A DNA stretch of 64,000 nt from Polynucleobacter sp. UB-Piko-W3 (GTDB taxonomy: Bacteria > Pseudomonadota > Gammaproteobacteria > Burkholderiales > Burkholderiaceae): the NCBI RefSeq assembly GCF_018881635.1, contig NZ_JACVPY010000002.1, positions 339,374 through 403,373 of the forward strand. Reading direction: 5' to 3'. The notes beneath the pieces were generated by a model. That model was not told the origin of the DNA. It saw nothing but the letters and a program-made list of their open reading frames with translations, and did no database searches. Numbering within the stretch: position 1 is the stretch's first letter; every line of letters starts with the position of its first letter. Positions 1-64,000 of this stretch are shown in pieces. The translations under genes were made by a program, and so were the position numbers.

Positions 1-44
1 GCTAGGCCTGACACCTTGTCGAACTGGCTAAATAGGAGAAAAAA

Positions 45-389
45 ATGAGTCGGTTATTTTGTAAGGTCGGCGACCTCGCGGTTACCGTGGAGGCGGAGTT
101 ACCAATTAATCTTGGCAACGTCGTCAAAATTGTTGGTGTGAGTGGTTATCAGAACTGGTCTACTTTTGGCGGCAAGATATTTTTATGGAAGGTAGAGGTC
201 GCATCCTCAGAAAGACCTCTTGTATATGAAAACCCGGATGGTTCTACTGAGCGTGCACTCAGTGGCCGAGTGCCTGATCACTATTTAAGGCCTATTCGGC
301 CTGATGAGTTGGAGTCAGTTCATGAAGCTGACGAGGACTTAGGTTTGCCAGTACGCTCAACAGAAGTGCAGGAGGTGGAATATGTTTAG
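45..389 (+). CDS. Hypothetical protein, 114 aa
   Basis: I do not recognise this soluble protein. It has no membrane segment or signal peptide, and its C-terminal third is acidic (EADED, EVQEVEYV). The ATG follows an AGGAG at 36-40. The end overlaps the next gene by 8 bases, so the two are probably translated together. No function can be assigned; a small accessory or phage-derived pair is possible but not shown. Confidence 0.6.
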   Translation: MSRLFCKVGDLAVTVEAELPINLGNVVKIVGVSGYQNWSTFGGKIFLWKVEVASSERPLVYENPDGSTERALSGRVPDHYLRPIRPDELESVHEADEDLGLPVRSTEVQEVEYV

Positions 390-666
390 ACCACCACCTG
401 AATATATCTGGGGCCTTAGTAGAAAAAAATATGAGGAGCGCTTTCGTAGGAAAGTACCCCAGTGGGTTTTAACGCTAGATCGCGACTCCTCTAAAGCCTT
501 ATTAAATGTCTGTTGTAAGTTGGGCTTTAAATTGCATCCCGAAGTGCTTACGGTGGCTGAGCTGTATGACGGGCCAGGAAGTATTTGGAGTACCAAGGCG
601 TGCTTTCGCTTTGATCAACCTGCTAAGCCGCCGCAAAAACTGAGTCAGAGCAGCAAAAAACCATGA
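382..666 (+). CDS. Hypothetical protein, 94 aa
   Basis: Unrecognised basic protein, rich in Arg and Lys at both ends (SRKKYEERFRRK near the N-terminus, SQSSKKP at the C-terminus). It starts inside the end of the preceding gene (8-base overlap), with AGGAGG upstream at 369-374, which supports coupled expression. There are no membrane segments. A short hairpin follows its stop. Function unknown. Confidence 0.55.
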   Translation: MFRPPPEYIWGLSRKKYEERFRRKVPQWVLTLDRDSSKALLNVCCKLGFKLHPEVLTVAELYDGPGSIWSTKACFRFDQPAKPPQKLSQSSKKP

Positions 667-694
667 GGCTCACTTTTTGAGCCAGCAGGTTTTT
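667..694 (+). terminator. Possible weak terminator
   Basis: GGCTCA and TGAGCC (667-672 and 678-683) form a 6-bp stem with a 5-base loop, followed shortly by a run of T at 690-694. It lies between the two-gene hypothetical unit and the HEPN-like gene. Confidence 0.4.
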
Positions 695-728
695 ACAATT
701 GATATATCAATTCCAACAAGGAGAAATC

Positions 729-1430
729 ATGCGTGATTACACATACCTAGGTGGTGCCCGTTTTACGATCAACAATCTTTTTCGCAGTCAGCGCTTTGAT
801 ATTGACCGCTTAGACATGAGCTGGGTCGATGGTGAGAAACCTCAATTTACCCGCGGGCTCAGAATCGTCGATCAAGAAGAGGTTAATACCATCACTGTCG
901 ATGGTGAGGACGGCGATAACCTGATCTATAGCCTCACGTTAATCTTTAGCAATGAAGGTCGTTTTGATTTAGCTTACAAAGCGATCATGCAATCGGCCAA
1001 AGCAGCATTACAAGCCAAAGGCTATCGGGTGCTTACCAGCAAGCCAGGACATCACCAGCTCATGTTGCAAGCCTTGCCTCTCACCGTCGGCATAGATAAA
1101 TCTAGCCTTATCTTGCTCGATCATTTACGTAAGCAAAGAAATGCAATTGACTATTCTGGAGATCTTGTTTCAGATGCTTTGACGACAGAAGCGATTACTC
1201 AGGCTGAGACCTTATTAAATCTTGTTCAGACTTTATTGATTCCAGTTATACATTTGGAAGATACGAACTTCGAATGGATCGATCCAGACGATGCCCCAGA
1301 ATTAACTGAAGAGGATCTCAAACGAGGTATATGGAAGATCAACGGGCGAATAGTGTCTGAAGCAGAGGGTAGAGCGGCTTTTGCCGAGAGACTTCGTAAT
1401 AGTTCTAAGAACAAGGCTGGTAAGACTTAA
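729..1430 (+). CDS. HEPN-like domain protein, 233 aa
   Basis: The ATG at 729 follows AAGGAG at 716-721 and is preferred to a TTG ten codons upstream. The central helical part (about residues 85-165) contains LRKQRNAIDYSG, which resembles the conserved Arg/Asn region of HEPN-fold proteins. HEPN domains often act as RNases or as partners of minimal nucleotidyltransferases; no nucleotidyltransferase is adjacent here. The C-terminus is acidic and then basic. The HEPN assignment rests on motif resemblance only and the function is unknown. Confidence 0.55.
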   Translation: MRDYTYLGGARFTINNLFRSQRFDIDRLDMSWVDGEKPQFTRGLRIVDQEEVNTITVDGEDGDNLIYSLTLIFSNEGRFDLAYKAIMQSAKAALQAKGYRVLTSKPGHHQLMLQALPLTVGIDKSSLILLDHLRKQRNAIDYSGDLVSDALTTEAITQAETLLNLVQTLLIPVIHLEDTNFEWIDPDDAPELTEEDLKRGIWKINGRIVSEAEGRAAFAERLRNSSKNKAGKT

Positions 1431-1439
1431 CCGTTCCTG

Positions 1440-1469
1440 TAATGCATACCCCTAAAAAGGTATGCTTAC
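1440..1469. terminator. Hairpin between convergent genes
   Basis: GCATACC and GGTATGC (1444-1450, 1459-1465) form a 7-bp stem, extended by GTAA/TTAC across a bulge. There is no strong T run. It sits between the HEPN-like gene and the convergent ABC exporter and could serve either direction. Confidence 0.4.
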
Positions 1470-1526
1470 ATCCAGCAAAATTTCTCTTTAAAGAAAATCT
1501 ACTGCCCACGTTACCTTCTTAATTTC

Positions 1527-3299
1527 TTACTGATCCGTAAATTGCAGTTTAGCCAAGCGGGCATACAGACCACTACGCAGAATTAAATCCGCATGCGTCC
1601 CCGTTTCAATGATTCGGCCGTTCTCTAATACCAAAATCTTATCGGCTTGCTTTACTGTAGACAGGCGATGCGCAATCACAATGGTAGTACGATGATCCAT
1701 CGCAGCTTCCAAAGCGCGCTGCACCAGTAATTCGGATTCAGCATCTAGAGCGCTTGTGGCTTCATCTAACAGTAACAAGGCAGGATTTTTTAAGAGGACT
1801 CTGGCAATGGCAATACGTTGCTTTTGCCCTCCTGATAAACGAATCCCGCGATCACCCAAGAAGCTTTGATAGCCTTCAGGCAACTTAGAGATAAATTCAT
1901 CAGCAATTGCCAAACGAGCAGCAGCAAATACTTCTTCATCGGTGGCATCCATTTTGCCAAAGCGAATATTCTCCATCGCGTTATCAGAAAAAATCACAAT
2001 GTCTTGTGGCACTACACCAATCATTTTGCGCAGAGCTTCGAGCTCCAGGTCTCGAATGTTGATGCCATTAAACAGAATCTTGCCGCTAGTAGGATCATAA
2101 AAGCGCTGCAGTAGCTGGAAGAGTGTGGTCTTACCAGCGCCTGAGGGGCCAACAACGGCAATGCGCTCACCCGGTTTGATCTCAAAGGAGACATCCGATA
2201 AAACGCTATTTTGATTAGAGGGGTAGTGAAAGCACAAGTTATCCACTGCCACTCCAATGCCATTGGCATTAACCTCTGGGATTGATTGCACCACTGCTAC
2301 CGTCTGAATAGATGACTGTACGTTAAGAAGCTCTAAAAGACGATCACTCGCACCAATCGCTCTTTGGGTATCACCGATCACTTCAGAGATACCAGCAATC
2401 GCACCAGCAACAATCACGGCATACAAAATAAATTGAGAGAGCTCACCAGCGGTAATTTGGTTATCCATAACGGCATAAGCGCCAAGCCACAGAACCAAAA
2501 TGATGCTGGTAAAGCCAAATAGAATTGCTACAAAGGTCAGCAATGACCGAGCTTGTGTCCGAGTAATAGCCGCAATCAGTGCAGTTTGAATGGATTGATT
2601 AAAGCGATTGATTTCAATCTTTTCATTGGTAAAAGACTGAATTGTTGGAATGGCGTTCAATTTCTCACTGGCTAGGGCAGAGGCCTCGGCAATCTTATCT
2701 TGCGAATTTCTCGAGAGCTTGCGAACACGCCTGCCCATGATCACGGTCGGAATGATGGTCAACAGTAAAGTAGCAAATATCAGCACCGATAATTTTGGGC
2801 TAGTAATAAACATCATGACCAGGCCACCTGCTAGTAAAAGCATATTGCGAATCGCCATCGAGACACTCGTGCCAATCAATGTCTGAATCAGCACCGTATC
2901 GGTGTTGAGACGCGAGAGGATTTCACCGCTGTGGGTCACTTCAAAGAACTCAGGGCTTTGTTTGATGACATGGCTATAGACAGCCGAGCGAATATCAGTC
3001 GTAATCTTTTCACCAAGCCAAGACACCATGTAAAAACGCAGAGAGGTGCCTAATGCCACTAAACAAGCCACAGCAAATAAGGTTAAAAAAGTCGTGTTGA
3101 TTTGGCTGCCATCATTGGCATTAAATCCCAAATCAATGATTTGTCTAAAAGAGAAGGGAACGGCTAAGGTTGCACTGGCAGCCAGAACCAAACTAAAGAT
3201 CGCTAGAACAAATTGCTTTTTATAGGGCTTTAGAAAAGGGGTGAGTGCTGCAAGGGTACGAAACCCACGGGGATTGGTCTTGCTCTTCTGCTTGGTCAT
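1527..3299 (-). CDS. ABC exporter, fused permease/ATPase (MsbA-like)
   Basis: A half-size ABC exporter of 590 aa, the usual length for the family. The N-terminal part (about residues 25-310) carries six hydrophobic segments. The C-terminal ATPase has Walker A GPSGAGKTT (about 383), signature LSGGQKQR (about 486), Walker B LLLLDEATSALD (about 508) and the switch His in IVIAHRLS. Such proteins work as homodimers exporting lipids, drugs or peptides; the substrate cannot be told. It stands alone, divergent from a small membrane-protein gene, and has no evident link to photosynthesis. Confidence 0.9.
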   Translation of the reverse strand: MTKQKSKTNPRGFRTLAALTPFLKPYKKQFVLAIFSLVLAASATLAVPFSFRQIIDLGFNANDGSQINTTFLTLFAVACLVALGTSLRFYMVSWLGEKITTDIRSAVYSHVIKQSPEFFEVTHSGEILSRLNTDTVLIQTLIGTSVSMAIRNMLLLAGGLVMMFITSPKLSVLIFATLLLTIIPTVIMGRRVRKLSRNSQDKIAEASALASEKLNAIPTIQSFTNEKIEINRFNQSIQTALIAAITRTQARSLLTFVAILFGFTSIILVLWLGAYAVMDNQITAGELSQFILYAVIVAGAIAGISEVIGDTQRAIGASDRLLELLNVQSSIQTVAVVQSIPEVNANGIGVAVDNLCFHYPSNQNSVLSDVSFEIKPGERIAVVGPSGAGKTTLFQLLQRFYDPTSGKILFNGINIRDLELEALRKMIGVVPQDIVIFSDNAMENIRFGKMDATDEEVFAAARLAIADEFISKLPEGYQSFLGDRGIRLSGGQKQRIAIARVLLKNPALLLLDEATSALDAESELLVQRALEAAMDHRTTIVIAHRLSTVKQADKILVLENGRIIETGTHADLILRSGLYARLAKLQFTDQ

Positions 3300-3370
3300 T
3301 GAATAATCCCTAATAATTATCTATGATAGTTCACTTAGATTGGCTTTGGATTTTTAGAGATATCAGCAAG

Positions 3371-3622
3371 ATGGCAGGCGAGAGTTCCGCAACGAATAAA
3401 GACCCCCTACATAAAAGAAGCCCCTGGCTGCCTCGCGGTCAAGCACGCAAGATCATTTTTCTAGGGCTCATCATCATGGCCGGTTTGGGCTCAACACAGC
3501 ATTGGTCTTTCCTCATTCTGCTTGCACTAACAATTATTTGCCTCTCGCCAAAAGTATTGCTAGCTACCGCCTATTATTATGGACGCTCTGCTATGTATTT
3601 TGGCCAGCGGTTTAGTAAATGA
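3371..3622 (+). CDS. Small membrane protein, 83 aa
   Basis: Unrecognised protein with a basic hydrophilic N-terminus followed by two hydrophobic stretches (IIFLGLIIMAGLG and FLILLALTIICLS). The reading frame also offers an earlier ATG at 3323; neither start has a clear ribosome binding site, so the N-terminus is uncertain. It is divergent from the ABC exporter and precedes the epimerase gene by 29 bases. Confidence 0.45.
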   Translation: MAGESSATNKDPLHKRSPWLPRGQARKIIFLGLIIMAGLGSTQHWSFLILLALTIICLSPKVLLATAYYYGRSAMYFGQRFSK

Positions 3623-3651
3623 GTAGTCAATGAAAAGCAAATGAGCACCCC

Positions 3652-4626
3652 ATGAAAATCTTCTTGACCGGTGCCAGCGGTTTTGTGGGAAGTCATTTGG
3701 CCCAGTCTTTAGAAGCAGCAGGCCATGAGATCGTTGCGCACTATCGCTCACCACAGGTGCTCAATATCCAATCTCAACACAATCTGGAAGTTTGGTTGGG
3801 CGACTTAAATGATGTCCACAGTTTAGCCAAGCGACTGCAGGGTATGGATAGTGTGATTCATTGCGCTGCAGAGATGAGGTTGTGGAATTGCGAAAAAGAA
3901 TTACATGAGACCAATGTGCTCATGACTCAACATATTTTGAAGGCTGCCAAGCAGGCTGGAGTTTTGCAGTTCATATATATGAGTGATGCATCGGTTGCTA
4001 AAGATCCATCCATTGCCAATCTAGATGTTTGTGAATTGCGCGCTTTGCCATCTCTAGAAAAATTCCCCTATAGCCATAGCAAGTCCTTGGCAGAGCAGTA
4101 TGTTCTGGCGGCTGGAGATGAGTCTTTTCGAGTCATCAGTCTTCGGCCAGCATCAATTTGGGGTAAAGGTGATCTGATTGATCGCATCTTAGGTAAGGCT
4201 GCCAACCTCAATCAATTTGGTTGGTTTGATCAGGGCAACTATCTCTTTTCAACTTGTAACATTGACAACCTGTGCGTGGCAGTTCAAAAAGCCTTGCTAT
4301 CTAAAGCAAACCGAGAAAGCTTTTTTATTAGCGATGGGTCCCCAGTTCCATTTCGGCAATGGATGAGTAGAAGACTTTTGGCAGGCCATTACAAAGTGCC
4401 GACTTTATCTATCCCCCGTTTCTTAGCCTGGCCATTGGCGCGCTTTACGGAAAATGGTTGGAACTACTTGCCGCTGCGTGGAGAGCCCCCTTTAATTCGG
4501 GAGATGGTGCACTTAATGGCGCACCCGTTTTCTGTCTCGATTACCAAAGCCCAAGAGCAACTGGCTTATCAGCCGCTCTGTGGGATGGAAGAGGGCATGC
4601 TGGAAATAGAGAAAAATCATATTTAA
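3652..4626 (+). CDS. NAD(P)-dependent epimerase/dehydratase (extended SDR)
   Basis: A 324-aa extended short-chain dehydrogenase. The N-terminal dinucleotide-binding motif TGASGFVGSHL starts at residue 7, and the catalytic YxxxK is in YSHSKSLAEQY. These enzymes modify nucleotide sugars, sterols or isoprenoid-type substrates; the exact substrate is not evident. No good ribosome binding site is visible. There is no sign that it belongs to the photosynthesis cluster. Confidence 0.8.
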   Translation: MKIFLTGASGFVGSHLAQSLEAAGHEIVAHYRSPQVLNIQSQHNLEVWLGDLNDVHSLAKRLQGMDSVIHCAAEMRLWNCEKELHETNVLMTQHILKAAKQAGVLQFIYMSDASVAKDPSIANLDVCELRALPSLEKFPYSHSKSLAEQYVLAAGDESFRVISLRPASIWGKGDLIDRILGKAANLNQFGWFDQGNYLFSTCNIDNLCVAVQKALLSKANRESFFISDGSPVPFRQWMSRRLLAGHYKVPTLSIPRFLAWPLARFTENGWNYLPLRGEPPLIREMVHLMAHPFSVSITKAQEQLAYQPLCGMEEGMLEIEKNHI

Positions 4627-4772
4627 TCAAGGGTTTACCCTAGATATCTTGACTCTCAGAATGGCGCGGTTTAAAGTTTTCATAGTAAATAAGTACTGAT
4701 GCATTGGTGATGCACTGAGGGTCTGATGAAGATCTAGTGCGCAAAAGATAAAACCTTGAAAGGATACAAAGC

Positions 4773-4976
4773 ATGATGAAATTTCATGATGTAAGAGACC
4801 AGATTTCTAAAATAGCTGGATTTTGCGGCATGGTGATTAGCATTACCGTTGCTTTTTATCTGATCTTCCCTTCAGGCCAGACCCAATCTAAGTTTGCCAT
4901 GCTGTTAGTGTCATTTGGAATCGGAATTGCTTTAAGTGTCCTGACCTTCAAGGCGCTGCTCAAGTCCCAGCGTTAA
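4773..4976 (+). CDS. Small two-span membrane protein, 67 aa
   Basis: Unrecognised. Two hydrophobic segments (about residues 14-34 and 40-60) form a short hairpin with a basic C-terminus (LLKSQR). AAAGGAT lies before the ATG at 4773, and a strong terminator follows the stop, so this looks like a one-gene unit next to the photosynthesis cluster. Confidence 0.6.
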   Translation: MMKFHDVRDQISKIAGFCGMVISITVAFYLIFPSGQTQSKFAMLLVSFGIGIALSVLTFKALLKSQR

Positions 4977-4996
4977 AAGGCCAATTCTGAACCCAT

Positions 4997-5034
4997 AAAA
5001 AGCCCCACAATATTGCAGTATTTGGGGCTTTTTC
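4997..5034 (+). terminator. Rho-independent terminator
   Basis: AAAAAGCCCCA (4997-5007) pairs with TGGGGCTTTTT (5023-5033), with an extra AATA/TATT pairing inside the loop and T-rich sequence after it. It ends the small membrane-protein unit and insulates bchN from the left flank. The A/T symmetry could also let it work on the minus strand. Confidence 0.85.
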
Positions 5035-8158
<3,124 letters not shown>

Positions 8159-8182
8159 ATCATGACCTTAGGTCAAAAATAG

Positions 8183-9103
<921 letters not shown>

Positions 9104-9112
9104 ACAGCCAGC

Positions 9113-10096
9113 TTAGTCAGTGGGCATGCCAACGAGCTTGGCAGTAATTTCCCAGAGGTCTTTGCTCAGCTTCTCGCTCTTGGCTTTCATGGAAAGCTCT
9201 TGAGCGAAAGGCTCTCTAATGGCTGAATTGCGATTGCCCCAACTCCAGTGAACACCTGATTGGGTAAAGTGCGGGTCTGCCACGACTTGAGCGACCCGAT
9301 CACCTGCAAGCTCTTGGCTCACATACCCTTTAGTAATGTTCTTCTGAAACCAAGGGAAGATTTTCTGAAAGAGTGGCGGCGTATCTCTAAAGAGCGCTGT
9401 CTCAGCTACGCATCCAGGATACAAAGTATTAAAGATCACCCCAGTACTGGCGTGATATCTTTTTTGGAGCTCGCGATTCATGACCATATTGCATAACTTA
9501 CTGTCCTTGTAGGCTTTGCCTGGTTTAAAGGGTTTACCGTTGATCATCGCAATCGGGGCTTTAAAGCCAGCCATCAAACCTTCTAGCGCACCAATATCTG
9601 CAGGAGCAGGAATGGGCACCTTGCCACCAAACTCTTCTGAGTTTGCAGTCACAGTACCCAAGGTAATGAGGCGCGCATGCTCATGTGCTTTAGCAGTTTG
9701 GATTAGATTTTCTAGCAACATTCTGCTCAGAACATAGTGCCCAAAATAATTGGTAGCAACGCTGATCTCAAATCCTTGAGGCGAACGTGCAGGTTCTTTT
9801 AAGAGCGGCAGGTAAGTAGCTGCATTACAGAGCAGGGCATTGAGCTTTTGACCGCTGTCATTAAAGCGCTTCACAAATGCTCGCACGCTATCTAGATTAC
9901 CGAGGTCTAATTGCCAGATTTCATATTGGCTAGAATCAAATTGATGCGCCTTGGCAGCCAGTTCCATTTTCTGGGGATCGCGAACCGCTAGAATGAGACG
10001 CCACTTTCTAGCGAGTAGGGCTTTTGCGGCATATAAACCAACACCAGAGGAAGATCCAGTAATAATGGCAAGTGGTTGATTGGTAGTGGAGGTCAT
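9113..10096 (-). CDS. por: Light-dependent protochlorophyllide oxidoreductase (LPOR)
   Basis: A 327-aa short-chain dehydrogenase whose sequence fits LPOR rather than a generic SDR. It has the NADPH motif [15 protein letters not shown] (about residues 13-27), the family blocks [17 protein letters not shown] (catalytic Tyr196 and Lys200), [30 protein letters not shown] and GVHWSWGNR, and a C-terminal [14 protein letters not shown] reduces protochlorophyllide with NADPH when illuminated and is insensitive to oxygen. It was long known only from cyanobacteria and plants and later reported in a few aerobic anoxygenic phototrophs, where transfer from cyanobacteria was proposed. Here it faces bchL, 9 bases away. 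Single-gene unit, divergent from the hydrolase at 10171. Confidence 0.92.
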
Positions 10097-10170
10097 TTTT
10101 CTATTACAGTCTTAGTGTTGGTCAAGATTCAGGTAAAGATTCATTGTTGTCATTTTAAGGCTAGAACTCG

Positions 10171-11097
10171 ATGTTCCTCAAAGCGCTCAAGATCATTGCT
10201 CTTGCACTCATCAGCTTGATATTACTGGCCGCTCTCTACTTATGGACGCCAGATAAGTCTAAAGCAGAGCTTGAGAAAATCTATGGCTCACCTAGAAATG
10301 CTTATGTCAGCGCATTGGGTGTCAATCTCCATTACCAAGATACTGGCCCTTCTAAAAACGCAATCCCTATTGTGTTTTTGCATGGCTTTGGTGCGAGCCT
10401 ACAAACATGGGAGACCTGGGCACAAGCTTTAAGTGAAGACTACCGAGTGATTTCTGTTGATCTACCAGGATTTGGTTTGACTGGAGAAGACCCAAGCGGT
10501 ATCTATACCGATCAGAGAAGTGTGGAAGTCTTAGAAGCTTTTCTGAAAGAGCTCAACATTCCAAAGGTGGTATTGGTAGGTAATTCCATGGGTGGCAAGT
10601 TTGCTTGGCAATTTGCAGCCCATTATCCCAATCAAGTTGCGAAGTTGGTACTGATATCCCCAGATGGATATGCAAGTCCTGGAATAGAGTACGGTAAAAA
10701 ACCAGACGTTCCAGCCATTGCCGATCTCTATCGGTATTTCTTTTCTAAAGCATTTTTAGCAATGAACCTAGAGCCCGCTTACGCTAATCCAAAGACCTTA
10801 AGTGATGCCCTAGTCAATCGTTACTATGATCTGATGTTGGCCCCTGGAGTGCGAGGCGCCATCTTGGCTCGCATGCAGCAAACGGTTTTACAAGACCCGG
10901 TGCCATCCTTAGCGAGCATTCAAGTTCCCACCTTATTAATCTGGGGTGAAAAAGATGCCTTCATTCCAATTAGCAATTCGAATGATTACTTGAAGGTCAT
11001 GCCCAATGCTAAAAGAGTATCCTTACCGAATATTGGTCACTTACCGCAAGAAGAGCAGCCTTCCATTGGTCTTGCCGCACTTAAAGAGTTTTTATAA
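10171..11097 (+). CDS. Alpha/beta hydrolase, membrane-anchored
   Basis: A 308-aa alpha/beta-fold hydrolase with an N-terminal hydrophobic anchor (about residues 6-26), the oxyanion region FLHGFGAS, the nucleophile elbow GNSMGG and the late His in NIGHLPQEE. It sits three bases before bchO and is likely co-transcribed with it. Many photosynthesis clusters carry one BchO-type hydrolase; this second, membrane-anchored one is not BchO by sequence, and its substrate is unknown. Confidence 0.8.
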   Translation: MFLKALKIIALALISLILLAALYLWTPDKSKAELEKIYGSPRNAYVSALGVNLHYQDTGPSKNAIPIVFLHGFGASLQTWETWAQALSEDYRVISVDLPGFGLTGEDPSGIYTDQRSVEVLEAFLKELNIPKVVLVGNSMGGKFAWQFAAHYPNQVAKLVLISPDGYASPGIEYGKKPDVPAIADLYRYFFSKAFLAMNLEPAYANPKTLSDALVNRYYDLMLAPGVRGAILARMQQTVLQDPVPSLASIQVPTLLIWGEKDAFIPISNSNDYLKVMPNAKRVSLPNIGHLPQEEQPSIGLAALKEFL

Positions 11098-11100
11098 GCA

Positions 11101-11955
11101 ATGAAACGAATCCCCTTAGATTGGCCTAATCGAGAACACAGCAGTATTGTCTCTGTGGGCAATATCGATTGGCATGTGCAGCTCACCGGTAAAGGCCCAG
11201 TTGTATTGCTACTGCATGGCACGGGTAGCTCAACCCATTCTTGGTCTGATCTGATTCCTTTATTAGCAGGCCATGCGCAAGTACTAGTACCCGATTTACC
11301 TGGCCATGCCTTTACCTTGGGCGCAAATCTAGAAGATCTTAAGCTCGATGAAATCGCCCGTTCATTGCAACTACTCATCGACCAATTAGGAATTGAGGCA
11401 CCATCGATCGTAGTAGGGCATTCTGCTGGAGCACCCTTAGCGATTCGGTTTGCAGTAGCGTCAGCAAAGCAGCCTAAGCTCGTGATTGCATTGAACCCAT
11501 CTTTTATACCGCCACCGCCGGTCTACACCAGTTTCTTTGGACCGCTCTTAGGCCCGATTACCAGATCTTCAACCCTCTCTAGCTTGCTCGCTTCACTATC
11601 ACCGAGCCTTGGAATGGTAGATAAGTTACTAGACTCCACCAATACCATTTTGCCCGAGGCTCGCAGAGTGTATTACCGCACGCTTTTTGAGCGCCCAGAC
11701 CATGTACGGGGTTCCATGAACTTTATGGCAGCGGCAGATATTCATAAAGTATTAGCAGAAGCCAATTTGTATCGCGGTAAATTGATTTGCGTATTAGGTA
11801 ATCAGGATGCGTGGATACCAGCCAAGCCTTTAGAGAAAATTATTCAAGAACATTTCCCTGCTGCTCAGGTTCTCAAGTGGGAGGGCGGTCACATCATGCA
11901 TGAGTTAGAGCCTGCCAAGGTAGCGCAACTCATTCTTACAGGACTAGCAGAGTAG
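11101..11955 (+). CDS. bchO: BchO, magnesium-chelatase accessory alpha/beta hydrolase
   Basis: A 284-aa alpha/beta hydrolase of the BchO type, recognised by its N-terminal RIPLDWPNREHSSIV stretch, LLLHGTGSSTHSW, the nucleophile elbow VGHSAGAPLAIRF and the C-terminal GGHIMHE. BchO genes accompany bchI and bchD in purple bacteria, but the biochemical role is not settled. Here it is convergent with bchD (12 bases between stops) instead of lying in the bchID operon. Confidence 0.9.
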   Translation: MKRIPLDWPNREHSSIVSVGNIDWHVQLTGKGPVVLLLHGTGSSTHSWSDLIPLLAGHAQVLVPDLPGHAFTLGANLEDLKLDEIARSLQLLIDQLGIEAPSIVVGHSAGAPLAIRFAVASAKQPKLVIALNPSFIPPPPVYTSFFGPLLGPITRSSTLSSLLASLSPSLGMVDKLLDSTNTILPEARRVYYRTLFERPDHVRGSMNFMAAADIHKVLAEANLYRGKLICVLGNQDAWIPAKPLEKIIQEHFPAAQVLKWEGGHIMHELEPAKVAQLILTGLAE

Positions 11956-11967
11956 AGCACCCAGCAA

Positions 11968-13872
11968 CTAAGCCTTTTTAAGTCCTTGCATGATGGCTTG
12001 AGAAACTTCATTGGCTCCTGCGTTGGGTAAAGGTAAGTACATTGAACCTAGTAGCGCTGCCATGGCTTTGCCTTCATCTCTGGCTTGCGGTGAAGTATCA
12101 ATCCACAAAGACTTAAATGAGTAATAAGAAGCGGCTCGTGCTGACTGCTGTGCGTCTTCCATGGCTTTGGGTCTGCCAGGAGAGCCATCTTTAGCAATAT
12201 TGGCCCTACCATCGGTTAAGAAAACCAAAGCAGGGGTTAGTCCTTTTCTCATCGATGCGTTTGCTACTTCAAAAGACTCATCAATCGCGCGAGACAAGGG
12301 AGTGCCACCGCCACCAGGCAGCCCACTTAAAGCGCGCTTGGCTTTTACTAAAGAGCGGGTAGGGGCTAGGATGAGTTCGGCAGCACTGCCTCTAAATGAC
12401 ATCACTGCTACTTGATCTCGCCGGATATAGCATTCAGCCAATAAGAGTTCTACAGCACCCTTAGCTTCTGCCAAGCGATGCATTGCAGAAGAGCCAGAAG
12501 CATCGACGATAAACATCGTTAAAGTTTGAGTGCGTTCTTGATAGCGCTTAATCCGAAAATCTTCTTTACGGATCATGATTTTTCCAAGAGGAATAGTTTT
12601 GCCAGCAGCCAGCATTTCTGCGCGACGAACCCTTTGCCAGGGAACGGCTGCTCGTAAGGTGTCAATGATGCTCAGCGTCTTACCGCCTTCAGGCATGCCC
12701 GGCATATTACCCAGTGGGCGACCACGCATACGGCCTACCTTGACAGCACCCGTTTTACCGCCCATACCTTTGGGTGATTTCAGATCCGCTAAATCTGCCA
12801 AGCGGGCCAAGAGATCTGCAGGGATTGCTGCTTGAGCTGCTTCTAGAATTTCATCTTCTAAAGCTTGCGGAGTTTCTGCATTGCTTTCGGCTTCCTGATC
12901 CTCTTGCTCTTGTTCTTCTTCCTGCTTCTGATCTTCTGGCGAAGTTTCTGGCGGAGGTTCTTGATCTACAGGCTCTTGCTCATTCTCAGGCTGCTCGTCT
13001 GATTCAGATGGAAGCTCTTCCTCTTCTGGAGGAGCGCTTTGTGGCATGCGCGTAGCGCGTGGGGATAGAACTAAGGCAATCGCGCGTTGCAAGTGCATGC
13101 TACTGACTTCATCTTCTTTGTCAAAAGCAGCCAAACACTTTGCGGTATTGATTGCTAAATTCAGAGCCCGTATTGATATCACCCCTAGCTGCTCGGCAAC
13201 ACCCACCAAAGCATCCAGACTATCTTCACTGACAGTAACGTTTGAGAAGTTCTCGCGCGCATCTTGAAGTGATTGGCTATCTGGCACAAAGTCATCATCG
13301 GTTTCTGGTAAATCTCTCCAGCCGAGGATATCGAGATTTAATAGAAAGGCTACTCTTTGCCGGATTTTTTCATTCGGCTGTTCATCATCTTCAATGCCCT
13401 CATCGAGAGCCACAACACCAAAGTGACTTTCAATTCTGCGACTTTGACCATCACGCTCAATTGCAATAAATCCATTATCTAAAGCGCTCACTACTTTTGC
13501 TACAGCGCCTACTTCCACTCTCTCTGCCATTGGCATGAGTAATAGCTGCTGATCGCATTGAGCCAGTAAGCCTTGTCTGAGAATAGCTTTGCCAGTGCGT
13601 AAGGTTTGATCCAGATCGATTCCACCAATCAGGTTTTCATCAGAGATGCCCAGCGGCATCTTGCGCAGGGGTAGGCGCATGCCGCCTAATTGAGCGATGG
13701 TATTGAGATAAGCTAACCAGCGATCCCGCACTGGGCCAGAGCGTGCTCGCAGGATGACGCCACCTAAACCATGGGGGTTAATGACTAAGAGCTGAGCGAC
13801 CTGAAGCGCGCGCAACCAAGTTTCGAGTTTGGCGCTCTTACTGATCTCTTGCGTTTGTTCTGGATTTTCCAA
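11968..13872 (-). CDS. bchD: Magnesium chelatase subunit D
   Basis: BchD joins BchI in the AAA+ ring that drives Mg insertion by BchH. The 634-aa protein has a degenerate N-terminal AAA+ region without a clear P-loop. A strongly acidic, proline-rich linker follows (about residues 277-331, with repeated EEE/PE blocks). The C-terminal von Willebrand A domain has the MIDAS motif DASGSS (about residue 455) and later GGGTPL and LTDGRAN. It lies 36 bases downstream of bchI and is cotranscribed with it. Confidence 0.95.
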   Translation of the reverse strand: MENPEQTQEISKSAKLETWLRALQVAQLLVINPHGLGGVILRARSGPVRDRWLAYLNTIAQLGGMRLPLRKMPLGISDENLIGGIDLDQTLRTGKAILRQGLLAQCDQQLLLMPMAERVEVGAVAKVVSALDNGFIAIERDGQSRRIESHFGVVALDEGIEDDEQPNEKIRQRVAFLLNLDILGWRDLPETDDDFVPDSQSLQDARENFSNVTVSEDSLDALVGVAEQLGVISIRALNLAINTAKCLAAFDKEDEVSSMHLQRAIALVLSPRATRMPQSAPPEEEELPSESDEQPENEQEPVDQEPPPETSPEDQKQEEEQEQEDQEAESNAETPQALEDEILEAAQAAIPADLLARLADLADLKSPKGMGGKTGAVKVGRMRGRPLGNMPGMPEGGKTLSIIDTLRAAVPWQRVRRAEMLAAGKTIPLGKIMIRKEDFRIKRYQERTQTLTMFIVDASGSSAMHRLAEAKGAVELLLAECYIRRDQVAVMSFRGSAAELILAPTRSLVKAKRALSGLPGGGGTPLSRAIDESFEVANASMRKGLTPALVFLTDGRANIAKDGSPGRPKAMEDAQQSARAASYYSFKSLWIDTSPQARDEGKAMAALLGSMYLPLPNAGANEVSQAIMQGLKKA

Positions 13873-13908
13873 AAGACAGTATGTGTTTGTTGAGCTTGCT
13901 GATTAAAC

Positions 13909-14955
13909 TTACTTCGTTTTTTCTGGAAACAACTCTTCTAAGGCTCTTTTGACTCTGACGCCAGAACTAGAGTCATCTAGTGGATTACGCCTGAGTCGAT
14001 GCTGAAGAGCGGGTACTGCAATCTTTTTCAGATGCTCAATCGTCACCTGATTTTTTCCACACAAAGCTGCATAGGCACGCATTGCTCGAAGAAGAGTGAG
14101 TTCGCCGCGAAGGCCATCGGTGCCTAAGTAGCTGCAAAGCTGAGTAACCTTTTCGAGCATGGCATCGTCTACTTTGACGTTTGGCAATTTCTTTTTGCCA
14201 GCCTGGATCTGTGCTCGAATGATGTCGTCTTCTTTTTCCCAAGTCTGCATGAACTTGGCTTGATTGCGCTCAAATTCATCACGTCGCTTAATAATTTCTA
14301 CACGGGCTTTGGGTTCTTGTGGGGTCTTCACTTCAACTGCGAGACCAAAGCGATCGAGTAGTTGAGGGCGCAGCTCACCTTCTTCAGGGTTGCCGCTGCC
14401 TACCAAGACAAATTTGGCTGGATGACGAATACTCAAACCTTCTCTTTCAACCACGTTTGCTCCAGAAGCAGCAACGTCAATTAATAAGTCCACCAAGTGA
14501 TCTTCTAAAAGATTGACCTCATCGATATACAAAAAGCCGCGATGGGCTTTAGCAAGCAAACCAGGCTCGTAAGCTTTCTCTCCAGAGCTCAGTGCTTTTT
14601 CAATATCCAACGCACCAATCACGCGATCTTCAGTAGCGCCTAAGGGTAGGTCAACTACGGGCACTGGTTTCTTAACGGTTTTGAGCTTTCCACCAGGCTT
14701 GAGATTTGTGCGCAGTTCATCGCAAATAGGGCAGGTTCCTGCTGGGGCATTTGGATCGCAAGCATAAACACAATGTTGAACTGCGCTCATCTCGGGGAGT
14801 AATGCTGCAAGGGCACGAACAGCGGTAGATTTTCCTGTCCCGCGATCTCCCATCACTAACACTCCACCCACGCTGGAATCGAGAGCTGCAATCAAGATTG
14901 CTAACTTCATATCCTCCTGCCCAACGATTGCTGAGAAAGGGTAATTACGCGCCAT
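13909..14955 (-). CDS. bchI: Magnesium chelatase ATPase subunit I
   Basis: AAA+ ATPase of magnesium chelatase, about 348 aa. It shows Walker A GDRGTGKST (about residues 36-44), Walker B LYIDEVNLL and sensor VGSGNPEEG, plus the Cys-bearing insert YACDPNAPAGTCPICDEL. I place the start at the ATG at 14955 (MARNYPFS), preceded by AAGGAA, not at an in-frame codon 17 residues upstream. It is divergent from bchH across a 260-base region containing an exact PpsR-type box. Confidence 0.95.
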   Translation of the reverse strand: MARNYPFSAIVGQEDMKLAILIAALDSSVGGVLVMGDRGTGKSTAVRALAALLPEMSAVQHCVYACDPNAPAGTCPICDELRTNLKPGGKLKTVKKPVPVVDLPLGATEDRVIGALDIEKALSSGEKAYEPGLLAKAHRGFLYIDEVNLLEDHLVDLLIDVAASGANVVEREGLSIRHPAKFVLVGSGNPEEGELRPQLLDRFGLAVEVKTPQEPKARVEIIKRRDEFERNQAKFMQTWEKEDDIIRAQIQAGKKKLPNVKVDDAMLEKVTQLCSYLGTDGLRGELTLLRAMRAYAALCGKNQVTIEHLKKIAVPALQHRLRRNPLDDSSSGVRVKRALEELFPEKTK

Positions 14956-15098
14956 TAAGATTCCTTGAAATTTTTGTACTGAAACTAACTTATTGCAGAG
15001 CAACAAAACGCTGGATTAGAAGACAACGATCTAAATATACTGGCATTCATTTTTTATTGGGATTTACCCTATAAATGATAGCTTTGAAGGGAAATAGA

Positions 15099-15116
15099 TG
15101 TCAATTTTAGTTGACA
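15099..15116. promoter_or_regulatory. PpsR/CrtJ-type operator (bchI/bchH)
   Basis: TGTCAATTTTAGTTGACA is an exact TGT-N12-ACA palindrome, the consensus for the photosynthesis repressor PpsR/CrtJ, which is encoded at 35829-37241. Its right half forms the TTGACA (-35) of a promoter toward bchH. Confidence 0.85.
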
Positions 15117-15139
15117 CTATTGTAGGATTCTTTAAGAAT
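15111..15139 (+). promoter_or_regulatory. Candidate bchH promoter
   Basis: TTGACA (15111-15116), 17 bases, then AAGAAT (15134-15139). The same -35, spacing and -10 occur in front of hemA (55415-55443), in both cases with the -35 inside a PpsR box. The -10 is weak by housekeeping standards, as expected for a regulated promoter. Confidence 0.55.
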
Positions 15140-15215
15140 CAATCTCAGACAAAAGGATCAAAAAGAGCGAACAGTAAATTTAGAGAACTTCACACTTTTT
15201 AATCAAAACTAATCA

Positions 15216-18200
15216 ATGTTGACCAAAACAAAATCCTCCAACTTGCATGAGCCAATCAAGCTAGTGCTAGTGACGATGGATACCCACCTGAATAGCGCTG
15301 CGAATCGCGCTTATCAGGACCTGAAGAAGTCAATTCCAGGGGCAACACTGAGTATTCACTCGGCTAGTGAATTTTCTGGCAATCCCACCCATTTACAACA
15401 ATGCAAACAGGATATTGCTAGTGCTGACATTGTGATTGCCACAATGTTGTTTCTTGAGGATCACTATTTACCCATCTTGGATGATCTCAAAGCAAGGCGA
15501 GATCATTGTGATGCCATGGTTTGCGCTATGTCTGCAGGAGACGTTACCAAGCTGACCAAAATTGGTAAGTTAGATATGAGTAAGCCGGCCAGTGGTTTGA
15601 TGGCCATGCTGAAAAAATTACGCCCAAGCGCTAAAGATAAAGACGGTAAAAGCAAGAGCTCGACCGCAGGCGCTAAGCAAATGAAGATGCTGCGCGTGAT
15701 TCCGCAGATGTTGCGCTTTGTGCCAGGTACTGCTCAGGATCTCAGGGCTTATTTCTTATCCTTGCAGTATTGGTTGGGTGGCTCTCAAGAGAACATGTAC
15801 AACATGATGGCCAACCTGATTAATCGCTATGCCTCGGGCTCGCGCGAGTCTTTGCGTAAGAATGCCAAGGCGCTTGATCCAGTCGAGTATCCAGACTCTG
15901 GTGTATATCACCCCCGCATGAAAAATCGCTTGAGTAGCAATTTAAGTGATTTACCAAAAGTAGTGCCAGATGCCAAAGCCCGTGGCCGAGTAGGGCTCTT
16001 AGTACTGCGCTCATATCTAGTCTCTGGTAACAGTGGCCACTATGATCCGGTCATCGCCGCATTAGAGGCACAAGGCCTACAAGTAGTCCCCGCATTTTCT
16101 GCTGGCCTAGATGCCCGTCCTGCAATTGATGATTACTTTACTCAAGACGGCAAGCCAACCATCGATGCCATGATTTCTTTAACAGGCTTCTCTTTGGTAG
16201 GCGGACCTGCTTACAACGATGCACATGCTGCTGAAGAAGTATTGGCTAAATTAGATATTCCTTACATCGCTGCTCACCCTGTTGAGTTTCAGAATCTAGA
16301 GCAGTGGGGAGGCTCCGAGCGCGGCTTACTCCCAGTAGAGAGCACCATCATGGTGGCGATACCTGAGTTAGATGGCTCTACGATTCCAATGGTTTATGGC
16401 GGACGCCCTGGCGCATCCGGTACTACCTGCAATGGTTGCCATAAGCAATGCTCATTTACGGATGACCATAACCCACAAGACATGTTCACCTGTACCGAGC
16501 GCGTAGGAATGTTGGCTGCACGCGTTGGTAAATTGGTTGACCTGCGTCGTTCAGAGCGCGCAGAGCGTAAGGTAGGCATCGTCTTGTTTAACTTCCCACC
16601 AAATGCCGGCAATATTGGTAGTGCAGCTTACTTGAGCGTATTCCAATCAGTACAAAACTTGTTGATTGGCATGAAAGAGCGCGGTTATACCGTCGAGGTT
16701 CCAGAATCGGTTGATGAGTTGCGTGATTCGATTCTGAAAGGTAATGCTCAGCAATATGGCGCAGATGCCAACGTGCATACCTTAATTCCGGTGGATGACC
16801 ATGTGCGTCGTGAGCGCTGGTTAAAAGAGATTGAAGCGCAGTGGGGCCCAGCTCCAGGCAAACAACTCTCAAACGGTAGCTCCATCTTTGTTCTTGGTAA
16901 GCAGTTTGGTAATGTGCTGATTTCAGTTCAGCCTTCTTTTGGCTATGAAGGTGACCCAATGCGCTTGCTGTTTGAACGTGGCTTTGCACCAACCCATGCA
17001 TTTTCTGCTTACTACCGTTACTTGCGTGAAGACTTTGCTGCTACAGCCGTAATCCACTTTGGTACGCATGGTGCCCTGGAGTTCATGCCAGGCAAACAAA
17101 CGGGTATGAGTGGAGCATGTTGGCCTGATCGCCTAATTAATGATCTGCCGAATATTTATTTGTACGCATCGAATAATCCTTCTGAGGGCGCGATTGCAAA
17201 ACGTCGCTCTGGTGCAACTCTGATTAGTTATTTAACTCCTCCAGTAACGCAAGCCGGTTTATATGCCGGCCTTGCCGATTTAAAAGCCTCGATTGAGCGC
17301 TTTAGATCTTTGGACAAGGATGCAGATCAGGAGCGGATTGATTTAGGAGATCTGATTCAGGCGCAAGCAGCAGAGATTGATCTTTGCAAAGCAGACCCTG
17401 TATGGGATAAGACGGATCTGAATGGTTTACAAAATATCGTGAGCAATCTCTTTAATGAGTTGCTCGAGTTGGAGTACACCTTAATACCGCATGGCTTGCA
17501 TGTGGTTGGCGCAGTTCCTCCTCTTGCAGAGCGCTTCGGCTTGCTAAAAGCCATGGCCGATGTCGCTTTGGATCATCCAGTAGGAGATGCTGTAGTAGAG
17601 GCGCTGATGAATGGCGAGGATTTTGGCAAGGTGATTGATTCCCATCCAGAGTTACTAGAGCTTGGTACCCGCGAGATATTAGAAGAGCTATTTGGCAAGA
17701 TGGTCAAATCCAATGAGCTGATGTCTGCAGAGACTGAAGTTACTGGCATGTTAGATGCATTAGACGGGCGCTTTATTCGCCCAGCAGCTGGTGGTGATGT
17801 GATGCGCAATCCTGAAGTATTGCCAACGGGTCGTAACTTGCATGGCTTTGATCCTTTTAGAATTCCAAGCGTCTTTGCTGTCAAAGATGGCGCTAAGCAA
17901 GCTCAGCGCATTCTGGATAAATACCAAGAAGATAGCAATTCGCTTCCAGAATCCATTGCGATGGTTTTATGGGGAAGTGATAACTTGAAATCGGAAGGTG
18001 GCCAAATTGGTCAAGCGCTCGCATTGATGGGTGCTAAGCCCCGCTTTGATAGTTATGGTCGATTGGCTGGTGCGCAACTCATCCCTTTAAGTGAATTAGG
18101 GCGCCCCCGAGTTGACGTCGTGATCACCTTGTCAGGCATCTTCCGTGACCTCTTGCCATTGCAAATTAAGTTACTAGCTGAAGCCGCATTTATGGCGGCC

Positions 18201-19034
18201 TCTGCAGAAGATGAGCCGCTTGAGCAAAACTTTATTCGTAAGCATGCCTTGGCTTATCAAAAAGAACATGGCTGTGATTTAGAGACTGCGTCATTACGTG
18301 TTTATGGAAACGCTGATGGCGCCTATGGTTCTAACGTGAGCAATATGGTTGAGAACAGTGTGTGGGAAGAAGAGGACGAGTTAGCAGAAACCTACACACG
18401 CAGAAAAGGATTTGCTTTTGGACGCTCTGGCATACCGATTCAGAACAATGCTTTACTGAAGAGCGTTTTATCTGATGTGCAAATGACTTATCAAAATCTA
18501 GATTCGATGGAGTTGGGTGTTACAACGATCGATAACTATTTCGATACCTTAGGCGGAATTACCAGAGCTGTGAAGCGCGCTAAGGGTGGAGTAGATGTGC
18601 CCGTCTTTATTGGTGATCAAACCAAAGGTGAGGGCGCTGTCAGAACACTCTCAGAGCAAGTCTCCCTAGAAACACGCACTCGCATGCTCAATCCAAAATG
18701 GTATGAAGGCATGTTAGAGAGTGGTTACGAAGGCGTTCGGCAAATTGAAGTGCACATCACCAATACCATGGGATGGTCTGCGACAACTGGCCAAGTTCAG
18801 CCTTGGGTCTACAAGCAGCTGACTGAAACTTTCATGCTCAACCCAGAAATGCGTGAGCGTTTAGCTAAGCTCAATCCGACCGCTGCTGCCCGTTTAGCAA
18901 ATCGCCTCACCGAAGCCTCGCAAAGAAATTATTGGCAGCCTGAACCAGAAATGCTCAAGGCAATGCAAGAAGCTAATGATGAGCTAGAGGATCGCTTAGA
19001 AGGTATCTATGACAACAACTCTTTAGCAGCCTAA
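15216..19034 (+). CDS. bchH: Magnesium chelatase catalytic subunit H
   Basis: BchH binds protoporphyrin IX and inserts Mg2+, the first committed step of bacteriochlorophyll synthesis. At 1272 aa it has the full length of the CobN/BchH family. Typical blocks are GASGTTCNGCHKQC (Cys-rich), VIHFGTHGALEFMPGKQ and YGNADGAYGSNV. The ribosome binding site is poor, and the ATG at 15216 is chosen because upstream codons are in the control region. crtE follows by 60 bases and crtF after that, giving a bchH-crtE-crtF unit. Confidence 0.97.
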   Translation: MLTKTKSSNLHEPIKLVLVTMDTHLNSAANRAYQDLKKSIPGATLSIHSASEFSGNPTHLQQCKQDIASADIVIATMLFLEDHYLPILDDLKARRDHCDAMVCAMSAGDVTKLTKIGKLDMSKPASGLMAMLKKLRPSAKDKDGKSKSSTAGAKQMKMLRVIPQMLRFVPGTAQDLRAYFLSLQYWLGGSQENMYNMMANLINRYASGSRESLRKNAKALDPVEYPDSGVYHPRMKNRLSSNLSDLPKVVPDAKARGRVGLLVLRSYLVSGNSGHYDPVIAALEAQGLQVVPAFSAGLDARPAIDDYFTQDGKPTIDAMISLTGFSLVGGPAYNDAHAAEEVLAKLDIPYIAAHPVEFQNLEQWGGSERGLLPVESTIMVAIPELDGSTIPMVYGGRPGASGTTCNGCHKQCSFTDDHNPQDMFTCTERVGMLAARVGKLVDLRRSERAERKVGIVLFNFPPNAGNIGSAAYLSVFQSVQNLLIGMKERGYTVEVPESVDELRDSILKGNAQQYGADANVHTLIPVDDHVRRERWLKEIEAQWGPAPGKQLSNGSSIFVLGKQFGNVLISVQPSFGYEGDPMRLLFERGFAPTHAFSAYYRYLREDFAATAVIHFGTHGALEFMPGKQTGMSGACWPDRLINDLPNIYLYASNNPSEGAIAKRRSGATLISYLTPPVTQAGLYAGLADLKASIERFRSLDKDADQERIDLGDLIQAQAAEIDLCKADPVWDKTDLNGLQNIVSNLFNELLELEYTLIPHGLHVVGAVPPLAERFGLLKAMADVALDHPVGDAVVEALMNGEDFGKVIDSHPELLELGTREILEELFGKMVKSNELMSAETEVTGMLDALDGRFIRPAAGGDVMRNPEVLPTGRNLHGFDPFRIPSVFAVKDGAKQAQRILDKYQEDSNSLPESIAMVLWGSDNLKSEGGQIGQALALMGAKPRFDSYGRLAGAQLIPLSELGRPRVDVVITLSGIFRDLLPLQIKLLAEAAFMAASAEDEPLEQNFIRKHALAYQKEHGCDLETASLRVYGNADGAYGSNVSNMVENSVWEEEDELAETYTRRKGFAFGRSGIPIQNNALLKSVLSDVQMTYQNLDSMELGVTTIDNYFDTLGGITRAVKRAKGGVDVPVFIGDQTKGEGAVRTLSEQVSLETRTRMLNPKWYEGMLESGYEGVRQIEVHITNTMGWSATTGQVQPWVYKQLTETFMLNPEMRERLAKLNPTAAARLANRLTEASQRNYWQPEPEMLKAMQEANDELEDRLEGIYDNNSLAA

Positions 19035-19094
19035 TTTATTTCAGAAGCTAGACCTTTTTCTTAAACACATCACTTCAACACAAAACAACACAAA

Positions 19095-20003
19095 ATGACT
19101 ATGAGCACCTTAGACCGAATCAATCAAAGCCTTGAAAAAGCCATGATTTTGGCGCACTCAAAACAAGGGCCACAGCTCTTACAAGAAGCGATGCACTACT
19201 CAGTGTTTCCTGGCGGCGCTAGGATTCGTCCGCAATTATGTTTAGCGGTTGCTGCAGCTTGCGGTGATGATGATCCTGCACTATCAAATGCGGCAGCGAG
19301 TGCGATTGAGATTTTGCACTGCGCTTCCTTAGTGCATGATGACTTACCTTGTTTTGATAATGCTGAGCTCAGACGTGGCAGGCCCTCAGTGCATGCAGCC
19401 TATGGTGAGCGCATTGCAGTGCTAGCAGGCGATGCTTTGATTGTTTTAGCTTTTCAGGTCTTAGCTAATTCTGGTACACGTTCTATCTTCCGTTTAGGCC
19501 CTCTCATGAACACCATTGCGACGAGCGTTGGCTCGCCCCATGGCATTGTGGCTGGTCAGGCCTGGGAGTGCGAATCAAAAGTTGTGTTGAGAGATTATCA
19601 ACGCGCCAAAACGGGTTCATTGTTTGAGGCGGCTACTGCTGCCGGAGCTCAAGCTGCAGGCGCTGATGCAGCAACTTGGAGACCTCTGGGTGAATGGCTG
19701 GGTGAAGCTTATCAAGTAGCAGACGATATTCGTGATGTCGTTGCTGATCAAGCTGAATTAGGTAAGCCTGCAGGTCAGGATATCGCTCATGATCGGCCTA
19801 GCTCTGCAAGGGATTTGGGTTTGAGTGGAGCGGTGCAGCGTTTTGATGAGTTAGTGCAAAAATCGATTGCTTCGATACCCCATTGCAAAGGCGAGAAAAT
19901 GTTGCGCGCTCTTGTTACTCAAGAGTCTGAGCGTCTTGTGCCCTCAGATTGGTTTAAGGATGCGAAAAGAAAAATTTTGTTTCGTCAAACCAGTCATTCT
20001 TAA
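19095..20003 (+). CDS. crtE: Geranylgeranyl diphosphate synthase
   Basis: A trans-prenyltransferase of 302 aa that makes the C20 precursor of carotenoids and of the bacteriochlorophyll tail. It contains FPGGARIRP, the first Asp-rich motif (LVHDDLPCFD) with the downstream RRGRPSVH, and the second motif DDIRD. ATGs at 19095 and 19101 are both possible starts. Location between bchH and crtF supports CrtE over a housekeeping farnesyl synthase. Confidence 0.92.
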   Translation: MTMSTLDRINQSLEKAMILAHSKQGPQLLQEAMHYSVFPGGARIRPQLCLAVAAACGDDDPALSNAAASAIEILHCASLVHDDLPCFDNAELRRGRPSVHAAYGERIAVLAGDALIVLAFQVLANSGTRSIFRLGPLMNTIATSVGSPHGIVAGQAWECESKVVLRDYQRAKTGSLFEAATAAGAQAAGADAATWRPLGEWLGEAYQVADDIRDVVADQAELGKPAGQDIAHDRPSSARDLGLSGAVQRFDELVQKSIASIPHCKGEKMLRALVTQESERLVPSDWFKDAKRKILFRQTSHS

Positions 20004-20042
20004 TTTTGACACCGCTGCTGTCTAAGTTCTCAATTGCCATTC

Positions 20043-21170
20043 ATGGAAAGCTTCTTCGATTGGCGAAATCGTTTAATTGCCTCACCTAGCTTTCAGCGCT
20101 GGGCAACTCGTTTTCCGCTCACCCGTTGGTTAGTCAGAAAGCAAGCATCCGATATCTTTGATTTGATGGCAGGGTTTGTGTACACCCAAGTTCTACTTGC
20201 CTCTACCCAAGTCAATCTCTTTGATATTTTGGCCAAGGGGGCTCTGAGCTTTGATGATCTGCAAAAACAAATTCCATTAAAGCCAGCTGGCTTAAGGCGT
20301 TTATTAGATGCCGCAGTGGCGATCAAGTTATTAGTTAAGCGTAGTGAAGACCGTTATGCCTTGAGCATGATGGGCGCGCCTTTGGTGGGCAATGTCGCTA
20401 TTTTGGATATGGTCAAGCATCATGCCGATTTTTATCGCGACCTCTCCGATCCAATCGCTTTATTGCAAGGCGATACAAGCTCTGCGGCTTTGAATGAGTA
20501 CTGGCAGTATATCACTCCAGAGCAGGGCGCTGCTCCAGAAAACCTATCTGCTGAAAAGGTTGCCGACTACTCCAAATTGATGGCGCATACCCAATCCTTG
20601 GTCACAGACGAGATTATGGATGCCTATCCCATGGACAAGCATCACATGGTTCTCGATATCGGTGGTGGTCAGGGTGCCTTTGTTAAAAGATTGGCTGCGC
20701 GCTATCCGCATTTAGAGTTCAAATTATTTGATATTCCTGGAGTGGCAGAGCTCTCCAATGCCCACTTTAGGGAAATTGGACTCTCACAGCGGGCTCAAGC
20801 GATTGGCGGAAACTTTTTTCAAGATTCGCTGCCTAAGGGGTGTGACCTAGCGACCCTTGTACGGGTGATTTTTGACCATGATGATGCCCGTGTAAAACAA
20901 TTGCTTGCCAATGTGTTTGACGCCCTCAATCCAGGCGGCACTTTATTGCTGGCAGAACCTATGGCGGAGACCAAAGGCTTTGAGGCGATGGGTCATGCCT
21001 ATTTTGGTTTTTATTTGCTGGCAATGGGCAGGGGAAGGCCGCGAACTGAAGCAGAAATCAGTGGTTTATTACGTCAAGCAGGGTTTACAGATATCAGACT
21101 ATTAAATTCTTTTATGCCCCTAAATGCACAAATATTGCGGTGCAATAAGCCTAGCACTCCTATGGCATAA
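20043..21170 (+). CDS. crtF: Hydroxyneurosporene/demethylspheroidene O-methyltransferase
   Basis: SAM-dependent O-methyltransferase that methylates the C1 hydroxyl of acyclic carotenoids. The winged-helix dimerisation region occupies about residues 25-100. The SAM site is VLDIGGGQGAFVKRLA, followed by FKLFDIPGV and, later, VIFDHDDARV. The ATG at 20043 (MESFFDW) is chosen; a TTG three codons upstream is an alternative. The enzyme completes the spheroidene branch with CrtC, CrtD and CrtA. Confidence 0.92.
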   Translation: MESFFDWRNRLIASPSFQRWATRFPLTRWLVRKQASDIFDLMAGFVYTQVLLASTQVNLFDILAKGALSFDDLQKQIPLKPAGLRRLLDAAVAIKLLVKRSEDRYALSMMGAPLVGNVAILDMVKHHADFYRDLSDPIALLQGDTSSAALNEYWQYITPEQGAAPENLSAEKVADYSKLMAHTQSLVTDEIMDAYPMDKHHMVLDIGGGQGAFVKRLAARYPHLEFKLFDIPGVAELSNAHFREIGLSQRAQAIGGNFFQDSLPKGCDLATLVRVIFDHDDARVKQLLANVFDALNPGGTLLLAEPMAETKGFEAMGHAYFGFYLLAMGRGRPRTEAEISGLLRQAGFTDIRLLNSFMPLNAQILRCNKPSTPMA

Positions 21171-21272
21171 AGCCTTGCTCAGAAGTCACTCTATTTAGAC
21201 TCCAAAATAGACATTATTTAGTAGAGAAAACCCCTAGATGACAAGTGGGCAATTAAGGATTAAAAACTATTG

Positions 21273-21290
21273 TGTAAACATTTTTTTACA
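21273..21290. promoter_or_regulatory. PpsR/CrtJ-type operator (bchC)
   Basis: TGTAAACATTTTTTTACA is an exact TGT-N12-ACA palindrome (TGTAAA/TTTACA arms) 33 bases before bchC. It presumably controls the bchCXYZ-puf superoperon. Confidence 0.85.
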
Positions 21291-21322
21291 CTTTTGACGA
21301 GAAATAGAGCACTTAAACAGAC

Positions 21323-22270
21323 ATGGCTGACAAGTATCAAACAAGGGCAATTGTTCTGGAAAAGCCAGAAAGCGTCATTCTTGCTGATCTGGAACTAACA
21401 CCCATGACCCCGATCGATATCTTGGTTGATATGGAGTGGAGTGGCATTAGTACTGGCACAGAAAAATTATTGTGGACCGGCAAAATGCCCAACTTTCCTG
21501 GCATGGGCTATCCACTTGTTCCTGGTTACGAATCTGTAGGCAGAGTAGTGAAAGTCGGTTCAGACTCCACACTCAAAGTAGGTCAAAGAGTATTTGTTCC
21601 CGGAGCGAAATGCTACGGTGAGATTAAAGGTTTGTTTGGTGGTGCAGCCTCACGAGTGATTGTGGATAGTAATCGCGTGGTTGCTATTCAAGATCATTTG
21701 GGTGAAGAAGCCATTCTCTTTGCTTTAGCTGCAACTGGATATCACGTCACCTCTGGTCCTGGACAGGAACAACCCGACTTAATTATTGGACATGGCGTAT
21801 TAGGTCGCTTGATTGCACGTATCGCTGTTGCCAAAGGTAAGCGCCCCGTAGTTTGGGAGACCAATGCAGGCCGCCGAGAGGGTGCGGTAGGTTATGACGC
21901 CATAGATCCTAAAGATGATCAGATTAAGAAGTACAAAACGATTGTGGACGTGAGTGGCGATGCCAAATTAGTAGATACATTGATCAGCTGCCTTAGTCCT
22001 GGCGGCGAAATTGTTTTGGCAGGTTTTTATGACACGATTTCTTTTTCATTCCCACAAGCATTTATGCGGGAAGCACGTATTCGTATCGCAGCACAGTGGG
22101 CACCTGGAGATTTAGTGGCAATTAAAGATTTGGTGGAGTCGGGTAAGTTAAGTTTAGATGGCTTGATTACGCATCGCTCTTCACCTAATGATGCAAATGA
22201 GGCCTATCACACGGCTTTCAACAATATCGATTGTTTAAAAATGGTTCTAGATTGGAGAAATCTACAATGA
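21323..22270 (+). CDS. bchC: Bacteriochlorophyllide a dehydrogenase
   Basis: A 315-aa medium-chain dehydrogenase that oxidises the 3-hydroxyethyl group to the acetyl group of bacteriochlorophyllide a. It shows SGISTGTEKLLWTG and GYPLVPGYESVG in the catalytic domain and the cofactor-binding GHGVLGRLIARIA. It overlaps bchX by 4 bases (ATGA) and is the first gene of the bchCXYZ-puf unit. Confidence 0.95.
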   Translation: MADKYQTRAIVLEKPESVILADLELTPMTPIDILVDMEWSGISTGTEKLLWTGKMPNFPGMGYPLVPGYESVGRVVKVGSDSTLKVGQRVFVPGAKCYGEIKGLFGGAASRVIVDSNRVVAIQDHLGEEAILFALAATGYHVTSGPGQEQPDLIIGHGVLGRLIARIAVAKGKRPVVWETNAGRREGAVGYDAIDPKDDQIKKYKTIVDVSGDAKLVDTLISCLSPGGEIVLAGFYDTISFSFPQAFMREARIRIAAQWAPGDLVAIKDLVESGKLSLDGLITHRSSPNDANEAYHTAFNNIDCLKMVLDWRNLQ

Positions 22271-23274
22271 GTTCATCAAGCATCCCAGCAACAGCAACAA
22301 TTCAGTTCATGGACCTCAAAAAAGAAGCTGCTATCGAACCTGATCCAGTCTCTACAGGTCCAGTGACCAAAGAAACCCAAATCATTGCTATTTATGGCAA
22401 GGGCGGAATTGGTAAGAGCTTTACGCTTGCCAATCTGTCGTACATGATGGCTCAACAAGGTAAGAAAGTATTGTTGATCGGTTGCGATCCTAAAAGCGAT
22501 ACCACTTCACTCCTGTTTGGTGGCAAGGCTTGCCCAACCATTATTGAAACTTCATCGAAGAAAAAATTAGCTGGTGAATCCGTATCCATTGGCGACGTTT
22601 GCTTTATTCGTGATGGCGTATTTGCGATGGAGCTCGGCGGCCCAGAAGTGGGAAGAGGTTGTGGTGGTCGCGGCATTATTCACGGCTTTGAAACTTTAGA
22701 AAAACTGGGCTTCCATGATTGGGGCTTTGACTATGTTCTCCTCGATTTCTTGGGTGACGTAGTTTGCGGTGGCTTTGGTTTGCCAATCGCACGTGATATG
22801 TGCCAAAAGGTCATCGTAGTTGCCAGTAATGATTTGCAATCTCTTTACGTTGCGAACAACGTTTGCTCAGCCGTAGAGTACTTCCGTAAATTAGGCGGCA
22901 ACGTGGGTGTAGCCGGTATGGTGATTAATAAAGATGACCTCACTGGTGAAGCACAGGCTTTTGCTGAAAAGGCCGGCATTCCAGTATTGGCTGCCATTCC
23001 TGCGAACGAAGATATCCGTCGCAAGAGTGCTAGCTATGAAATTATTGGTCAGCCTGGCACGCAGTGGGCCCCACTATTCGAAGAGCTTGCTACCAATGTT
23101 TCAGAAGCTCCCCCAGTGCGCCCTAAACCATTAAGTCAAGACGAGTTGTTGGGCTTGTTCTCTTCAGAAGTCACTGGTCGCGATATTGTTTTGAAGCCAG
23201 CGACTGTGAAAGACATGATGGGCAAAGACGAAGTCATTAAGAAAACACTTGAAGTTATTTACGACCAAGCCTAA
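22267..23274 (+). CDS. bchX: Chlorophyllide reductase iron protein
   Basis: NifH-like ATPase that supplies electrons to BchYZ for reduction of ring B of chlorophyllide. It has the P-loop [14 protein letters not shown] and the cluster Cys motifs GRGCGGRG and GDVVCGGFG; 335 aa. The start at 22267 has TTGGAGAA before it and overlaps the bchC stop. Its general plan resembles BchL, but the N-terminal extension and the C-terminal LKPATVKDMMG are BchX-like. Confidence 0.96.
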   Translation: MSSSSIPATATIQFMDLKKEAAIEPDPVSTGPVTKETQIIAIYGKGGIGKSFTLANLSYMMAQQGKKVLLIGCDPKSDTTSLLFGGKACPTIIETSSKKKLAGESVSIGDVCFIRDGVFAMELGGPEVGRGCGGRGIIHGFETLEKLGFHDWGFDYVLLDFLGDVVCGGFGLPIARDMCQKVIVVASNDLQSLYVANNVCSAVEYFRKLGGNVGVAGMVINKDDLTGEAQAFAEKAGIPVLAAIPANEDIRRKSASYEIIGQPGTQWAPLFEELATNVSEAPPVRPKPLSQDELLGLFSSEVTGRDIVLKPATVKDMMGKDEVIKKTLEVIYDQA

Positions 23275-23298
23275 AGAGATAGAGAGCAATCTGCTGCT

Positions 23299-24837
23299 AT
23301 GAATAAAACGATCATTCCGATTACCCCAGAGGAAAAGTTAAAGACTGATCCGACTTTAGGTGATGGTCTGGGCTGTCATTCTGGTGAAGCAGAGATGCTT
23401 GCTGCTGCTAAGGCAGCAGGTAAGTCTGAGACTTTGCAGCAATATGCAAAAGACTATCCTAAAGGCCCGCATGATCAACCTCAAAGTATGTGCCCTGCAT
23501 TTGGAGCATTGCGGGTAGGCTTGCGGATGCGCAGAACTGCCACCATTCTTTCTGGTTCTGCATGCTGCGTATATGGCTTAACTTTTACATCCCATTTCTA
23601 TGGCGCCCGTCGCAGCGTGGGTTATGTACCATTTAATTCTGAGACATTAGTAACTGGTAAGTTGTTTGAAGACATTCGTGATGCGGTTTATCAAGAAGCA
23701 GATCCAGAAAAATACGACGCGATTGTCATTATTAATTTATGCGTACCAACCGCCAGCGGTGTACCGCTACAGTTATTGCCAAAAGAAATCAATGGTGTGC
23801 GCATCATCGGCATTGATGTGCCAGGATTTGGTGTGCCAACCCATGCTGAAGCAAAAGATGTGCTCGCTGGTGCCATGCTGAACTACGCACGTAATGAAGC
23901 GATGTCTGGCCCAGTGCAAGCGCCACGTACTGGCCGCTCAAGCAAGCCAACCATTACTTTATTAGGCGAAATTTTCCCAGCAGATCCAGTCGGTATTGGC
24001 ATGATGATTGAGCCGATGGGCTTGGCAGTAGGCGCTTCAGTACCAACGCGTGAGTGGCGTGAAATGTATCAAGCACTCGATTGCGTAACCGTTGCCGCAT
24101 TACATCCTTTCTACACTTCTTGTATTCGGGAATTTGAAGCAGCAGGGCGCTCTATTGTTGGCTCAGCACCGGTAGGGTATGAAGGTACGGCCCGTTGGTT
24201 AGAGGCCATTGGTAAATCAACCAATACGCCACAAGACTTAATTGCCGCTGCGCAAAACCGTATTCTTCCAGCGATTAAGGGTGTACTTGCTGCTGCTCCA
24301 ATTAAAGGGCGCATTACCTTAAGCGGCTATGAAGGTTCAGAGTTGATTGTGGCGCGCTTACTGATTGAGAGTGGTGCTGATGTGCGTTATGTTGGCTCTG
24401 CCTGCCCACGCACTCCTTGGAGTGATGAAGATCGTGAATGGTTAGAAGCAAAAGGCGTTCATGTTCAATTCCGCGCTTCCTTAGAGCAAGATTTAGCAGC
24501 GATGAAAGAGTTCAAGCCGGACTTAGCGATTGGAACCACTCCAGTAGTGCAAGCCGCTAAACAAGCTTCAATCCCATCGCTGTACTTTACCAATCTGATT
24601 TCAGCAAGACCATTGATGGGACCTGCAGGTGCGGGTTCATTAGCACAAGTGATTAATGCGGCGATTGGTAATCAAGCCCGCTTTGATGAGATGAAAGCAT
24701 TCTTTGGTGATGTGGGATCTGGTTATAAATCTGGCGTTTGGGAAGATATTCCACAAGATCATCCAGATTTCAAAGCTGAAGTACGTCGCAAGTTAGAGAA
24801 AAAATTGAAGAAGCGTAAAGCTGAGGAGATGATGTAA
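23299..24837 (+). CDS. bchY: Chlorophyllide reductase subunit Y
   Basis: NifD-like catalytic subunit, 512 aa, with BchZ. Cys in [20 protein letters not shown] and SACCVYGL can supply the cluster ligands; [25 protein letters not shown] is typical of the family. The stop and the bchZ start share one base, so translation is coupled. Confidence 0.96.
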
Positions 24838-26294
24838 TGTTCGTCATTGATCACGATCGCGCTGGTGGCTATTGGGGAGCAGTATATGTATTTACTGCTA
24901 TCAAAGGCTTACAAGTAGTCATTGACGGTCCCGTAGGTTGCGAAAACCTACCTGTGACTTCAGTACTGCATTACACCGATGCTTTGCCACCACACGAGTT
25001 ACCGATTGTGGTGACTGGTTTAGAGGAAGAGCAGTTGGGTCGCGAAGGTACCGAGGGCGCTATGAAGCGTGCCCACGCAACCTTAGATCCTGATCTACCG
25101 GCAGTAGTGGTGACAGGCTCCATTGCAGAGATGATTGGTGGCGGCGTTACTCCAGAGGGTATGAATATTGCCCGCTTCTTGCCAAGAACTATTGATGAAG
25201 ATCAATGGCAGTGTGCTAACCGCGCGATGTATTGGTTGTGGACTGAATACGGTACTCGTAAGATTCCAGAACGCAAACCGAGAGCAGAAGGTGAGAAGCC
25301 ACGCGTCAATATTATTGGCCCATGCTATGGCACCTTTAATATGCCTAGCGACCTTGCAGAGATACGCCGCTTAGCGGAAGGTATTGGCGCTGAAATTAAT
25401 ATGGTTTTCCCACTAGGATCTCATTTAGCTGAGGTGGAGAATCTAGTTAACGCTGATGTGAATATCTGTATGTACCGTGAATTTGGTCGCATGCTATGCG
25501 AAGCCTTAGAGCGCCCTTATTTACAAGCACCTCTCGGTTTACATAGCACTACCCAATTCTTGCGTAAGCTTGGCGAGTTGCTCGGTTTAGATCCAGAGCC
25601 ATTCATTGAGCGTGAGAAACATACCACCATTAAACCAATCTGGGACTTATGGCGTTCAGTGACCCAAGATTTTTTCAGCACTGCAAGTTATGCAGTCGTT
25701 GCAAATGAAACCTACACCCGAGGCATTCGCCATTTTTTATCTGATGAGATGGGTTTGCCTTGTAGCTTTGCTGTTCCCAGAAAACCTGGTGAAAAAACCA
25801 ATAATCAAGATGTGCGCAAGCTTACTAAAGAGAAGCCACCGCTGGTGATGTTTGGTAGCTACAACGAGAGAATGTATTTGGCTGAGACCGGTAGCAAGGC
25901 ATCGTATATTCCATCATCATTCCCTGGCGCGATTATTCGTCGTCATACCGGCACACCATTTATGGGTTATGCCGGCGCAACCTACATCATTCAAGAATTT
26001 TGTAATGGTTTATTCGATGCACTCTTTTATATCCTGCCGCTGGGCACTGATATGGATAAGGTTGATGCTTCGCTCACTCGTACTTATCGCTCTAATTCTT
26101 TGCCTTGGGATCAAGACGCGCAGAAATTAGTAGCTGACTACATTAAAACCAGACCAGTCCTGATTCAGATTTCTGCTGCTAAAGAAATGCGTGACCGTGT
26201 TGAGCAAGATGCAGAAAAAGCGGGTGAAGAAAGAGTTACGGCAGGAAGAGTGAAGTCTTCCTGTAAAGAAATCATTGAGGAGGTAGAAGCTTAA
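24837..26294 (+). CDS. bchZ: Chlorophyllide reductase subunit Z
   Basis: NifK-like partner of BchY, 485 aa. [20 protein letters not shown] opens the protein, with GPVGCENLP and [14 protein letters not shown] as family blocks. It overlaps bchY by one base, and its stop is shared with the start of the small downstream orf (TAATG). Its 3' part probably also holds the puf promoter region, as in other purple bacteria; I could not identify that promoter by eye. Confidence 0.96.
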
Positions 26295-26440
26295 TGACCT
26301 CATTGAAAAAACTTCAGTACAACAAGTCAGCCGATTTGTTGGAAACAGAATGTGGCATGCCGTACGCTACAGCCCATGTCGCGCGGGTAAAGCGCGATAA
26401 CGGCCGCAAGGCTATTTTTGAAGGAGGTAATTGGTTATGA
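26294..26440 (+). CDS. Small orf between bchZ and pufB, 48 aa
   Basis: This orf begins in the bchZ stop (TAATG) and ends in the pufB start (ATGA), so it exactly bridges the two genes. The product is basic and soluble ([16 protein letters not shown] at the N-terminus, FEGGNWL at the C-terminus). It has no membrane span, so it is not a PufQ by sequence, although it occupies the position of pufQ in Rhodobacter. It may encode a real peptide or simply provide translational coupling; its last bases hold the AAGGAGG of pufB. Confidence 0.55.
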
Positions 26441-26589
26441 GCGACCACAGAACAGGTTCAATATCTGGCCTTACTGATGACGAAGCCAAGGAGTTTCACC
26501 AGCTGTACATCCAGGGCTTAGTTGGTTTTAGTTCAATTGCTGTAGTAGCCCATATTTTGGTTTGGGCTTGGCGTCCTTGGTTCCATTGA
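26437..26589 (+). CDS. pufB: LH1 light-harvesting beta polypeptide
   Basis: A 50-aa core-antenna beta chain, too short for long-ORF searches. [18 protein letters not shown] leads into one membrane span with the bacteriochlorophyll-ligand His in [20 protein letters not shown] at 26421-26427 is a strong ribosome binding site, fitting the high demand for this protein. It is clearly distinct from the PucB-type sequences at 54478 and in BchF. Confidence 0.95.
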
Positions 26590-26616
26590 AACTGGACTAA
26601 ATCTTAGGGGAATGAA

Positions 26617-26841
26617 ATGAAAATTAGTCACGTTATGAGCAAAGAAAAAAATATGATCAGAGAGGATTCAATTACTTTCAATCTTATTTTTATTTTGTGT
26701 TTTTTAGTGTGCTTTGCTATTTCTTTATTTACCCAGATTTTGCCAAATAAGTGGAGTTCTTGGCTTCCAGGAGCTGAAGAAAAATCGCTTATCGATGGTA
26801 CGAAGTCGGCAGTCTATGGCTTTATGTCTTACTTAAATTAG
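26617..26841 (+). CDS. Unidentified single-span membrane protein between pufB and pufA, 74 aa
   Basis: In the usual order pufA follows pufB directly; here a 74-aa orf is interposed. TAGGGGA precedes the ATG at 26617; an internal ATG (MIREDS) is also possible. The product has a polar N-terminus, one hydrophobic span (FNLIFILCFLVCFAISLF), then KWSSWLPGAEEKS and an amphipathic tail ending AVYGFMSYLN. It lacks the LH alpha/beta His-ligand pattern and is not PufX or PufQ by motif. Its place inside pufBA suggests a stoichiometric RC-LH1 accessory chain or an assembly factor; this is inference. Confidence 0.8.
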   Translation: MKISHVMSKEKNMIREDSITFNLIFILCFLVCFAISLFTQILPNKWSSWLPGAEEKSLIDGTKSAVYGFMSYLN

Positions 26842-26850
26842 GAGAAGATT

Positions 26851-27057
26851 ATGTGGAGAATTTGGAAACTGTATGATCCGTTGCGATCAATGGTTGTTCA
26901 AGGTATTTTTCTGTTTGGTCTTGCAGCAATGATTCACTTGATTTTGCTGAGCAGTGTTCGTTTTAACTGGTTGGATGGTTTGAGCCAAGCCCAGTTCAAG
27001 GCGATGGAAGCAAAAACAGGTTCTGCAATGCCACCATCAGTTCCAGCAGCAAAGTAA
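26851..27057 (+). CDS. pufA: LH1 light-harvesting alpha polypeptide
   Basis: A 68-aa core-antenna alpha chain opening with the classical MWRIWKLYDPLRSMVVQG. It has one membrane span and the ligand His in AAMIHLILLS, followed by a Pro/Ala-rich tail (SAMPPSVPAAK). TAGGAGAAG precedes the ATG. It lies 9 bases after the unidentified orf. Confidence 0.96.
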   Translation: MWRIWKLYDPLRSMVVQGIFLFGLAAMIHLILLSSVRFNWLDGLSQAQFKAMEAKTGSAMPPSVPAAK

Positions 27058-27076
27058 TTTGTATAAAAAAATGGTG

Positions 27077-27116
27077 AATAGGGTTAGGTTAAATCGCTTT
27101 TTAGCTCAACCCTATT
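27077..27116 (+). promoter_or_regulatory. pufA-pufL intercistronic hairpin
   Basis: AATAGGGTT (27077-27085) pairs with AACCCTATT (27108-27116). A stem-loop at this place is known in purple bacteria to stabilise the pufBA segment after processing of the long mRNA, giving more LH1 than RC. No T run follows, consistent with processing and not termination. Confidence 0.7.
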
Positions 27117-27142
27117 TATCCATTCATTGGAGAATATAAAAA

Positions 27143-27967
27143 ATGGCCATGCTAAGTTTTGAGAGAAAGTACCGAGTTCGTGGTGGTACCTTAGTTGGTG
27201 GGGACTTATTCGATTTTTGGGTAGGGCCGTTTTATGTTGGATTTTTTGGTATTACGACTGTCTTCTTTGCCTTCCTAGGCACCGCACTCATTTTATGGGG
27301 CGCTTCACAGGGTCCAACCTGGAACCCTTGGCAGATTAATATTGCGCCTCCAGATCTGAGTTATGGATTGGGCTTTGCTCCCTTGTTAAAAGGAGGCCTG
27401 TGGCAGCTGATTACAGTATGTGCCTTAGGCGCATTCTTCTCGTGGGCTTTACGTGAAATAGAGATTTGCCGAAAACTCGGCATGGGCCTTCACGTTCCTT
27501 TTGCCTACTTAATGGCGGTGTTCGCTTATTTCACTTTGGTGGTGATTAGGCCGGTACTCATGGGTGCATGGCATCACGGTTTCCCATATGGCATCTTGAG
27601 TCACCTCGATTGGGTATCCAATACGGGCTATCAGTACTTACATTTTCATTACAACCCAGCGCATATGATCGCTGTGACCTTATTCTTTACTACCACTTTC
27701 GCTTTGGTATTACACGGCGGCTTAGTCTTATCGTCTACCAATCCGCAAAAAGGGCAGTTTGTTAAAACACCTGAGCATGAAGATACTTTCTTTAGAGATG
27801 CGATTGGTTATTCGATCGGAACTTTAGGAATTCATCGTCTCGGATTATTTTTAGCTTTAGCAGCAGTTTTCTGGAGCGCCGTGTGCATTGTGATTAGCGG
27901 CCCATTCTGGACTCGTGGTTGGCCAGAATGGTGGGGCTGGTGGTTGAACCTGCCGATCTGGCGATAA
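27143..27967 (+). CDS. pufL: Photosynthetic reaction centre L subunit
   Basis: A 274-aa integral membrane protein with five spans, binding bacteriochlorophyll, bacteriopheophytin and quinone with PufM. It opens with [34 protein letters not shown], family-typical, and contains His-bearing spans such as [10 protein letters not shown] and [19 protein letters not shown] precedes the ATG. pufM starts 18 bases after the stop. Confidence 0.97.
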
Positions 27968-27985
27968 GAGGGGAATATAAAAATT

Positions 27986-28999
27986 ATGGAATATCAAAAC
28001 CTTTTTACTCAAGTTCAAGTCGTTGCGCCACCGCATCATGGGGTGTCTATAGATCCCCGTGATGAACGAGAGCGTTTTGGAGAGCCTAAGCTTTATCACT
28101 TATTTGGTAGGCTTGGTAATGCTCAGCTTGGTCCCATTTATCTGGGCGGCTTAGGTATTGCCTCATTATTTTTTGGCATTATTGGATTTCAGATTATTGG
28201 TTGGAATATGTTGGCCTCGGTCAATTGGGATCCAATTCAATTTGTGCGCCAATTATTTTGGTTATCACTAGACCCACCTCTACCTAAACATGGCCTGTCT
28301 TTATTCATGCCCTTAAATGAGGGCGGCTGGTGGATGATGGCAGGCTTCTTTCTTACCGTAGCGATTTTGTTATGGTGGGGAAGGATGTACCGACGTGCTA
28401 TCGCTTTGGGTATGGGCACTCATATTGCCTGGGGTTTCTTAGCAGCCATTTGGTTATATCTGGTGCTGGGATTCATTCGCCCCATCATGATGGGTAGCTG
28501 GAGCGAAGCAGTGCCATTTGGCATCTTCTCGCACCTAGATTGGACTGCTGCTTTTTCACTACGTTATGGAAATTTATTCTACAACCCATTCCACATGCTC
28601 TCGATTGTTTTCCTCTATGGCTCAGCACTTTTATTTGCCATGCATGGTGCCACTATTTTGGCAGTGAGCCGCTTTGGTGGTGAACGCGAGATCGAGCAAA
28701 TTGTCGATCGTGGTACAGCTTCAGAGAGAGCAGCTTTGTTCTGGAGATGGACCATGGGCTTTAATGCCACGATGGAATCGATTCACCGTTGGGCTTGGTG
28801 GTTTGCAGTACTAACACCTTTAGTTGGTGGTATCGGTATTTTGCTTACTGGCACCGTAGTGGATAACTGGTATTTATGGGCAGTGAAACATAATGTGGCA
28901 CCTTCTTACCCCTATGTTTTTGGTACCCCAATTCCTGATCCTGCTACTTCTGGATTTGTACCGCCCGCTGCACCTACCTACATAGGAGTTAAGCCATGA
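27986..28999 (+). CDS. pufM: Photosynthetic reaction centre M subunit
   Basis: A 337-aa partner of PufL with five spans. Recognisable blocks are [20 protein letters not shown] (special-pair His region), [13 protein letters not shown] and [11 protein letters not shown]-like ([12 protein letters not shown]). A C-terminal Pro-rich extension follows the last span, as in species with a bound tetraheme cytochrome. It overlaps pufC by 4 bases. Confidence 0.97.
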
Positions 29000-30063
29000 A
29001 GCAATTAAGAAAATTTCTGATATTGCCGGCTTTATTGCTCAGTGTGCTGGTTTTGTCGGGTTGCGAGAGACCTCCCATTGAAGCTGTCCAGCATGGTTAC
29101 CGTGGAACTGCCATGGATATCATTTACAACCCACGTACCTTGGCCGAGCAAGCTGAGAAGAATGCGGTACCGGCTTCATATGGAGCAGCTCCAGCAGATG
29201 GTCCTAAGGCTGGCGCTGTTTATAAGAATGTCAAAGTTCTCAATAACTTAAGCGTTGCTCAATTTACTTCATTCATGGTTTCTATGACCAGTTGGGTTGC
29301 GCCAGAGCAGGGTTGTAGTTATTGTCATAACGCTGCGAACTTTGCCGATGATTCGCTTTATACCAAGCAAGTTGCACGGAATATGATTTTGATGACGCAG
29401 CGGGTGAATACTCAATGGCAAGATCACGTTGCGCAGACTGGTGTGACTTGCTATACCTGTCACCGCGGCAACAACATTCCGCAAAATGTGTGGTTCAAGG
29501 AGCCTAAACAACAAACAGGCAACGGACTATTGGGCAATAAAGATGGGCAAAATACACCAGTTGCTGCCTCTGGGTATTCATCCTTGCCAAATGATTATTT
29601 CTCTAGCTATCTCAGCAAATCGAGCAATATCCGAGTGGCGGGAAATACTGCATTGCCGACGGGTAATAAACATAGCATCAATGAAACTGAAGCGACTTAT
29701 GGTTTGATGATGCACTTCTCAAAATCACTGGGAGTGAATTGCACCTACTGTCACAACAGCAGAAACTTCTCATCCTGGGAAGAGAGCCCTCCACAAAGAG
29801 CCAAAGCCTGGTATGCCATACGGATGGCGCAAGATATCAATAACAATTACATGGATCCGATTAAGGGCTTGTTTCCGCCACATCGCTTAGGCCCAACGGG
29901 CGATGTTGCCAAAGCCAATTGTGCTACTTGCCATCAAGGTGCTTACAAGCCGCTTTATGGGGTATCGATGTTATCTGATTATCCTTTCTTAACTGGTCCA
30001 GCTAAGCCGCCACTGAAGGGTCAAGATTCTGCACCACCAGCAAAATCGGTGGCAATGAAGTAG
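28996..30063 (+). CDS. pufC: RC-bound tetraheme cytochrome c subunit
   Basis: A 355-aa periplasmic cytochrome that re-reduces the RC special pair. It begins with a lipoprotein signal ([11 protein letters not shown], lipobox Cys at about 23). Exactly four CXXCH haem motifs are present: CSYCH (107), CYTCH (152), CTYCH (249) and CATCH (309). The ATGA overlap with pufM couples translation, and a strong terminator follows. Confidence 0.97.
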
Positions 30064-30082
30064 TCTATAGTTTGTGATAACC

Positions 30083-30119
30083 AATAGCGTCATAGGAATA
30101 ATATGACGCTATTTTTTTG
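30083..30119 (+). terminator. Terminator after pufC
   Basis: AATAGCGTCATA pairs with TATGACGCTATT around a short loop, followed by seven T residues. It ends the puf operon. The crtI start codon lies only 21 bases beyond, leaving almost no room for a separate crtI promoter downstream of the hairpin. Confidence 0.9.
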
Positions 30120-30140
30120 TAGAAAAGTTGGTTTGAGGAA

Positions 30141-31658
30141 ATGTTAAAGAAAGCTGACTTTAAGGAAGACGAAGCATCCACTGCTATTGTGATTGGGAGT
30201 GGATTTGGCGGATTAGCAGCAGCTATTCGTTTGTCTTGCAAGGGCTATAAGGTCATTGTTCTAGAAAAGCTAGATGCTCCAGGGGGTAGAGCATATGTCC
30301 ATCGTCGCGATGGCTATACCTTTGATGCAGGCCCCACCATCATTACTGCACCATTCCTGCTCGAAGAATTATGGGAGCTGTGTGGCAAGAAGATGTCAGA
30401 TGATGTTGATCTGCGCTTAATGGATCCTTTTTATCGCATCCGTTTTGATGATGGAACCCATTTTGACTATACCGGTGACCCCGCCAGAATGCGCGCTGAA
30501 GTGGCGAAGTTTGCACCAGAGGATTTACCAGGTTACGAGCGATTTTTAGCGGAAGCAGAAAAATGCTACAAACTTGGATTTCAGGAGTTAAGTTCTACGG
30601 CATTTGATTCCATTGGGGATTTAATCCGCGCCATTCCATCGATGATTAAGATGCGGGCTTGGGAGAGTATCTATAAATTAGTGGCACGTCACTTAAAGAA
30701 CGACAAAATACGTCAGGTGATGAGTTTTCATCCGCTGCTCATTGGTGGTAATCCTTTTTCGGTAACAGCAGTCTATGCACTGATCAATTCCTTAGAGCGT
30801 CGCCATGGTGTGCACTCTGCAATGGGCGGTACAGGATCTTTAATCAAGGGCTTAGCAGGTCTACTAGCAGGTAGAGGAGTGCAAATTCGCTTGAACTCTG
30901 AGGTCAAACGGATTGAAGTAGTCAATGGCAAAGCTCAGGGTGTCACCTTAGCCAATGGTGAATTTATTCCTGCAGATATTGTCGTATCGAATGCCGATGC
31001 GGCATGGACTTATCAAAAGCTCATCGCTCCAGAGCATCGCAAAGTTTGGACCGACGCTAAAGTTAATAGCAGCAAGTACTCCATGAGTCTCTTCGTTTGG
31101 TACTTTGGTACAGATAAACAATATCCAGATGTTCCTCACCATATGATCTTGTTGGGCAAGCGTTACAAAGAACTGCTTACAGATATTTTTAAGAAACATG
31201 TACTAGCAGATGACTTTAGTCTGTATTTGCACAGACCAACGGCTACTGATCCATCTTTAGCGCCTGCTGGAGGCGATGCATTTTATGTATTAGCTCCAGT
31301 GCCGAATTTAGCAAGTGGCACAGACTGGGCCAAAGAGGCTGAGCCTTATCGTCAAATGATTGCAAAGTACTTAGATGAGAGTGTTTTGCCTGGATTTGAA
31401 AAGCACATTAAAACGTCCTTTCTCATGACCCCTCAAGATTTTCAGGATCGCCTCTTGTCTGTCAAAGGCGCCGCCTTTGGTTTTGAACCACTTCTACTTC
31501 AAAGCGCTTGGTTTAGACCGCATAACCGTAGTGAGGATGTTCAAGGTCTGTATATGGTCGGAGCTGGAACTCACCCAGGTGCGGGTATCCCCGGTGTTTT
31601 ATCTTCAGCAAAAGCATTAATGTCTGTAGTAGCTGAACCTAAAAAAGTCGTGGCATGA
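30141..31658 (+). CDS. crtI: Phytoene desaturase
   Basis: A 505-aa FAD-dependent carotenoid desaturase. It has the N-terminal dinucleotide motif VIGSGFGGLAAAIRL, then GGRAYVHRRDGYTFDAGPTIIT, and the C-terminal GAGTHPGAGIPGVLSSAKAL. It converts phytoene by three or four steps (neurosporene or lycopene); sequence alone does not tell which. TTGAGGAA precedes the ATG. It overlaps crtB by 4 bases. Confidence 0.95.
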   Translation: MLKKADFKEDEASTAIVIGSGFGGLAAAIRLSCKGYKVIVLEKLDAPGGRAYVHRRDGYTFDAGPTIITAPFLLEELWELCGKKMSDDVDLRLMDPFYRIRFDDGTHFDYTGDPARMRAEVAKFAPEDLPGYERFLAEAEKCYKLGFQELSSTAFDSIGDLIRAIPSMIKMRAWESIYKLVARHLKNDKIRQVMSFHPLLIGGNPFSVTAVYALINSLERRHGVHSAMGGTGSLIKGLAGLLAGRGVQIRLNSEVKRIEVVNGKAQGVTLANGEFIPADIVVSNADAAWTYQKLIAPEHRKVWTDAKVNSSKYSMSLFVWYFGTDKQYPDVPHHMILLGKRYKELLTDIFKKHVLADDFSLYLHRPTATDPSLAPAGGDAFYVLAPVPNLASGTDWAKEAEPYRQMIAKYLDESVLPGFEKHIKTSFLMTPQDFQDRLLSVKGAAFGFEPLLLQSAWFRPHNRSEDVQGLYMVGAGTHPGAGIPGVLSSAKALMSVVAEPKKVVA

Positions 31659-32689
31659 GTCAAAATATTAAAGATCTTCAAGAGTGCGTTGCAACCATGC
31701 GGGATGGATCAAAGTCCTTCTTCGCCGCCTCCAGAATTTTGCCGCAGAGGGTGAGGGATCCTGCAACTGCTCTCTATGCCTTTTGTCGGATTACTGATGA
31801 TGTGGCTGATGCAGTTGACGCAGAACCCGATGCGATACCCAAATTGCGTGAACGGCTTGATCGCATCTACCAAGGCAAACCAGATGATATTGCTGCTGAT
31901 CGCGCTTTATCGATTGTGGTTAAAGAATTTGATTTACCGATCAGCTTACCGCTCGCACTCATTGAGGGTTATGAGTGGGATACCCAGTTTAAAACGTACG
32001 ACACCCTAGAAGATCTACTGGATTACTGCGCGCGTGTTGCAGGCACGGTAGGTGCAATGATGTGTGTGATTATGGATCGTCGAGAGCCTGAGACTTTGGC
32101 AAGAGCATGCGAACTGGGCCTTGCCATGCAACTCACGAATATTGCGCGTGATGTGGGTGAGGATGCTGCAAATGGCAGGATTTATTTACCGCTTAACTGG
32201 CTCAGAGAGGCTGGACTTGATCCGCAAGTCTGGTTACAAAAACCAGAATTTAATGATCAAATTGCTAGCGTGATTGCACGCCTCCTAAAACATGCGGATG
32301 TTTTATATTCTCGTGCAGAGAATGGGATTTCTGATTTGCCCTGGGATTGTCGTCCAGCGATTCAGGCGGCCAGGCTCATTTATGCCGAGATTGGTCGCCA
32401 AGTAGAAAAGCTTAATCTAGATTCTGTCTCAACTAGGGCATACGTTCCCTCGAAGAGAAAAGTGGTTCTTTTGGCTGAAGCCTTTACTGCAATCTCTAAA
32501 ATATTTTCTAAACAACTGAAAGTGGATGCGGATAAAGCCATTCAGTACTTAGTGGATGCGGTGATTGAAGTGCCACATGAAAAGCGCTTTGATGGAACGG
32601 CCCATGACCGTTTGCTATGGTTCGTTGATCTCATGGAGAGACAAGAACGTCGTCGTAATCCTCGCAAGAGTGGCAGGTCCCTACAGTAA
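31655..32689 (+). CDS. crtB: Phytoene synthase
   Basis: A 344-aa squalene/phytoene synthase family enzyme that condenses two GGPP. The Asp-rich motifs are RITDDVADAVD and NIARDVGEDA, with RIYLPLNWL following the second. It is coupled to crtI (ATGA) and convergent with crtC, 12 bases between stops, without an obvious terminator. Confidence 0.95.
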   Translation: MSQNIKDLQECVATMRDGSKSFFAASRILPQRVRDPATALYAFCRITDDVADAVDAEPDAIPKLRERLDRIYQGKPDDIAADRALSIVVKEFDLPISLPLALIEGYEWDTQFKTYDTLEDLLDYCARVAGTVGAMMCVIMDRREPETLARACELGLAMQLTNIARDVGEDAANGRIYLPLNWLREAGLDPQVWLQKPEFNDQIASVIARLLKHADVLYSRAENGISDLPWDCRPAIQAARLIYAEIGRQVEKLNLDSVSTRAYVPSKRKVVLLAEAFTAISKIFSKQLKVDADKAIQYLVDAVIEVPHEKRFDGTAHDRLLWFVDLMERQERRRNPRKSGRSLQ

Positions 32690-32701
32690 GTTACAGACTA
32701 A

Positions 32702-33775
32702 CTACCAAGTAATACGCGGCATTCTCCAGGGCAGCATCAATTGGGTTGCTGTTGTGGTGAGCTTGGGAACATTCAAGGTTTCATGAAACGAGATTACTTT
32801 CTCGCCTAATAGTTCAGAATTCAAAACAGAGCGCGTATAAAAGGGTGTATTTTCTAACATCTGAATCACTTCTAAGCCCTCAGAGCTTTGATTACGCATA
32901 TGCCCTTGAATACCCCAAATGGTTTTTGGTAAGGCTTGTCTTGGAGGAGCTTCAAAATGATCAATCGTGCCATTAGGATTAAAGGTGAGTGCTAAGATTT
33001 TTTCTTGAGCGTTCTTTTCTCGCACATCATAAATGACTGAAGTTCTACCGCCACTCATCTCCGCTCTAGACCAATCCCATTCATGAAAAGATTTACTGAT
33101 CGGCTCATCACCTTCATTGGAATCTAAATAGGCGTTACCCTCCCATTTCAAGTCGGGAGAATTTAAGTGCACCTTTACTCGTGCGGAAGGGGAAAGGGGC
33201 CCCCAACGGTGTTTACCTGCCGCATCTAAGGGTGTACTGAAGTTAAAGAGGGTATTGGGATAGAGCTCAACAGTGCCTGAAACTTTTTGCCCAAAGGGTA
33301 CTGCACGCTCTTCAATTTGAACAATCAACTTATTGCCATCCCAGCGAAGATTGCTAGGGCCGATCACAAATTCAGTAGAGCTCCGGGAAACTTGCTTTTC
33401 ACCACGTTCAGTCATGGCCCAGCGATTTTTACCTTTGCTATATATAGCAACATTGAGTGAGCAATGATTTTCAGGATTAACTAAGGTATCGCCTCTTCTA
33501 GCCCAGGCATAGTAGGGTGAAAAAACACTACCAACAAATGCGATTAAGACAATGCCATGTTGACCATCATCACTTAGAGCATCGATGTACCACCAGAGAT
33601 AAGCGTTCTTCCCGACAGCTTGGTCAAACCGAGGTGTCCCATCAGGGTTGCGGCCGCCATGCGCCCCGATAGGGCTGCCATTGGAACTCCCGGTCCCGGA
33701 TGCACGCTGCCCCCCGCTAGTAGTAGTCCCGGTATCGGGCTTTGTGCTGAAGCTCGCCCAAAAGTTTCCATCCAT
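32702..33775 (-). CDS. crtC: Carotenoid 1,2-hydratase
   Basis: CrtC adds water across the terminal double bond of neurosporene or lycopene. The recognisable domain begins near PRFDQAVGKNAYLWWYIDAL, with FSPYYAW next and a conserved C-terminal RTPFYTRSVL-like block (NTPFYTRSVLNS). Stop and frame are certain, but the start is not. The conserved part begins at about 33640 inside the 3' end of crtD, and the nearest in-frame ATG upstream is at 33775, giving 357 aa. The first 45 or so residues then overlap crtD and are probably not conserved; a non-standard start nearer 33640 is possible. Confidence 0.88.
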   Translation of the reverse strand: MDGNFWASFSTKPDTGTTTSGGQRASGTGSSNGSPIGAHGGRNPDGTPRFDQAVGKNAYLWWYIDALSDDGQHGIVLIAFVGSVFSPYYAWARRGDTLVNPENHCSLNVAIYSKGKNRWAMTERGEKQVSRSSTEFVIGPSNLRWDGNKLIVQIEERAVPFGQKVSGTVELYPNTLFNFSTPLDAAGKHRWGPLSPSARVKVHLNSPDLKWEGNAYLDSNEGDEPISKSFHEWDWSRAEMSGGRTSVIYDVREKNAQEKILALTFNPNGTIDHFEAPPRQALPKTIWGIQGHMRNQSSEGLEVIQMLENTPFYTRSVLNSELLGEKVISFHETLNVPKLTTTATQLMLPWRMPRITW

Positions 33776-35172
33776 CCATGATTGGCTTGGCCATAGAGGG
33801 CTCCGCCCGTCGCCGGAAAGAGCTGGTTGAAAATAGCGGGTGTCGTACGGTGACATATTGCGCTGTCCAAATCGATGTTCAAACCACATTGTTGCAGAAG
33901 ACCAAAGGTTTCGTGTTCGCATTGTTCGATTTCCTGGGCATGAAATTCAGATTGATCACCTTTAGCTGGGGCATTTACAAGGCAGAGTAGTCTTTGTAAA
34001 TCGGGCTTAGCTTGGTAGCTATCCCCTTGATCTTGGGCGCAGACATAGACGGTGGGTTTATGGGGAAGGCGGCCCCTATTAAAGATGTCGTCAAACTCAG
34101 CTTGATAGTCTTGATTAAAGAAAACATTGTGCCTCACCAAAGGGAAGCCATCTGCCTTGGCATTCATTGACCAAGTCATTGCAGAAAGCGATCTCTTGGC
34201 AGGTGAGGGCGGAGTCATCTTTTGGTTAAATGCTTTTATTCCTTCTGCATTGAGTAGGCCATTATGGAGTGCAGCGAGATCACCATTGAAAACAACGTGA
34301 TCTGAATAGAGCAGGGCTCCATCTGTTAATCGAATGCCGCTGACCTTGCCATGTTTGAGCAGAATTTCTTCGCAAGCCTTCCCAGTCATCAATTGCACAC
34401 CTTGATCTTGTGCTAACTTGCGAATGGCCGCAACGAGGCTATACATGCCACCTTCGATCGCCCATACTCCTTGGGTTTCAACATCGGCAATGAGCATAAG
34501 AGTGGCAGGTGCTTGATAAGGTGAGGAGCCGCAGTAAGTAGCATAACGACCAAATAATTGATGCAATCGAGGATCGTGGAAGTAATTGCCTAAGGATTTC
34601 CAGAGGGTGCTAAATAAACCAATGTCATATAAGACTTTGGAGCCAGCAATTCCTAAGTCAGCAATCATGCCGCTAAAGTTTGGTTTGGCTGAAAGCATAT
34701 AAGGCTTTTCAAGCGCCTTGTATAGATCACGGCATTGAGCAGAAAATTGTAGAAACCGTTTTGCTTCTGCAGGAGAAGAAAACTCTGCAATCGCTTGAGC
34801 TGACTGCTCTGTATCTGAAAATAAATCCAATCTTTCATCTTGACTCCAAGCGTGTCTTGCGAGGATGTTGAGTTTTTCTAGCTTTAATTCTGATTCTAAA
34901 GAGCTGCCTGCTTTTTCAAAGAGAGCATCAAATACCCAGCGCATCGTAAAGACTGTAGGGCCAGAATCAACGGGCGCCGGCGCTAGAGGATTATCAGAGC
35001 AATTGATTTGTCGAATCTTGCCGCCAACTTGAATTTCTTTTTCGACCAGAATAACTTCAACTCCAGAAGAGGCAAGATCGAGTGCGCATGTAAGTCCAGC
35101 AATGCCGCCACCAATAATAATGACGGGAGCTTTAGCCAAGAGTGCGGCCTTTCCAGCTGCCTTGCGCATCAA
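33574..35172 (-). CDS. crtD: Hydroxyneurosporene/methoxyneurosporene 3,4-desaturase
   Basis: A 532-aa CrtI-family flavoprotein. It has VIIIGGGIAGLTCALDL at the N-terminus, VDSGPTVFTMRWVFD, and the C-terminal LLAGGSVHPGPGVPMAALSGRMAA. It introduces the C3,4 double bond of spheroidene-type carotenoids. Its 5' end overlaps crtA by 41 bases and its 3' end overlaps crtC by some 70-200 bases, a very compact arrangement. Confidence 0.93.
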   Translation of the reverse strand: MMRKAAGKAALLAKAPVIIIGGGIAGLTCALDLASSGVEVILVEKEIQVGGKIRQINCSDNPLAPAPVDSGPTVFTMRWVFDALFEKAGSSLESELKLEKLNILARHAWSQDERLDLFSDTEQSAQAIAEFSSPAEAKRFLQFSAQCRDLYKALEKPYMLSAKPNFSGMIADLGIAGSKVLYDIGLFSTLWKSLGNYFHDPRLHQLFGRYATYCGSSPYQAPATLMLIADVETQGVWAIEGGMYSLVAAIRKLAQDQGVQLMTGKACEEILLKHGKVSGIRLTDGALLYSDHVVFNGDLAALHNGLLNAEGIKAFNQKMTPPSPAKRSLSAMTWSMNAKADGFPLVRHNVFFNQDYQAEFDDIFNRGRLPHKPTVYVCAQDQGDSYQAKPDLQRLLCLVNAPAKGDQSEFHAQEIEQCEHETFGLLQQCGLNIDLDSAICHRTTPAIFNQLFPATGGALYGQANHGWMETFGRASAQSPIPGLLLAGGSVHPGPGVPMAALSGRMAAATLMGHLGLTKLSGRTLISGGTSML

Positions 35173-35818
35173 AGGGCAGGTAGCGAGAGAACATGGATTC
35201 AGAAAAATAATGACCGCTTAAGGAGGCGCTAATAGCACGCTGATGGGCGCCTTGCCTTGCATATTGATCCATTGCTGCCTGAGATTCCCAGATCGTGAAG
35301 GTAGCCTGACGAAAAAAAGGTGCCTCACCAACACCAGCAGCAATAATGCAGCCCGATGATTGTTGGAGAGATACTTCTGCAGCCGGTTGCTTACGCCAAA
35401 AGGGCAGGCAATAGAGAGGTTTAATGGATGCTCGTGTAATGGAAACGATTGGGCCTGATTGTGGAGTCTGCGCTGTAATTTGCGGAACAAATCCTGACCA
35501 CTGACCCTTTAGCGAATACGCTTTCAGTTTTACAGAAAAGAAATCTTTTGCATGCTCTTTGTACCATCGCATGAGCTTGGAAGATTGGCAAAATGCATCG
35601 AGACTAGCGCTATCTTGAAAAACACAGAAAAGGGCTTGATGGGTTCCGCTTGGGTGAATGGAGAAGCCCCCATTTCTTCCTGATCCCATATGTTTGTAAA
35701 ACTCCAGACCTGGAGTAGACCAAAGCCATAGTCTTGCAAACATGAGTCTTAAAATACCGCTGATTTTTGCTGATGACTGGATATCGACAAGAACCATCAA
35801 TGCAACTTGACTACTCAT
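35132..35818 (-). CDS. crtA: Spheroidene monooxygenase
   Basis: CrtA introduces the C2 keto group under aerobic conditions, turning spheroidene into spheroidenone. The 228-aa product has the family blocks KISGILRLMFAR, GLEFYKHMGSGRNGGFSIHPS and GEAPFFRQATFTIWES. The start at the ATG at 35818 is preferred; a TTG at 35836, with AAAGGA upstream, is the alternative. Gene order aerR-ppsR-crtA-crtD-crtC indicates one operon. Confidence 0.9.
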   Translation of the reverse strand: MSSQVALMVLVDIQSSAKISGILRLMFARLWLWSTPGLEFYKHMGSGRNGGFSIHPSGTHQALFCVFQDSASLDAFCQSSKLMRWYKEHAKDFFSVKLKAYSLKGQWSGFVPQITAQTPQSGPIVSITRASIKPLYCLPFWRKQPAAEVSLQQSSGCIIAAGVGEAPFFRQATFTIWESQAAMDQYARQGAHQRAISASLSGHYFSESMFSRYLPFDAQGSWKGRTLG

Positions 35819-35828
35819 TGCTGACTTT

Positions 35829-37241
35829 CTAATCAATATCCTTTTGGGGGTCTACTAGACCATACTTTCTGAGTTTGATGTATAGACTTTGTCTAGATAG
35901 CCCTAAGATTTCCGAGGCAGAAACACGATTATCTTGAGTCAGGTCTAGTGCGGCTTTGATACAGAGCTGCTCAATTAAGTCAGTTGTTTCAGCGAGGATA
36001 TCTTTCAAAGGGACTTTTCCGACTAGCATTGACAACTCTTGAGAGCTACGCACAAGTTTTTTGTCGATGCGTGTGCCTTTGTTCTCCCTTGAATCTACTT
36101 GGCGAAAGATCATGCCAATGCAGGGACGAGGTTGCGCTACGGATACTGCAGAAATATCGACCAACTTAATACTGCTAGTGGCGTTAGTGATCGAAGAAAC
36201 GCAAGATTGTGAGCTGGCCTTGCCTTTTAAGGATTGCATCATTTGATCAAAATCTGCGCTCTCTGGTCCTAAATAATTTCTGATATTGGTGCCAATGAGG
36301 TCTTGTTCGCTCCTAGTGGCACTTAATTTATTGAAGGCTTTATTCGCCTTCAGAATCAGACCCTCTGGGGTGCAAACGACAAAACCATAGGCGTTATTTT
36401 CAATAGCCTTAACTGTTAATGAGTCAGCATCTAACAGGCTAGATGCTCTCGCTAAATCCAGCGGCTTCAGATTTAGCAGTAAGTAGGGAACCCCACTGTT
36501 GATAAAGGAAGTTGCGCTGATTTGAGTTACTTCGCTATTGCTCAATAATGTTATGAGGATGCTAGGCTCATCTGTATCTTGTACACCTTTCAGAAAACTC
36601 ACAGCCTTACTTAGCTCACTAGCAGGGAAGAGGGATAGAAGCGAATTTCCAATGAAATTATTTTTAGCAAGAAGCAGTTGTTTAATAGCATTTCTGTTCA
36701 TCTCGACTATCGGGTATGCATCATCTGCTTTAACGATGACGATAGATTCGGTGCCAATTTCAAAGATAGATCGAAACCGTTCTTCTAGCTGACTTATTTG
36801 TAAATAATTTTGACTAATCTCTTTTTGGGCCGACACTAAATTTTGCTGCAAGCGAGAGACCTCTGTGATGTCTCTGCCAATCACAATAATCTTTTGATTC
36901 GATGATGTTTTGATGGAAGCGCACATCATTGGCAATGCAATATTTCTCTCATTGCCAATCATATTAATTTGCCTAAACTTAGAGATGGTGTCTGAGCTAG
37001 CATCGTCTAGCAAGCTTTGCACTTTTTTTCTACTATCAGGCTCTACTACTTCTGACCATTTTTTCCCAATCAGATCTTCTGAAATTTGTTTGGCTAAATT
37101 TTTATTATCAGAGTAGATGCTTTTTATCGATCCTAAATCATCCAAAACAAAAGAGATATCTGCCGATGCTCGCGCTATCTGGCTGAGTTCTTTTCCGCTT
37201 AATTCTGCGAAGAGTTTGTCTGGATGATGTGAGATGGACAT
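35829..37241 (-). CDS. ppsR: Photosynthesis repressor PpsR/CrtJ
   Basis: A 470-aa regulator with an N-terminal PAS region, a coiled-coil segment (RLQQNLVSAQKEISQNYLQISQLEER, about residues 130-160, quoted in parts), two more PAS-like regions, and a C-terminal Fis-type helix-turn-helix (NRVSASEILGLSRQSLYIKL). The family represses bch, crt and puc genes at TGT-N12-ACA under oxygen or light. A Cys just before the HTH (EQLCIKAAL) sits where a redox-active Cys is known in CrtJ. It starts one base after the aerR stop. Confidence 0.93.
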   Translation of the reverse strand: MSISHHPDKLFAELSGKELSQIARASADISFVLDDLGSIKSIYSDNKNLAKQISEDLIGKKWSEVVEPDSRKKVQSLLDDASSDTISKFRQINMIGNERNIALPMMCASIKTSSNQKIIVIGRDITEVSRLQQNLVSAQKEISQNYLQISQLEERFRSIFEIGTESIVIVKADDAYPIVEMNRNAIKQLLLAKNNFIGNSLLSLFPASELSKAVSFLKGVQDTDEPSILITLLSNSEVTQISATSFINSGVPYLLLNLKPLDLARASSLLDADSLTVKAIENNAYGFVVCTPEGLILKANKAFNKLSATRSEQDLIGTNIRNYLGPESADFDQMMQSLKGKASSQSCVSSITNATSSIKLVDISAVSVAQPRPCIGMIFRQVDSRENKGTRIDKKLVRSSQELSMLVGKVPLKDILAETTDLIEQLCIKAALDLTQDNRVSASEILGLSRQSLYIKLRKYGLVDPQKDID

Positions 37242-37242
37242 A

Positions 37243-38088
37243 TTAATTTAAGGCGGATTTTTGTGCTATTAGGTCTGCAACTTTTTTAATGGCATCTTCG
37301 GCTGTGAGCTCGCAAACATCTGCGGAACACTCATGAATGAGTTCCGGTTTGAAATCGAATAACGGGCCACCAGCCATTGTCAGGATTCCCTTGTTTTTTG
37401 AGACCTTTTTTACTTCATTGAGCAATGTTTCCATGGTACCCCATTGATCCTCGCAGGAGATAGAAATTGCTAATAAATCATATGCTTGTGAGTGAATGCG
37501 ATCCTTGAGATTGTAGCTGGTCGTTTCAATTTCGACCGTCGTATTCCAGCCGTTCAATTTGAAAAATTCACTCATGATCAGGATGCCTAGGGTGTGTTGT
37601 GATCCTGGTGCATTGATCAGTAGCGCATTTCCCTGGAATTCAGAGAGTTTGCCTTGGCTCATAAAGGCAGGGCTTAGCTGATGGATCAGATTCTGGGCTC
37701 GACCTAGGGCTAAAGTCACTTCTGTAAAGCTATTTTCATCCGTTTCCCAGAGCTGTTGCAAGCGCCTAGTCGATGCTGGAATTAGATTCATATAGAGCGA
37801 TATCAGACTATGCCCCGATTTTTGCATTCGATCGATAAAAGTGAAGCAGTCTGCTATAGGGCCATCGAGCAAAGTCTGGCAAAAATCGACAATTTCAGTC
37901 TGTTTTACCTCGATGTTGTTATTTTGGGCGTCAGCTACGTGATTGGCCGATTCCAGCTTATGCCCCATCAGTAAGCGGGGGATGATTTCTGACTCTATTG
38001 TTTTATTGAGCCATTGCATCATTTCAGCATTATCTAATTCGCCTAAACTGGATTGGAATGTTTTTTTCAGCGAGTCCGACAAAGCCAA
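37243..38088 (-). CDS. aerR: AerR/PpaA, cobalamin-binding antirepressor
   Basis: A 281-aa protein with a helical N-terminal half and a C-terminal B12-binding fold (about residues 155-280). Its PGSQHTLGI (about residue 160) provides the likely cobalamin-ligand His in place of the DxHxxG of B12 enzymes. AerR/PpaA proteins bind hydroxocobalamin and relieve PpsR/CrtJ repression. Being first in the ppsR operon and divergent from bchF fits this job. Confidence 0.9.
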   Translation of the reverse strand: MALSDSLKKTFQSSLGELDNAEMMQWLNKTIESEIIPRLLMGHKLESANHVADAQNNNIEVKQTEIVDFCQTLLDGPIADCFTFIDRMQKSGHSLISLYMNLIPASTRRLQQLWETDENSFTEVTLALGRAQNLIHQLSPAFMSQGKLSEFQGNALLINAPGSQHTLGILIMSEFFKLNGWNTTVEIETTSYNLKDRIHSQAYDLLAISISCEDQWGTMETLLNEVKKVSKNKGILTMAGGPLFDFKPELIHECSADVCELTAEDAIKKVADLIAQKSALN

Positions 38089-38377
38089 TCTCCTAGTGAT
38101 GCATTAATCGAGACAAATTAGGGGCGCTTAACTTAATGCGGTTATCAAAATGCTGCACCGCAAAAATTAATCACTTTTTCCCCATAAAGGGGCTATTTGC
38201 TAACAAACCTATTTGGCATTCTTTTTCCATAAATAGCCATAGGGAAACTACCAGTAATAGGGTTAGCCCGAGGGGTATATTTTACTAAATAACGTAAACT
38301 TTGATTGACACTTTTAGACTTTAAAAGTGGGCTGTAGATTGTTTTAGAGGCGTTTAAGAAAATTTAGCAGACTGTAC
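38089..38377. other. Divergent aerR/bchF control region
   Basis: Non-coding. It carries an imperfect PpsR box (38293-38310) near bchF, an overlapping 8-bp inverted repeat CACTTTTA/TAAAAGTG (38309-38316, 38322-38329), and CCCC-ATAAA-GGGG nearer aerR. No other gene is evident. Confidence 0.6.
38293..38310. promoter_or_regulatory. Imperfect PpsR-type operator (bchF)
   Basis: CGTAAACTTTGATTGACA matches TGT-N12-ACA except for the first base. The right half TTGATTGACA is identical to the right half of the hemA box. It lies 68 bases before the bchF start. Confidence 0.5.
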
Positions 38378-39046
38378 ATGGAAAAAACATATAGACCACT
38401 TTACACCCCGGAAGAAAGGGTAAGAAGAGATGCGACTAAATGGACCCTGGTTCAGGGAATCTTAGCGCCTATTCAGTTTGTGGTTTTCCTAGTAAGTCTG
38501 TATCTCGTATTGCGTTTTCTGTTCACTGGAGAGGGTGAGAGCGCAGCGAATATTTCGGTAGTGATTAAAACACTCACGCTATACACCATCATGATTACCG
38601 GATGCATTTGGGAAAAAGTTGTTTTCAATTGCTACTTATTTGCGCCAGCATTCTTTTGGGAAGATGTATTTAGCATGCTGGTATTGCTTTTGCATACTTT
38701 GTATTTGGTGGCTCTAGGAACTGGGTATTTGGATCAAACCCAGCTCATGTTGCTCGCTTTAGCAGCTTATGCAACGTATGTTGTTAATGCCGGCCAATTT
38801 ATTTGGAAGTTGCGAATGGCGCGTTTGGATGAGGCTAAAAAAAAGTTGGCAGCTACCTCTCCCAATCCTGCGATGGCAAGCGTTCAAGCACTGGTGCCTC
38901 GATCGCCAACTGCGACCTTGACGGGCTTAACCGTGTCAGAGGCAGAGGAGTTACACCGCAACCTGATTCAAGGGACGCAAATTTTTGGATTTACAGCGGT
39001 CATAGCCCATCTGTTGGCCTATATCTATTCCCCATGGTTGAAATAA
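38378..39046 (+). CDS. bchF: BchF hydratase fused to an LH2-type beta polypeptide, 222 aa
   Basis: Residues 1 to about 160 are BchF, which hydrates the 3-vinyl group of (bacterio)chlorophyllide: YTPEERVRRDATKWTLVQG, four hydrophobic spans, and CIWEKVVFNCYLFAPAFFWEDVFS. A usual BchF ends about there. The frame runs on through a basic stretch (KLRMARLDEAKKK) and a Pro/Ala linker into a complete light-harvesting beta chain (residues 180-222: TLTGLTVSEAEELHRN, ligand His211 in IAHLLAYIYSPWLK). That part is 36/43 identical to the separate PucB at 54478. An internal ATG at 38873 has no ribosome binding site. Four BchF spans return the chain to the cytoplasm, the side from which an LH beta chain starts, so the topology is compatible. 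bchM follows 18 bases later. The fusion itself is seen directly; its use as antenna or enzyme anchor is inference. Confidence 0.93.
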   Translation: MEKTYRPLYTPEERVRRDATKWTLVQGILAPIQFVVFLVSLYLVLRFLFTGEGESAANISVVIKTLTLYTIMITGCIWEKVVFNCYLFAPAFFWEDVFSMLVLLLHTLYLVALGTGYLDQTQLMLLALAAYATYVVNAGQFIWKLRMARLDEAKKKLAATSPNPAMASVQALVPRSPTATLTGLTVSEAEELHRNLIQGTQIFGFTAVIAHLLAYIYSPWLK

Positions 39047-39064
39047 TTTAAAGGCGATGAATTG

Positions 39065-39790
39065 ATGCTCGAAAATTCTTACACCCAAAAGCGCAGTCAG
39101 TTGCAAGAGTATTTCGATCGCACTGCAGTAGATGCTTGGGCTAAGCTCACGTCCACTGCGAAGGTAAGCGGTATTCGTGCCAAGGTTCGTGCTGGGCGCG
39201 AAGAGATGCGCCATGTGTTACTCAGTTATTTGCCGAGTGACTTGACTGGCCAGCGCGTTTTGGATGCTGGCTGTGGCACTGGAGTCTTAGCCGCTGATTT
39301 AGCAAAGCGAGGAGCTCATGTCGTTGCGATTGATTTATCCCCAACCTTGGTCGATTTGGCGCGAGAGAGAATTGGTCAGGATGTTGGGTCTGGTTCTATT
39401 GAGTTTCGCTCTGGCGATATGCTAGATCCTGCTCTAGGCGAATTTGATCATGTGGTTTGCATGGATTCAATGATTCATTATCACCATTTGGATATTGCCG
39501 ATGCAATGGCAAAGCTTGCTGCTCGGACCAGAGCCAATATTGCCTTTACCTTTGCCCCCAACAATGCTGCGCTGAGTACCTTATTAACAATTGGTAGCGT
39601 ATTTCCGAGAAGCGATCGATCACCATTTATTCAGCCCATTTCAATGGACTCCCTCACAAGAACCTTTAGCAAACATGCTGGTTTAGTAGATTGGGCGCCA
39701 GTCAGTACGAAAAAAGTACAACGTGCTTTTTATTTTTCACAGGCGATGCGTTTAAGCAAAAAGCCAACCGACCAGAGTAAAGCGCGATAA
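39065..39790 (+). CDS. bchM: Magnesium-protoporphyrin IX methyltransferase
   Basis: SAM-dependent methyltransferase that esterifies Mg-protoporphyrin IX, about 241 aa. The SAM site is VLDAGCGTGVLAADLA, and FDHVVCMDSMIHYH is a BchM-type block. The ATG at 39065 is preferred over the immediately preceding TTG. It is second in the bchF-to-bchP run. Confidence 0.94.
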   Translation: MLENSYTQKRSQLQEYFDRTAVDAWAKLTSTAKVSGIRAKVRAGREEMRHVLLSYLPSDLTGQRVLDAGCGTGVLAADLAKRGAHVVAIDLSPTLVDLARERIGQDVGSGSIEFRSGDMLDPALGEFDHVVCMDSMIHYHHLDIADAMAKLAARTRANIAFTFAPNNAALSTLLTIGSVFPRSDRSPFIQPISMDSLTRTFSKHAGLVDWAPVSTKKVQRAFYFSQAMRLSKKPTDQSKAR

Positions 39791-39792
39791 CC

Positions 39793-41241
39793 ATGAAAAT
39801 GTTTACTCTGACCTGGCGTGGCAAAGAGTTATTTGAAAATTGGAAGAGAGTGAGTCCAAGGTTCTTACCTTTTGCCGATATCGCCACCAAAGAGTTGCCA
39901 TTAAGTCGTCTTTTAAGACTGTCACTATTTCAGGTCTCTGTTGGTATGGCAATGGTGATGCTGATTGGCACACTCAATCGAGTGATGATTATTGAGTTGC
40001 ACGTGAGCGCCGCTTTAGTATCGATTATGGTTGCCTTGCCGCTACTGTTCGCACCTTTTAGAGCATTGGTTGGATTTAAGAGCGATAGTCATAAGTCCTT
40101 TTTGGGATGGCGCAGAGTTCCCTATATCTGGATTGGCTCTTGGTTGCAATTTGGCGGTTTTGCAATCATGCCTTTTGCACTCATTCTTTTATCTGGTGAT
40201 ACCACCTGGCCTGCTTGGTTTGCGCAAGGAGCAACTGGACTTGCCTTCTTATTGGTCGGCGCTGGTATGCAGACTACCCAAACTGCTGGTCTCGCTTTAG
40301 CATCAGATCTGGCACAGCCAGAGGCTAGACCAAGAGTGGTCGCGCTCATGTACATGATGTTATTGGTTGGCATGGCAGTCAGTAGTGCCATCTTTGGTTA
40401 TTTGCTGATTGATATCACCCCCATTCTGTTGATACGAGTAGTGCAGGGTGTTGCAGCAACCACTTTAGTACTCAACCTCATTGCTGCCTGGAAACAAGAA
40501 GCTCGCCAACCGCATTTAACAGCGCACTCCATTCCAACACCAAGCTTTAAAGAAACTTGGACTACTTTTTCGCAGCAGGGCAAAGTGATGCGTTTCCTGG
40601 TGGCCTTAGGCTTAGGTACTGCTGCATTTAGCATGCAAGATATTATTTTGGAGCCTTACGGTGCTGAAGTGCTCGGCCTATCAGTCAGCGCTACGACAGT
40701 GTTAACCAGTCTTACTTCCTTGGGCGCGCTACTGGCATTTGGGGTGGCTGCGCGATATTTAAATCGCTCCATTGATCCATATCGTCTTGCCTCCATCGGT
40801 GCATTGTTTGGCATTCTGGCATTTAGCTGCGTGATTTTTTCTGAACCACTACTGTCGCCCATGCTATTTCGTTGCGGCGCATTTTTGATTGGCTTTGGCG
40901 GCGGATTATTTTCTGTCAGCACTCTCACTGCCGCAATGAGCTTTGAGTCAGGCGGCATGAATGGTTTAGTCCTTGGTGCTTGGGGCGCGGTGCATGCTAC
41001 CGCCTCTGGTCTTGCGATTGCGGCTGGTGGTGTCATACGCGATGTCATTTCTACGTTGGCGACCAGTGGTCTTTTAGGCGAGGGCCTTATTTCCACTGCT
41101 ACAGGCTACAGTTTTGTGTATCACATTGAATTTTATTTACTGTTTGCTACATTGATTGCCATCGGACCTTTAGTGGTGATGAATAAGCATGCCGTAATGA
41201 ATGCTTCAAAGAAGTTTGGTTTAGATGAATTACCAAGTTAA
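39793..41241 (+). CDS. lhaA: LhaA, LH1 assembly protein (PucC/BCH2 family)
   Basis: A 482-aa MFS-like membrane protein with about twelve spans. Family blocks are LPLSRLLRLSLFQVSVGMAMV, GTLNRVMIIEL, GWRRVPYIWIGSW and DIILEPYGAEVLGLSV. Position directly before puhA is the classical place of lhaA, which aids LH1 assembly and may deliver bacteriochlorophyll. It is one of three relatives in the window (also 45986 and 52759). Confidence 0.92.
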   Translation: MKMFTLTWRGKELFENWKRVSPRFLPFADIATKELPLSRLLRLSLFQVSVGMAMVMLIGTLNRVMIIELHVSAALVSIMVALPLLFAPFRALVGFKSDSHKSFLGWRRVPYIWIGSWLQFGGFAIMPFALILLSGDTTWPAWFAQGATGLAFLLVGAGMQTTQTAGLALASDLAQPEARPRVVALMYMMLLVGMAVSSAIFGYLLIDITPILLIRVVQGVAATTLVLNLIAAWKQEARQPHLTAHSIPTPSFKETWTTFSQQGKVMRFLVALGLGTAAFSMQDIILEPYGAEVLGLSVSATTVLTSLTSLGALLAFGVAARYLNRSIDPYRLASIGALFGILAFSCVIFSEPLLSPMLFRCGAFLIGFGGGLFSVSTLTAAMSFESGGMNGLVLGAWGAVHATASGLAIAAGGVIRDVISTLATSGLLGEGLISTATGYSFVYHIEFYLLFATLIAIGPLVVMNKHAVMNASKKFGLDELPS

Positions 41242-41297
41242 GTAGTGGCAAAGTATGTTTTATCTCAATAAGCATTATTGTTAAAAGGGAGAGCAAG

Positions 41298-42068
41298 ATG
41301 GCAACCGGAGCAATTACAGAGTATGTAGATGTTGCACAATTGGTGCTGTATGCATTTTGGGTATTTTTTGCGGCCCTCGTCTATTACCTTACTATCGAAA
41401 GTAAGCGTGAAGGCTTTCCACTAGAGTATGACGTTCGTGGCGAGAACAGGCGAGCGGCGGGAATTGCTGGCATGCCGGCACCGAAGACTTTCCATACTGA
41501 GTACTGGGGAGATGTGACTGTGCCTAAAGATGAGCCTCTTGAAAAAGTAGCTGCCCGGCCATCAAGCTACTTAAATGGAGCGCCATTAGTTCCAACAGGC
41601 AATCCTATGCTCGATGGAGTGGGGCCAGGCGCCTTTACGAATCGCGCAGATATTCCTGATATGACATCGGAAGGTCAAAAGCGCATTCTGCCAGGGCGTT
41701 TGCTAGGTCAATTTACTGTTGCCAAGCAAGACAAAACTCCTGTTGGCATGCAAGTGATTGGCGATGATGGTGTTGTAGCTGGCACCGTGAAAGAGCTCTG
41801 GATTGACCAGGCTGAAGTCGTGATTCGTTATTTTGAAATTGAAACCTTGCCAGAGTTTGGTGGCAAAAGAGTATTACTGCCAATCAATTTTTCTAGAATT
41901 GGCAGAGACTCTATCAAGGTGGAATCGATTCTTGGCAATCAGTTTGCTTTGGTACCAGGCTTAAAGAGCCAGGATCAAATCACCCTGTTAGAAGAAGAGA
42001 AGATCATGGCTTATTACGGTGGCGGCACTCTGTATGCAACCCCTGAGCGTCAAGAGCCACTCATTTAA
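41298..42068 (+). CDS. puhA: Photosynthetic reaction centre H subunit
   Basis: A 256-aa RC subunit with one N-terminal span (LVLYAFWVFFAALVYYLTI) and a cytoplasmic PRC-barrel domain (GMQVIGDDGVVAGTVKELWID). It stabilises PufLM and the proton path to QB. AGGGAGAGCAAG precedes the ATG. puhB and puhC follow. Confidence 0.96.
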   Translation: MATGAITEYVDVAQLVLYAFWVFFAALVYYLTIESKREGFPLEYDVRGENRRAAGIAGMPAPKTFHTEYWGDVTVPKDEPLEKVAARPSSYLNGAPLVPTGNPMLDGVGPGAFTNRADIPDMTSEGQKRILPGRLLGQFTVAKQDKTPVGMQVIGDDGVVAGTVKELWIDQAEVVIRYFEIETLPEFGGKRVLLPINFSRIGRDSIKVESILGNQFALVPGLKSQDQITLLEEEKIMAYYGGGTLYATPERQEPLI

Positions 42069-42087
42069 TGAATAAAGGTAATTATTT

Positions 42088-42747
42088 GTGAATCAAAAAC
42101 CATACGAATCAGCAGAGCATGAGTTCGAGGCAGCCTTAGGGTTGCCCGAACCATTACCTGCTGGCGAAACGATTCTTTGGCAGGGCGCTCCGAGTTGGAC
42201 TGCCATGGCTAAACATGTATTTCGTCTGCAATGGCTCGCAGTGTATTTTGCAGTGATTGTGGTTTTGCAAGTCTTTTCAGTAGCAGGCAGTGAAGGTGGG
42301 CTAGCTGCAGGTTGGAGTAGTGTTGCACTCGCTGTTTTTTTAGCGCTGATCGGCTTATTGTTCACTGGTCTGATGGCTTACTGGTCAGCAACGACCACTA
42401 TGTATACCTTAACGAATCGCCGCATTGTGATGCGGGTAGGCATTGTTCTCACAGTGACTTTTAATCTTCCATACAAGTCACTGAAAAGTGCAGATCTAAA
42501 GTTATATAAAGATGGCACCGGCGATATTCCGATGCAAATTGCCTCTGAAGATAAGATCGCCTACTTTCATCTATGGCCTCACGCACGCCCATGGCGCTTG
42601 GCAAAACCAGAGCCAATGATGCGGTGTATTCCTGAGGCAAAGCAGGTAGCGGCATTGCTTACAGAAGCATGGATGGCTTCTACTGGATTAAGCAATATAG
42701 AAAGACAAGATATCCGACTTGAGCAAACAGGGGCGCAGACTGCATGA
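42088..42747 (+). CDS. puhB: PuhB, photosynthetic complex assembly protein
   Basis: A 219-aa membrane protein with two or three spans and the block LPAGETILWQGAPSW near residue 20. LTNRRIVMRVGI and LPYKSLKSADLKL are typical of the PH-like part. It assists RC-LH1 assembly. The start is a GTG at 42088; no ATG fits the conserved N-terminus. It overlaps puhC by 4 bases. Confidence 0.92.
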   Translation: MNQKPYESAEHEFEAALGLPEPLPAGETILWQGAPSWTAMAKHVFRLQWLAVYFAVIVVLQVFSVAGSEGGLAAGWSSVALAVFLALIGLLFTGLMAYWSATTTMYTLTNRRIVMRVGIVLTVTFNLPYKSLKSADLKLYKDGTGDIPMQIASEDKIAYFHLWPHARPWRLAKPEPMMRCIPEAKQVAALLTEAWMASTGLSNIERQDIRLEQTGAQTA

Positions 42748-43208
42748 GCACTCTAGAGAGCAAAGATTTTTTATCGCCAGTTGCGAAGGTGTTGATCGCC
42801 GCTCTGATGAGCATTATTTTATTGCTGGTCTTTATCAATAGTCGCGATCTGAGTAAAGTGCGTGAGCCTGATGCATCGCCAGCACAGGTTTTGCAGCTGC
42901 GTTTTGAGGATCGTCCTGACGGTTCAATCGCCATAATCGATTACAAAACTGGTAAACAAATTGACACTGTGCAAGGCGAGGCAGGTTTTGTCAGGGGCAC
43001 TTTGCGTGGCCTTGCGCAAGAAAGAAAACGCAGAGGCTTAGATAGTGGGCCACCATTTGAGCTAATTTATCGTGCCGATGGTCGCCTTACTTTATCGGAC
43101 ACCGCAACTGGTCGTCTGGTGGATTTAGAGTCATTTGGTCCTACCAATGCAGGAACATTTTTTCGGTTATTTAATGCATCGAATGTAGTGGCAGCAAGTA
43201 AGTCATAA
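42744..43208 (+). CDS. puhC: PuhC, photosynthetic complex assembly protein
   Basis: A 154-aa protein with one N-terminal span ([16 protein letters not shown]) and a periplasmic domain containing [15 protein letters not shown] and [21 protein letters not shown]-like sequence ([19 protein letters not shown]). It follows puhB by overlap and precedes acsF. PuhC supports assembly of the core complex. Confidence 0.92.
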
Positions 43209-43227
43209 ATCTTTATTGGAGTTGGAA

Positions 43228-44322
43228 ATGAATTTAGACAGCGCAGAAAGCATGTTGCAAAGCCAGATTCCTGCAAAGGGGTCCATTAATGAGTCTACCA
43301 AGATGGCATTGGAAGACGCGGTATTAAGTCCGCGTTTTTATACGACAAACTTTAAAGAGATGGATCGCATTAGCATTGATTCATTACGCCCAGAGTGGGA
43401 TGCATTGATGGCAGAGTATGAGGGCGACAATAATGCGGATCACTTCCAGCGTCCTGCGGATATGGATAAGAACTATTCCAATCTCCATCCCGCCTTATAT
43501 GATGAGTTCGTTGAATTCTTAATCAGCTCCATTACCTCCGAGTTTTCGGGTTGTATTTTGTATGCTGAGATTAAGCGTAAGGTCACTAATCCCGATATGC
43601 GTAACTTGTTCGGCTACATGGCTAGAGATGAAAGTCGACATGCTGGCTTTATTAACCAGTGGCTCAAGGACTTTAATATTGGTATTGATTTAGGCTTTTT
43701 AGCGAAAGCCAAGAAATACACTTACTTTAAGCCGAAGTTTATTTTTTACGCTACCTATCTTTCTGAGAAGATTGGCTATGCGCGTTACATCACTATTTTC
43801 CGGGAACTTGAAAGTCGCCCTGAAACACGCTTTCATCCGATCTTCTTATGGTTTGAGCGCTGGTGTAATGACGAGTTCCGTCATGGTGAATCTTTTGCAT
43901 TGATCATGCGTGCAAATCCGAAGTTGCTCCAAGGTGTCAATAAGTTATGGATTCGTTTCTTCATTCTCGCGGTATATGCCACGATGTATGTTCGTGACCA
44001 TACTCGGGTTGAGCTTTACAAAGCGATGAGAATTTCTCCAACGGATTACGACAAGAAAGTATTGTTCATCACTAACGAAATTATTAAGCAGGTATTCCCA
44101 ATCTCCGTGAATTTGGATGATCCTCGTTTCTATCAGTATCTTGAAGAGATGAGAGCACTGTTTGAAAAGATGGATGCCTATAAGAAAGAGGGCGGCCTGA
44201 TCAATAAATTGAAGTCTGCTGTTTTGAGTGCCCGCGCTGGTTTAGTGTTCTTAAAGCTTTACTTGATCCCGGTCCAAGACAACACCTTGCCTGCTAACGT
44301 TCGTATGGTTCCTACTTGGTAA
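43228..44322 (+). CDS. acsF: Oxygen-dependent Mg-protoporphyrin IX monomethyl ester cyclase
   Basis: A diiron oxidase that forms the isocyclic ring E using O2; 364 aa. The metal-site sequences are [22 protein letters not shown] and [12 protein letters not shown]. The ATG at 43228 is chosen because TTGGAGTTGG lies just before it. The window shows no bchE, the anaerobic alternative, so bacteriochlorophyll synthesis here depends on oxygen as far as this cluster goes. Confidence 0.95.
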
Positions 44323-44326
44323 TGTC

Positions 44327-45079
44327 ATGAGCATTGTTTGGCCTATCCTCTACGCGATTTTTATATGGTGGTTTAGCACTGGGATCATTCTTTTGCTCAA
44401 CCAGCGTAATCCTTCGACCTATAAAAATACCTTTTGGGTAAGTGGCATGGTTTTGGCTTTAGCGTTAGTCGGATTAAAAACGAGCGCTAATTTAAGTACG
44501 GTAGCCGGTGCTTATTGTGGCTTTACCTGTGCCATTTTGGTTTGGGGCTGGCAAGAAATTGGTTTTTTATTTGGTTATGTGACTGGTCCTCGTCGAGAGC
44601 CTTGCCCAGAAGATTGTCGGGGCTTGCAGAAGATGTACTATGCATTCCAGACGATTCAGCATCATGAGATTGCTTTAGTTGTATTAGCATTGGCAGTGAC
44701 GGTAATGACTTGGGGCGGCTCAAACCAAACAGGCTTTTGGACTTTTATCATTCTTTGGTTGATGCGTCAGAGTGCTAAGCTCAACGTTTTCTTGGGCGTT
44801 GCAAATCTCAATGAACGTTTTTTGCCAAATCACCTGAAGTACATCTTTACCTATTTCACTTGTAAGCCAATGAATCCTTTGCTCCCGCTATCGGTCATTG
44901 GGGGCGTTCTCTGCGCAGTTCCTTTGTGGTTATCCGCAGTGCATCCTAGTTCAAGTGACTTTCAGGTTGCTTCAATGTCATTGACTGGCGCTATTTTGTC
45001 GCTAGCAGTCTTAGAGCATATTTTGATGGTGGTGCCTTTCTCAAGTGAGCGCCTTTGGAAGTGGGGTATGCGATCATAA
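44327..45079 (+). CDS. puhE: PuhE, photosynthetic complex assembly protein
   Basis: A 250-aa integral membrane protein with about seven spans (DUF3623-type), marked by WGWQEIGFLFGYVTGPRREPCP and LWLMRQSAKLNVFLGVANLNERFLP. In Rhodobacter the homologue is needed for normal RC-LH1 levels. It follows acsF by 4 bases and overlaps the bchG start. Confidence 0.9.
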   Translation: MSIVWPILYAIFIWWFSTGIILLLNQRNPSTYKNTFWVSGMVLALALVGLKTSANLSTVAGAYCGFTCAILVWGWQEIGFLFGYVTGPRREPCPEDCRGLQKMYYAFQTIQHHEIALVVLALAVTVMTWGGSNQTGFWTFIILWLMRQSAKLNVFLGVANLNERFLPNHLKYIFTYFTCKPMNPLLPLSVIGGVLCAVPLWLSAVHPSSSDFQVASMSLTGAILSLAVLEHILMVVPFSSERLWKWGMRS

Positions 45080-45978
45080 GTACACTCACAGTGCGCCGTT
45101 TCCCCGCGCCATCCGCTATTCTAGAATTACTTAAACCCATTACTTGGTTTCCTCCAATGTGGGCTTTTGCCTGCGGTGTGATTGCTACTGGTGTTTCCTT
45201 TGAGGGGCGCTGGCACTTATTAGTTGCTGGTGTGATTCTTGCAGGCCCGATGGTGTGTGCTGCAAGTCAGGCAGTCAATGATTGGTTTGATCGTGAGGTG
45301 GATGCCATTAATGAGCCACACCGTCCGATTCCATCGGGCCGGATGCCAGGTACTTGGGGTCTTTATGTTGCTTTTATTTGGACTATCCTCTCACTCTTAT
45401 TAGGCTGGCTGATTAGTCCCTGGGCATTTGCAGCGACTTTATTAGGTCTCTTATTAGCTTGGCTTTACAGCATGCCGCCACTCCGCTTTAAACAAAACGG
45501 CTGGTACGGTAATGCTGCTTGCGGAATTTCTTATGAGGGATTGGCCTGGTTTACAGGCTCAGCAGTGATGATGGGTGATTTGCTTCCTTCTACTCCATCA
45601 ATTCTTCTAGCGGTTCTCTATAGTATTGGTGCACACGGCATCATGACATTAAATGATTTCAAAGCAATTGAAGGTGACCGTCAAATGGGCGTGCTTTCTT
45701 TGCCAGTTCAACTTGGTATCGCAGGTGCAGCCGAGAATGCGTGCTTGATGATGTTAGCGCCACAATTTGGCGTTGTTGGACTCTTAATGATCTGGGGTGC
45801 TTATTGGCAGGCATTCGTGATCCTGCTACTCATCGCGGGTCAAATTAAGATGATGCATTATTTTTTACAGGACCCAGTTAAGCGCGCATTGTTCTTAAGT
45901 GGCTTTGGGGTGCCATTGTTTGTTGCAGGAATGATGGTCAGTGCATTTGCAGTGGCAGGACGTTTCTCGGTAAATTAA
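45055..45978 (+). CDS. bchG: Bacteriochlorophyll synthase
   Basis: UbiA-family prenyltransferase that attaches the C20 tail to bacteriochlorophyllide. It has the diphosphate-binding motif NDWFDREVDAINEPHRPIPSG in one early loop (in part) and LNDFKAIEGDRQMG in a later loop, with about eight spans; up to 307 aa. No ATG suits the N-terminus: TTG (45055), GTG (45061) and GTG (45091) are the candidates, all overlapping or abutting puhE. I give the longest; the true start may be any of these. Confidence 0.92.
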   Translation: MEVGYAIISTLTVRRFPAPSAILELLKPITWFPPMWAFACGVIATGVSFEGRWHLLVAGVILAGPMVCAASQAVNDWFDREVDAINEPHRPIPSGRMPGTWGLYVAFIWTILSLLLGWLISPWAFAATLLGLLLAWLYSMPPLRFKQNGWYGNAACGISYEGLAWFTGSAVMMGDLLPSTPSILLAVLYSIGAHGIMTLNDFKAIEGDRQMGVLSLPVQLGIAGAAENACLMMLAPQFGVVGLLMIWGAYWQAFVILLLIAGQIKMMHYFLQDPVKRALFLSGFGVPLFVAGMMVSAFAVAGRFSVN

Positions 45979-45985
45979 TTGAACT

Positions 45986-47338
45986 ATGAACGCTCCTGAA
46001 ACCACCTATCTCACTTGGCCCCAAATCGCCAGACTAGGTTTAGTCCAAGCATCTTTGGGATCGATTGTGGTGTTAACGACCTCACTCTTAAATCGTGTGA
46101 TGGTCATTGAGCTAGCCTTGCCAGCAATCCTGCCCGGCGCATTGGTGGCATTACATTACTTTATTCAGTTAATACGCCCACGAATGGGTTTTGGTTCCGA
46201 TCAAACGCGTAGAGCAAGCCCATGGATTCGTGGGGGAATATTGGTATTGGCTAGTGGCGGCGTATTGGCTGCTACCTCCACAATCCTCTTAAGTAACTCC
46301 GTTGTTTTGGGTATTGCATTAGCAACCGTTGCCTTCTTAATGATCGGCATTGGCGTGAGCTCTAGTGGCACTGCATTGCTGGTGCTTCTGGCAAAACGAG
46401 TAGAGCCAAAAAAGAAGGCAGCAGCAGCTACTTGCGTTTGGTTGATGATGATTTTTGGTTTTGCTTTTACAGCCAGCGTTAGCGGAAAGTTCCTCACACC
46501 ATTTTCATTTGAGCGTCTGCTCATGGTTTCATCTACGGTATCGGTGATTGCAGTGGTAGTGACGTTCTTGGCGATCTGGGGCATGGAGTCGCCTGTTGCT
46601 AAGCCTGGGCAGTTAACGCCTAACGTAGATGCGGCCGAGTCAGATAGTCCAAGTAAAGCCAGTTTTCGTGAAGCCTTTGCTGAGGTCTGGAAAGAAAGTA
46701 GAGTGCGTTCGTTTACCTGGTTTGTCTTTGTGTCGATGTTGGCTTATAGCTCACAAGATTTGATCTTAGAGCCTTTTGCAGCAGTTGCATTTGGTTTCAC
46801 ACCCGCCCAAACAACCACTTTGTCTGGTTTACAAAATGGTGGAGTGCTTGTTGGGATGCTAGCTTTAGCTTTTATCACCAGCAAGGCTAAATCACAGACT
46901 CTGACGACACTGAGCAACTGGACGATTGGTGGCTGTCTGGCCTCGGCCCTTGCGATGCTAGGCCTTGTTTTATCTGGTCCGATTGCTAATGTGGTTTTCT
47001 TTCAGGTGGCCGTTTTCTTATTAGGCATCTTTAATGGCGCATTTTCAATTGCCGCTATCGGCTCGATGATGCAATTTGCCAGCGTCGGTAGTGCACGGCG
47101 TGAGGGTGTTCGTATGGGAATTTGGGGAGCATCGCAAGCAATGGCCTTTGGTTTAGGTGGAATTATTGGAACTGGTTTAAGCGATATTGCGAGGATTGTT
47201 TTGGGTGATCCAGCTTCTGCCTATGCTTTTGTCTTTTTCTTAGAAGGTGTTTTATTTGTTGTGGCTGCGTACTTGTCGTATCAGACTCGTACGCAAAAAC
47301 AAACAAGCAATATGTCGAGTCATTTAGTGGGTGTATAG
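45986..47338 (+). CDS. PucC/BCH2-family membrane protein between bchG and bchP
   Basis: A 450-aa twelve-span protein of the same family as LhaA and PucC (LLNRVMVIEL, DLILEPFAAVAFGF, GIWGASQAMAFGLGG). A gene of this subgroup sits between bchG and bchP in many purple bacteria (orf428 of Rhodobacter) and is thought to help pigment delivery. It is the most divergent of the three relatives here. bchP follows 50 bases after the stop. Confidence 0.88.
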   Translation: MNAPETTYLTWPQIARLGLVQASLGSIVVLTTSLLNRVMVIELALPAILPGALVALHYFIQLIRPRMGFGSDQTRRASPWIRGGILVLASGGVLAATSTILLSNSVVLGIALATVAFLMIGIGVSSSGTALLVLLAKRVEPKKKAAAATCVWLMMIFGFAFTASVSGKFLTPFSFERLLMVSSTVSVIAVVVTFLAIWGMESPVAKPGQLTPNVDAAESDSPSKASFREAFAEVWKESRVRSFTWFVFVSMLAYSSQDLILEPFAAVAFGFTPAQTTTLSGLQNGGVLVGMLALAFITSKAKSQTLTTLSNWTIGGCLASALAMLGLVLSGPIANVVFFQVAVFLLGIFNGAFSIAAIGSMMQFASVGSARREGVRMGIWGASQAMAFGLGGIIGTGLSDIARIVLGDPASAYAFVFFLEGVLFVVAAYLSYQTRTQKQTSNMSSHLVGV

Positions 47339-47388
47339 CAAATCAATCAATTAACTGAAACAATTAACTGAGTATGATGGAGATAAAA

Positions 47389-48591
47389 ATGGGTACCCTA
47401 GAAACTTTTGATGTCGTTGTTGTTGGCGGTGGACCTACAGGAGCTACAGCAGCAAGTGATCTTGCAAAGAAAGGTCGAAAAGTGCTCTTATTAGATCGTA
47501 TGGGCCGAATTAAGCCTTGCGGTGGCGCCATACCTCCACGCCTCATAAAGGATTTTGAAATCCCTGATGAGCTCCTAGTAGCCAAGGCTAATTGCGCCAG
47601 AATGATTGCACCGTCAGATAAGGCGGTAGATATGCACATTGAGGGCGGCTTTGTCGGGATGGTTGATCGCGATAAGTTTGATGAATTTCTGCGTGTCCGG
47701 GCTGCCAATAATGGCGCCGAGAGAAGAACGGGCATCTTTGAGAAAATCACCAGAGATCAAGATGGAGTCTCAGTCATTCACTATCTTGTACGAGGCAAGC
47801 ATGGTGCGTCTGATGAAACCATGTCAGTTCGTGCTAGGGCAGTAATTGGTGCGGATGGGGCTAAATCTGGTGTTGGTCGCCAGGCTATTCCAGGCGCTAA
47901 AGATGTGGAATATGTCTTTGCCTATCATGAGATCGTCAAAGTTCCTGAAAATCCTCCTGCAGGGTTCGACGGCAGCCGTTGCGATGTGTTTTATCAAGGC
48001 GCTTTATCACCAGACTTTTATGGCTGGATTTTTCCGCATGGCACAACGATGAGTATCGGAACAGGTACGGCTGACAAAGGCTTTTCTTTGAGAAGTGCAG
48101 TGGAGACTCTGAAGAAGCAAACTGGCTTAGAGAATGCTGAAATGCTCAGGCATGAAGGTGCACCCCTACCAATGAAGCCATTGAAGAAATGGGATAACGG
48201 TAGAGATGTGATTTTGGCGGGAGATGCTGCTGGTGTGGTGGCGCCTGCTTCCGGTGAAGGAATTTACTACGGCATGTATGGTGGCCGTGTAGCTGCAGAA
48301 GCAGTAGAAGAGCTACTGGTGACTGGTAATGGCAAGGTTTTAGCAAAAGCCCGTAAACACTTTATGAAGGAACACGGTACTGTATTTTTGGTCCTCGGAA
48401 TCATGCAGCGTTTTTGGTACAGCAACGATAAACGTCGCGAGCGCTTTGTCAAAATGTGTGAAGATAAAGACGTTCAGCGCTTAACATTTGAATCGTATAT
48501 GAATAAGAAACTCGTTCGCCGTGACCCTATGGCGCACTTCAAGATTTTCTTAAAAGATACAGCCCATTTATTAGGTTTTGCAAAAGTCTAA
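47389..48591 (+). CDS. bchP: Geranylgeranyl reductase
   Basis: A 400-aa flavoprotein that reduces the geranylgeranyl tail to phytyl. The FAD motif VVVVGGGPTGATAASDLAKK is at the N-terminus, followed by CGGAIPPRLIKDF and later AGDAAGVVAPASGEGIYYGM. The ATG at 47389 is chosen because GGAG lies 5 bases before it; an ATG five codons earlier is less likely. Confidence 0.94.
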   Translation: MGTLETFDVVVVGGGPTGATAASDLAKKGRKVLLLDRMGRIKPCGGAIPPRLIKDFEIPDELLVAKANCARMIAPSDKAVDMHIEGGFVGMVDRDKFDEFLRVRAANNGAERRTGIFEKITRDQDGVSVIHYLVRGKHGASDETMSVRARAVIGADGAKSGVGRQAIPGAKDVEYVFAYHEIVKVPENPPAGFDGSRCDVFYQGALSPDFYGWIFPHGTTMSIGTGTADKGFSLRSAVETLKKQTGLENAEMLRHEGAPLPMKPLKKWDNGRDVILAGDAAGVVAPASGEGIYYGMYGGRVAAEAVEELLVTGNGKVLAKARKHFMKEHGTVFLVLGIMQRFWYSNDKRRERFVKMCEDKDVQRLTFESYMNKKLVRRDPMAHFKIFLKDTAHLLGFAKV

Positions 48592-48660
48592 GCAGTGGAT
48601 GTAGTAATTTAGCAGCAGTTCTTTTTGAATTAGCTTTAACTACTGAAGGGAAGTGGAATC

Positions 48661-48783
48661 ATGAGAGATAACAGCGCAACAACATTGAAGAACAAAACTG
48701 GCAAGATGTACCTGATTGGGATCGTTGCATTTTCAGGTTTGCTTATCGGAATTACCTTTATTAAATTCCTGTTTTCAGTTTAG
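48661..48783 (+). CDS. Small single-span membrane protein after bchP, 40 aa
   Basis: A 40-codon orf with GAAGGGAAG upstream. It has a polar basic N-terminus (MRDNSATTLKNKTGKM) and one span (YLIGIVAFSGLLIGITFIKFLFSV) running to the last residue. Size and topology resemble accessory chains of photosynthetic complexes, but I recognise no family. It ends in a 4-base overlap with the stop of the convergent lipocalin gene. Confidence 0.6.
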   Translation: MRDNSATTLKNKTGKMYLIGIVAFSGLLIGITFIKFLFSV

Positions 48784-49352
48784 TTTTGGGGTGTCAGGCT
48801 CAGCTGCTCAAGGCTGAAGCCATTGTCGTTTACTAGGCGCCCTAGAAGCGCTTGATACTTGCTGGAATCGACTTTCTTGGTGCGAGAAAGTATCCAGAGA
48901 TATTTTCTACCGGGATCGCTTACCGCGGCTAGTTGATATTCGGGATCGATATCGATTACCCAATAATCACCCCAGACCATCGGCAGAAAAGCCAACCAAG
49001 CTGGTGCAAACCGAACCTCTAGGATGGGGGATGTGGAGTGACCAATTTGCCTTGCGGTACCAATCGCCTCACCTTTTTCTCCGCCCTCAAATGTGCAGCG
49101 ATTAGTCACACTCACATTGCCATCTTCTTTGATCTTGTAGGTGGCATTGGTATCGGCGATACATTTTCTTTGAAACCAATTTGGAAACTTGGCAATCTCA
49201 TACCAAGTTCCCTGATAGCGGGCAACATCCAATGAGGTAATCGTTTTAATGGGGGCTACTACCTTTTGTTCTGCTTGAGCTGATTGAGCCATGGCCCAAT
49301 TGAGTGAGCAACAGAAAACAAGTAAGCCAATGATGTAGTGATTTTTTCTCAT
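48780..49352 (-). CDS. Lipocalin family protein
   Basis: A 190-aa secreted or periplasmic lipocalin. It has a signal peptide (residues 1-22, ending AMAQS), the lipocalin motif YQGTWYEIAKFPNWFQRKC, VTNRCTFEGGE, and the late LWILSRTKK. Bacterial lipocalins (Blc type) bind hydrophobic ligands and often sit in membranes after stress; here no lipobox Cys is evident. Its place next to photosynthesis genes may reflect a lipid- or carotenoid-related role, which is speculation. Confidence 0.85.
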   Translation of the reverse strand: MRKNHYIIGLLVFCCSLNWAMAQSAQAEQKVVAPIKTITSLDVARYQGTWYEIAKFPNWFQRKCIADTNATYKIKEDGNVSVTNRCTFEGGEKGEAIGTARQIGHSTSPILEVRFAPAWLAFLPMVWGDYWVIDIDPEYQLAAVSDPGRKYLWILSRTKKVDSSKYQALLGRLVNDNGFSLEQLSLTPQN

Positions 49353-49362
49353 GATGTATGCC

Positions 49363-49719
49363 CTATGATTTTTTTAATTCTGCCACACAAGTAGTGACTT
49401 GTTCATTACCACTTTTGAGCTGAGTCAACTCATTGCCCATCTTATTGATTTTGAGCTGCCCAATTTGCGGATCAAAGCGCATGATGATTTGATAAAAATC
49501 TTTTACTTCTAGCAGGTTCACCTTAATCTCTTTGCTTTCATGGAGTAGGTTTGCATCAAGGGAGCCCTTGGCAATCAATATCTGAGCGGTGCTGCCATTG
49601 AGAGAGCATGACAATATTTTGCTTTGGTTATCAATCGCTTCTATTGTTGGTCCCTGAGCATCACATCCGCACAAAACCAGTGTTAACACAGCACTGATGA
49701 GAGCTGCTTTAGCGTTCAT
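49363..49719 (-). CDS. Small putative lipoprotein, 118 aa
   Basis: The N-terminus KAALISAVLTLVLCGCDAQG is a lipoprotein signal with the lipobox Cys near residue 19. The remainder is a small soluble domain with no recognised family. The start at the ATG at 49719 is chosen because it places the signal at the N-terminus; the frame is open further upstream. It lies between the lipocalin and NnrU genes. Confidence 0.65.
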   Translation of the reverse strand: MNAKAALISAVLTLVLCGCDAQGPTIEAIDNQSKILSCSLNGSTAQILIAKGSLDANLLHESKEIKVNLLEVKDFYQIIMRFDPQIGQLKINKMGNELTQLKSGNEQVTTCVAELKKS

Positions 49720-49742
49720 GCTGGATGATTTCGCAAGAGCTC

Positions 49743-50327
49743 TCAAGACAGCTGGGCAAGAGGAGAAACTCCAATGAGGTATTGGTGTAATCCAAATAGG
49801 AAGACTACCCAAAGAATCACACCAGAGGCGATGGTAATAACCGTTGCTTTGGTGCTGACTTGGGCCTGTTCAGCAATATGAACGGGGCGCTTTCTGGCTG
49901 AACGAAAATCCAATACTGCCCAGATTAAAAAGGCGCCAAAGAGAATGAGATCTACCAGTGTGCCATTGGATATCAAATGCGCTAGTGCCCATACTTTGAC
50001 ACCTAAAATCATTGGGTGCTTCAGCTTGAGACGAATCGCATTATTAGAGGGTGAACTTCCTGCCAAGAAAATAAAAGCGACTAAGTTTAGTGCTAGAGCA
50101 ATGTAGATGAGAGCAACATTGGGTTGCCATAAGACGATTGTATTTTGCCTGGCTTGGCCATAGCCAATCACCATGATGACAAATCCAATCAAGGAGATGA
50201 TAGTGTACAAGCCTTTCCATTTCACCTCCCCGAGGCGATCAATCATCTGGTTGCGCCATGACTCAGCAAAGATGCGACAAGAGTGGCTAGCAAGAAAAAT
50301 AACAAGACCGATCAGAAATAAAGCCAT
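49743..50327 (-). CDS. NnrU family membrane protein
   Basis: A 194-aa protein with about five to six spans and the family blocks FLASHSCRIFAESWRNQM, GEVKWKGLYTIISLIGF and KLKHPMILGVKVWALAHLISNG. NnrU-like proteins relate to plant Z-ISO, the zeta-carotene isomerase, and to denitrification loci. The role here is unproven. The ATG at 50327 has TTTGGAG before it. Confidence 0.85.
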   Translation of the reverse strand: MALFLIGLVIFLASHSCRIFAESWRNQMIDRLGEVKWKGLYTIISLIGFVIMVIGYGQARQNTIVLWQPNVALIYIALALNLVAFIFLAGSSPSNNAIRLKLKHPMILGVKVWALAHLISNGTLVDLILFGAFLIWAVLDFRSARKRPVHIAEQAQVSTKATVITIASGVILWVVFLFGLHQYLIGVSPLAQLS

Positions 50328-50353
50328 GGAATGCTCCAAAGGAAAAATAGGTT

Positions 50354-51550
50354 TTAGGGTTTATGAATTTCTTGTTCGCCAGGCTTAATTCCATAAGGCT
50401 CTACTAGAGGCCAGATGTGCCCAGGAACCATCGAAGCCATTTTTGCAGGTTGTTCTCTGCGTAAGTGAAGCACTGTTTCAATCGCTTTCATCTCAACGCG
50501 GGTGCGAGCAAATTCCAGACCACGAGGACCCACTTTAGGCATTAGCCAACCCACAATGGGTCTTAACCAGTTCGGCATTTTCCTCAAGGGCAGGCCCCCA
50601 GCAGCACGCTCCACGTTTTTCATGAAGCCAACGACAGCAGAGTGACGTTTCCCAGCAGTCCCTGGTGCAGAGGTGCGAACTTCATCGCCTAAAAGAGCCA
50701 GCAATTCTTCACCACGTTCATTACGAACGATGAGCCATTGTTCACCTTGTCCGCCCATATAACCAACCGTGATGTCCGATAGCACATTGGTGTAATCGAC
50801 ACAGGTACGGCAGGTTAGGGGAAAGAAGTCATTGGGCAAAGTGGAGAGGGGTAATTGAAGAAACGGAATCTCTTTCTTTTTGCCATTCTTAAAGCGGACT
50901 TCAACGTGGTAATCCGCTCTAAATTCAAGATAGTTAATCTCATCAGGCTCTGAACTAATGAGCGACAGAAAGTGATGAAAATTTTCCGTAGTAGTGTTGT
51001 CAGAGCAGGGTGTGCCAATGACATAAAGCTTTTCTAGGCCAAGCTCTTTCTCTAGAGCCCTTAAGGCATATACCTGGCAGGGGATGCCAATGACAGCCAT
51101 CTTTTTATAGCCTTTAGCAATCGCCGGCTCTAGCAAGGAGAGAAGTGGGGCATAACCCATTCTCATGCCACGGCACTTAGCCATATCAGATGCTTTATCA
51201 ATAATGATCGGCAAAGGCTTCCAGCGATCATTGGGATCCTCAGTCATCGTCAGAATGGCATCAACTGCACCGGTTTCTAAGAGGCGCTCACCAATGCGGG
51301 TTGTAATCCCAGTCCATTGCGCACCTGTACTCGGATTTTTGAGTGCTGCTCTGAGCATTTTGATAAAGGGACCAAAATGCAATTCATCGGGACGGCTTAA
51401 ATCTCTCGCTCTTCCGTGAACCTCAGTTTCTAGCGCTGGGTAATTAGGCTTAATAAATTGACAAGCCTCACCGCAGCGTTTTGGATTGCTAGTTCGAGAA
51501 ATACCGCAGTCGGTGCACAGGCTTCGATAGGGTGCTGTATCTATTGTCAC
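50354..51550 (-). CDS. bciB: Ferredoxin-type 8-vinyl reductase BciB
   Basis: A 398-aa FrhB/FdhB-type iron-sulfur flavoprotein. It has Cys-rich TDCGISRTSNPKRCGEAC at the N-terminus, GIPCQVYALRALE, YVIGTPCSDNTTTENFHHFL and LTCRTCVDYTNVLSD. This matches BciB, which reduces the 8-vinyl group of divinyl (proto)chlorophyllide with ferredoxin. No bciA-type reductase is seen, so BciB probably does this step in the organism. It is the first gene of a minus-strand run with nnrU. Confidence 0.88.
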   Translation of the reverse strand: MTIDTAPYRSLCTDCGISRTSNPKRCGEACQFIKPNYPALETEVHGRARDLSRPDELHFGPFIKMLRAALKNPSTGAQWTGITTRIGERLLETGAVDAILTMTEDPNDRWKPLPIIIDKASDMAKCRGMRMGYAPLLSLLEPAIAKGYKKMAVIGIPCQVYALRALEKELGLEKLYVIGTPCSDNTTTENFHHFLSLISSEPDEINYLEFRADYHVEVRFKNGKKKEIPFLQLPLSTLPNDFFPLTCRTCVDYTNVLSDITVGYMGGQGEQWLIVRNERGEELLALLGDEVRTSAPGTAGKRHSAVVGFMKNVERAAGGLPLRKMPNWLRPIVGWLMPKVGPRGLEFARTRVEMKAIETVLHLRREQPAKMASMVPGHIWPLVEPYGIKPGEQEIHKP

Positions 51551-51677
51551 GCAAGCCTTTAATAATCTTGATAGTTTAGGGGAGGCAAAACCATAGAGCG
51601 AAAGCCTAATAATCCATTTATTATCACCTGAGTATAGAAGATTTGTAGATCGATTTAATCATCTTGGAGAATGAAAT

Positions 51678-52151
51678 ATGTTGCCGAATATCCCCTTAAA
51701 AAGACTCAATGGAGACCAAGAAAATCTTCAGGATTATGCTGGCAAGACACTCTTAATCGTGAATGTTGCCAGTAACTGCGGATTCACTTCTCAATACCGT
51801 GATTTACAAAAACTGTATGAGGCAAACAAAGCCCAGGGCTTGGAAATTTTAGGGTTTCCATGCAACCAATTCGGCGCTCAAGAGCCGGGCTCTGCAGAAC
51901 AGATTCAAAACTTTTGCAGCGCTAACTATGGCGTGACTTTTCCGATGTTTGAGAAAATTGATGTGAATGGGGACGGCACCCATCCCTTGTATGCTTATTT
52001 AAAGGATCAGGCTCCTGGCATATTGGGAACTACCGGTATTAAGTGGAACTTCACTAAGTTTGTCGTGAGCAAAGATGGTCAATCCATCACACGACTTGCA
52101 TCTGCAGAAGGCGCAAGCAAGATGGCAGAAGCGATTGTGAAACTGCTCTAG
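51678..52151 (+). CDS. Glutathione peroxidase family protein
   Basis: A 157-aa thiol peroxidase. The catalytic Cys is in VASNCGFTSQY, the Gln in FPCNQFGAQEPG, and the Trp in KWNFTKFVV, so the triad is complete with Cys in place of selenocysteine. Such enzymes reduce lipid and organic peroxides. Standalone gene with GGAGAATG at the start. Protection of a photosynthetic membrane in air would be a fitting role. Confidence 0.92.
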   Translation: MLPNIPLKRLNGDQENLQDYAGKTLLIVNVASNCGFTSQYRDLQKLYEANKAQGLEILGFPCNQFGAQEPGSAEQIQNFCSANYGVTFPMFEKIDVNGDGTHPLYAYLKDQAPGILGTTGIKWNFTKFVVSKDGQSITRLASAEGASKMAEAIVKLL

Positions 52152-52184
52152 ATTAGGAGCAGTTCAGTAGCAATTCAGCAGCAA

Positions 52185-52340
52185 TCACTTCTTTTTCTTC
52201 TTATCAGTATCTAGCCACTCATTGACATCGGGGAAGGCATCTTGCACTTCTCCCATAAATTCACGAACCATAAAATATAGGCCAGCAATTAATAGGCAAA
52301 AAACAAAGATGGATAGAAGGAGTAAGGTTGTATTACTCAT
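52185..52340 (-). CDS. Small membrane protein, 51 aa
   Basis: One N-terminal span (LLLLSIFVFCLLIAGLYFM) followed by an acidic segment and a poly-Lys C-terminus (DTDKKKKK). It starts in a 4-base ATGA overlap with the preceding gene of the same run. Unrecognised; last of three consecutive small membrane genes after pucC. Confidence 0.6.
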   Translation of the reverse strand: MSNTTLLLLSIFVFCLLIAGLYFMVREFMGEVQDAFPDVNEWLDTDKKKKK

Positions 52341-52519
52341 TTTTTACGATTCAATAAGGCAGACAATTTGAAGTAAATCCCAAAGCAAAATATTGAGGGT
52401 ACCCATAGTGCTGTAAAGATCGACTGCTCTCGGTCCTGAACCACAAACCATAAATAGGCAGAGGTAAAGAAAGAAATCACCACTGCCATGAGAATGAAGT
52501 AATCTGATTTTTTAAACAT
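52337..52519 (-). CDS. Small two-span membrane protein, 60 aa
   Basis: Two hydrophobic segments (YFILMAVVISFFTSAYLWFVV and LWVPSIFCFGIYFKLSALL, in part). The ATG at 52519 has GAAGGAG before it; a GTG at 52525 is the alternative. It overlaps neighbours on both sides or abuts them, so it is translated with them. Unrecognised. Confidence 0.6.
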   Translation of the reverse strand: MFKKSDYFILMAVVISFFTSAYLWFVVQDREQSIFTALWVPSIFCFGIYFKLSALLNRKK

Positions 52520-52521
52520 AT

Positions 52522-52758
52522 TCACTCCTTCACTTCGTTATTAAAATAATCTCCAATGCCGTAGCCAATTGCGCTCAATAGGCATCCAATGATAGCGCAG
52601 CCGCCTAATACACGAATGCCCGAAGAAATACCAAAAGAAAATAGATCTACAGAAATGAAGTCCCACAGACTCAAGGTAATCAATATAAAGCTAATTGAGC
52701 TAATGAAGAAGCCAAAAATAATGAGGATCTTTTCGGCTAATTGCGAAATGGTGGTCAA
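52522..52758 (-). CDS. Small two-span membrane protein, 78 aa
   Basis: Two or three hydrophobic stretches (ILIIFGFFISSISFILITLS, VLGGCAIIGCLLSAIGYGIG). The only candidate start is a TTG that directly abuts the pucC stop, suggesting translation by ribosomes finishing pucC. Unrecognised; a link to LH2 assembly is possible only by position. Confidence 0.55.
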   Translation of the reverse strand: MTTISQLAEKILIIFGFFISSISFILITLSLWDFISVDLFSFGISSGIRVLGGCAIIGCLLSAIGYGIGDYFNNEVKE

Positions 52759-54171
52759 TTAGGCAACCGATTCTACTGGCTTAGCTGGCCATATAAAATT
52801 CGTCATAGCGGCGATCGTGATTAACAGCAAGATGATTTCTAATAGGTAGACGCCACAATAACCCGTTGCTGGAGTATTGAGATCTGCGCCAAAATAATTT
52901 CTGGAGGCCATGCCGCCCAATATATCCCGAAATATTCCTCCGACACCCACCGCAATGCCTGCGGCAGTAGCTTGCACGGCTCCCCATGCGCCCAATGCCA
53001 AGCCGCTTTGATTTTCTGGGGCATATTTCATAGTGGCAGTTAAAGTCCCATGACTAAATAGTCCATTGCCAAATCCAATCAATACGACACCCACAATAAA
53101 AATGAGGGTGCTATTGAAGGGTGCAGCCGCGATCACCAGCATAAATGCAGGAATACCAATTTTGGCGCCATTGCTAGCCATCTTAAAGGGGTCGTAACCA
53201 GCACTTAATACCTTGGAGGCAATGCTAAAGCCAAATAAACAGCCCACGGCTAAGGTAGCAGTTAAGACAGTGGTAGCACTGACGCTCATGTTTAATAGTT
53301 CGCCTCCATAGGGCTCTAGCAAAACATCATTCATGCTAAATGCCATAGTTCCAAAACCCACTGCAATTAAGCGACGAATTGCTTGGCCACCTTCTTTAAA
53401 AGTTTCCCAAGATTCTTTAAAGTTTTGCTCTCTAGCGACCAATGCTCTTGCACGAGCTTCTTCACGACTTTCCTGCTTCCAAAGTGCAATCGCATTCAAT
53501 ACGATCGTAACTACAGCACAACCTTGAATCACTTGGATTAAGCGGCCTGGACTGTACTCCTCTAATAGCTGACCAAAAATCAATGCGCTACCAATCATGC
53601 CGATTAATAACATTACATACATCAGGCCAACAATATTCGCTTGGGATTTAGGTGGAGCAAGATCGCAAGCCAAGGCAAGGCCTACCGTTTGGGTAGTATG
53701 AATACCAGCACCTACAAATAAAAATGCCAGTGCAGCAGCTGCTAATCCAATCCATGCTGGCGCTTCACTAGCGTTGCCTGCACCGGCTAAGACAAGAAGA
53801 GCAAAAGGCATGATGGCAAGTCCACCAAACTGAACCATCGTTCCCATCCAAATATAAGGAACGCGCCGCCAGCCTAAAGCGGATTTATGAGTATCTGAGC
53901 GAAAGCCAATCAAGGCTCTAATGGGGGCAAAAATAATCGGCAAGGAAACCATGATCGATACCAGTGATGCTGGTACTTGTAACTCAACAATCATGACTCG
54001 ATTTAAGGTGCCCACAAGAAGTACTAGGGCCATGCCAACGGATACTTGGAATAGGGATAGTCTGAGTAATCTGCTAAGCGGTAATTCAGCAGAAGCAGCA
54101 TCAGCAAAAGGCAAGAAGCGAGGGCCTAAATTTGCCCAAGTGCTAATTAATTTTTGACTAAAACGATTCAT
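52759..54171 (-). CDS. pucC: PucC, LH2 assembly protein
   Basis: A 470-aa twelve-span protein very similar in its blocks to LhaA at 39793 (LPLSRLLRLSLFQVSVGMALV, LGWRRVPYIWMGTM, DVLLEPYGGELLNMSV). Lying behind pucBA it is best called PucC, required for LH2 formation. Compared with the antenna genes its expression is probably lowered by the hairpin at 54205-54243. Confidence 0.92.
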   Translation of the reverse strand: MNRFSQKLISTWANLGPRFLPFADAASAELPLSRLLRLSLFQVSVGMALVLLVGTLNRVMIVELQVPASLVSIMVSLPIIFAPIRALIGFRSDTHKSALGWRRVPYIWMGTMVQFGGLAIMPFALLVLAGAGNASEAPAWIGLAAAALAFLFVGAGIHTTQTVGLALACDLAPPKSQANIVGLMYVMLLIGMIGSALIFGQLLEEYSPGRLIQVIQGCAVVTIVLNAIALWKQESREEARARALVAREQNFKESWETFKEGGQAIRRLIAVGFGTMAFSMNDVLLEPYGGELLNMSVSATTVLTATLAVGCLFGFSIASKVLSAGYDPFKMASNGAKIGIPAFMLVIAAAPFNSTLIFIVGVVLIGFGNGLFSHGTLTATMKYAPENQSGLALGAWGAVQATAAGIAVGVGGIFRDILGGMASRNYFGADLNTPATGYCGVYLLEIILLLITIAAMTNFIWPAKPVESVA

Positions 54172-54204
54172 GTAAAGCTTAGTTTAAGTGATATAGCGGC
54201 GAAA

Positions 54205-54243
54205 CAAAAAAATAAGACCCAGATCTAATGATCTAGGTCTTAT
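54205..54243 (-). terminator. Terminator/attenuator between pucA and pucC
   Basis: Read on the minus strand, AAGACCTAGATC and GATCTGGGTCTT pair with one mismatch around a 4-base loop, followed by a run of seven or eight T. It lies after pucA and before pucC, so it should end most pucBA messages and let some reach pucC. Confidence 0.8.
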
Positions 54244-54258
54244 GAGGCAAGATAAAAC

Positions 54259-54462
54259 TTATTTTTTTGCTACTGGTGCCGCGGGTGCTCCTGAAGCAGC
54301 AGCAGCGCTAGAAGACTTACCGCCCTCTAAGAATGCTTTCACCCAAGTTGTATTGTTAAGTAATGCTAAATGCACTGAAAAAGAACCGATTGCGCACGCA
54401 CCCAAAAACAATGGAATGCCAACGGTTGGTCTTACTACTGTCCACATTTTTCCGTAGATCAT
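54259..54462 (-). CDS. pucA: LH2 light-harvesting alpha polypeptide
   Basis: A 67-aa antenna alpha chain. MWTVVRPTVGIPLFLGACAI leads into the span with the ligand His in SFSVHLALLNNTTW, and an Ala/Pro-rich tail ending in Lys follows. This pattern is peripheral-antenna (PucA) and differs from PufA. AAAGGAGATTG precedes the ATG. It follows pucB by 15 bases. Confidence 0.95.
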   Translation of the reverse strand: MIYGKMWTVVRPTVGIPLFLGACAIGSFSVHLALLNNTTWVKAFLEGGKSSSAAAASGAPAAPVAKK

Positions 54463-54477
54463 CTCAATCTCCTTTAA

Positions 54478-54621
54478 TTACTTCAACCAAGGTGAATAGA
54501 TGTAAGCAAGTAAGTGGGCGAGTGCTGCAATCATCCCAAAAAATTGCGTACCTTGAATGAGGTTGCGATGTAACTCTTCCGCTTCCTCAACACTCAGACC
54601 TGTAAGAGTGTCATTTGTCAT
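54478..54621 (-). CDS. pucB: LH2 light-harvesting beta polypeptide
   Basis: A 47-aa antenna beta chain starting at the ATG at 54621 with GAGAGGAAA upstream. LTGLSVEEAEELHRNLIQG precedes one span with ligand His36 (LAHLLAYIYSPWLK); His18 is the conserved N-terminal His. The 43-residue body differs at only seven positions from the C-terminal domain of BchF. An exact PpsR box lies 94 bases upstream. Confidence 0.96.
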   Translation of the reverse strand: MTNDTLTGLSVEEAEELHRNLIQGTQFFGMIAALAHLLAYIYSPWLK

Positions 54622-54871
54622 AGATTTTTTCCTCTCAAAATCTAACTGCGTCGTGCTAACCCACACGAGGGTGCTAATTAACCTACTTACCACAGGGTCA
54701 ATTTAGTACGAATGTGTAAAAAAATCTATACACTTTTCTTAGGAATTTCCCTTATATCCCAATATATTGCGTTGCAAAAAAACTCATCCGTAACAGTGGC
54801 TTTTTGAGATCCTTTGGGGGATCTGGGATATAAAATGACCCCATCCAATTTTTTTGATTTTGGGATGTGAA
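54622..54871. other. pucB upstream control region
   Basis: Non-coding region between pucB (minus) and a small membrane gene (plus). It contains the exact PpsR box at 54715-54732 and a 6-bp hairpin AGATCC/GGATCT (54807-54824) ahead of the plus-strand gene. Confidence 0.6.
54715..54732. promoter_or_regulatory. PpsR/CrtJ-type operator (pucBA)
   Basis: TGTAAAAAAATCTATACA is an exact TGT-N12-ACA site. It is AT-rich like the bchC box and should put LH2 under PpsR control. Confidence 0.82.
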
Positions 54872-55084
54872 ATGACACAAGCCCATGGGCGATTTAGCAC
54901 CATCAAACTACTGTTCGAGATAGTCTGTGCTGCAGGTGGGTTTGCCATGGGCCTTTTATTTGCCAAGCAGCTTGATTTGGGAATCGTTCCCGGTGTTTTT
55001 ATGGGGCTGATGGGGGCAATCTTCACGTTTATCCTTGCCCAGGGCTTCACTACCTTCATTTTTCGTATACTGAGGCGAGATTAA
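54872..55084 (+). CDS. Small membrane protein, 70 aa
   Basis: Two hydrophobic segments (LLFEIVCAAGGFAMGLLFA and PGVFMGLMGAIFTFILAQ) with a basic C-terminus (FRILRRD). The ATG at 54872 is preferred to an earlier codon because the upstream residues lie in AT-rich non-coding sequence. Unrecognised. It may form a unit with the next gene and hemA. Confidence 0.55.
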   Translation: MTQAHGRFSTIKLLFEIVCAAGGFAMGLLFAKQLDLGIVPGVFMGLMGAIFTFILAQGFTTFIFRILRRD

Positions 55085-55120
55085 TCAGGGGCCCAGCCTC
55101 TTCAGTCATAAGGATAGGTA

Positions 55121-55357
55121 ATGAATAAGCAATCTGAATCAGGCCCAATCGATGCCAAGTTTAAAAGAACCATGCTTTGGCTCAAATTTGCCATGGTGGT
55201 ATTCCCAATAGCCCTAGCTGGCCAGATCTGGATTCTGTACCAAGAGTACTCTTTTACCAATTTAGCATTCGTATTGATCACTGCCTTCGCCTTATATTCC
55301 ACGTTCAGTTCATTCAAAAAATTTAAAGCCTACGAGGCTGCCGCTAAGGATCAGTAA
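55121..55357 (+). CDS. Small membrane protein, 78 aa
   Basis: Two hydrophobic segments (WLKFAMVVFPIALAGQIWIL and LAFVLITAFALYSTFSSF) flanked by charged ends. AAGGATAG precedes the ATG. Unrecognised; lies 139 bases before hemA, upstream of the hemA PpsR box. Confidence 0.55.
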   Translation: MNKQSESGPIDAKFKRTMLWLKFAMVVFPIALAGQIWILYQEYSFTNLAFVLITAFALYSTFSSFKKFKAYEAAAKDQ

Positions 55358-55402
55358 TCCGTTGACATGTGGGTTTTCCCTAGGTAGGGGAGCTTAAATA
55401 GG

Positions 55403-55420
55403 TGTCAATCTTGATTGACA
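55403..55420. promoter_or_regulatory. PpsR/CrtJ-type operator (hemA)
   Basis: TGTCAATCTTGATTGACA is an exact TGT-N12-ACA palindrome with TGTCAAT arms, closely matching the bchI/bchH box. It puts the first step of tetrapyrrole synthesis under the photosynthesis repressor. Confidence 0.85.
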
Positions 55421-55443
55421 GATTGCGATTCAAGAGGAAGAAT
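55415..55443 (+). promoter_or_regulatory. Candidate hemA promoter
   Basis: TTGACA (55415-55420), 17 bases, AAGAAT (55438-55443), the same arrangement as before bchH. The -35 is the right half of the PpsR box. Confidence 0.55.
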
Positions 55444-55496
55444 CATTTCTATGATTTTTCTAGATCCACACAAAGCTATTTTTAATAGCCTCTAGC

Positions 55497-56798
55497 ATGC
55501 AACTACTCAATCTTGGTGTGAATCATCACACGGCTCCAATTGATATTCGAGAGAGTGTTGCTATTTCTCCTGCAGATTTGCAGGACTCCTTATTAGATCT
55601 TCGTAATTATTTAAGAGGTACCCATTCTGAATTAATGCCAGAGGTTGCGATCTTATCTACGTGTAACCGCATGGAGATTTATTGTGCTGCGAATGATGTT
55701 TCTAATCCTGCACATCATTTAGAAGAGCGTGCTTTTGATTGGCTGACCTCTCAAAAGCATTTGCATGGCGATGTATTGAAGCCCTATATATATTCTGCAA
55801 AAGAAACAGATGCAGTCAAGCATGTGTTTAGAGTCAGCTGTGGAATGGACTCAATGGTATTGGGTGAGACTCAAATACTGGGTCAAATGAAAAAAGCGGT
55901 TGAATTCGCTGACCAAGCTGGCACATTAGGAACCTATCTAAAACCTTTATTTAATAAAACTTTTTCAGTTGCCAAAGCGGTCAGAGCAACTACGGATATT
56001 GGTACGCATTCAGTTTCCATGGCAGGGGCCTCAGTACGTTTAGCTGAAAGAATCTTTGGCGATCTCAAGAACTCCAAAATTTTATTCATTGGTGCAGGCG
56101 AAATGATTCAACTGTGCGCCTCTCACTTTGCTGGTCGAAAGCCAAAACAAATTGCCATCAGCAACCGAACAGTTGATCGTGGTGATGAGATGGCAAAAGT
56201 ATTTGCGGAAAAGGGCCTGCAAACAGATTCCTTTCCTTTGCAATCTTTGCCAACGCGCTTGCATGATTTTGACGTGATTGTTTCCTGCACAGCAAGTTCA
56301 TTGCCAATCATTGGTATGGGGATGATTAAAACCGCCTTGAAAGCCAGAAATAGCAGGCCGATCGTATTGATTGATTTAGCTGTACCGCGGGACATAGAGC
56401 CAGAGGTTCGATCCCTTAAAGATGCTTATCTTTATTCCGTCGATGATTTGGGAGGTGTTGTGAATGAAGGTCGCAATATTCGCGAACTTTCGATGGCCGA
56501 CGCTGAAACTATTATTGATAAAGGCGTGAGTGAATTTTTCCAGATGCTGCAAAAAAGAACGCTAGTACCGATTATTCAATCGCTGCAAAATACCGCAGAG
56601 CGACTCAAAGAAATTGAATTAGAAAAGGCAGTGCGGCGTATTAAGCGGGGAGAAGACCCGGTTGAGGTCTTATCGATCATGGCTGAAGCCTTGGCTAATA
56701 AATTTATGCATGCACCTATTAATGCCTTGCAAAAATCACCCAATAACGAGATTGAAGATTTCAAGCGAATTCTCTCTAGTATTTATTCTCCAAAATAA
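55497..56798 (+). CDS. hemA: Glutamyl-tRNA reductase
   Basis: A 433-aa enzyme making glutamate-1-semialdehyde, the precursor of 5-aminolevulinate, by the C5 route. The catalytic Cys is in [11 protein letters not shown], with [14 protein letters not shown] at the N-terminus and the NADPH motif [12 protein letters not shown]. It thus confirms a C5 and not an alphaproteobacterial C4 route. dxs follows by 14 bases. It may be the only hemA of the organism or a phototrophy-specific copy; this window cannot tell. Confidence 0.95.
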
Positions 56799-56812
56799 TT
56801 TCGGCGTTAAAT

Positions 56813-58693
56813 ATGCTCCAGGCAACCAAAGTACTTCACACCATTAACTCCTCACAGGATTTAAAGCAGCTTGAGCAGTCTGAGCTTGCCCAGCTATCGG
56901 TTGAATTACGTGAATTCATTCTGCAGTCTGTGGCCAGTACTGGTGGGCACTTATCCTCTAATCTCGGAACTGTTGAGCTCGCAATTGCTTTGCATTATGT
57001 TTTTGATACTCCAGAAGATCGCATTGTCTGGGATGTGGGACATCAAAGTTACGCCCATAAAATTTTGACAGGGCGTAGAGAAATGATGCCGAGCTTGCGT
57101 CAGTTTGGCGGCTTATCTGGATTTCCGAAGCGCGCAGAAAGCCAATACGATGCTTTTGGCACAGCGCATTCTTCTACCAGTATTTCAGCCGCTCTTGGGA
57201 TGGCAGTTGCTAGCAAAGTAAAGGGTGAAAAGCGAAATGTCATTGCAGTCATTGGCGATGGCTCCATGAGTGCTGGCATGGCTTATGAAGGTTTAAATAA
57301 TGCGGGGGTTGATAAATCCATTCCCTTAATCGTCATTTTGAACGATAACGAAATGTCGATCTCTCCTGCGGTTGGAGCCCTGAATCGATATTTAGCAAAG
57401 CTCATTAGTGGTTCACTCTATGGAGCCACTAAAAAAGGTTTGGATAAGATGCTTTCTTATACCCCTCCCTTAAGAGAGTTTGCCAAAAGACTGGAAGGTC
57501 ATGCCAAAGGGATGATTGGCCCAGCTACTATCTTTGAAGAATTTGGTTTTGACTACTATGGTCCGATCGATGGCCATAATCTTGAGGACCTCATCATTAC
57601 CCTTGAGAACTTGAAAAAGATTGCTCAGACTGATGGTCCACAGTTTTTGCATATCGTTACCAAAAAAGGCAAAGGGTATGAGAGGGCAGAGTTAAACCCT
57701 ATTTCTTATCATGGGCCCAGTAAATTTAATCCTAGCGAAGGTCTGAAACCTTCTGCGCCTGGTAAAAAAACCTATACCGAAGTGTTTGGTGAATGGCTTT
57801 GCGATATGGCTAAAGAGGATCAGCGTCTCATTGGTATTACGCCAGCAATGCGTGAGGGCTCTGGCCTGGTCCAATTTGAAGCTCAGTACCCCGATCGTTA
57901 CTTTGATGTAGGTATCGCAGAGCAGCATGCAGTCACTTTTGCGGCGGGTATTGCTTGCGAGGGTCTAAAGCCAGTGGTAGCGATCTACTCCACCTTTTTA
58001 CAGAGGGGTTACGATCAACTCATACACGATGTGACCTTGCAGAACTTACCGATCGTCTTCGCTATAGATCGAGCTGGTATGGTTGGTGCAGATGGACCAA
58101 CCCATGCAGGTGTATTTGATGTTGCTTTTTTAAGGTGCTTGCCTAATGTTGTCTTAATGACGCCATCGAATCAAGAAGACTGCAGAAATATGCTCACTAC
58201 TGCATTTAACTTGAATGGTCCTTCAGTCGTGCGCTACCCCCGTGGTGCTGGAGTGGGTCCAGAGGCATCTCAAACACTAGAAACTATCGCTGTCGGAAAA
58301 GGCTTGATTGTTCGTAAAGCCAAAAATGCACAAGCCCAAGGTAAAAAGATTGCGTTTGTTTGCTTTGGTCCATTGCTATACAACGCACTAGAGGCTGCAG
58401 AGGAGCTTGATGCTACTGTTGCCGATATGCGATTTGTAAAACCATTAGATGAGCAATTGCTATTAGATCTTGCGAAAAGTCATGATGCTTTGGTCTTTAT
58501 TGAAGACAGCGCAACTCAAGGTGGGGCGGGTAGCGCCTGTCTGGAAGCGCTATCGGCTCACAAGATTCAGATACCTACTCTACAAATTGGTCTACCCGAT
58601 GAGTACGTCGAGCATGGGGATATCAATGTGCTCTTAGATTTATATGGACTATCTTCGAAGAAAATCTTGGCCAAAGTGCGGGATCATTTTTAG
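56813..58693 (+). CDS. dxs: 1-deoxy-D-xylulose-5-phosphate synthase
   Basis: Thiamine-diphosphate enzyme of the first step of the MEP isoprenoid pathway; 626 aa, full length. It shows [15 protein letters not shown], the ThDP motif [18 protein letters not shown] and [13 protein letters not shown]. Placed in tandem with hemA, it pairs tetrapyrrole and isoprenoid supply, probably under the same PpsR-type promoter. Confidence 0.95.
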
Positions 58694-58710
58694 ATATAAG
58701 CAGCTCATTT

Positions 58711-58848
58711 ATGTTTAAGAAAAAAAATCAGACTCAACTGTTATCAAAAGAGGCAAAGTGGCAATACATCGGTAAGCCTGTTTTGATCATCTTTGGCACC
58801 CTGAATTTATTCATTCTCATCTTTTTCTTAATCTACTATTACACTTAA
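58711..58848 (+). CDS. Small single-span membrane protein, 45 aa
   Basis: Basic N-terminus (MFKKKNQTQLLSKEAKWQ) and one span (VLIIFGTLNLFILIFFLIYYY). It begins 17 bases after dxs and precedes tspO by 21 bases, so it is probably in the hemA-dxs run. No strong ribosome binding site is visible. Unrecognised. Confidence 0.5.
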   Translation: MFKKKNQTQLLSKEAKWQYIGKPVLIIFGTLNLFILIFFLIYYYT

Positions 58849-58869
58849 ATCCTGAACTTTCAGAACTTG

Positions 58870-59343
58870 ATGATGAATAAAAAGATGCTCGTGCCATTAG
58901 TCTGGGGTTTAACAGTGGCCATTCTAGGCGGTTTGGCAACGGACTTAGGGCCCTGGTATCAAGCCTTAAAAGAACCTTTTTGGAAACCGCCTGATATAGC
59001 ATTTGGCCCGATCTGGTCGATTATTTTTATTTTATCTGGCATGGCTTGGGTGGCCGTAAAGCACTTGACCTCAAACGCCACCATTCTGAGCCGCTTAAAT
59101 TTTTTCTTTTGGCTCAATGCTTTTCTGAACTTGCTCTGGAGTATTTTGTACTTCCGCTTTCAAAGGCCAGATTGGTCTTTGTATGAAGCGGTGCTTTTAT
59201 GGCTTTCAGTTCTCGCCATCCTTCTGACAATACGAAAAGTTTCTACTAAATATAGTCTTTACATCCTGCCATATCTCATCTGGGTCAGTATTGCGATTGT
59301 CTTGAATTGGGATACTGTGCGACTGAATGGACCTTTTGGTTAA
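58870..59343 (+). CDS. tspO: TspO/MBR family protein
   Basis: A 157-aa five-span protein with the family blocks PWYQALKEPFWKPPDIAFGPIWSIIFILSG (in part) and FWLNAFLNLLWSILYF. TspO binds porphyrins and, in Rhodobacter, negatively modulates photosynthesis gene expression in response to oxygen. Linkage to hemA and dxs fits a role in tetrapyrrole balance. Adjacent ATGs at 58870 and 58873 are both possible starts. Confidence 0.9.
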   Translation: MMNKKMLVPLVWGLTVAILGGLATDLGPWYQALKEPFWKPPDIAFGPIWSIIFILSGMAWVAVKHLTSNATILSRLNFFFWLNAFLNLLWSILYFRFQRPDWSLYEAVLLWLSVLAILLTIRKVSTKYSLYILPYLIWVSIAIVLNWDTVRLNGPFG

Positions 59344-59358
59344 AAGGCTTGCCAGCAT

Positions 59359-59550
59359 TTAATACTGGCTCCAAATGGCAAAGATACCAGTAATTAAAAT
59401 AAGCCCATACAAGCAGGCATAAATTTTGAAATCTTTCAGAATCACTGCAGGGGCTAACTTTTTATATTTCCAAAGGTAGTAATGAAAAACGATTGGTGAA
59501 ATCAAAATTACACCAAATTCAATTACCAGCTCGAGCATGACACCCGTCAT
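59359..59550 (-). CDS. Small two-span membrane protein, 63 aa
   Basis: Two hydrophobic segments (LVIEFGVILISPIVFHYYLW and ACLYGLILITGIFAIW) around a basic loop. It starts in an ATGA overlap with the upstream minus-strand gene. Unrecognised; convergent with tspO. Confidence 0.55.
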   Translation of the reverse strand: MTGVMLELVIEFGVILISPIVFHYYLWKYKKLAPAVILKDFKIYACLYGLILITGIFAIWSQY

Positions 59551-59699
59551 TTTTGGATGAATTTATTCTTAGAAAAAATCAATAGGGCTACGCAGATGAT
59601 GCCGATCGCAAACAAAAGAAGCGATCTCGTTTTTACAAAAACGACGAATCCCAAGAGCGCAAGACCAAAGGCCATTAATCCTAATTTATCTCTAGACAT
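59547..59699 (-). CDS. Small membrane protein, 50 aa
   Basis: Two short hydrophobic stretches (LMAFGLALLGFVVFV and LLLFAIGIICVALLIF) with basic ends. It is coupled to the following 63-aa gene by a 4-base overlap. GGGGAAATG lies upstream of the ATG at 59699. Unrecognised. Confidence 0.55.
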   Translation of the reverse strand: MSRDKLGLMAFGLALLGFVVFVKTRSLLLFAIGIICVALLIFSKNKFIQK

Positions 59700-59789
59700 T
59701 CATTTCCCCTGATTTAAACAAGCCTTCTACATAGAAGATGGCCGTTCGATTAAAACTATACCAATAATTGACTCTGTATTAGGGGGGGG

Positions 59790-59889
59790 TGGATGAGCCA
59801 AACCCCCGGCACTGGCAGAAATTGGGTTTGGCTGCTTCGTTCCCGACCTGACCAGGTTATCCAACCCACCATGCGGGGAGGCCCATCCA
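59790..59889 (-). ncRNA. ffs: Small signal recognition particle RNA (4.5S)
   Basis: On the minus strand the two ends pair (TGGATGGGCCTCCCC at the 5' side with the end of the gene), and the SRP core is clear: ACCTGGTCAGGTC and GGGAACGAAGCAGCC hold the conserved asymmetric and symmetric loops that bind Ffh. The size of about 100 nt is that of the bacterial small form. It is divergent from dnaX, a common arrangement. Confidence 0.92.
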
Positions 59890-59919
59890 CTTCTATTTTA
59901 GCTTGTTAGAATGTAAGAC

Positions 59920-61569
59920 ATGACAGCATTGGCATTAGCCCGTTCGTGGCGCCCCAAAACATTCTCTGAGCTAGTAGGACAAGACCATGTGGTTAAGGCT
60001 TTAACCCATGCTTTGGATCAGGGCCGCCTACATCATGCATGGCTTTTCACGGGCACTCGTGGGGTAGGCAAGACCACCATTGCACGCATTATGGCCAAAG
60101 CCCTCAATTGCACGGGTGCGGATGGTTCAGGCAAGATGACTTCAGAGCCTTGCGGAAAATGCCCAGCCTGCATGGAAATTGATGCTGGTCGTTTTGTTGA
60201 CTATATTGAGATGGATGCCGCAAGTAATCGCGGAGTTGACGATATTGCCGCTCTATTAGAAAAAGCAGCTTACGCACCAAGCAATGCTCGTTATAAGGTC
60301 TACATGATTGACGAGGTACACATGCTCACCAATCATGCGTTTAATGCCATGCTTAAAACTTTGGAAGAACCTCCAGAGCACATCAAATTTATTCTAGCTA
60401 CTACTGATCCCCAAAAGATCCCCGTCACGATTCTGTCTCGTTGCTTGCAGTTCAACCTCAAGCAAATGCCTGTACCGCTGATCGTTGAACATTTAGAGAA
60501 AGTGCTGGCAGCAGAAAAAGTGGCTTATGAAGTTAATGCATTGCGTGTCTTAGCTAAAGCAGCTCAAGGTTCTATGCGTGATGCTCTATCTCTAACCGAT
60601 CAAGCGATTGCCTATGCAGCAGGTAAAGTGACTGAAGAATCAATACGCAATATGCTGGGCACATTAGATGATGCTTATCTCATTCGTATTCTCGATTGCT
60701 TGATTGCAAAAGACGGCGCCAGCCTGCTAGCAGTTGCAAACGAAATGGGGGAGCGCAGTATGTCTTTCTCCTTGGCATTGCAAGATCTATCTAGTTTGTT
60801 ACAAAAGATTGCAGCAGCCCAAGTGGTTCCAGAATCCGTATTAGAGGATTGGCCAGAGGCAGGCGAGATTCGTCGCTTGGCTACTCAACTTACAAAAGAA
60901 GAGGCGCAACTCTTCTACCAAATCACGATTACTAGCCGCCCCGACTTATCACTCGCACCAGATGAGCAAACTGGCTTTGCCATGACGCTCTTACGCATGT
61001 TGGCATTTCGTCCGGGCAGAAATGGTGGTGGCGGGGCGTCAGCTCCAGCGCCATCAGCCCCACCAGTCGCTAGTGCGCCACGCCCAGCGACAACGGCAAA
61101 AACGGTAGCGCCCGCAGCAGCAGCCTTAGCATCACCAATCGCAACTAAGCCAATTACCAAGGCAGCTCCTGTAGGTGATGCTACAAATATTCCAGACTGG
61201 CATAGCCTGATGCGTCAATTACCAGTAAAGGGTTTAGTCCAACAGTTAGCGTTTCAGACCGAGTTACAAGATTGGAAAGATTCTGCAGCAGGTGTGAAAG
61301 CAACGATTGTGACGCCAATGCCACAGTTGGCTTCAGAAGCTTCTGTTGCAAGATTGGCTGATGCGCTGACAGCTCACTTTGGTAAGCCAGTTAAGATCGT
61401 GATTGAAAAAGGTGAAGTAGAGGGCAAGACCGTTGCTAAGGTTGATGCCCAGATTCATCAAGAGAAAAGAATGAATGCCGAGCAAATGATTGCGGCTGAT
61501 CCTTTTATTCAGCAATTAGAAAAAGAGTTTGGCGCTAAAGTGGTTGGCGGCTCTGTTAAGCCTCATTAA
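59920..61569 (+). CDS. dnaX: DNA polymerase III tau/gamma subunit
   Basis: The clamp-loader ATPase, 549 aa. It shows LARSWRPKTFSELVGQDHV, Walker A GTRGVGKTT, the zinc-binding Cys of CTGAD/CGKCPACME, and the DEVHMLT box. An Ala/Pro-rich linker (about residues 370-420) separates the tau-specific C-terminus. dnaX-ybaB-recR is a conserved housekeeping run and marks the right edge of the photosynthesis region. Confidence 0.96.
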   Translation: MTALALARSWRPKTFSELVGQDHVVKALTHALDQGRLHHAWLFTGTRGVGKTTIARIMAKALNCTGADGSGKMTSEPCGKCPACMEIDAGRFVDYIEMDAASNRGVDDIAALLEKAAYAPSNARYKVYMIDEVHMLTNHAFNAMLKTLEEPPEHIKFILATTDPQKIPVTILSRCLQFNLKQMPVPLIVEHLEKVLAAEKVAYEVNALRVLAKAAQGSMRDALSLTDQAIAYAAGKVTEESIRNMLGTLDDAYLIRILDCLIAKDGASLLAVANEMGERSMSFSLALQDLSSLLQKIAAAQVVPESVLEDWPEAGEIRRLATQLTKEEAQLFYQITITSRPDLSLAPDEQTGFAMTLLRMLAFRPGRNGGGGASAPAPSAPPVASAPRPATTAKTVAPAAAALASPIATKPITKAAPVGDATNIPDWHSLMRQLPVKGLVQQLAFQTELQDWKDSAAGVKATIVTPMPQLASEASVARLADALTAHFGKPVKIVIEKGEVEGKTVAKVDAQIHQEKRMNAEQMIAADPFIQQLEKEFGAKVVGGSVKPH

Positions 61570-61609
61570 TTTAAATTCACTAATAAATAAGCACTAAGGA
61601 AAAGAAGCG

Positions 61610-61933
61610 ATGATGAAAGGTGGACTTGCTGGCCTCATGAAACAGGCCCAGCAGATGCAAGAGAAGATGAAAGTAGCGCAAGAGCAGTTGGCTGCCTTAG
61701 AGGTCACTGGCCAAGCGGCTGGCGGCCTAGTTAAAGTCACCATTTCTGGTAAATACGAACTCAAGCGTGTCCAAATTGATCCAGGCGCAATGGATGACCG
61801 TGAGATGCTAGAAGACTTGGTTGTGACGGCGTATACAGAAGCATTCAAACAAGTAGAAGCAGCTAGCGCACAAATGATGTCTGGCGCTACCGCTGGAATG
61901 CCAATGCCTCCTGGCTTTAAGCTTCCCTTCTAA
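61610..61933 (+). CDS. ybaB: YbaB/EbfC nucleoid-associated protein
   Basis: A 107-aa protein of the YbaB/EbfC family that binds DNA as a dimer. It has [35 protein letters not shown] and a Gly/Pro/Met-rich C-terminus. Between dnaX and recR as in most bacteria. Two ATGs in a row open the gene. Confidence 0.93.
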
Positions 61934-61938
61934 ATTTA

Positions 61939-62553
61939 ATGGCACGCATAGAAGCACCTGCTGATGCACTCGGTCGTTTGATCGAGGCCTTGCGTGTGCT
62001 CCCGGGAGTGGGCCCCAAGTCTGCTCAGCGGATGGCATTCTATCTTTTGCAGCATGATCGTAATGGCGCGGCAGTACTTGCACAGTCCCTAGGTGAGGCA
62101 GTGCAAACGGTGGGTCACTGCACTCGCTGTAATACATTCTCAGAAACTCAAATCTGTATCACCTGTGCAGATGAGCGCCGCGATCCATCCTTGTTATGCA
62201 TTGTAGAAACACCTGCCGACCAAGTGATGGTGGAGCAGACCCTAAGTTTCAAAGGGAATTACTTTGTGTTGATGGGCCGCCTTTCGCCACTCGATGGCAT
62301 GGGCCCTAATGAAATTCATTTTGATCGCTTACTTACCCGTATTGAAAATCCAGATACGAACGTGCCCATTCGGGAAGTAGTGCTAGCGACAAACTTCACT
62401 AGTGAAGGTGAGGCTACTGCACATTACATTGGTGAAGTGCTCAAAGCCAAAGGCATCAAAGTCACGCGTATTGCTAGAGGTATTCCAGTAGGCGGGGAGT
62501 TAGAGTACGTTGATGCAGGCACATTAGCTAGAGCTTTGATGGATCGCCGCTAG
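61939..62553 (+). CDS. recR: Recombination protein RecR
   Basis: A 204-aa RecR with [17 protein letters not shown] (HhH), a zinc finger (CTRCNTF, CITCADE) and a Toprim domain ([15 protein letters not shown]). It acts with RecF/RecO in loading RecA. Its last 17 codons and stop occur a second time at 63171-63224, downstream of a toxin-antitoxin pair. Confidence 0.95.
62500..62553 (+). repeat. recR 3'-end repeat, copy 1 (within recR)
   Basis: The last 54 bases of recR. They match 63171-63224 with about eight substitutions, and both encode [13 protein letters not shown] followed by RR or HR and a stop. Confidence 0.85.
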
Positions 62554-62580
62554 CCTTTAATTGCTATTTCCTCTACATAT

Positions 62581-62607
62581 CAAAAGGTTGCAAATTGCAA
62601 CCTTTTG
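62581..62607. promoter_or_regulatory. 27-bp palindrome before the toxin-antitoxin genes
   Basis: CAAAAGGTTGCAA and TTGCAACCTTTTG are perfect reverse complements around a single central A. Lying 37 bases before the antitoxin start, it fits an operator for autoregulation; as RNA it could also help terminate recR transcription. Confidence 0.65.
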
Positions 62608-62643
62608 TGTTAAATTGGATCCAATATTTAATTGGAGGTATCT

Positions 62644-62862
62644 ATGGCCATAGCTATCAAGTTATCGGGTCTTTTAGTAGAGGATGCAAAGCCTTATGCA
62701 CAGGCAATGCATCGCTCTGTTCCTAAGCAAATTGAATATTGGGCTCGATTGGGCAAAGTCGCAGAGGAGAATCCCGACCTACCGATTAAAATGCTTCAGG
62801 ATATGCTGGTCAGTATTGAAGAGGTGAAGGCTGGTAATCTGAATCCGTATAAATTCGGATGA
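62644..62862 (+). CDS. ParD-like antitoxin
   Basis: A 72-aa antitoxin of the ParD-like group, marked by RSVPKQIEYWARLGKVAEENPDLP. The ATG at 62644 follows TTGGAGG. It overlaps the toxin by 4 bases, the standard arrangement, and would both neutralise the toxin and repress the operon. Confidence 0.85.
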   Translation: MAIAIKLSGLLVEDAKPYAQAMHRSVPKQIEYWARLGKVAEENPDLPIKMLQDMLVSIEEVKAGNLNPYKFG

Positions 62863-63131
62863 TCGTATCCACCACTCCTAGATTTGATAGGGCAATTAAG
62901 AAAATATCACCCGCTGAGAAAAAGACCCTTGATGGTGCGATTAAGAGCATCATCGCTGAGCCATTCAAAGGAGAAACTAAAAAAGGCGACTTATCGGGGA
63001 TTCAAGTAATTAAATTTAGGCATCTTAAGCAGCAGATGTTATTAGCTTATTCGGTAAGCCTTGACGGCACTCAATTGGCGCTTATGGGTTATGGGGTTCA
63101 CGAAAACTTCTATCGCGATTTGAAGCGTTAG
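62859..63131 (+). CDS. RelE/ParE-family toxin
   Basis: A 90-aa toxin with the RelE/ParE fold signature: basic FDRAIKKISPAEKK helix, then KGDLSGIQVIKFRH and LLAYSVS, and a C-terminal GVHENFYRDLKR. Members either cleave mRNA on the ribosome or inhibit gyrase; which applies is not evident. Translationally coupled to the antitoxin. Confidence 0.85.
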   Translation: MIVSTTPRFDRAIKKISPAEKKTLDGAIKSIIAEPFKGETKKGDLSGIQVIKFRHLKQQMLLAYSVSLDGTQLALMGYGVHENFYRDLKR

Positions 63132-63360
63132 AGCTTAAAACCATGATTATCGATAGTGATTTATCGTCCATTAAAGTATGTCGATGCAGGTACTTTGGCT
63201 CGAGCTTTGATGGATCACCGCTAGTCCATACAAGTTCGAAGCTTTAAGCTCTCTCTGCCCGATTTCCTCCACTTATAGGGGAACTACTTAAATACCTACT
63301 TGAATAGATGAGATAGAGTGAACCCATTATAAGAAAGTAGTTCAATCAGGGAGATGAATC
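63132..63360. other. Region between toxin gene and amidohydrolase gene
   Basis: It holds the second recR 3'-end copy (63171-63224). Sequence past that copy (about 63250-63275, ATTTCCTCCACTTAT) also resembles the sequence after the true recR stop (ATTTCCTCTACATAT at 62564-62578). No gene is seen. Confidence 0.65.
63171..63224 (+). repeat. recR 3'-end repeat, copy 2 (remnant)
   Basis: Codes for [17 protein letters not shown] and a stop without the rest of recR. It is about 85% identical to 62500-62553 and lies 40 bases after the toxin stop. Confidence 0.85.
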
Positions 63361-64000
63361 ATGGGTAAATTTCAATCAAGCAAAATTTTGGTAGCTAGCT
63401 TAATGAGTGCTGGCTTCATATTGACTTCCAATATTACCCAGGCACAAGTAGGTTTTCCGCCACCACCACCTAAAGTGAGTCCTGCAGCTGGCGTGATTGA
63501 TATGCACGTTCACCCAGATCCCGATGTTTTTGGCCGATCCTTAACCGATTACGAATTAGCGACTATTGCTCGTCGTAAAGGGATGCGCGGTATTGTGATT
63601 AAAAACCATGTGATCACGACGAATGCTCGAGCCGCTTTAGTGATGCAGCAAGTCCCTGGTATTGAAGTATGGGGCGGTATTGTGCTGAATAAGTCCGTAG
63701 GTGGTGTAAATCCTGCAGCTGTAGAGTGGATGCATCGCATGTCTGGTGGCCGCGGAAAAGTAGTTTGGTTGCCGACTTTTGATTCGGATATGCATGTCAA
63801 GACTTTAGTAGATAAAAATCAATCAGGCATTGTGGTTGCGCCAAATGGTCAAGTCACACCAGAGTTGGAGCAGGTTCTAAAGATCATTGCTCGCGAAGAT
63901 TTGATTCTAGCTACCGGCCATATTTCTGCGGATGAAGTGGTTACGGTCGTCAAGCGCGCAAAAGAATTAGGCGTGAAAAATATTTTGATCACGCATGGTC
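63361..64000 (+). CDS. Amidohydrolase-like protein (truncated by window end)
   Basis: The first 213 residues of a secreted metal-dependent hydrolase. A signal peptide (KILVASLMSAGFILTSNITQA) is followed by FPPPPPKVSPAAG and the metal-binding IDMHVHPDPDVFG. KNHVITT, LATGHIS and the final ITHG provide further His. The arrangement resembles DUF6282/amidohydrolase-superfamily proteins. GGGAGATG precedes the ATG at 63361. The C-terminal part lies outside the window. Confidence 0.8.
   Translation, partial: MGKFQSSKILVASLMSAGFILTSNITQAQVGFPPPPPKVSPAAGVIDMHVHPDPDVFGRSLTDYELATIARRKGMRGIVIKNHVITTNARAALVMQQVPGIEVWGGIVLNKSVGGVNPAAVEWMHRMSGGRGKVVWLPTFDSDMHVKTLVDKNQSGIVVAPNGQVTPELEQVLKIIAREDLILATGHISADEVVTVVKRAKELGVKNILITHG

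Follow-up and report, generated by a model that had tools for sequence, protein, structure and literature searches.

The window, by which we mean the whole 64,000-nucleotide stretch of Polynucleobacter sp. UB-Piko-W3 DNA analyzed here, contains a gene in which bchF runs without a stop into a light-harvesting (LH) beta chain (Table 1). The sequence-only reading had described it as one uninterrupted 222-codon frame in which a pucB-like copy was joined to bchF, and domain searches and sequence comparison agree with both statements. PF07284 (BCHF) matched residues 9 to 147 over its full length (profile positions 1-139 of 139) with 205.7 bits against a cut-off of 25, TIGR02020 BchF matched residues 8 to 149 with 183.9 bits against a cut-off of 101.35, and PF00556 (LHC) matched residues 188 to 221 with 29.2 bits against a cut-off of 23. 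The LH beta model NF040862 scored 58.8 on the fused beta, slightly below its cut-off of 61, which the separate PucB passes (65). A Pfam scan to E 10 returned BCHF, LHC (PF00556), and a single chance DUF, with no match to the CAB/LHC superfamily. Among solved structures, the C-terminal part is closest to the LH2 (B800-850) beta chain 7zcu_B (phmmer, E 2.9e-15). When we recomputed the identity of residues 180 to 222 to the PucB encoded at 54478, we obtained the same value as before, 36 of 43 residues.

The enzyme part is intact, and the columns that are invariant in the BchF family, including W94, E95, and D96, are present in the window protein in an alignment of 73 rows, made up of this protein and 72 of the 80 best loci of at least 481 relatives. 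The antenna part has both conserved histidines and the C-terminal PW tail in all 15 fused genes found (see below). We take His211 to be the BChl ligand, and Trp220 is presumably, by likeness to LH1, the hydrogen-bond donor to the C3-acetyl group of BChl. The window genome (G000; 2.05 Mb in nine contigs, 99.94% complete) has one BchF copy; of its three matches, the other two are the beta genes pucB and pufB. It has five LHC matches, namely pufB, pufA, pucB, pucA, and the fused beta, and among these there is no alpha gene adjoining the fused beta.

Table 1. Features of the bchF-beta locus and related antenna genes in the window.
Feature	Position	Strand	Basis
bchF-beta fusion gene	38378..39046	+	222 codons plus stop; ORF and profile matches
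BchF domain, four-helix membrane enzyme, residues 9-147	38402..38818	+	PF07284 205.7 bits; TIGR02020 183.9 bits; model helices
Linker, residues 150-179, 30 codons in the window	38825..38914	+	omega 0.35-0.41; pLDDT 45 at residues 171-180
Light-harvesting beta domain, residues 180-222	38915..39043	+	PF00556; phmmer to 7zcu_B; omega 0.07-0.12
His193 codon	38954..38956	+	conserved in 15/15 fused genes
His211 codon	39008..39010	+	conserved in 15/15 fused genes
Trp220 (His+9) codon	39035..39037	+	conserved in 15/15 fused genes
Equivalent of the stretch missing in six relatives	38882..39029	+	alignment; 148 bp (149 in three)
bchM, directly downstream of the fusion	39065..39790	+	PF07109 93 bits
PpaA/AerR-like B12-binding protein, divergent upstream gene	37243..38088	-	PF02310
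Stand-alone pucB (48 aa), nearest to the fused beta within the genome	54478..54624	-	sequence comparison
pucA, sole peripheral-antenna alpha of the genome	54340..54450	-	LHC profile match

An AlphaFold2 model built on the 73-row alignment had a mean pLDDT of 81.9. Residues 11 to 160 were modeled with pLDDT 85-98 in ten-residue blocks and form helices 11-19, 21-50, 54-83, 90-115, and 120-160, so that the four spans earlier attributed to BchF reappear as four helices of 26 to 41 residues. The linker is disordered in the model (pLDDT 58 and 45 for residues 161-180), and the beta helices (186-203 and 206-220) reached only about 50-65, their packing being uncertain in a model whose alignment had the beta in only 6 of 73 rows. 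A fold search of the PDB with the model gave 170 matches at E up to 10, none of them at 0.001 or better. Since the number of spans is even and both flanks of BchF are positively charged, positive-inside reasoning places both ends of the enzyme on the cytoplasmic side, which is also where an LH beta chain starts, and the two parts are thus compatible in topology, as had been proposed.

Among 186 Polynucleobacter genomes, 84 gave some match and 77 have BchF (15 fused, 6 relatives with a shortened tail, and 56 others; these numbers were counted from the match table). The full-length fusion frame is free of stops in all 15 fused genomes, five of which are single-contig assemblies (G040, G074, G077, G080, and G084). 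This recurrence across 15 genomes, including the five single-contig ones, excludes an assembly error, and an artefact of assembly or annotation is hardly conceivable as the origin of the fusion; the hidden stop or frameshift that might have undone the earlier claim was not found. Of the best 80 of at least 481 relatives among named genomes, five are fused, all of them among the 15, and 75 are without the beta domain. A family sample of 398 genomes contained 13 with a match, all Polynucleobacter and five of them fused. In the order sample (399 genomes, 48 with BchF by count) and the phylum sample (398 genomes, 31 with BchF), the only full-length match was the window's own; some long beta frames of these two samples (e.g., G581, G624, G843, G698, G935, G1070, and G1001) lay outside the set inspected below. 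Ten plasmid records have BchF, none covering 80% of the query and all leaving the beta part uncovered. The fusion is limited to one Polynucleobacter clade among the sampled genomes, and the samples leave room for others.

Several candidates were rejected on inspection. An apparent 16th fusion at a contig edge in G172 proved to be the separate pucB, and the long open frames around BchF in G057, G003, G164, and G008 or around betas in G551, G799, G523, and G702 contain no BchF-beta fusion. One genome, G177, has two bchF loci (L167 and L168) on two contigs of one bin; either the genome has a second cluster or the bin is mixed.

The gene order around bchF differs between this clade and the rest of the genus. 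In other Polynucleobacter, bchN lies directly 3' of bchF in 32 of 33 loci, the remaining locus being at a contig end. Within the clade, the gene after bchF is bchM in all 11 loci examined (tblastn, eight genomes), and in the alignment the start of bchM stands behind the bchF stop in every one of the 21 genomes. The bchN, bchB, and bchL genes of the window, identified by position and homology, are at 5262-9103 (+). The change of neighbor from bchN to bchM therefore puts the fusion at or near a breakpoint of a cluster rearrangement, which may itself have produced the fusion. In a tree of the beta chains, the 15 fused betas split from 41 separate betas (SH-aLRT 96.3 / UFBoot 99), which argues for one origin with no later gene conversion by pucB; the nucleotide identity of the fused beta to the pucB of the same genome is 0.69-0.78. 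A search for PpsR-like sites (TGTN12ACA) found 10, fewer than the 13.3 expected from shuffled sequence, and none of the 10 lies upstream of bchF.

The sequence-only reading had proposed looking for the C-terminal extension in related genomes, and the outcome was divided: the extension is present in 15 genomes, but the beta part has been deleted in 6 of the 21 clade genomes (G165, G148, G170, G024, G010, and G149), whose BchF cores are 95.3-99.3% identical to that of the window. The missing stretch is 148 bp long in G165, G148, and G010 and 149 bp in G170, G024, and G149. At the scar, ATGGCAAG(C/T) is followed immediately by the terminal bases of the beta gene (CCATGGTTGAAATAA, with variants), which are out of frame, and the shortened proteins end in ...NPAMASPMVEII/VI or ...N-P-A/S-MASPHG. 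Because the scar keeps the 3' end of the beta frame, which is explicable only if a beta had been there earlier, the fusion is older than the deletion. The loss in 6 of 21 genomes also means that the fused beta is dispensable rather than essential; the separate pucB is unchanged in the six.

The six genomes with the deletion fall in no single group. They are interleaved with fused genomes in the trees of the BchF core, of the locus, and of the species markers (recA + dnaN; rpoB, found in 12 of 24 genomes and in one of these only as a fragment, was set aside), and many nodes of these trees are weak. The deleted G148 pairs with the fused G153 in the BchF-core tree (96.7/95) and the locus tree (98.7/81), and the fused G000 is a neighbor of the deleted G010 in the recA + dnaN tree (93.3/94). 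Exchange of the photosynthesis cluster between species is likely, with G153 (see below) as an example. The two scar lengths could stem from one event followed by a one-base change and interspecies exchange, or from two events. G153 has a 222-type cluster like that of the window, yet its recA falls among the 224-type genomes, close to G056 and G178; cluster transfer is a possible cause, as is a mixed bin (its listed contamination is 5%).

A neutral origin of this pattern, in which the rearrangement left a pucB copy behind bchF that was tolerated and is heading for loss, would fit the deletions in 6 of 21 clade genomes, whose tails are out of frame and unconstrained, and the coincidence of the site with the bchN to bchM change. 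The substitution pattern makes it a very improbable account. The pooled Nei-Gojobori (NG86) dN/dS over the 15 fused genes was 0.040 for codons 1-149, 0.346 for the linker, and 0.072 for the 43 beta codons, compared with 0.001 for the stand-alone pucB genes of these 15 genomes. A GY codon model on a fixed tree of the 15 fused genes gave 0.036 for the core, 0.405 for the linker, and 0.116 for the beta part, with 0.001 for the separate pucB. The beta omega of 0.07-0.12 stands on a synonymous divergence of about 1.2, and in neutral simulations (substitutions only, Jukes-Cantor, synonymous distance 1.1), not one of 500 runs each for the linker and for the beta part kept an open frame throughout the 15 leaves. 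Given the low omega and the absence of such neutral runs, we conclude that the beta part is maintained, less tightly than PucB. The relaxed selection that would have weakened the earlier reading was not found on codons 180-222; purifying selection was. As a separate observation, the pooled dS of pucB in the 15 fused genomes is only 0.24, against 1.06 for the bchF core; together with the identity at 43 positions described below, this could reflect strong constraint even at silent sites or a recent spread.

The residues that are kept and those that vary point to what the beta part may do. His193 and His211, noted as conserved from the window alone, are invariant in 15 of 15 fused genes together with Trp220 and residues 210-217 and 219-222, the only exception in this segment being Ser218, which is Phe in one. 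The separate PucB has the same residue at all 43 positions in each of the 21 clade genomes, whereas the fused beta varies at positions 185-187, 195, 197, 205, 206, 208, and 209, all of them fixed in PucB. PucB Met205 is replaced by Phe in 13 of the 15 fused betas and by Leu and Gly in one each, and PucB Leu209 by Ile in 14 and Met in one. Variation where PucB is invariant suggests a job different from ring building. At the level of sequence, these analyses establish a single origin of the fusion, selection on its beta part, retention of the pigment-binding residues, and a later deletion in six relatives.

If the fused beta were a permanent subunit of the LH2 or LH1 ring, it would tether BchF to the finished antenna. 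The compatible topology, the retained pigment-binding residues, and the presence of one PucA with no second alpha beside the fusion speak for this. However, several of its membrane positions are less constrained than those of a ring beta, a ring member with a four-helix enzyme attached would probably be bulky, and the beta part was lost in six relatives with an unchanged separate pucB. An ordinary ring subunit is disfavored by this weaker constraint and by the six losses, and we regard the permanent-subunit reading as improbable. A low-abundance module for pigment binding, assembly, or feedback is a likelier role for the fused beta than that of a normal ring subunit.

We also considered that the beta chain is set free, either cut off by a protease in the variable linker or made separately from an internal start, and then acts as a minor peripheral-antenna beta, the fusion only coupling its dose to that of BchF. 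The linker evolves fast and is disordered in the model, the beta is complete including its tail, and all 15 fused genomes share an internal start, ATG147, preceded by GGAA, so that a separate shorter beta product stays possible. But ATG147 lies within the conserved BchF motif WKLRM, and since Leu-Arg-Met also occurs in two of four unfused Polynucleobacter BchF proteins checked (G003 and G008), the ATG needs no function as a start; no other internal start is common to the 15 fused genomes. The linker, moreover, keeps its frame and a nearly constant length (30 codons in 4 and 32 in 11 of the 15 fused genomes), and the fused copy varies at positions that are invariant in 21 of 21 separate PucBs. 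Release is somewhat less doubtful than permanent ring membership, though still unlikely.

We favor the reading that the gene encodes a single membrane polypeptide, a working BchF with a tethered LH2-type BChl-binding beta helix that tunes the enzyme or places it at sites of antenna assembly, and we give it a probability of about 55%. BchF would act as the 3-vinyl chlorophyllide/bacteriochlorophyllide hydratase, and the C-terminal beta helix is predicted to have its N-side in the cytoplasm. The helix would still bind BChl a, by itself or together with PucA, and would place or tune BchF at antenna-assembly sites, a role also suggested for the CAB helix of cyanobacterial and plastid ferrochelatase. 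Its exact job may be that of a tether, a product sensor, or a minor ring subunit. The roles put forward in the sequence-only reading, namely tethering in or near the antenna ring, pigment hand-over, and a minor beta subunit, are so far proposals. Some caution is needed in assuming expression, since P. duraquae has the photosynthesis cluster and yet is described as a species in which pigmentation was never observed (PMC5018217).

A more specific proposal starts from the chemistry of the enzyme. The hydration of the C3-vinyl group by BchF is a step toward the C3-acetyl group of BChl a, and in Rhodobacter sphaeroides lacking BchF, 3-vinyl BChl was reported to build reaction centers but no LH1 or LH2 (PMC10101016). 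Since 3-vinyl BChl, which accumulates when BchF is missing, is not assembled into complexes by the LH polypeptides of R. sphaeroides, the beta helix could plausibly read the C3 group on which BchF itself acts first. It might be a built-in product reader that binds BChl a only after the change to C3-acetyl, sensed on the Trp220/His211 side, and that then reports to BchF or parks it at antenna-assembly sites; we offer this tentatively, as a reading of low probability.

The design of an enzyme plus an antenna helix is already known, while the pairing of BchF with an LH beta is new to our knowledge; no title or abstract opening in the open-access literature, to which our search was confined with subscription papers outside its scope, described a BchF-antenna fusion. 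The nearest parallel, as a comparison of how the parts work only, is type II ferrochelatase-CAB, which likewise consists of a tetrapyrrole-pathway enzyme, a linker, and one C-terminal membrane helix of an antenna family. The BchF fusion differs in its enzyme, which is itself a membrane enzyme, in its antenna family (PF00556), and in its organisms, and it is young and confined to one clade. In ferrochelatase II, removal of the C-terminal CAB helix raised kcat, and direct pigment binding was described as not evident (PMC3563542). If our reading is true, the BchF fusion is a convergent case of an enzyme with an antenna helix, built from an antenna family unrelated to that of ferrochelatase-CAB. 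The two stand-alone relatives differ as well: ordinary BchF shares the TIGR02020 region and ends shortly after the fourth helix, whereas PucB, which shares His193, His211, and Trp220 in addition to its overall identity, is a separate protein of the usual 45-50 aa, which the fused beta, with no adjoining alpha gene, is not.

Elsewhere, pigment enzymes are coupled to antenna assembly non-covalently. In R. sphaeroides, LhaA co-isolates with BchG, YidC, and reaction-center subunits, and FLAG-LhaA was reported also to capture LH2-beta and several BChl enzymes (PMC4949548). The association there is via BchG, whereas here, if this is coupling, it would be covalent and via BchF. The BchF step lies six chemical steps or fewer upstream of BchG. 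In Synechocystis, chlorophyll synthase is held with antenna-like single-helix proteins, the high-light-inducible proteins (PMC6175206), although these are separate polypeptides in an oxygenic phototroph. In purple bacteria, the coupling of BChl enzymes to antenna assembly has so far rested on co-purification; here, if it is coupling, it is written in one gene. The fusion is a natural test of a possible physical link between pigment making and antenna building. Since selection kept it in 15 species and six close relatives lost it, fused and deleted pairs such as G000/G010 are directly comparable, the deleted members of the clade being natural deletion mutants of the beta helix.

The photosynthesis cluster of the window has further features. 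An SDR protein (PF00106) at 9113-10096 (-) resembles a light-dependent protochlorophyllide oxidoreductase (LPOR) in its position and sequence; it adjoins bchN, bchB, and bchL, which would give two routes for one step, and LPOR in Polynucleobacter has been mentioned in the literature (PMC7947762). Three proteins of the PUCC family are encoded in the one cluster, at 39793-41241 (+), 45986-47338 (+), and 52759-54171 (-). Between pufB and pufA, a 74-aa ORF with one hydrophobic stretch (26617-26841, +) had no Pfam match over the cut-off; a relative of it occurs in 35 of 101 genus genomes searched. It is a candidate small protein of the core complex.
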